Source of the DNA: a virus
IMG/VR virus record: IMGVR_UViG_3300033551_000049
Span: 1-21,792 of that record
Length of the DNA: 21,792 nt
Reading direction: 5' to 3' (one strand)
The position numbers and the translations under genes are program-made. Under the pieces are notes generated by a model. It was not told the origin of the DNA. It was given only the letters and a program-made list of their open reading frames with translations, and made no database searches. Each line of letters starts with the position of its first letter. The first letter of the stretch is position 1. This document shows, piece after piece, positions 1 through 21,792 of the stretch.

Positions 1-116
1 CATAACTTATTGTTCCAAATGATGAAATTTCTCCGCAAAGAATTTTAGGTGGATTTTAGAAGGCTGATTTTTAAGGGCTGTTCACATTTCTTACTGAATA
101 ATGACTGAGGTGAATA
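1..116. other. short leader upstream of the terminase genes
   Basis: No complete gene is visible in this stretch. Frame 1 is open from the window edge to a TAG at 46-48 and could be the last residues of an upstream gene, but 15 codons are too few to judge. The stretch is AT-rich. I find no convincing -35/-10 pair. A GAGGTG at about 107-112 lies just before the ATG at 117 and is the likely ribosome binding site of the small terminase. The 9-base word TGAATAATG occurs twice here (95-103 and 111-119), the second copy overlapping the start codon. Confidence 0.4.
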
Positions 117-524
117 ATGGCTGGTCGGCATAGACAACCCACTTCAATTCTCGAAGCAAGAGGTACATTTAAGCATGATAAGTGGCGGGAACGTCCTTTT
201 GAGCCAGATACGGGGTTGGGGGTGGGTCCACCACCGATGCACCTACCGTTGAAGGTGCGTAAAATATGGAATGAAACACTTGAAAACTGTGCTCCAGGGG
301 TGTTCCAGTCTAGTGATAAGGGGGTTCTAGAAGCATACTGTAAATCGTTCCATAGGTTCCGCACCGAAGAGGAATTGGATCTCAATCTGATCGACAGGCT
401 TTTGCGGTTCTGGATGCAGTTTGGTATGACTCCAGCCGCGCGTTCTCAGATCATTGTCAAGAAGATGCAGGCCCAACGTGAAGAAGAACCAATCAAGCAA
501 GGTCTCAAGAAATTCGTTGCCTGA
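117..524 (+). CDS. terS: phage terminase small subunit, P27-like
   Basis: Predicted DNA-recognition subunit of the packaging motor, which binds phage DNA and loads it onto the large terminase. The 135-aa protein has the order typical of the P27 small-terminase family as I know it: a basic N-terminus ending near a Gly-Thr, a Pro-rich stretch around residues 38-45 (GVGPPPMHLP), a W-containing helix (residues about 50-58), a central helix with D-KGVLEAYC, and a C-terminal helix with GMTPAARSQI, where P27 proteins usually carry an LTP-S-R motif. The start at 117 has a GAGGTG 4-5 bases upstream. The large terminase follows at once with overlapping reading frames, the usual packaging pair. The assignment rests on motif pattern and position, since small terminases diverge strongly. 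Confidence 0.82.
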   Translation: MAGRHRQPTSILEARGTFKHDKWRERPFEPDTGLGVGPPPMHLPLKVRKIWNETLENCAPGVFQSSDKGVLEAYCKSFHRFRTEEELDLNLIDRLLRFWMQFGMTPAARSQIIVKKMQAQREEEPIKQGLKKFVA

Positions 525-2214
525 CGCAGTAACTGAGTACGCTCAGTCTGTCGTCAACGGCACAATTTTGGCGGGACCACACGTCCGTGACGCGTGCAAA
601 CGTCATCTGCGTGATTTAATAAATGGCCCAGACCGGGGTCTGCGCTGGGACCCCGCCGCAGCACAGTTAACGTTCGAGTTCTATGAGGAAGTGCTCTGCC
701 TAAATGGCGGAGAGTTCGAAGGTAAGCCTTTCCAGCTCGAACCATCACAGAAATTCATCATCGGCTCACTTTTTGGCTGGTTTAACACTGATGATGGCTC
801 CCGGCGCTTCCGGGTTGCGTACATAGAGGAAGGTAAAGGCAACGGCAAGTCGCCATTGGTAGCCGGCATTGGCCTTAAAATGTTGGTGGCCGACAAAGAG
901 CCGCGTGCTGAAATCTACGCCGTGGCAACAAAGCGCGACCAAGCACAAGTGCTCTTTCGTGATGCGGTAGCGATGAAGCAGTTGTCGCCGCTCCTTGATG
1001 GTCCGCTCAAAACCACAGGTGGCCGTGGTCGTGAGTGGAACATTTCCTTTGAGCAAACGGGCTCATTCTTCCGCACGCTGGCTAGCGATGATGCGCAGTC
1101 CGGCCCGCGTCCGCATTGTGCTCTGATCGATGAGGTGCACGAACACAAGACCGGCCTGATGGTGGAAATGATGCGGGCGGGTGTAAAGGGCCGTCGGCAG
1201 GCGATGATTGTGATGATTACCAACAGCGGCACCGATAAGGAGTCGGTTTGCTGGCAATATCACGAGTATGCCGCCAATATTTGCTCTGGTATTTTGGAAG
1301 ATGATGCCTTCTTTGGCTATGTCTGCGCACTGGATGAGAAGGACGAGCCGTTTGAGGATGAGGCGTGCTGGGTTAAGGCCAATCCGCTGTTGGGCGTTTC
1401 CATTAAGCGACGCTATCTGCAAGACCAGATTCGGGAAGCGCGTGGGATGCCCAGCAAGGAAGCCCGCGTGCGGCGGCTTAACTTCTGTCAATGGACAGAG
1501 GCCACAGACCCACTGTTCAGCCCTGATCTAATTAAGGCCACGCAAGAAGAATACGACGAAGAGCTTCTGCTGGGCAGAAAGTGCTATGGCGGCTTAGACC
1601 TTTCCAGCACGTCAGACCTTACAGCGTTTGTTCTGCTCTTCGCGCCGAATGATCAGGACGATAAATGGAGGCAAAAGGCCTGGTTTTGGCTCCCGCAGGC
1701 CACATTGGATAACAAGGAGCGCCTCAAGAAATATCCAATCCATATGCCGGTTTGGCGCGCGGCTGGCTGGATTGAGACTACGCGCGGCGCGGCAATCAGC
1801 AAACTGCACGTGCTTAAGCGGTTGGTGGAGTGCCACGAGAAGTTTGCCATTCAGTCAATCGCATATGATCGCTGGCGTATTGAGGACCTGAAGATACTGA
1901 TGTCTGATGCCGGTGCGAAGTTGCCTCTTGAGCCGTATGGCCAAGGGTTTAAGGATATGGCACCGGCGGTGGACGAGTACGAACGGCTCCTCATTTCTGA
2001 TGAGCTGCGGCATGATGGCAATCCTGTCATGACGTGGAATATGTCTTGCGTTGTGGTAGAAACCGACCCAGCAGGCAACCGTAAGCCGACCAAGGAGCGT
2101 TCTACTGGGCGCATTGACGGTGCGGTAGCTGCTATTATGGCTGCTGGTCGCAGTAAACCCAAGCCGGAACCGAAGTACCAAACTCTGTTTCTTGGAAGTG
2201 AGAGTAAAAAATGA
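478..2214 (+). CDS. terL: phage terminase large subunit
   Basis: Packaging ATPase and nuclease that pumps DNA into the prohead and cuts the concatemer. With the GTG start at 478 it is 578 aa. The N-terminal ATPase shows a Walker A, GKGNGKS, at residues 119-125 and a Walker B, CALIDEVHEH, with D218 and E219. The C-terminal RNase H-like nuclease shows YGGLDLSSTSDL with D374 and a late acidic residue D547 in IDGAVAA. This is the HK97/Terminase_1 style. The start is uncertain. The frame is open from a TTG at 454 (71 bases inside terS); GTG at 478 has an AGG 6 bases upstream; TTG at 517 would give the family-like beginning PDAVTEYAQSVV with only an 8-base overlap. The stop overlaps the next ATG (ATGA at 2211-2214), which implies translational coupling. 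Confidence 0.95.
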   Translation: MKKNQSSKVSRNSLPDAVTEYAQSVVNGTILAGPHVRDACKRHLRDLINGPDRGLRWDPAAAQLTFEFYEEVLCLNGGEFEGKPFQLEPSQKFIIGSLFGWFNTDDGSRRFRVAYIEEGKGNGKSPLVAGIGLKMLVADKEPRAEIYAVATKRDQAQVLFRDAVAMKQLSPLLDGPLKTTGGRGREWNISFEQTGSFFRTLASDDAQSGPRPHCALIDEVHEHKTGLMVEMMRAGVKGRRQAMIVMITNSGTDKESVCWQYHEYAANICSGILEDDAFFGYVCALDEKDEPFEDEACWVKANPLLGVSIKRRYLQDQIREARGMPSKEARVRRLNFCQWTEATDPLFSPDLIKATQEEYDEELLLGRKCYGGLDLSSTSDLTAFVLLFAPNDQDDKWRQKAWFWLPQATLDNKERLKKYPIHMPVWRAAGWIETTRGAAISKLHVLKRLVECHEKFAIQSIAYDRWRIEDLKILMSDAGAKLPLEPYGQGFKDMAPAVDEYERLLISDELRHDGNPVMTWNMSCVVVETDPAGNRKPTKERSTGRIDGAVAAIMAAGRSKPKPEPKYQTLFLGSESKK

Positions 2215-2432
2215 GTGTTCTGACTGGCAATCAACTTGGCACCTTGCTCGGAAAAGCCTTGGATCTGGATTTGAAGTTGGTTCGAAGCATTACCGTGCAT
2301 TGCAACACAGGTGATCTGGCTGTGGTGACTGTTGAGCGTTTGGTGCGCGGCGTTGATGCAGACAGACTAAATGCCGTGCTAGAGCAATATGAGCTTTCAC
2401 CTAAAGTTGACGGCAATGCCAACAAATCCTAA
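2211..2432 (+). CDS. small conserved-looking phage protein, function unknown
   Basis: 73-aa protein whose ATG overlaps the terL stop (ATGA), so it is probably translated by coupling from terL. The sequence is a mixed alpha/beta type with a central stretch LVRSITVHCNTGDLAVVTVE that reads like two beta strands, followed by an acidic and then polar tail. There is no signal peptide, membrane segment or metal-binding motif. Small genes of this size between terL and the head genes are common in HK97-type phages and are usually unassigned. I do not recognise a specific function. It is more likely real than a chance frame because of its exact coupling and the compact layout. Confidence 0.7.
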   Translation: MSVLTGNQLGTLLGKALDLDLKLVRSITVHCNTGDLAVVTVERLVRGVDADRLNAVLEQYELSPKVDGNANKS

Positions 2433-2697
2433 TCCGTGTCCTAGCTATAAACCCCCTCCACCTCCACCACCTCCAAAAATGAGCTTCAACGGCATTGGTT
2501 ACTTGGCACCCCTTTCCAGGAGTTTCGCTATGCGACCGCGTTGCGCTTACTGCGGTCGCTCCGCATCAGTAGATGGCAACTGTCCCGGTTGCGGTGCTCC
2601 ACTGGAGCCACCTGCCCAATACATCGACGTTACCTGTCTCGCCTCAACGCAGCGTGAGTATGTACCTGTAATTCCGCAGCCCGAAGTGAAGGAGTAA
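2416..2697 (+). CDS. small zinc-ribbon protein with a polyproline tract
   Basis: From the ATG at 2416 this is a 93-aa protein; the frame is also open from an ATG at 2389. Its C-terminal part carries two CxxC knuckles, CAYCG and CPGCG, 13 residues apart from the first Cys of one to the first Cys of the other. This is a typical zinc ribbon, expected to bind one zinc and act structurally or in protein or nucleic-acid contact. The N-terminal part holds eight consecutive prolines, encoded at about 2453-2476. The start is open. Neither upstream ATG has a good Shine-Dalgarno, but CCAGGAG at 2516-2522 sits 7 bases before an in-frame ATG at 2530, which would give a compact 55-aa zinc ribbon (MRPRCAYCG...). 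The end is firm: AAGGAG of the next gene lies within the last codons. Confidence 0.7.
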   Translation: MPTNPNPCPSYKPPPPPPPPKMSFNGIGYLAPLSRSFAMRPRCAYCGRSASVDGNCPGCGAPLEPPAQYIDVTCLASTQREYVPVIPQPEVKE

Positions 2698-2700
2698 GCA

Positions 2701-4638
2701 ATGGAAACACGTGCGTGGTCTACCTTAACCATCAAATCGTTTGATGAGAATAAGCGAACGTTCACCGGCATAGCGACCACGCCGGTCACCGATCGACAGG
2801 AAGATATTGTTGATCCAAAGGGTGGCATTTTCACGTTGCCTCTTTCGTTTTTGTATCATCACGATAGCAAGCAACCAATTGGATTGATTACTAAAGCACT
2901 GGTTACCAGTGCTGGCATTCAGATCGAAGGCTATGTTGAGCGAGTAGAGGCTCCGGCAACGTTGAAAGAGCGATTTGATGTTGCGTGGACGGAGATGAAG
3001 CTTGGCATTTTGCGCGGCCTTTCGGTTGGATTTAAGGCGCTCGAGGTGGAACGCATTAAGGATTCGTTTGGGTATCACATCAAGAAGTGGAATTGGTTTG
3101 AACTGTCGGCGGTAACAATTCCTGCCAATCAGGAAGCCACGATTTTAACCGTTAAGTCTATGGACGAAATGCAGATGCGCTCCGCGTCAGGAGCTATGCA
3201 TCATAGCAACGTCCAACCATCTCCGGGCGTCGCCGGCAAATCTGGAAGAGGGAATCAAATGAAGACGTTACAGGAAGAGATTCAAGATGCTGCGAACAAG
3301 CGGGCGTCGAACATGGCGCGTGCTGAAGAGATTTCCAGCGCGACGCAAGGCGGTACGATGGATGAGGCTCAGCAAGAAGAGTATGACACTCTGATTTCTG
3401 AGATCAAGTCCATTGACAAGGACATTGTTCGCAAAAAGGAACTGCAAGTCCTGAAGGCGACGGAAGCTGTTCCGATTACGCCCGCGGCAGTAGCGACGCC
3501 AGTGGCCGCTGCGGAAACGCGGAATACTCCGGTGGCACCTACGCCGCGCGTGGAATGGGGTAAGTCTCGGCTGGCCAAAGGGATGGGCTTTACGCGCCTG
3601 TCGATTTGTCTGGCAAAGGCCAAGGGTGACAGCGCTCTGGCGATGGAATATGCCAAGGGCTATCGGGATACGCCGGAAGTGGAGCAGGCCGTGCGAGCCG
3701 CGATTTATGCTAAGGCGGCTGTTGCGGCAGGCACCACAACCGACACAACTTGGGCTGCTCCTCTGGTAGTTTACCAGAGTCTTGCGTCAGAGTATGTGGA
3801 GCTGCTGCGCCCTGCGACGATCATCGGGAAGATTCCGGGGATCCGCAATGTGCCGTTCAATGTTAGCATTCCGCGCACAACTGCAGGCACGACATCACAG
3901 TGGGTGGGTGAAGATGATCCTAAGCCAGTTTCGCGCATGTCGCTGGAAACGATCACCCTTGGCCACAACAAGATCGCGACCATTGTCGTGCTGTCGGAAG
4001 AACTGGTGCAAGACTCCTCGCCTGCTGCGGAGGGGCTTGTTCAGGCTGACATGCTGGCGTCGATTGCGGCATACAGCGACGCGCAGTTCATCGACCCAAC
4101 GGTTGCCGCGTCTGGCACTATCCGTCCGGCGTCGATTACCAATGGCCTGACGACCCACAACATGACTGGTACTGCTGTTGCCAACGTTATCACCGACATG
4201 CAAACGCTGATGGGTGATCTCGTGGCTGCGAATATTCCGTTTACTGACGTTGTTTGGGTGATGCATCCGCGCTCGGCACTGTATCTAAGCGGGCTGCTGT
4301 CGCCGCTGGGTACTGCGCAATTCCCGGGCATTAACGTCAATGGTGGAACGTTCTTTGGTTTCCCGGTGATTACCAGCGCATCTGTTCCGATTGACACTGG
4401 TGCTGATACTTACATTATCCTGATTGCTGGGTCTGAGATTCTGCTTGCAGAGTCTGGCATGATGGTTGATGTATCGCGGGAAGCCAGTGTGCAGATGGAC
4501 AGCGCACCAAGCGATTCTGCAGCGAGTCTGATTAGCTTGTGGCAGAAGAACCTTGTTGGGCTGCGTGCGGAACGGCGCATCAGCTATCGCCGTCGGCGTG
4601 ATGCTGGTGTAAGCGTTCTGAAAGCAGTTAGCTACTGA
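2701..4638 (+). CDS. prohead protease fused to HK97-type major capsid protein
   Basis: A 645-aa fusion of maturation protease and capsid subunit. Residues 1-160 match the HK97 prohead-protease (U35/S78) pattern: TGIATTPVTDRQEDIVDPKG near 22-41, a candidate catalytic His in LYHHDSKQPIG (H53 or H54), a candidate nucleophile Ser in GILRGLSVGF (S108), and FELSAVTIPANQEA at 133-146. Residues about 187-250 are charged and helical, like the scaffolding delta domain removed on maturation. A Ala/Pro/Thr-rich linker (about 252-283) precedes the HK97 fold, including ATIIGKIPG, GEDDPKP, IATIVVLSEELVQDS, MHPRSALYL and FFGFPVITS. AAGGAG at 2689-2694 supports the start. A second strong start inside the gene (ATG 3259, residue 187) could make free capsid protein of 459 aa. 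Confidence 0.93.
   Translation: METRAWSTLTIKSFDENKRTFTGIATTPVTDRQEDIVDPKGGIFTLPLSFLYHHDSKQPIGLITKALVTSAGIQIEGYVERVEAPATLKERFDVAWTEMKLGILRGLSVGFKALEVERIKDSFGYHIKKWNWFELSAVTIPANQEATILTVKSMDEMQMRSASGAMHHSNVQPSPGVAGKSGRGNQMKTLQEEIQDAANKRASNMARAEEISSATQGGTMDEAQQEEYDTLISEIKSIDKDIVRKKELQVLKATEAVPITPAAVATPVAAAETRNTPVAPTPRVEWGKSRLAKGMGFTRLSICLAKAKGDSALAMEYAKGYRDTPEVEQAVRAAIYAKAAVAAGTTTDTTWAAPLVVYQSLASEYVELLRPATIIGKIPGIRNVPFNVSIPRTTAGTTSQWVGEDDPKPVSRMSLETITLGHNKIATIVVLSEELVQDSSPAAEGLVQADMLASIAAYSDAQFIDPTVAASGTIRPASITNGLTTHNMTGTAVANVITDMQTLMGDLVAANIPFTDVVWVMHPRSALYLSGLLSPLGTAQFPGINVNGGTFFGFPVITSASVPIDTGADTYIILIAGSEILLAESGMMVDVSREASVQMDSAPSDSAASLISLWQKNLVGLRAERRISYRRRRDAGVSVLKAVSY
3246..3261 (+). promoter_or_regulatory. 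candidate internal ribosome binding site and start for free capsid protein
   Basis: The sequence GAAGAGGG ends at 3252 and is followed by a 6-base spacer and an in-frame ATG at 3259-3261 (residue 187 of the fusion). The GAGG core and the spacing are as good as those of the recognised genes here. The position is where an unfused HK97 capsid gene would begin: MKTLQEEIQDAANKR opens a charged, helical delta-like domain. Initiation here would yield a 459-aa capsid precursor in excess over the fused form. Seen directly: motif, spacing and frame. Inferred: that it is used. Confidence 0.45.
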
Positions 4639-4646
4639 GGACCATG

Positions 4647-4859
4647 ATGAGCACCGAAAAGACGGTGCGCCTAACAGCAACCGTGCGTCAGATTTATGGC
4701 TTACGGTTGCTGCTTCCAGGCGATGAATTTTCTGTAAACGAGAGGGTCGCAAAGGCACTAGTGCGTATGCATTTTGCTGCACCAGTTGCTGAAGAAGAAG
4801 AAAAACCCAAACGTCGGCAATACCAACGTCGTGATATGACAGCAGAAGGTACTGAATGA
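4647..4859 (+). CDS. small head-region protein with acidic-then-basic tail, function unknown
   Basis: 70-aa protein. The frame has two adjacent ATGs, at 4644 and 4647; the GAGG at 4637-4640, inside the capsid stop region, is 6 bases from the second, so 4647 is preferred. It has a beta-rich core with LLLPGDEFSVNERVAKALVRM followed by EEEEKPKRR and a C-terminal QRRDM motif. I recall short phage proteins near head genes with the same plan (a GD-F-V--R-A--L core and a basic RRDM-type tail), but none with a known role that I can name. It could be a head or connector accessory protein. The stop overlaps the portal start (ATGA at 4856-4859). Confidence 0.68.
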   Translation: MSTEKTVRLTATVRQIYGLRLLLPGDEFSVNERVAKALVRMHFAAPVAEEEEKPKRRQYQRRDMTAEGTE

Positions 4860-6247
4860 ACTTGCTCGGATATCAAATCACGAAGGCGGCACCGCCAACA
4901 GCCACGCCTGTGCCATCACCATCACGAAGCAGGACGCTTTTCCAGACTGTTCGGGAAAGTTTCACTGGTGCTTGGCAAAGGAATGTGGAGGTGGAATCAA
5001 CAGAGAATTTGTTGGCGTTCTCTGCTGTTTATTCCTGTATATCGTTGATTTCTGATGATATCAGCAAATTACGCATTAAGCTGGTAGCGCAGGATGATGA
5101 TAATATTTGGAATGAAATTGATGGGTTTTCGCCTTACAATGCGGTGCTGATAAAGCCGAACAGATTTCAAACGCGCATTCAGTTTTTGTCGCAATGGATT
5201 ACATCCAAGCTTATGTATGGCAATACATACATACTTAAGGGCGATTATGATTTGCGCGGAATAGTTACTGGATTGTATATCCTCGATCCACGATTGGTGA
5301 CTCCGCTTGTTGCTGATGATGGCAGTGTTTGGTATCAGCTGCGTCGTGACTACCTTACTGGAGTCAATAAGGATATTACAATTCCAGCAAGTGAGATCAT
5401 TCATGATCGTGCTATTTGCCTATTTCACCCACTGATGGGTGTTTCTCCAATCTTTGCGTGTGGAATTACGACGACGCAAGGTCGTAAGATTCAGCAAAAC
5501 AGCGCCAAATTCTTTGAAAACATGTCGAGGCCGTCTGGTCAGTTGACTGCGCCAGGTGAAATTAGCACATCAACGGCGGAAAGGCTGAAGCGGGAGTTTG
5601 AAGAGAATTTTAGCGGCGGCAACATTGGGCGCATGTTTGTTGGTGGTGATGGCCTTAAATACGAAGGCTTTACCATTCCGCCAGTAGAAGCTCAGATGAT
5701 TGAGCAACTTGAATGGACGGTGCAAGACGTGGCGCGGTGCTTTCACGTGCCACTGCACAAGATTGGCGCAGGGCAAAATGTTACATTTTCCAATATTGCT
5801 GCGCTAAACCAAGACTACTATTCGCAAACGCTGCAAGTGCTGATCGAAGCGATTGAGTTGTTATTGGATGAAGGATTGGCAGTTCCAGCACCAATGGGCA
5901 CGGAATTAGACTTGGAAGGATTGCTACGGATGGATCCGCTGGCCCGTGCTGAAGTGAATCAGAAGAATGTTACATCTGGTGTGTGGGCACCGAATGAAGC
6001 GAGATTGATTGACAATCTTAAGCCTGTCACAGGTGGCAATATACCGTTTATGCAAAAGCAAAATGTCCCAATCAGCATTTTGTACAAAACCCCAGTGGAT
6101 GTGCCGCCGTCGCTACCTGCGCCCGCCGTTCCTGTCCCAGTTCCGGAGTTGGCTCCACCACCGACTACGGACAAGGCATTTGACATATTCATGGAAGATG
6201 TTGATGAATATGTTGGGTTACTGCGGAAGGGCTTAATTAAATCATGA
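4856..6247 (+). CDS. phage portal protein, HK97 type
   Basis: Dodecameric vertex protein through which DNA enters and leaves the capsid and onto which the packaging motor docks. The 463-aa length and pattern fit the HK97-type portal family: a conserved opening near residues 51-75 ([20 protein letters not shown]), a second block [17 protein letters not shown]-like acidic and Gly segments ([13 protein letters not shown]), the stem region [17 protein letters not shown], and a crown part with [16 protein letters not shown]. The C-terminus after about residue 415 is a Pro/Val-rich stretch, perhaps a flexible tail, and ends with a short helical segment. It is coupled to the preceding gene by ATGA and to the next gene by ATGA (6244-6247). 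Its position after the capsid gene is unusual, as HK97-type clusters normally run terminase, portal, protease, capsid. Confidence 0.93.
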
Positions 6248-7716
6248 GCGGCGAACTCAAGGCCATTGCTGAAAAGTCTGCTGAGATATTCAAGGAGTAC
6301 CTGACGCAGGAATTGCTGCCGTTCCTTGATCGCTTTGAACAAATCGAGGGCAATGCCAAGCAGTTGCAATTGAATTTTGATGCGTTATCTCGCGAACCAG
6401 GCCCACAAGGTCCGCAAGGGGCAAAAGGCATAAATGGTGGATATGGTCCGCAAGGGCTGGCCGGACAAAAGGGCCTGGAAGGTCCGCAAGGCGCAAAAGG
6501 CATGGATGGTGGTGCTGGTGCGCAAGGCCCACAAGGTATCAAGGGATTAATTGGGGAACGTGGTCCGCAAGGCCCACAAGGCACTAAGGGCATAGATGGC
6601 GGCGCTGGCGCGCAGGGTCCACAAGGAGATAAGGGTTTAGATGGCGCTATTGGTGCGCAAGGCGCGCAAGGTTTGGAGGGCAGTGTTGGTGAACAAGGCC
6701 CGCAAGGCGACAAAGGTTTAGATGGTGGCATCGGTGCGCAAGGTCCGCAAGGAGATAAGGGTTTAGATGGACTCGCCGGTCCAGAAGGCGCAGCCGGTCC
6801 GCAAGGCGACAAAGGGCTGGATGGACTCGCCGGTCCAGAAGGCGCAGCCGGTCCGCAAGGTGATAAGGGTTTAGATGGCGGAATTGGCGCGCAAGGTGCT
6901 GTTGGGCCGCAAGGTGATAAAGGTTTGGATGGACTCGCCGGTCCGGAAGGTGCAGCAGGGCCACAAGGTGAGAAAGGGCTGGATGGCACTATTGGTCCGC
7001 AAGGTGAGGCCGGTGTTCAAGGCGATAGGGGTTTTGCTGGTGCACAAGGCGAGAAAGGTTTGGATGGATCTGCTGGCCCACAAGGCGTTGCTGGTCCGCA
7101 AGGGGTTAAAGGGCTGACTGGAGATGCCGGACTGCAAGGTAAAAGTGCTTATGAAATTGCTAAGTCTCATGGATTTGCTGGTAATGAATTGGATTGGTTA
7201 CAATCATTTCGCGGTCCGCAAGGAGTGACAGGACAAAAGGGGGAGGATGGCAAGGATGCAGTTGAACTAAAGATTCTACGCCATATTGACCAGACGCGTA
7301 GTTATCCGCGTGGTACATATGCGTTACACGATGGGGCATTTGTTTACGCGGCGCGGATTACTGGTCCAGTTAAGTCTGGACAGCCAATCGAAGAGGCGGG
7401 CTGGGAAGTGCTGATCGATGGAGAATCTGACTTTGACATTGAGCAAGGTGAAGACTTGCGCACGTTTAAGATGATTCGAACGATGGCAAGCGGCCGCAAA
7501 ATCGAGAAAAGCTTCAAGATTCCTGTTGTGCTGGATCGTGGTATTTGGAAACATGCGAAATATGAGCGTGGCGATGCAGTAACGCGGGATGGTTCGCAGT
7601 GGATTGCTCAGTGTGACACAGAAACAACACCTGGAGATTCGGCGCATTGGCGTCTGGCCATTAAGCGTGGTCGTGATGGTAAAGATACCACTAACGGCAG
7701 CAGCGCGAGGCGCTAA
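6244..7716 (+). CDS. collagen-like virion protein with C-terminal carbohydrate-binding-like modules
   Basis: A 490-aa predicted fibre. Residues 1-50 form a charged helix ([15 protein letters not shown]...LDRFEQIEG), likely a coiled coil that could seed trimerisation. Residues 53-298 are 82 uninterrupted Gly-X-Y triplets, rich in GPQ, GDK and GLD, expected to fold as a collagen triple helix. Then comes [21 protein letters not shown], a short motif I know from phage tail-fibre proteins, then another short Gly-X-Y patch. Two similar beta modules follow, about residues 345-395 and 433-480. The second ([21 protein letters not shown]...[12 protein letters not shown]) resembles the small CBM5/12 chitin-binding fold with aromatic residues at the usual places. 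The start overlaps the portal stop (ATGA). Placement next to the portal suggests a head or neck fibre; a tail fibre is the alternative. Confidence 0.85.
6400..7137 (+). repeat. Gly-X-Y collagen repeat region of the 490-aa protein
   Basis: 82 perfect 9-base triplets without interruption. Within it, 6760-7029 is five consecutive 54-base units (18 residues each, GLD-x-x-GPE/GAQ-GAx-GPQ-GDK/GEK plan). Units 1 (6760-6813) and 2 (6814-6867) are nearly identical at the DNA level, with differences mostly in third codon positions. Unit 4 (6922-6975) has the same residues but more base changes. Such repeats can gain or lose units by slippage without breaking the frame. Confidence 0.9.
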
Positions 7717-7719
7717 TCA

Positions 7720-10455
7720 ATGGTGCGACTACTCGCGCCGCAGGGTAGTTCCGGCTATGAAACAGCAGACGGAAAATTTTATCCTGCGCTGAATGGAATT
7801 GTTGAGGTCCCAGATGATTTGGTTCCTGAATTAGCGGAGGCTGGATACACATTTGCGCCGCCGCCAGCAGAGCCCACTGAGGTTGTTGTTAAAGAGTTGC
7901 AAATTGTTCGTGTTTTTGGTCCGCAAGGTCCGCAAGGTCCGCAAGGTGATATTGGTCCGGAAGGTATTCCTGGGCTAGATGGTAGTCGCGGATCACAGGG
8001 TGCGCAGGGTGCGCAGGGCGCAGCCATCAAAGGTGATCGCGGCCCACAAGGCTTAAAGGGCGAGACCGGGTCGCAAGGCTCTCCTGGAGCCATAGGTAAT
8101 CCAGGCATAGGCGGAGGTCTCGGTCCGCAAGGTCCGCAAGGCCCAGCAGGAGGTCCGCAAGGTCCGCAAGGCTCTCCAGGAGCACAAGGCCCAGCCGGCG
8201 CTGATGGTCCAGCTGGTGGTCCGCAAGGTCCGCAGGGTGCAGCAGGGGTCTCCGGTAGTCAAGGACCACAGGGCTCAGCCGGTACTCAAGGGAGTCAAGG
8301 TGCCGCCGGAGCACAAGGCGCTGCTGGCGCGCAGGGCGCTGCCGGTATTCAGGGCGCTGCCGGTACTCAAGGTCCGCAAGGCGCGACCGGCGCTGGAACG
8401 CAAGGTGCCGCGGGAGCACAAGGCCAACAGGGCGCGGCCGGAGCACAGGGTCCACAAGGAGCGACCGGCGCTGGAACGCAAGGGGCTGCTGGAGCTCAAG
8501 GGCCACAAGGTGCTGCAGGTACGCAAGGGGCCGCGGGAGCACAAGGGCCAGCCGGTAGTGGCGCACAAGGCGCTGCGGGCGCACAAGGGCCACAAGGAGC
8601 AGCTGGGGCACAAGGCGCTGATGGGACCCAAGGTCCGCAAGGCGCGACCGGCGCTGGAACGCAAGGTCCGCAAGGTGCTGCAGGTACGCAAGGAACCCAA
8701 GGCAGTCAAGGCGTCACAGGATCAACTGGTACGCAGGGGCCACAGGGTGCAGCTGGTGGTACTGGTACGCAGGGGCCACAGGGTTTCCAGGGAACACAAG
8801 GCGCAATAGGTGTTCCAGGGATTGACGGGCTGGATGGGGCTCGTGGCGTGCAGGGCGTGCAAGGTAGTCAAGGCACGCAAGGGTTGCAAGGCGCTACCGG
8901 CGCAGGAACACAAGGTCCGCAAGGAGACCAAGGCGCACAAGGTACGGCAGGCTCCGCCGGTACGCAAGGACCACAAGGCAATCCAGGCACCCAAGGAAAT
9001 CAGGGCGCGACTGGAGGGACAGGTTCCCAAGGAACACAGGGCGCGCAAGGCGCTACCGGTGCTGGAACACAAGGTCCGCAAGGGGACCAGGGTACGCAGG
9101 GTGCCACTGGCGCAGGTACGCAAGGCCCACAAGGTTTTCAGGGCGCGGCGGGCGGTGCCGGTACTCAGGGTCCGCAGGGCAATGCCGGAATTGACGGGCT
9201 GGAAGGTCCACAAGGTTTCCAAGGCACGCAAGGCACAGCAGGCGGGACTGGTACTCAGGGTCCGCAAGGCTTTCAAGGAACACCCGGGACGCAGGGGACG
9301 CAAGGCGTTGCCGGAATTGACGGGCTGGAAGGCTCACAGGGTTTTCAAGGTGTTGCTGGCGCTCAAGGTCCGCAAGGATTTCAAGGAACAGCAGGAACAG
9401 CAGGTGGCACTGGCACTCAAGGTCCACAGGGTTTTCAAGGCGCGGCTGGCGGTGTGGGTACACAAGGTACACAGGGCTTTCAAGGCACACAAGGTGTTGC
9501 AGGAATTGACGGCCTGGAAGGTTCACAGGGTTTTCAGGGTGTTACGGGTGCTCAAGGCCCACAGGGTTTTCAAGGAACGCAAGGAACGGCTGGTGGCACT
9601 GGCACTCAGGGTCCGCAGGGCGCAGCCGGAGGTACTGGAACACAAGGCTTTCAAGGCACACAGGGCAATGCAGGACTTGATGGGCTGGAAGGGTCACAGG
9701 GTTTTCAGGGCGCAGCGGGCGCTCAAGGTCCGCAAGGCGCAGCGGGCGGTACGGGAACACAAGGGCCACAAGGCGCAGCGGGCGGGGCTGGGACGCAAGG
9801 CTTTCAAGGTACACAAGGCAATGCAGGGCTTGATGGTCTGGAAGGTCCACAGGGTTTTCAGGGCACGCAAGGCTTTCAAGGAAACCAAGGGACGGCGGGC
9901 ACGACTGGGACACAAGGTCCGCAAGGCTTTCAGGGCACACAGGGCACGACTGGCGCTGGAACGCAAGGTGTTCCTGGCCTAGATGGCATAGATGGAGCGC
10001 AAGGTCCGCAGGGTTCGCAAGGCGCAGCAGGCGCGGCCCCCAGTGGTACTGGATATGTGAGGGTCGTTGGTGGTGTAGTGCAGAGCCCAGCGAATAAGGA
10101 TTTGGTAACTATTCGCACGGCGCAGTTTGATGGTGAGGTAGCGCTCGGGAATTTGGGCGCAGCCGAAACGCTGGACTTTTCGACTGGAGCGTTCCAGTAT
10201 GGCACTTTGGACCAGAACTGTGCCATTACCGTCAACACGGGTAGCTTCCCGGGAATGGGACGTTACCAATTGCGGCTTATCAACAACGGCACTTTCACTG
10301 TGACGTGGGCAGGAACTGGCTATAGTGCGAGTCGCTGGATTGGTGCTACTTCTGCACCTGCCGTCAACACAGCAACTAATGGAGAGACGATTATTACTTT
10401 CTTTTGGAATACAACTAATGCAACCCAAGTGCTTGGCCGGGTAGGCGCAGTATAA
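7720..10455 (+). CDS. long collagen-like virion fibre protein
   Basis: A 911-aa predicted fibre with three parts. Residues 1-66 are a small globular module ([20 protein letters not shown], then [18 protein letters not shown]) that reads like a stand-alone small phage head protein fused to the fibre and could anchor it. Residues 67 to about 773 are Gly-X-Y repeats rich in GPQ, GTQ, GFQ and GAA, with scattered one- or two-residue breaks such as GAGTQG, GGPQG and AAIKG that would kink the triple helix. Residues about 774-911 form a beta-rich C-terminal domain ([18 protein letters not shown]...[16 protein letters not shown]) like phage fibre tips that end in a beta sandwich or trimer cap. The start lies 3 bases after the previous stop, with GAGG about 10 bases upstream. 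There is no Cys knot; X/Y positions are rich in Gln in place of the usual second Pro. Confidence 0.85.
7918..10038 (+). repeat. Gly-X-Y collagen repeat region of the 911-aa protein
   Basis: About 2.1 kb of collagen-type coding repeat, opening with three identical 9-base units (7918-7944). A longer-range element encoding G-I/L-D-G-L-E/D-G recurs at 8818, 9187, 9313, 9502, 9673 and 9826. The gaps of 369, 126, 189, 171 and 153 are all multiples of 9, so the triplet phase is kept throughout this part. Breaks such as GAGTQG shift the phase elsewhere. Between the recurring elements are near-repeats of [10 protein letters not shown] type. Confidence 0.88.
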
Positions 10456-10476
10456 ATTTACCACAAGGAGAAAGCA

Positions 10477-10941
10477 ATGTCGAAGTTCATCATCGGAGTG
10501 ACCAAGGGAATAGCTAAGGTGTATCCCTATGGACAAGGCAGCGAAGTTTCTAAGGTGCTGAAAGAGAGCGAAGCGTTGCTGTGCCAGGTGCCGGTTGGAG
10601 ACCATGTTGAGCCAGTTGCTACCGACCCAAATAAGCCAGTGGCTGCTGATCCAAAGATTGCGCAGTCGACAAAGGATTTGCTGAAGGGTATGGCTGACGA
10701 GGATAAGGCTGCGCCAGCTGCCGGAGTCGCCAATGATGAGCCACCAAGCAGCCGGACCGGCACGATCTTAGTAGCGGTAACGGAAGGCAAGGTGACTGTG
10801 CGCACGTACCATGAGACGGAGTTTTCAGAGCAAGTAGTGGAGCAAGGCGCATCGGCTTCGGTTGACGTCACGGAATCGAATCGCATTACGGTTGCGGTGT
10901 ATGAAGCTGCGCCGGTGGTCGATCCAAGGAAGGACAAATGA
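10477..10941 (+). CDS. small beta-rich protein of the structural cluster, function unknown
   Basis: 154-aa protein with a strong ribosome site, AAGGAG at 10465-10470, 6 bases before the ATG. It appears to be two similar beta-rich halves joined by an Ala/Asp/Pro/Lys-rich linker (about residues 48-90). The halves share a pattern: VTKGIAKVYPY... in the first and VTEGKVTVRTY... in the second, each followed by a Glu/Ser/Val stretch. There is no signal peptide, membrane segment or catalytic motif. Its place between the fibre gene and a glycosyltransferase gene suggests a virion or fibre-associated protein, but this is context only. Its stop overlaps the next start (ATGA at 10938-10941). Confidence 0.75.
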   Translation: MSKFIIGVTKGIAKVYPYGQGSEVSKVLKESEALLCQVPVGDHVEPVATDPNKPVAADPKIAQSTKDLLKGMADEDKAAPAAGVANDEPPSSRTGTILVAVTEGKVTVRTYHETEFSEQVVEQGASASVDVTESNRITVAVYEAAPVVDPRKDK

Positions 10942-12164
10942 CGTCCCTTGCTATTTTTACTCCTTCGAATGATGCGAAGTACCTGCGTCCACTTTATGAC
11001 AGTCTTTTGGCGCAAAGTGATCAAGATTGGACCTGGACGTTGTTGCACAATAATGGGGGCACGCCGATTTCGATTGAAGATAAGCGTGTAACTCAACATT
11101 CTTTACACACAGCACCGGAATGGGTTGGCCCGCTTAAAGCATATGTGTGTCAGATGTTGCAAGAAGACGTTTTGATGGAGGTCGATCATGACGATTTGCT
11201 CCTTCCTGATGCTGTCGCCGAGTGCAAAAAGGCATTTGCGAATCCAAAAATTGGGTTTGCCTACAGTAATGCTTTGCATGCGGATGCGGATCTTGGTAAC
11301 AAGACGGAGCACTATAGCGAGGACTTCGGTTGGAAGTATCGGAAAACGAATTTCCATGGGAATCTATTGGAAGAACCAATCTCCTTTGATCCGTCGCCTG
11401 CTGCGCTCTCTCGCATTTGGTACGCACCGAATCACTTCCGCGCCTTTCGCCGTTCGATCTATGAGAAGGTAGGTGGTTATCCAAGAGATATGCGCGTGCT
11501 AGATGATCAGGATCTGATGTGTCGTATGTATTTGGAAACTGAGTTTGCGCATATCGACCGTGGCCTTTACGTTTATCGTATTCACGGCAAGAACTCCTGG
11601 ATTATCCATAATCAAGAAATACAGGATAATGTTTATCGTTTGCATGATAAATATGCAGAACGTCTTGCATTGACTTGGGCGCGACGAAGCGAATTGCGTG
11701 CGTTAGAGCTTGGCGGGGCTTTTGCTAGGCATGATGGATATGAAACCGTTGACCGGCGTGGGGCGGACATTTGTTGCGATCTGGAGGCTCGTTGGCCATT
11801 TGATGATTCTTCGGTTGGCGTTATTCGTGCCTTTGATGTGTTTGAGCATTTGCCTAATTCATTGCATACGATGAGCGAATGTTATCGCGTGTTAGCGCCT
11901 GGTGGCTGGATTTTTGCGCAAGTCCCATCTACCGATGGTCGAGGGGCGTTTCAGGACCCAACGCACAAGAGTTTTTGGAATGAAAATTCTTGGCTATACT
12001 ATACGCACAGTAAGTGGGCGCAGTATATTGATACTCCTGTGCGTTTTCAACAGGCGCGGCCGAGCTATACTTCAGAAAAAGATGAGCATGGCGTTTGTTG
12101 GACTGTGGCGCATTTGATAAGCCTCAAGGATGGCTATCGGCCACCTGGACGGATTAACATTTAG
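10938..12164 (+). CDS. glycosyltransferase family 2 - methyltransferase fusion
   Basis: 408-aa two-domain enzyme. Residues 1 to about 240 look like a GT2-type (GT-A) glycosyltransferase: an N-terminal strand LAIFTPSNDAKYLRPLYDSL, the metal/nucleotide-sugar acidic motif in MEVDHDDLLLPD (D83-D86), a FRAFRRSIYEKVGGYP segment and the late acidic motif LDDQD (D189-D192). Residues about 254-408 look like a class I SAM methyltransferase (Methyltransf_11 style): ALELGG at 255-260 as a shortened motif I, VFEHLPN at 301-307, YRVLAPGGWIF at 316-326 and QDPTHKSFWNENSW. Motif I lacks the full GxGxxG, so SAM binding is less certain. Overlap with the upstream gene couples translation. GC is lower by eye than in the flanking structural genes, hinting at separate acquisition. 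The substrate is unknown; a virion protein glycan or a host surface glycan are both possible. Confidence 0.85.
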   Translation: MTSLAIFTPSNDAKYLRPLYDSLLAQSDQDWTWTLLHNNGGTPISIEDKRVTQHSLHTAPEWVGPLKAYVCQMLQEDVLMEVDHDDLLLPDAVAECKKAFANPKIGFAYSNALHADADLGNKTEHYSEDFGWKYRKTNFHGNLLEEPISFDPSPAALSRIWYAPNHFRAFRRSIYEKVGGYPRDMRVLDDQDLMCRMYLETEFAHIDRGLYVYRIHGKNSWIIHNQEIQDNVYRLHDKYAERLALTWARRSELRALELGGAFARHDGYETVDRRGADICCDLEARWPFDDSSVGVIRAFDVFEHLPNSLHTMSECYRVLAPGGWIFAQVPSTDGRGAFQDPTHKSFWNENSWLYYTHSKWAQYIDTPVRFQQARPSYTSEKDEHGVCWTVAHLISLKDGYRPPGRINI

Positions 12165-12171
12165 AGGAATC

Positions 12172-12651
12172 ATGCTTACTCCTGCCCAACAAGCGTTGCT
12201 CAAGGCTGACGCCAACGCCACGCAACCGGCGATGGTTGCGGCAGAGAATTGGCCTGGTCTGGCGAATTATTACAACACGTTGCACGTAGTATTCACTGTG
12301 TGGAAAACGTTGGTGCCGCTGACCAAGGTGGGTGATGCGATGGACTCTACCGAGGTCATTGCGCTGACGCCTACCAACCTGACAACCTTGCAGGTTTTCG
12401 CTCAGTATGCGCCGGAAGGCATTAATGCTTCATTGCCAGATCGGCGCGCCGCCTTCGACAAGATATTCTTGGGAACGAACGGCGCCAAGACCCGCGCCGC
12501 GTTGCTGATTCTTTGGAAGCGATTGGCCAAGAATGGTGAGAAGGTGCTGGCAGATATCAGTGGTGGTAATGGTTTGAATGCTACGCCAGCGCTGCTGACC
12601 TTTGAAGGCGACTTGGCTCCAGACGATATTCGGTTGGCGGTGCAGAGTTAA
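12172..12651 (+). CDS. phage protein of a conserved family near tail or fibre genes, function unknown
   Basis: 159-aa protein from the ATG at 12172, which has AGAGGA at 12163-12168 only a few bases upstream. The frame extends further up to 12130, but that would overlap the previous gene and has no ribosome site. It opens with MLTPAQQALLKAD, then has TVWKTLVPLTKVGDAMDSTE, LTTLQVFAQYAPEGINAS, RRAAFDKIFLG and ALLILWKRLAKNGEK. I recall this order of motifs in uncharacterised phage proteins found beside structural genes; no biochemical role is known to me. Mostly alpha-helical, soluble, no signal or membrane segment. Confidence 0.8.
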   Translation: MLTPAQQALLKADANATQPAMVAAENWPGLANYYNTLHVVFTVWKTLVPLTKVGDAMDSTEVIALTPTNLTTLQVFAQYAPEGINASLPDRRAAFDKIFLGTNGAKTRAALLILWKRLAKNGEKVLADISGGNGLNATPALLTFEGDLAPDDIRLAVQS

Positions 12652-12660
12652 GGAGCCGTT

Positions 12661-13140
12661 ATGGCCGGCGACATCTTTTTCAAGGACCAGAGCCCAGTAG
12701 CGCTGACGACCATTAGCGGAACGCTGGCCAACAATACTGCGGTGTTGGTCGCGGCGATCAATCTGCTGACGACTAGCGGCACTGCCAACCTTGCTTTGAA
12801 CTTTGAAGCTACTGCGGAGCTTCTGGCGCAATGGTCGACGATTACAGGTATTACGGTCCGGGTTGTGGTGGCGGATTTGTACTTTGTTCCGGCAGTGGAC
12901 GGTACCAATTATGCAGACGTCGATACAACATCTGGTAGTAGTTTTATTTCCAGCAATTATCGCGTTGGTAGTTTTGTTGCCCACAAGCAGTTGGTGACGG
13001 CGACTAATTATCGTTTCGCCACTGCGCCGTTCGATTTATTCCCGCTCAAGTACAATGTGTATTTGCTGAATGTTTCGGGGCAGACGATGAGCGCGTCGGG
13101 AATCGTTACGTTGGCCGCTGCGCGGAATCAGTACACTTAG
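12661..13140 (+). CDS. predicted phage structural protein
   Basis: 159-aa, Thr/Ala/Val-rich beta protein with AAGGAG just before the spacer to the ATG. Features are a repeated small-residue N-terminal half (TISGTLANNTAVLVAAINLL), a central GITVRVVVADLYFVPAVDGTNYAD strand region and a C-terminal FPLKYNVYLLNVSGQTMSASG. The protein downstream of the previous family in other phages, as I remember it, has this plan, including the DLYF-A-DG-NY-D motif. A virion surface or decoration role is likely from composition and neighbours but unproven. There is no export signal and no cysteines. Confidence 0.72.
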   Translation: MAGDIFFKDQSPVALTTISGTLANNTAVLVAAINLLTTSGTANLALNFEATAELLAQWSTITGITVRVVVADLYFVPAVDGTNYADVDTTSGSSFISSNYRVGSFVAHKQLVTATNYRFATAPFDLFPLKYNVYLLNVSGQTMSASGIVTLAAARNQYT

Positions 13141-13142
13141 CC

Positions 13143-14813
13143 ATGTTGGGGTATCGCCGACAACCGCGTGTTGCAAACGTCGATTGGGGTAATCGGCTAA
13201 CGCGCCACTTGGCGTTTGCGTTCACGCCCACTAATACTAACGAGATTGTCTCGGGTGCCAAGGGCGGCTTCTACGGGACGGCATCGTTCAAAGACGGCAT
13301 TCACGGTATCGGAATTAACTGTACCGCTGGCGGCTTCACGGCGAGTGGCTACTCCTTTGCCACGTCGCGCCTGATTACGCTGAATGGCAATTTCGGTGAT
13401 GTAGGCTGGACGGGGCTAGCCCTGTTCAGTAGTTTTACGGTTGCGCAAGGGAGTAACCAAGCTAATGTGGTCGGCCCTTCGGCTACTGGCGCTAATGGCT
13501 TAGGAGTGACCACCTCTAATAAGTTCGCGTTGTATCGAAATGCTGTCGCGTTTCAGAGCAGCACGTCAGTACCCAGCGGTCGGTCGGTGTGGGCGGTTAC
13601 AGGCGTTTATAACGCCGCGCAACGAATCTTCTTCAACGGCGAGTTCGACGCAACGTCCAACGACAATCTCGGATTCAACGCGACTTTTGTTCCGGATTGT
13701 GTTGGGGGAGCACCCGGTCAAGGGAGCATAGAAGACAACATCGCGCTGGTATTGCTGTGGAACAGGATTCTGTCAGACGATGAAATTAAAAACATTTCTG
13801 ATAATCCGTGGCAGGTATTTCGTCGACCTAGAGGATGGTGGCAGGGCACTGCAATCGCAACTGGTCCGTCGATCACCTACGACTATGCCTATCCAGAGAG
13901 CGACATCACGACCGACAGTTGGTTGAATGAGACGGCAGGGTTGCCGTTGTACCCATCGTTGGCAGACAGTTCAACTGGGACGCCGAATGATGCGACGTAT
14001 ATTTACTCACCAGACAATCCGACCACGCAAGAGTTCGAGGTTAAGTTTGGGGCGCTGTATCCTCCGACTGGAGGCGTAACCACCAACCACTATCTCAAGT
14101 ATCGCTTGCGGGCACTGGGCATGACTACTTCGTTCAGGATGACGCTGATGTGTGGCGCGACGCAGATCGCGCAGTGGACGGAGTCCGTTACTGTTGCGTC
14201 TGGGATCGTAGCCTTTACCAAAACGTTGAGCGGGGCAGAGGCGGCGAGCATTACAGACTACGCTAACCTACGATTGCGCGGTAGGGCTTCTGCGGCGGTG
14301 TTCGATTCATTCAACCGCGCGAATGCCAGCCCCGCGGGCGGCAACTGGATCACGCATCCAGACTTCGCCCCTGTCGCTATCGCCGGCAACCAGTTGCAGG
14401 CTGCCGCCGCGGTTGGCGAAGCGGTTGCTTACTATAACACGAGCCTTCCGGCCGATCAGTATTGCCAGCTTCGGATTGTCACCAACAACCCGAACGCGCT
14501 GGGGGTCATGTGCCGCATCAATCCGGCGACCGGCGACGGCTATCTGTTGGCGATAATTTCATCTGCCTTGCAGTGGTACAAGCGTGTCGGGCACTCGTGG
14601 ATCAACATCACCACGAACATCACGCGGACCAACTCGGTCGGCGATGTTGTTCGGCTGGAAGTTGTGGGATCGACGCTTACTGCGCGGGTTAATGGAACAA
14701 TCGTCGGGACGTGTACGGATGGCGCAATTACTGCGGCTGGATACGCCGGCGTCTATGACGACTGGCAGACCGTCAATGGCGTTCTCGATGACTTCGAGGC
14801 AGGCGCAATCTAA
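13143..14813 (+). CDS. LamG/concanavalin A-like multidomain adhesin
   Basis: 556-aa predicted virion adhesin with three beta domains. The first, residues about 1-230, is a LamG/ConA-like lectin domain that ends in the hallmark LLWNRILSDDEIKNISDNPWQVFRRPR, seen after LamG domains in many phage proteins. The second, about 245-380, is a beta sandwich (PESDITTDSWLNETAG... LRLRGRA) of a kind common in phage tail proteins. The third, about 385-556, begins FDSFNRANASPAGGNW and resembles another ConA-like jelly roll (DUF1080 type), ending VLDDFEAGAI. The start follows the previous stop by 2 bases and lacks a clear Shine-Dalgarno, so coupling is likely. Expected role: carbohydrate binding during adsorption. 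GC is higher by eye than in the enzyme genes. Confidence 0.78.
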   Translation: MLGYRRQPRVANVDWGNRLTRHLAFAFTPTNTNEIVSGAKGGFYGTASFKDGIHGIGINCTAGGFTASGYSFATSRLITLNGNFGDVGWTGLALFSSFTVAQGSNQANVVGPSATGANGLGVTTSNKFALYRNAVAFQSSTSVPSGRSVWAVTGVYNAAQRIFFNGEFDATSNDNLGFNATFVPDCVGGAPGQGSIEDNIALVLLWNRILSDDEIKNISDNPWQVFRRPRGWWQGTAIATGPSITYDYAYPESDITTDSWLNETAGLPLYPSLADSSTGTPNDATYIYSPDNPTTQEFEVKFGALYPPTGGVTTNHYLKYRLRALGMTTSFRMTLMCGATQIAQWTESVTVASGIVAFTKTLSGAEAASITDYANLRLRGRASAAVFDSFNRANASPAGGNWITHPDFAPVAIAGNQLQAAAAVGEAVAYYNTSLPADQYCQLRIVTNNPNALGVMCRINPATGDGYLLAIISSALQWYKRVGHSWINITTNITRTNSVGDVVRLEVVGSTLTARVNGTIVGTCTDGAITAAGYAGVYDDWQTVNGVLDDFEAGAI

Positions 14814-14821
14814 GGAAAACC

Positions 14822-16378
14822 ATGGCTGACAATGTACCAATCACGGCGGGCAGCGGCACCAGTATCGCTACTGACGACTGCGCAGGCGTGCAGTTTCAGC
14901 GGATTAAGCTGGTCGACGGCACGCTGGACAGTACAGCAGTTATCCCTGGTGATGCTACGAATGGCTTAGATGTCGACGTAACCCGTATTCAGGATGTTAC
15001 CGCATCCGGCACGATTACAGCCGCCAACGCGAACATATTGACAGGTGTACCGACCGCAGGGTCGACGGTGGCGATGACGGCGCTCCCCGGTTGCAACACG
15101 GTGATGATTCATGTCACAGGGACGTATACCGCGGTCGGCGGCCTTAATGTACAGGTGACTGTAGATGGCTCCAATTGGGTCATCGTAAATGATGTTCTAA
15201 GTTCCGGCGGGGTACTTACTTCAGCAATACCAAGCCCCGCCGTTGGCACTTATACCGTCAACGTTGCTGGTGCAACGCAGATTCGCGTTACGAGCATCAG
15301 TACGGTTACTGGTACTGCTACCATAACGATGCGCGCATCTGTCGCTGCATCAATGGTTGCGCTTAGTGCGCCGCTACCTGCTGGTAGTAACAATATTGGA
15401 AGTGTGTCTAGCGACAGTAGCAACGGCACAATCTCGACCAATAACAGCAGCGTTGCAACACTTGGCGGCGGCGCAGTCTTCACTGGGACCGCAGATGAGA
15501 TTACCAACTATGCGGCAGTCACTGTTTACGTGTTTGCTAATGTAGCAAGCGCAACCGATGGTTTGTCGCTTCAGCAATCGTCTGACGGTACCAACTGGGA
15601 CTTCGTCGATGCATACACTGTTGCTGCTGCCACAGGTAAGTCGTTCCATATTCAGGTGGCAGCGCGGTATTTCCGTGTCGTCTATACCAACGGTGCCGGC
15701 GCGCAGGCGTCGTTCCGTTTGCAGACTATCCTGCACCGGATTACCCCGCGTGGTAGTTCGCAACGTCCAGTCGATGCGCGTACCAATGAATCTGATATGG
15801 AGGAGGCGCTCGCCTATCAGATGGTGTTCAATGGCACCACGTGGGACCGGGTGCGTGGTACTGCTGGAGATGTAGCACACGGCGTTACAAACAGCGGTAA
15901 TCCGGTACAGATTGGTCGTGAGGCGATTGCCCACGGTACGAATCCAACAGCGGTGACAGCGGGTCAGCGCACCAAGAGTTATGCCAACCGGGCAGGGATT
16001 CCGTTCGTGATGGGCGGACACCCGAACATCGTCACGCTGAAGCATACCACGGTGACCACAGCGGTGACAGATGCTGCGGTCATCACCGTCTCGGCGGGCA
16101 CGAAGATTGTTGTGACCAGTTTCATGTTTACGCTGGATAATGCGAGTACGGTATTCCCAACTGTGTTGCTGGGCTTTGGCGCTACTAATACACCAACGAC
16201 CACAGGCGTCATAGGCGCGCATGGCGGCGTTGCAGCCGGTGGCGGTTTCGGGCGCGGCGATGGCTCAGGGATTATTGGCATTGGCGCAGATGGTGAGGAT
16301 CTGCGCTTAACCACTACAGGTAACGCGACTGGCAATGGACTTCAGTTAGTGGTTACCTATTACACGATTGAGTCTTAG
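14822..16378 (+). CDS. phage virion structural protein
   Basis: 518-aa, Thr/Val/Ala-rich protein with TAAGGA just ahead of its ATG. It starts MADNVPITAGSGTSIATDDC and continues QRIKLVDGTLDSTAVIPGDA, an N-terminal block I recognise from phage structural proteins. The middle holds two Ig-like or jelly-roll-like segments with SSDGTNW-type loops (TVDGSNWVIVND and QQSSDGTNWDFVD), suggesting a duplicated beta domain. The C-terminal part contains NSGNPVQIGREA and ends in a Gly-rich barrel-like region. A fibre or baseplate-associated role is likely. There are no catalytic motifs. Confidence 0.78.
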   Translation: MADNVPITAGSGTSIATDDCAGVQFQRIKLVDGTLDSTAVIPGDATNGLDVDVTRIQDVTASGTITAANANILTGVPTAGSTVAMTALPGCNTVMIHVTGTYTAVGGLNVQVTVDGSNWVIVNDVLSSGGVLTSAIPSPAVGTYTVNVAGATQIRVTSISTVTGTATITMRASVAASMVALSAPLPAGSNNIGSVSSDSSNGTISTNNSSVATLGGGAVFTGTADEITNYAAVTVYVFANVASATDGLSLQQSSDGTNWDFVDAYTVAAATGKSFHIQVAARYFRVVYTNGAGAQASFRLQTILHRITPRGSSQRPVDARTNESDMEEALAYQMVFNGTTWDRVRGTAGDVAHGVTNSGNPVQIGREAIAHGTNPTAVTAGQRTKSYANRAGIPFVMGGHPNIVTLKHTTVTTAVTDAAVITVSAGTKIVVTSFMFTLDNASTVFPTVLLGFGATNTPTTTGVIGAHGGVAAGGGFGRGDGSGIIGIGADGEDLRLTTTGNATGNGLQLVVTYYTIES

Positions 16379-16379
16379 C

Positions 16380-17720
16380 ATGGGTGTGTTGACCTATACC
16401 GCGGCATCAACAGCCTTTATCGCCAAAGTGCGATGGAACCGCGTGCTCTTGATTGGCGGTGGCGGCAGTAGCGGCGCGGCAACGGGCACTACGTCGAATA
16501 GCGGTGGCGGGGCTGGTGGGCAATCCGCTCAATCCAGAGTGCCTCTTGCTGCGGGTACGAGTTGTACCGTGGCTGTAGGTCAAGCAGCCGCTGGTTCAGT
16601 AACCACAAATGCGGTAGCTGGGTCCGATACAACTTTCAACGGTAGCGGTACTCTCGCTTTTCGTTCGCAGACTCATTTGTCGTCAAACGCTGGCACTTTT
16701 ACGCCAACCGAGCCGGCCGGTGCGGCGTCTGGCGACATCCTGTTTTATTTCGTCGTGTATGACGCCGTTTCCGGGGGAGCAATCACGTCCGAGCCTACCG
16801 GGGGATGGACAACTATAGCGACTTGGACCGGGCCGACTAGCGGGTCCGTGACTAAGCTATATTGGATTCGTCGCACCGGATCAGCGCCGGGATTCACATT
16901 TAGCAGCGTTGGGGCCGCTTACCGGGAAGCGGTTGTCTCCGCATGGTCAGGCGCAGGCGGCAGTGGCACGCCGTATGTAGAGCAAATCTCGGCTGCGCGA
17001 ACCGCTACAACGGCACCCGATTGCCCTGCTATCACCACAACCACGAAAAACTCTATCGTCATTGCATTTGGCATGGGGTGGAATGGTTGGGTCGGCACAG
17101 GTGGATTCACTGCACCTTCGGGTTACTCGGATGGTGATGGTGGCAATGCAACCGGAATCGCCAACGCCGACGTTGGGGTGAAATACAAAGCGGTTGCGAC
17201 GGCTGGTACGAGTGAGAATCCTGGCATTTTTGGTAATTATACTGCCAGTAGCACCGATGATTTAGCGGAAGCAACGCTTGAACTGCTAACTACAACGGTC
17301 GTAGCTAAAGGCGGCGCTGGTTCTGCGCTCGTGTCGGCTGGCACGACGGCTGGTACTGGCGTTGCCGGCTCGACGACCGGCGGCGTTGGTGACACTGTTC
17401 GCGCAGGCGGTAACGGCGGAAATGGTACTGCGGCTGGCGCGCAACCCGGTGGCGGCGGCGGCGGCGCTGCTGGGTGGACCGCAGCAGGATCAAATGCGTC
17501 AGGCGGAACGTTGGGTGCTGGTAATTCTCCTGGTGGATCAGGTGCAGCAGGTCAAGGAACCAATACAGCAGGTTTGGCTGGATCGACACCTGGCGGCGGT
17601 GGCGGTGGCGCGCAGGCGAATACGACAACCGATCGCGCAGGATCTGGAACAAGTGCTGGTCAAGCGTGGATTGATTGGAACCCACCTGCCGGCCTATGTA
17701 ATGGCATGGGTGTTTGCTGA
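16380..17720 (+). CDS. glycine-rich fibre-like protein with an inserted beta domain
   Basis: 446-aa from the ATG at 16380, one base after the previous stop. The frame is also open from a TTG at 16368 inside the previous gene, but ATG is preferred. A Gly-rich domain begins at residues about 22-90 (VLLIGGGGSSGAA, SNSGGGAGGQSAQ, GQTY-like PLAAGTSCTVAVGQA) and resumes from about residue 303 (TTVVAKGGAG...GGGGGGAAG...PGGGGGGAQA). Between them, about 90-302, is a different beta domain with WTTIATW, LYWIRRTGSAP and KNSIVIAFGMGWNGW. Residues on the two sides of the insert join into what looks like a continuous Gly-rich motif. Polyglycine domains like this occur at phage fibre tips and adhesins. The ending is GLCNGMGVC. 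Function: probably adhesion. Confidence 0.76.
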   Translation: MGVLTYTAASTAFIAKVRWNRVLLIGGGGSSGAATGTTSNSGGGAGGQSAQSRVPLAAGTSCTVAVGQAAAGSVTTNAVAGSDTTFNGSGTLAFRSQTHLSSNAGTFTPTEPAGAASGDILFYFVVYDAVSGGAITSEPTGGWTTIATWTGPTSGSVTKLYWIRRTGSAPGFTFSSVGAAYREAVVSAWSGAGGSGTPYVEQISAARTATTAPDCPAITTTTKNSIVIAFGMGWNGWVGTGGFTAPSGYSDGDGGNATGIANADVGVKYKAVATAGTSENPGIFGNYTASSTDDLAEATLELLTTTVVAKGGAGSALVSAGTTAGTGVAGSTTGGVGDTVRAGGNGGNGTAAGAQPGGGGGGAAGWTAAGSNASGGTLGAGNSPGGSGAAGQGTNTAGLAGSTPGGGGGGAQANTTTDRAGSGTSAGQAWIDWNPPAGLCNGMGVC

Positions 17721-17926
17721 TGTTACTTTTAATCTTTACTGGCGGCGGTGGCCCTGCTCCGCCACGTGTTGGCCAGGTTATGTGGGCCGAGTTCTCAGCA
17801 CCAGAGGGTGTAGCGCCGACGGCCTCGCCTGTTGATCCGCTGGTGTTTGGCGCAGCGTTGCAGTTGTTTATTCTGCTCGGAAGTCCGAGTATCTTGGAGG
17901 CATTGAATGGCTACCTACGTTCCTAA
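17720..17926 (+). CDS. small hypothetical phage protein
   Basis: 68-aa frame whose ATG shares its first base with the previous TGA (TGATG), so it is probably coupled. The N-terminus MLLLIFTGGGG is hydrophobic, followed by a Pro/Ala-rich middle and a second hydrophobic stretch (VFGAALQLFILLG). It could be a small membrane or virion component. I do not recognise it. Its last 20 bases overlap the next gene and contain that gene's ribosome site. Confidence 0.5.
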   Translation: MLLLIFTGGGGPAPPRVGQVMWAEFSAPEGVAPTASPVDPLVFGAALQLFILLGSPSILEALNGYLRS

Positions 17927-18236
17927 GGTTCTGATCGGCCCTGCGGCAGCGCTGACTTCTGTTGTGACCGCCTACGTGTCGCCTGCGGCTACCAATGGCA
18001 TTGCGCGTTCAATCATGGCGACAGCCAAGGCAGGTAGCCTCACGCTGACAGTAGCGTTTGGTGCTGATGCTGCCGGTACACGATTGATCGATGCGCAACC
18101 GTTAGTCCAGAATGTGGCGTTTATATTGAACGGTTGGTGGATGACAGCGCAGAATAGCGCGCATGCTATTGACGCAACATCCAACGCCACCGGTTCCAAC
18201 TGCATCGCACAGATCGCTGGGTATGAGTATTCGTAG
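17907..18236 (+). CDS. small phage structural protein
   Basis: 109-aa beta-rich protein with GGAGG at 17896-17900, 6 bases before the ATG, so the start is firm. It begins MATYVPKVLIGPAAAL and has SPAATNGIARSIMATAKAGSLTLTVAFG and a C-terminal AQIAGYEYS. This resembles the small jelly-roll-like virion proteins of about 110 aa that occur in tail or fibre clusters, with a strand pattern of TV-ARSI--T----- LTV-FG and a final -I-GYE-. It is probably a decoration or fibre-associated protein; the exact role is unknown. It overlaps genes on both sides (20 bases upstream, 14 bases downstream). Confidence 0.75.
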   Translation: MATYVPKVLIGPAAALTSVVTAYVSPAATNGIARSIMATAKAGSLTLTVAFGADAAGTRLIDAQPLVQNVAFILNGWWMTAQNSAHAIDATSNATGSNCIAQIAGYEYS

Positions 18237-18447
18237 ATACGTTTTTGTTTGTCCAATCTGTCGTAAGTTCTTTACCACGGATGAACCAGGCGAGCCATTG
18301 TGTACTGGTCCCAGCGAAACGCGCGACGAGCATGAGTTGCAGGTCATGCGCCTACATGCTATAGAGCGTAAGCAAGTTCCACCACAATATGCTGAACGGC
18401 GAGCAGTTGGGAAGCTGCTCATGCCCTTTGATGAGAAAAATAGATGA
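18223..18447 (+). CDS. small zinc-finger-like protein
   Basis: 74-aa protein from the ATG at 18223, overlapping the previous gene by 14 bases. A frame extending up to 18163 exists but lies inside the previous gene. It has a CPIC pair at residues 10-13, then LCTGPSETRDEHELQVMRLHA with a further Cys and His, consistent with a C2-C-H type zinc site. I recall short phage proteins with the same CTG-S---DEHE-- VM pattern and no known function. A basic C-terminal half (ERKQVPPQYAERRAVGK) may contact nucleic acid or protein. The ribosome site is weak. The stop overlaps the next start (ATGA at 18444-18447). Confidence 0.65.
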   Translation: MSIRRYVFVCPICRKFFTTDEPGEPLCTGPSETRDEHELQVMRLHAIERKQVPPQYAERRAVGKLLMPFDEKNR

Positions 18448-19103
18448 CATATTGGAAGCCTGAACGTATCTGGAGTGGAGAACCATGCGCAATACTTGCG
18501 TCCGGACCATCAATGAATCAAAAGGTGGCTGATGCGGTAAGGCAATTCCGAACAATTGCAGTTAACAATACTTTTCGTTTGGCTTCATGGGCTGATATGT
18601 TGTATTCTGCTGATGAAAATTGGTGGAATAGTCCTAGGAATAAAGATGCTGCAGATTTCAAAGGATATCGTGTTTCTGTAACGGCCAGAGGCGCTGGTTT
18701 GCCTCTTGATGAAAATGTTTTGATTTTGAAAGGTACTGGTGTGGAAGGTTATGATCCAGAATTGGGTCATGTGCGCACCGGGAATAACAGCGGGTACCAA
18801 GCACTGCATCTTGCAGCGCAGTTAGGGTGTTCACCTATTCTGTTATGTGGTTTTGATATGCGCAGTATCAAGAATCGTCAGCACTGGCACGACAAACATG
18901 AGTATCCAATGCGCGATCACGGGGATGGAATTTATCCTGAGTGGATAAAGTCATTTAATAATTTGGCTCCTTTGCTGGAAGCGATTGGAATAAATGTTAT
19001 CAACGTCACTCCTGACAGTGCTCTTAAATGTTTTCAGAAAATGACATTAGAGGATGCGCTTGAAAGCCTATTGCATGTTGCGGTCTGCGAGCGTTTATCG
19101 TAG
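18444..19103 (+). CDS. DUF115/GT42-like Rossmann protein, putative sugar transferase
   Basis: 219-aa protein, first of a three-gene cassette. It shows a Rossmann-like N-terminal motif CAILASGPSM at residues 15-24, VNNTFRLASWADMLYSAD at 40-57, a Ser/Gly-rich turn TGNNSGYQALHLAAQLG at 112-128, PILLCGFDM at 131-139 and INVTPDSAL at 186-194. This order (G-GPS, N-T, G-SG--AL--A---G, I-L-G-D, N-TP-S-L) is shared by the DUF115 family and by GT42 sialyltransferases, which are distantly alike. It is plausibly a CMP- or NDP-sugar transferase, but a non-catalytic or pterin-enzyme-like relative cannot be excluded. It is coupled upstream by ATGA and overlaps the next gene by 50 bases. GC is lower by eye than in the structural genes. 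Confidence 0.72.
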   Translation: MTYWKPERIWSGEPCAILASGPSMNQKVADAVRQFRTIAVNNTFRLASWADMLYSADENWWNSPRNKDAADFKGYRVSVTARGAGLPLDENVLILKGTGVEGYDPELGHVRTGNNSGYQALHLAAQLGCSPILLCGFDMRSIKNRQHWHDKHEYPMRDHGDGIYPEWIKSFNNLAPLLEAIGINVINVTPDSALKCFQKMTLEDALESLLHVAVCERLS

Positions 19104-19815
19104 GGAAGTGTTCTGTAGTGGGTTGGCTCAAGCTGGTTATGCAGTGATGACTACACCATTTAATCCTAGTCCAGATGATGTGTTATTGATTTGGAATAGG
19201 TACGGACAGTTTCATGCAGAAGCAAATCGATTCGAGAAGAACGGCGCGCGCGTGCTTGTAACGGAAAACGGTTACATGCGCGATGGAATTGGTGACGGAA
19301 AATGGTATGCATTGGCTATAGGACATCACAATGGAGCAGGCCATTGGAGAGTTGGTGGGCCAGAACGGTGGGATGCGCTAAATGTTGAGATGCAACCGTG
19401 GCATGGCGGAAATGATGTTGTGATATTTGCGCAGCGTGGTATTGGTGAGAACGGAATTGCATCTCCTCGTGGTTGGGCAGAATCCGTACAGAAAAAGTAT
19501 GGCGGTCGCATACGTGCGCATCCTGGCAACAACGAGCCTGCTGTTCCATTAGCGGATGATCTTAAGAATGCACGCGCGGTTCTTACTTGGCACAGTACCG
19601 CCGCACTTTATGCACTGATGTATGGCGTGCCAGTATTTTATGCATTCCCTCAATGGATTGGTGCCTTGGCTAGCTTACCATTAAGCAAATTTGTGGAAGA
19701 TGCGCCTTGTTGTGATTCTGCTGCTAGACTGAATATGTTTCGTCGCATAATCTGGGCGCAATGGCACATAGATGAGATAGCTGATGGTACAGCATTCCGG
19801 CATCTCCTGCGTTGA
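19054..19815 (+). CDS. capsule-polysaccharide-transferase-like protein
   Basis: 253-aa protein, second of the cassette. The start is ambiguous. ATG at 19054 gives a full first beta strand (KAYCMLRSASVYRREVF) but an overlap of 50 bases; an ATG at 19075 is the alternative. Visible pattern: ENGYMRD near 71-77, an AQRG loop near 126-129, IRAHPGNN at 153-160, PLADDLKNARAVLTWHSTAALYALMYGVPVFY at 165-196. The HP-G, L-NA-AV-TW-STA---AL-YG-PV run resembles the GT-B C-terminal half of capsule synthesis (Kdo transferase-like, PF05159) and related phage proteins. It would use an activated sugar; donor and acceptor are unknown. The protein is only 253 aa, shorter than a full two-domain GT-B enzyme, so the N-terminal domain is reduced. 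Confidence 0.62.
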   Translation: MRLKAYCMLRSASVYRREVFCSGLAQAGYAVMTTPFNPSPDDVLLIWNRYGQFHAEANRFEKNGARVLVTENGYMRDGIGDGKWYALAIGHHNGAGHWRVGGPERWDALNVEMQPWHGGNDVVIFAQRGIGENGIASPRGWAESVQKKYGGRIRAHPGNNEPAVPLADDLKNARAVLTWHSTAALYALMYGVPVFYAFPQWIGALASLPLSKFVEDAPCCDSAARLNMFRRIIWAQWHIDEIADGTAFRHLLR

Positions 19816-20323
19816 TGTTGCAGAGTTTAATCGTAAGTACGTGACGCCAAAGAAGGGCAGAACATTGATTGTTGGTTCTAAGATTTACAAGACTAGAACT
19901 GATCGGCGTAAGTATTATGAAGATGCTGTAGGGATTGACATGTTTGATGGTGATGGCGTTGATCGAGTGCTCAATTTGGAAGAACCGTTACCAGATGATC
20001 TCGGAAAGTTTGCGCACATTGATTGTATCTCCGTGCTGGAGCATTCGCAGCGACCTTGGCTGCTAGCAAGTAATCTTGTGATGTTGATGGAAGAAGGTTC
20101 GACCATCTATGTTCAGGTGCCGTTTGTGTGGCGCGTACATGGTTATCCTTCAGACTATTGGCGCATGACGGTAGCTGGTGTATCATCTATCTTTGCGGGC
20201 GTGCGCTGGCGGGCAATACAAGCGACTGGCAGTGACGATAGTGGTCGCATTCCAAGTATGATGCACGGCGATAAGGTTTATTTTGCTAGGACGCAGGTCT
20301 GTGGTTTTGGGATTCGTGAGTGA
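19784..20323 (+). CDS. class I SAM-dependent methyltransferase-like protein
   Basis: 179-aa protein, third of the cassette, overlapping the previous gene by 32 bases. It has GRTLIVGSKIYKTRTDRR at 25-42 as a degenerate motif I with only one conserved Gly, VGIDMFDGDGVD at 49-60 (motif II acidic), HIDCISVLEHSQRPW at 78-92, and VPFVWRVHGYPSDYWRMT at 112-129, the Pf-f--H--P-DyWR-T run common in Methyltransf_11-type sugar or lipid methyltransferases. Motif I is atypical, so activity is less certain than fold. It may methylate the same glycan built by the two genes before it. The stop at 20323 ends the long + strand gene run before an AT-rich gap. Confidence 0.75.
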   Translation: MVQHSGISCVDVAEFNRKYVTPKKGRTLIVGSKIYKTRTDRRKYYEDAVGIDMFDGDGVDRVLNLEEPLPDDLGKFAHIDCISVLEHSQRPWLLASNLVMLMEEGSTIYVQVPFVWRVHGYPSDYWRMTVAGVSSIFAGVRWRAIQATGSDDSGRIPSMMHGDKVYFARTQVCGFGIRE

Positions 20324-20494
20324 GCAGGCGGTTCGGCCTTTGAATACCTTTTTTATCCATAAATTGGGCTCAGAAAACCTGCATAGCCACAACGCTACAG
20401 TTATCTCGGCTCCCTATATACCTTATTTTATTTAAAATTGTGTAGTCACGTTATTTTCGCACCTATCGACGATTTAATGGTATCAGGAGGAGTA
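20324..20494 (+). promoter_or_regulatory. AT-rich intergenic region, possible transcription boundary
   Basis: 171 bases without a gene, the only sizeable gap in the window. The part from about 20405 to 20450 is strongly AT-rich and holds a perfect inverted repeat, ATTTTA-TT-TAAAAT at 20425-20438. A weak pair TTATCT (20401) and TATTTT (20424) with 17 bases between is the best promoter-like candidate, but only 3 and 4 of 6 bases match. AGGAGG at 20485-20490 belongs to the next gene. Function is inferred from position only. Confidence 0.35.
20326..20354 (+). terminator. weak candidate rho-independent terminator
   Basis: A 4-base stem AGGC (20326-20329) pairs with GCCT (20336-20339) across a 6-base loop, and a T6 run lies at 20349-20354. 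The stem is short and the T run starts 10 bases after it, so it falls short of the usual form. It is listed because it sits right after the last gene of the cluster. Confidence 0.2.
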
Positions 20495-21792
20495 ATGAAA
20501 CCGGAACCGCAGGCAAAACCGCAACCGCAACCGCCAAAACCAACGATTACCAATCCAACTATCACGCCTGCGACATTACCTGCGGGTGGCGGTATGGTGA
20601 CGATTAATGCCACCGTAACGAATGCCACTGTCGTCACGCTGGATGGTGTGGCGGTGAAGTTGCCGACAACTCAGCCGGCGACGGCTTCGCGTTCGTTCCA
20701 GTTGCAGGCACACGGTCCAAGCGCGGCGAGTGCGAATCTCACGGTCACCGTCGCGCCGCCAGTAGAACCACCAGTAGAACCACCAGTAGAACCGCCGGTT
20801 GTTCCCTCGGGCACGGTGACGATGTTTCCCGGCACCTTCCCCAAGTCGCAGGATGGTTACGACTCACTTGTACAGTCGTCGACGGTGATTTTTTCCGATG
20901 GGCGCCCGGCCATCTTCGGCGGTGGCCATGCCGATACCGCCAATCCGGACATATGGCGCTTCGACGGCGCGAAGTACGTTTCGGATTATCCGGCGCTTCC
21001 GCGCAGCGAAATGTATGCGTCCTACCTCGACGCGGAAAAATGGTGGCATCACCCCGACCCGGCGAAGTACCGCCTGCAACCAATCACGCGCCACACGTAC
21101 ACCGGCTGGTTGTGGTCAAGCAAGCTCGGCAAGGCCGTCATCCTCGGACCGTCGCAGGGCGAACCGTATCCCGGCGGTTATCCCGAGCCGGATAATCCGC
21201 CGAAGCTTACCAACGGCACCGCGGGAATTTACGACGACAAGACGCGGACGTGGACGCAGTTGCACACGAACCTTGTCGATCCGCTCGTCGCCAATGTCGA
21301 CGATCCGGTGAGCGGCAATATCCTCGGACTCAAGGTCGACCTTTGGTATGTTTTTGATCCGGTGGCGGATAAGGTTGTAGCGCGAAGCACCACGAAGAAT
21401 TCGGGTTTGGGTTACGAAGACGTGATGGTGTATTACCCGCCGAACGACAAGTTTTACTACATCACGCGCACCGATTGGGACCTGGCCAATTCGATGATGC
21501 CGTGCGTACACCAGGTCACGGTCGATCGCAGCGCGTGGACATTCACGCGCATCAAACTCCCATTCCGGCGCGTCAATCGCAGCGACAAACTCGTCTACGC
21601 AACGACGCACTACGCCTACGATCCAGTGAGCAAGCTGATTATCGGCGGCATGGAAGATGACAAGGTGTGGGGCATCCTGCCGGCCGATATTGGCGATGGC
21701 CGCACGCCGGGCTGGTATCAGCATCCGGCACCAGGCGCGGGCACGGCGCTGTTCCATCATTGGGCGCGCGACGCGAATGGAACGGTGTGGTT
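20495..21792 (+). CDS. Ig-like plus kelch-like beta-propeller protein, incomplete at the window end
   Basis: Open reading frame without a stop up to the window edge, so at least 432 aa are seen. AGGAGG at 20485-20490, 4 bases before the ATG, gives a firm start. Residues 1-20 are a Pro/Gln/Lys-rich tail (MKPEPQAKPQPQPPK). Residues about 22-86 look like a bacterial Ig-like domain (ITPATLPAGGGMVTINATV, TVVTLDGVAVKLP). A PPVE repeat linker follows (88-103). From about 110 the sequence looks like a kelch or galactose-oxidase-type propeller, clearest in RPAIFGGGHADTANPDIWRFD at 137-157, then GWLWSSKLGKAVILGPSQG and GIYDDKTRTWTQL. No signal peptide is visible. It is probably a phage fibre or adhesin, or an extracellular-type protein acquired from a host. 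GC rises in the propeller part (about 67% in one sampled line), unlike the neighbours. Confidence 0.75.
   Translation, partial: MKPEPQAKPQPQPPKPTITNPTITPATLPAGGGMVTINATVTNATVVTLDGVAVKLPTTQPATASRSFQLQAHGPSAASANLTVTVAPPVEPPVEPPVEPPVVPSGTVTMFPGTFPKSQDGYDSLVQSSTVIFSDGRPAIFGGGHADTANPDIWRFDGAKYVSDYPALPRSEMYASYLDAEKWWHHPDPAKYRLQPITRHTYTGWLWSSKLGKAVILGPSQGEPYPGGYPEPDNPPKLTNGTAGIYDDKTRTWTQLHTNLVDPLVANVDDPVSGNILGLKVDLWYVFDPVADKVVARSTTKNSGLGYEDVMVYYPPNDKFYYITRTDWDLANSMMPCVHQVTVDRSAWTFTRIKLPFRRVNRSDKLVYATTHYAYDPVSKLIIGGMEDDKVWGILPADIGDGRTPGWYQHPAPGAGTALFHHWARDANGTVW
20759..20794 (+). repeat. 12-base tandem repeat encoding a PPVE linker
   Basis: Three head-to-tail copies of CCAGTAGAACCA, the last ending in G, encode Pro-Val-Glu-Pro units between the Ig-like and propeller parts of the last gene. 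It is a flexible or stiff proline linker and marks the point where base composition changes. Confidence 0.85.

Follow-up and report, generated by a model that had tools for sequence, protein, structure and literature searches.

The stretch of DNA analyzed here (hereafter, the window) comprises 21,792 bases and is one whole IMG/VR virus record. Three open reading frames (ORFs), designated A, B, and C, occupy positions 18444-20323 and overlap end to end, A and B by 50 nt and B and C by 32 nt. A reading made from the sequence alone (the sequence-only reading) had described them as a three-gene sugar-modification cassette inside a phage structural region. The ORFs were found as claimed, and each motif string quoted for A, B, and C is present in them. 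Relatives of A, B (43 other sequences), and C share 26-51%, 38-57%, and 24-53% identity with them, respectively, indicating that these are conserved phage genes rather than chance ORFs. The features of the window discussed below are collected in Table 1.

Table 1. Features of the window considered in this study
Feature	Position	Strand	Description
Collagen-like virion protein, candidate acceptor	6244-7716	+	Matches phrog_1289 and the end of portal phrog_2271 through its C-terminal domain
Second collagen-like protein, candidate acceptor	7720-10455	+	Matches many tail-fibre/collagen PHROGs
GT2-like and methyltransferase fusion	10938-12164	+	Methyltransf_11 E 2.7e-8 (above cut-off); Glycos_transf_2 E 0.003 (below cut-off); phrog_6636 E 4e-12
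Gene A	18444-19103	+	219 aa; Maf/GT42-like (DUF115, phrog_4603), predicted CMP-nonulosonate-type glycosyltransferase
Gene B	19054-19815	+	253 aa; KpsC/WbbB-fold predicted CMP-sugar transferase; RxHP present, Gly131 in place of the nucleophile Asp
Gene C	19784-20323	+	179 aa; class I SAM-dependent methyltransferase-like

In the window, the genes for TerL, the major capsid protein (MCP), and the portal lie at least 12 kb upstream of the cassette. ORF 13143-14813 matches a virion-structural PHROG, but the ORFs nearest the cassette, both upstream and downstream, had no PHROG or NCBIfam match. The proposed position of the trio between virion genes is therefore only partly evident in the window, although it is clear in relatives (see below). 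NCBIfam gave zero matches for the ten window proteins searched, and a DNA-level search of the window against phage records gave no match. Near the start of the window (2701-4638), a prohead protease and the MCP are apparently fused in a single ORF. The GC content of the cassette is 46.5%, compared with 54.4% for the window sequence upstream of it, in line with the low GC that had been noted by eye. The portal gene (46.7%) and the GT2-methyltransferase gene (47.4%) have equally low values, however, so this property is not specific to the trio and was dropped as a sign of foreign origin.

Protein A matched phrog_4603, labeled 'alpha-2,3-sialyltransferase', with an E value of 3.8e-43 over residues 18-208 (positions 1-175 of 178 in the profile). 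The MptE-like family PF01973 was its sole recurrent Pfam match, with E<0.01 in 24 of 32 relatives; A itself scored 28.4 bits, under the gathering cut-off of 34.6. An AlphaFold2 model of A, built from a 32-row alignment, had a mean pLDDT of 94.9. VIA-align placed this model nearest to the flagellin glycosyltransferase Maf (PDB 5mu5), with the fold shared over 187 residues of the PF01973 region (Z 15.9, rmsd 3.4, 13% identity), followed by CstII (Z 12.6, rmsd 3.6, 174 aa), MptE HPPK (12.4), SteA (10.8), and mammalian sialyltransferases (9-9.7), after which scores dropped to 6.6. Foldseek alone returned low-TM Rossmann matches only, and the Maf/CstII signal came from VIA-align. A small core profile of A also reached CstII by sequence (E 0.002), and A shares an N-terminal GPS motif with the GT42 enzymes CstII and CstI. 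Maf is 632 aa long, whereas A corresponds to the catalytic core alone. H147 and H152, either of which may correspond to the GT42 catalytic His, are conserved in at least 90% of the relatives of A. Matches of A to ferritin fusion peptides were judged to be due to chance, and an IMG/VR search with A alone as the query gave no pattern match.

The initial description of A as DUF115/GT42-like is thus borne out by PHROG, profile, and fold, except that A resembles Maf more than GT42, and the GT42 fold that its model displays is common also to Maf and MptE. Maf and CstII use CMP-activated acid sugars as donors. Judging from the model, A is most likely a Maf/GT42-type transferase, a pyrophosphokinase being the chief alternative.

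Family libraries gave sub-threshold matches of protein B to DUF6716 and Capsule_synth and nothing further, and no significant match to PDB sequences was obtained. The AlphaFold2 model of B had a pLDDT of 95.0, and the first 22 Foldseek rows contained only KpsC, WbbB, and KrkA, with E values from 4e-7 (KpsC) to 2e-4. VIA-align gave Z 12.6 over 220 aa for KpsC and 9-12.6 for the KpsC/WbbB/KrkA group, compared with 6.9 for the next unrelated fold. The model of B thus has the KpsC/WbbB fold. KpsC (GT107), WbbB (GT99), and KrkA (GT140) are retaining Kdo transferases of about 320 aa without a significant sequence match to the shorter B. They carry two motifs, (K/R)xHP, which binds CMP (PMC12887879), and QxxxD, which provides the nucleophilic Asp; WbbB and KrkA use CMP-activated acid sugars as donors (PMC9587256, PMC12887879).

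The first of these motifs is present in B as RxHP (R154, H156, and P157) and is invariant in all 44 B sequences. At the QxxxD position, in the loop after the preceding strand, B has QRGIG, with Q127 in 39/44 sequences and Gly131 at the Asp position in 44/44. This correspondence was assigned by strand order and spacing, the profile-profile alignment being weak (hhalign of B against KpsC had a probability of 3.9 and aligned only the C-terminal 37 columns). Since the nucleophile Asp is replaced by Gly in all relatives, the double-displacement mechanism of KpsC probably does not operate in B, which may be inverting. By its model, B would not be a GT99, GT107, or GT140 enzyme as defined, having the same kind of fold but missing the defining catalytic Asp, and it probably binds CMP-sugars. 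Its first description as capsule-transferase-like holds for the fold but not for the catalytic Asp of the retaining Kdo transferases.

The window C protein alone matched Methyltransf_23 weakly, under the cut-off. A profile of seven C sequences matched UbiG-type O-methyltransferases with an E value of 2.5e-6 over 60 residues, and its relatives share conserved residues in the SVLEH and HxYPSDYWRM segments. C is thus, by profile similarity, a class I SAM methyltransferase, as had been proposed.

Distribution of the trio was examined with B patterns in IMG/VR, which yielded 196 relatives, of which 80 were kept. Among 71 distinct loci with upstream sequence, A was adjacent upstream of B in 56, elsewhere in the locus in eight, and absent from seven. 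All 27 distinct loci with close relatives of C had B within 1.5 kb upstream of C, and 25 of them had A. By contrast, distant relatives of C had A adjacent in 30/35 loci and B in none of the 35. The commonest architecture with C was A-B-C-GT4-B2-MT-GT8, where B2 is a diverged paralog of B. In the 61 loci with enough downstream sequence, we found B2 in 59, a GT8-like gene in 51, a GT4-like gene in 39, and a second methyltransferase in 35; the GT8 and methyltransferase labels were above the Pfam cut-off, and the GT4 label (Glyco_trans_1_2) was below it. B2 proteins (e.g., L002:9285-10112), which occur in nearly all long modules, mostly lack the HP motif and may, by their sequences, use another donor or be non-catalytic. 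A 2OG-Fe(II) oxygenase (PF13640, E 3e-17; L118:3269-3964) is encoded in six of the 61 modules and is absent from the window; its target could be a virion protein or a sugar. In the window itself, none of GT4, B2, MT7, and GT8 was detected next to A, B, and C.

Core head, connector, or tail genes, as identified by PHROG, were present in 38/48 B loci with ample flanking sequence and lay on both sides in 16, and the full module was usually near portal, connector, or tail genes. The trio is thus a shortened version of a phage glycan module that is widespread and has largely gone undescribed. The idea of a dedicated three-gene module is retained in the conserved order of A, B, and C and revised in its extent, which can reach seven genes or more. 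The sequence-only reading knew of no described phage system with this trio; the trio is not unique, as A recurs beside B and C after B. Two outcomes that the sequence-only reading regarded as fatal, non-transferase folds and homologs never found together or near virion genes, were not what we observed. A search of the literature, in which subscription papers were thinly covered, found no described phage module with these families.

Parts of the module are also carried by cultured phages and by a few bacterial genomes. Caulobacter jumbo phages (Dolichocephalovirinae, with genomes of about 300 kb) have A, B, B2, and a GT8-like gene in the same order, after a large tail gene and before the endolysin. 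This cluster, mostly annotated as hypothetical, includes an annotated methyltransferase that does not match the C profile, and a putative GT9 lies further on in CcrColossus. Homologs of A were found in 74 phage records, including PmgO of phage P1 and orf7 of Pseudomonas phage D3, which is flanked by head genes; the D3 and P1 homologs lie in late or head regions, and no B or C was found in the D3 and P1 loci examined. The P1 genes pmgO and pmgP (L016:4929-6115) overlap each other, and each matches the A profile, which suggests that P1 encodes two A homologs in tandem. Few bacterial genomes encode B (one of 301 Comamonadaceae and three of 398 in a phylum sample). The long module is also present on a Variovorax contig, where an insertion separates A from B; IMG/VR lists this contig as viral as well, and it is probably a prophage. 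Among BFVD matches, Tetraselmis virus 1 was seen to encode several B-fold proteins, of which two bear the annotation capsule polysaccharide biosynthesis.

Two collagen-like proteins encoded upstream of the cassette are candidate acceptors. The C-terminal domain of the first aligns with positions 718-857, the C-terminus, of portal phrog_2271, a sequence match that suggests a portal-linked collagen fibre in the lineage of the window phage. Directly after the collagen-like ORFs and 6 kb upstream of the cassette lies the GT2-methyltransferase fusion, which possibly belongs to the same pathway. We compared 46 portal-anchored loci for Gly-X-Y proteins near the portal and found one in 16/17 loci with A or B and in 21/29 without them, a link that was not significant (Fisher p=0.12); the portal seeds were drawn from A/B loci, and the control is thus not fully independent. 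Because such proteins are also frequent without A or B, they are mainly a trait of the phage lineage.

From the observed genes, folds and profiles, motif conservation, and gene order, we infer the donor, acceptor, product, and timing of a pathway. We consider the chances about even that the trio is a shortened version of a late-region module by which a virion protein acquires a methylated glycan, probably of the ulosonic-acid type. In this pathway, A, with its Maf/CstII fold, and B, which combines the KpsC/WbbB fold with RxHP, would each transfer one sugar. The donor would most likely be a CMP-activated ulosonic or sialic-type acid, such as CMP-Kdo, from the Gram-negative host. C would methylate the sugar, resulting in a cap or variation, and the acceptor would most likely be a virion protein from the same operon. 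The module probably decorates the virus particle with sugars and possibly the host surface too. In favor of a virion glycan are the confident models of A and B, the invariant RxHP, the profile of C, the gene order, the flanking virion genes, and the rarity of B in bacteria. Against it, A is equally near MptE and CstII, B lacks the catalytic Asp, the profile alignment of B with KpsC is weak, the collagen acceptor is non-significant, and the searches run identified no CMP-sugar synthesis gene in the 21.8-kb record. There is precedent for such a role in PMC12363180, according to which glycosyltransferases of mycobacteriophages Che8, Corndog, and Myrna modify capsid and tail proteins, and which cites Freeman 2023 for phage glycosyltransferases that glycosylate their own capsid and tail. 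These systems have actinobacterial hosts, the passages of PMC12363180 on them do not name the present gene set, and their likeness to the module is one of described function.

Several alternatives were weighed against a virion glycan. The module could alter a glycan of the host surface, either LPS or capsule, in the course of infection or lysogeny, blocking superinfection or releasing progeny from receptors, as the capsule and LPS synthesis performed by the nearest solved relatives of B and the presence of the trio in the probable Variovorax prophage would suggest. We regard this as rather unlikely, since the genes of relatives lie among head, connector, and tail genes and not with lysogeny genes, and the module was not seen to be accompanied by any export or membrane component. 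It is less probable still that the module acts specifically on the collagen-like virion proteins, which would then undergo hydroxylation and glycosylation like animal or mimivirus collagens. The Gly-X-Y proteins do follow the portal, often precede A, and occur in nearly all A/B loci, and some modules encode the oxygenase; against this stand their frequency in relatives without A or B, the non-significant association, and the scarcity of the oxygenase, absent from the window. That A is an MptE-like pterin-type pyrophosphokinase or other non-glycosyl enzyme, with the gene set acting on a small molecule or nucleotides, fits its only recurrent Pfam match and its MptE Z score, but we consider it quite improbable given the higher score of Maf and the place of A within a module of several glycosyltransferases and methyltransferases. 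The trio is very unlikely to be neutral cargo or decayed morons left where the longer module is missing, despite its low GC and the lack of the further module genes beside it, as its three frames are open, invariant residues are kept, and the overlaps are intact. DNA hypermodification was not favored because the module lies in structural regions.

A further and more tentative proposal, which we hold to be possible rather than probable, is that B defines a new family of glycosyltransferases, being a CMP-sugar enzyme of KpsC fold that lacks the retaining nucleophile, and that A and B together make up the core of a widespread pathway for a methylated ulosonic-acid virion glycan in phages of Gram-negative hosts. 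The gene set and the altered catalytic site of B look new; phage virion glycosylation is already known. The finding is broader than first stated, comprising a widespread phage glycan module and, in B, a possible new enzyme family.

Most known cases of virion glycosylation by phage enzymes come from mycobacteriophages. If the virion-glycan interpretation is true, such glycosylation would be common outside that group, cultured Caulobacter phages included, and would be carried out by genes so far annotated mostly as hypothetical proteins or 'sialyltransferase'. B would add to the Kdo-transferase fold an enzyme needing another mechanism. Phage particles decorated with acid sugars would be predicted, and this decoration would have a bearing on their adsorption, stability, and immune recognition.
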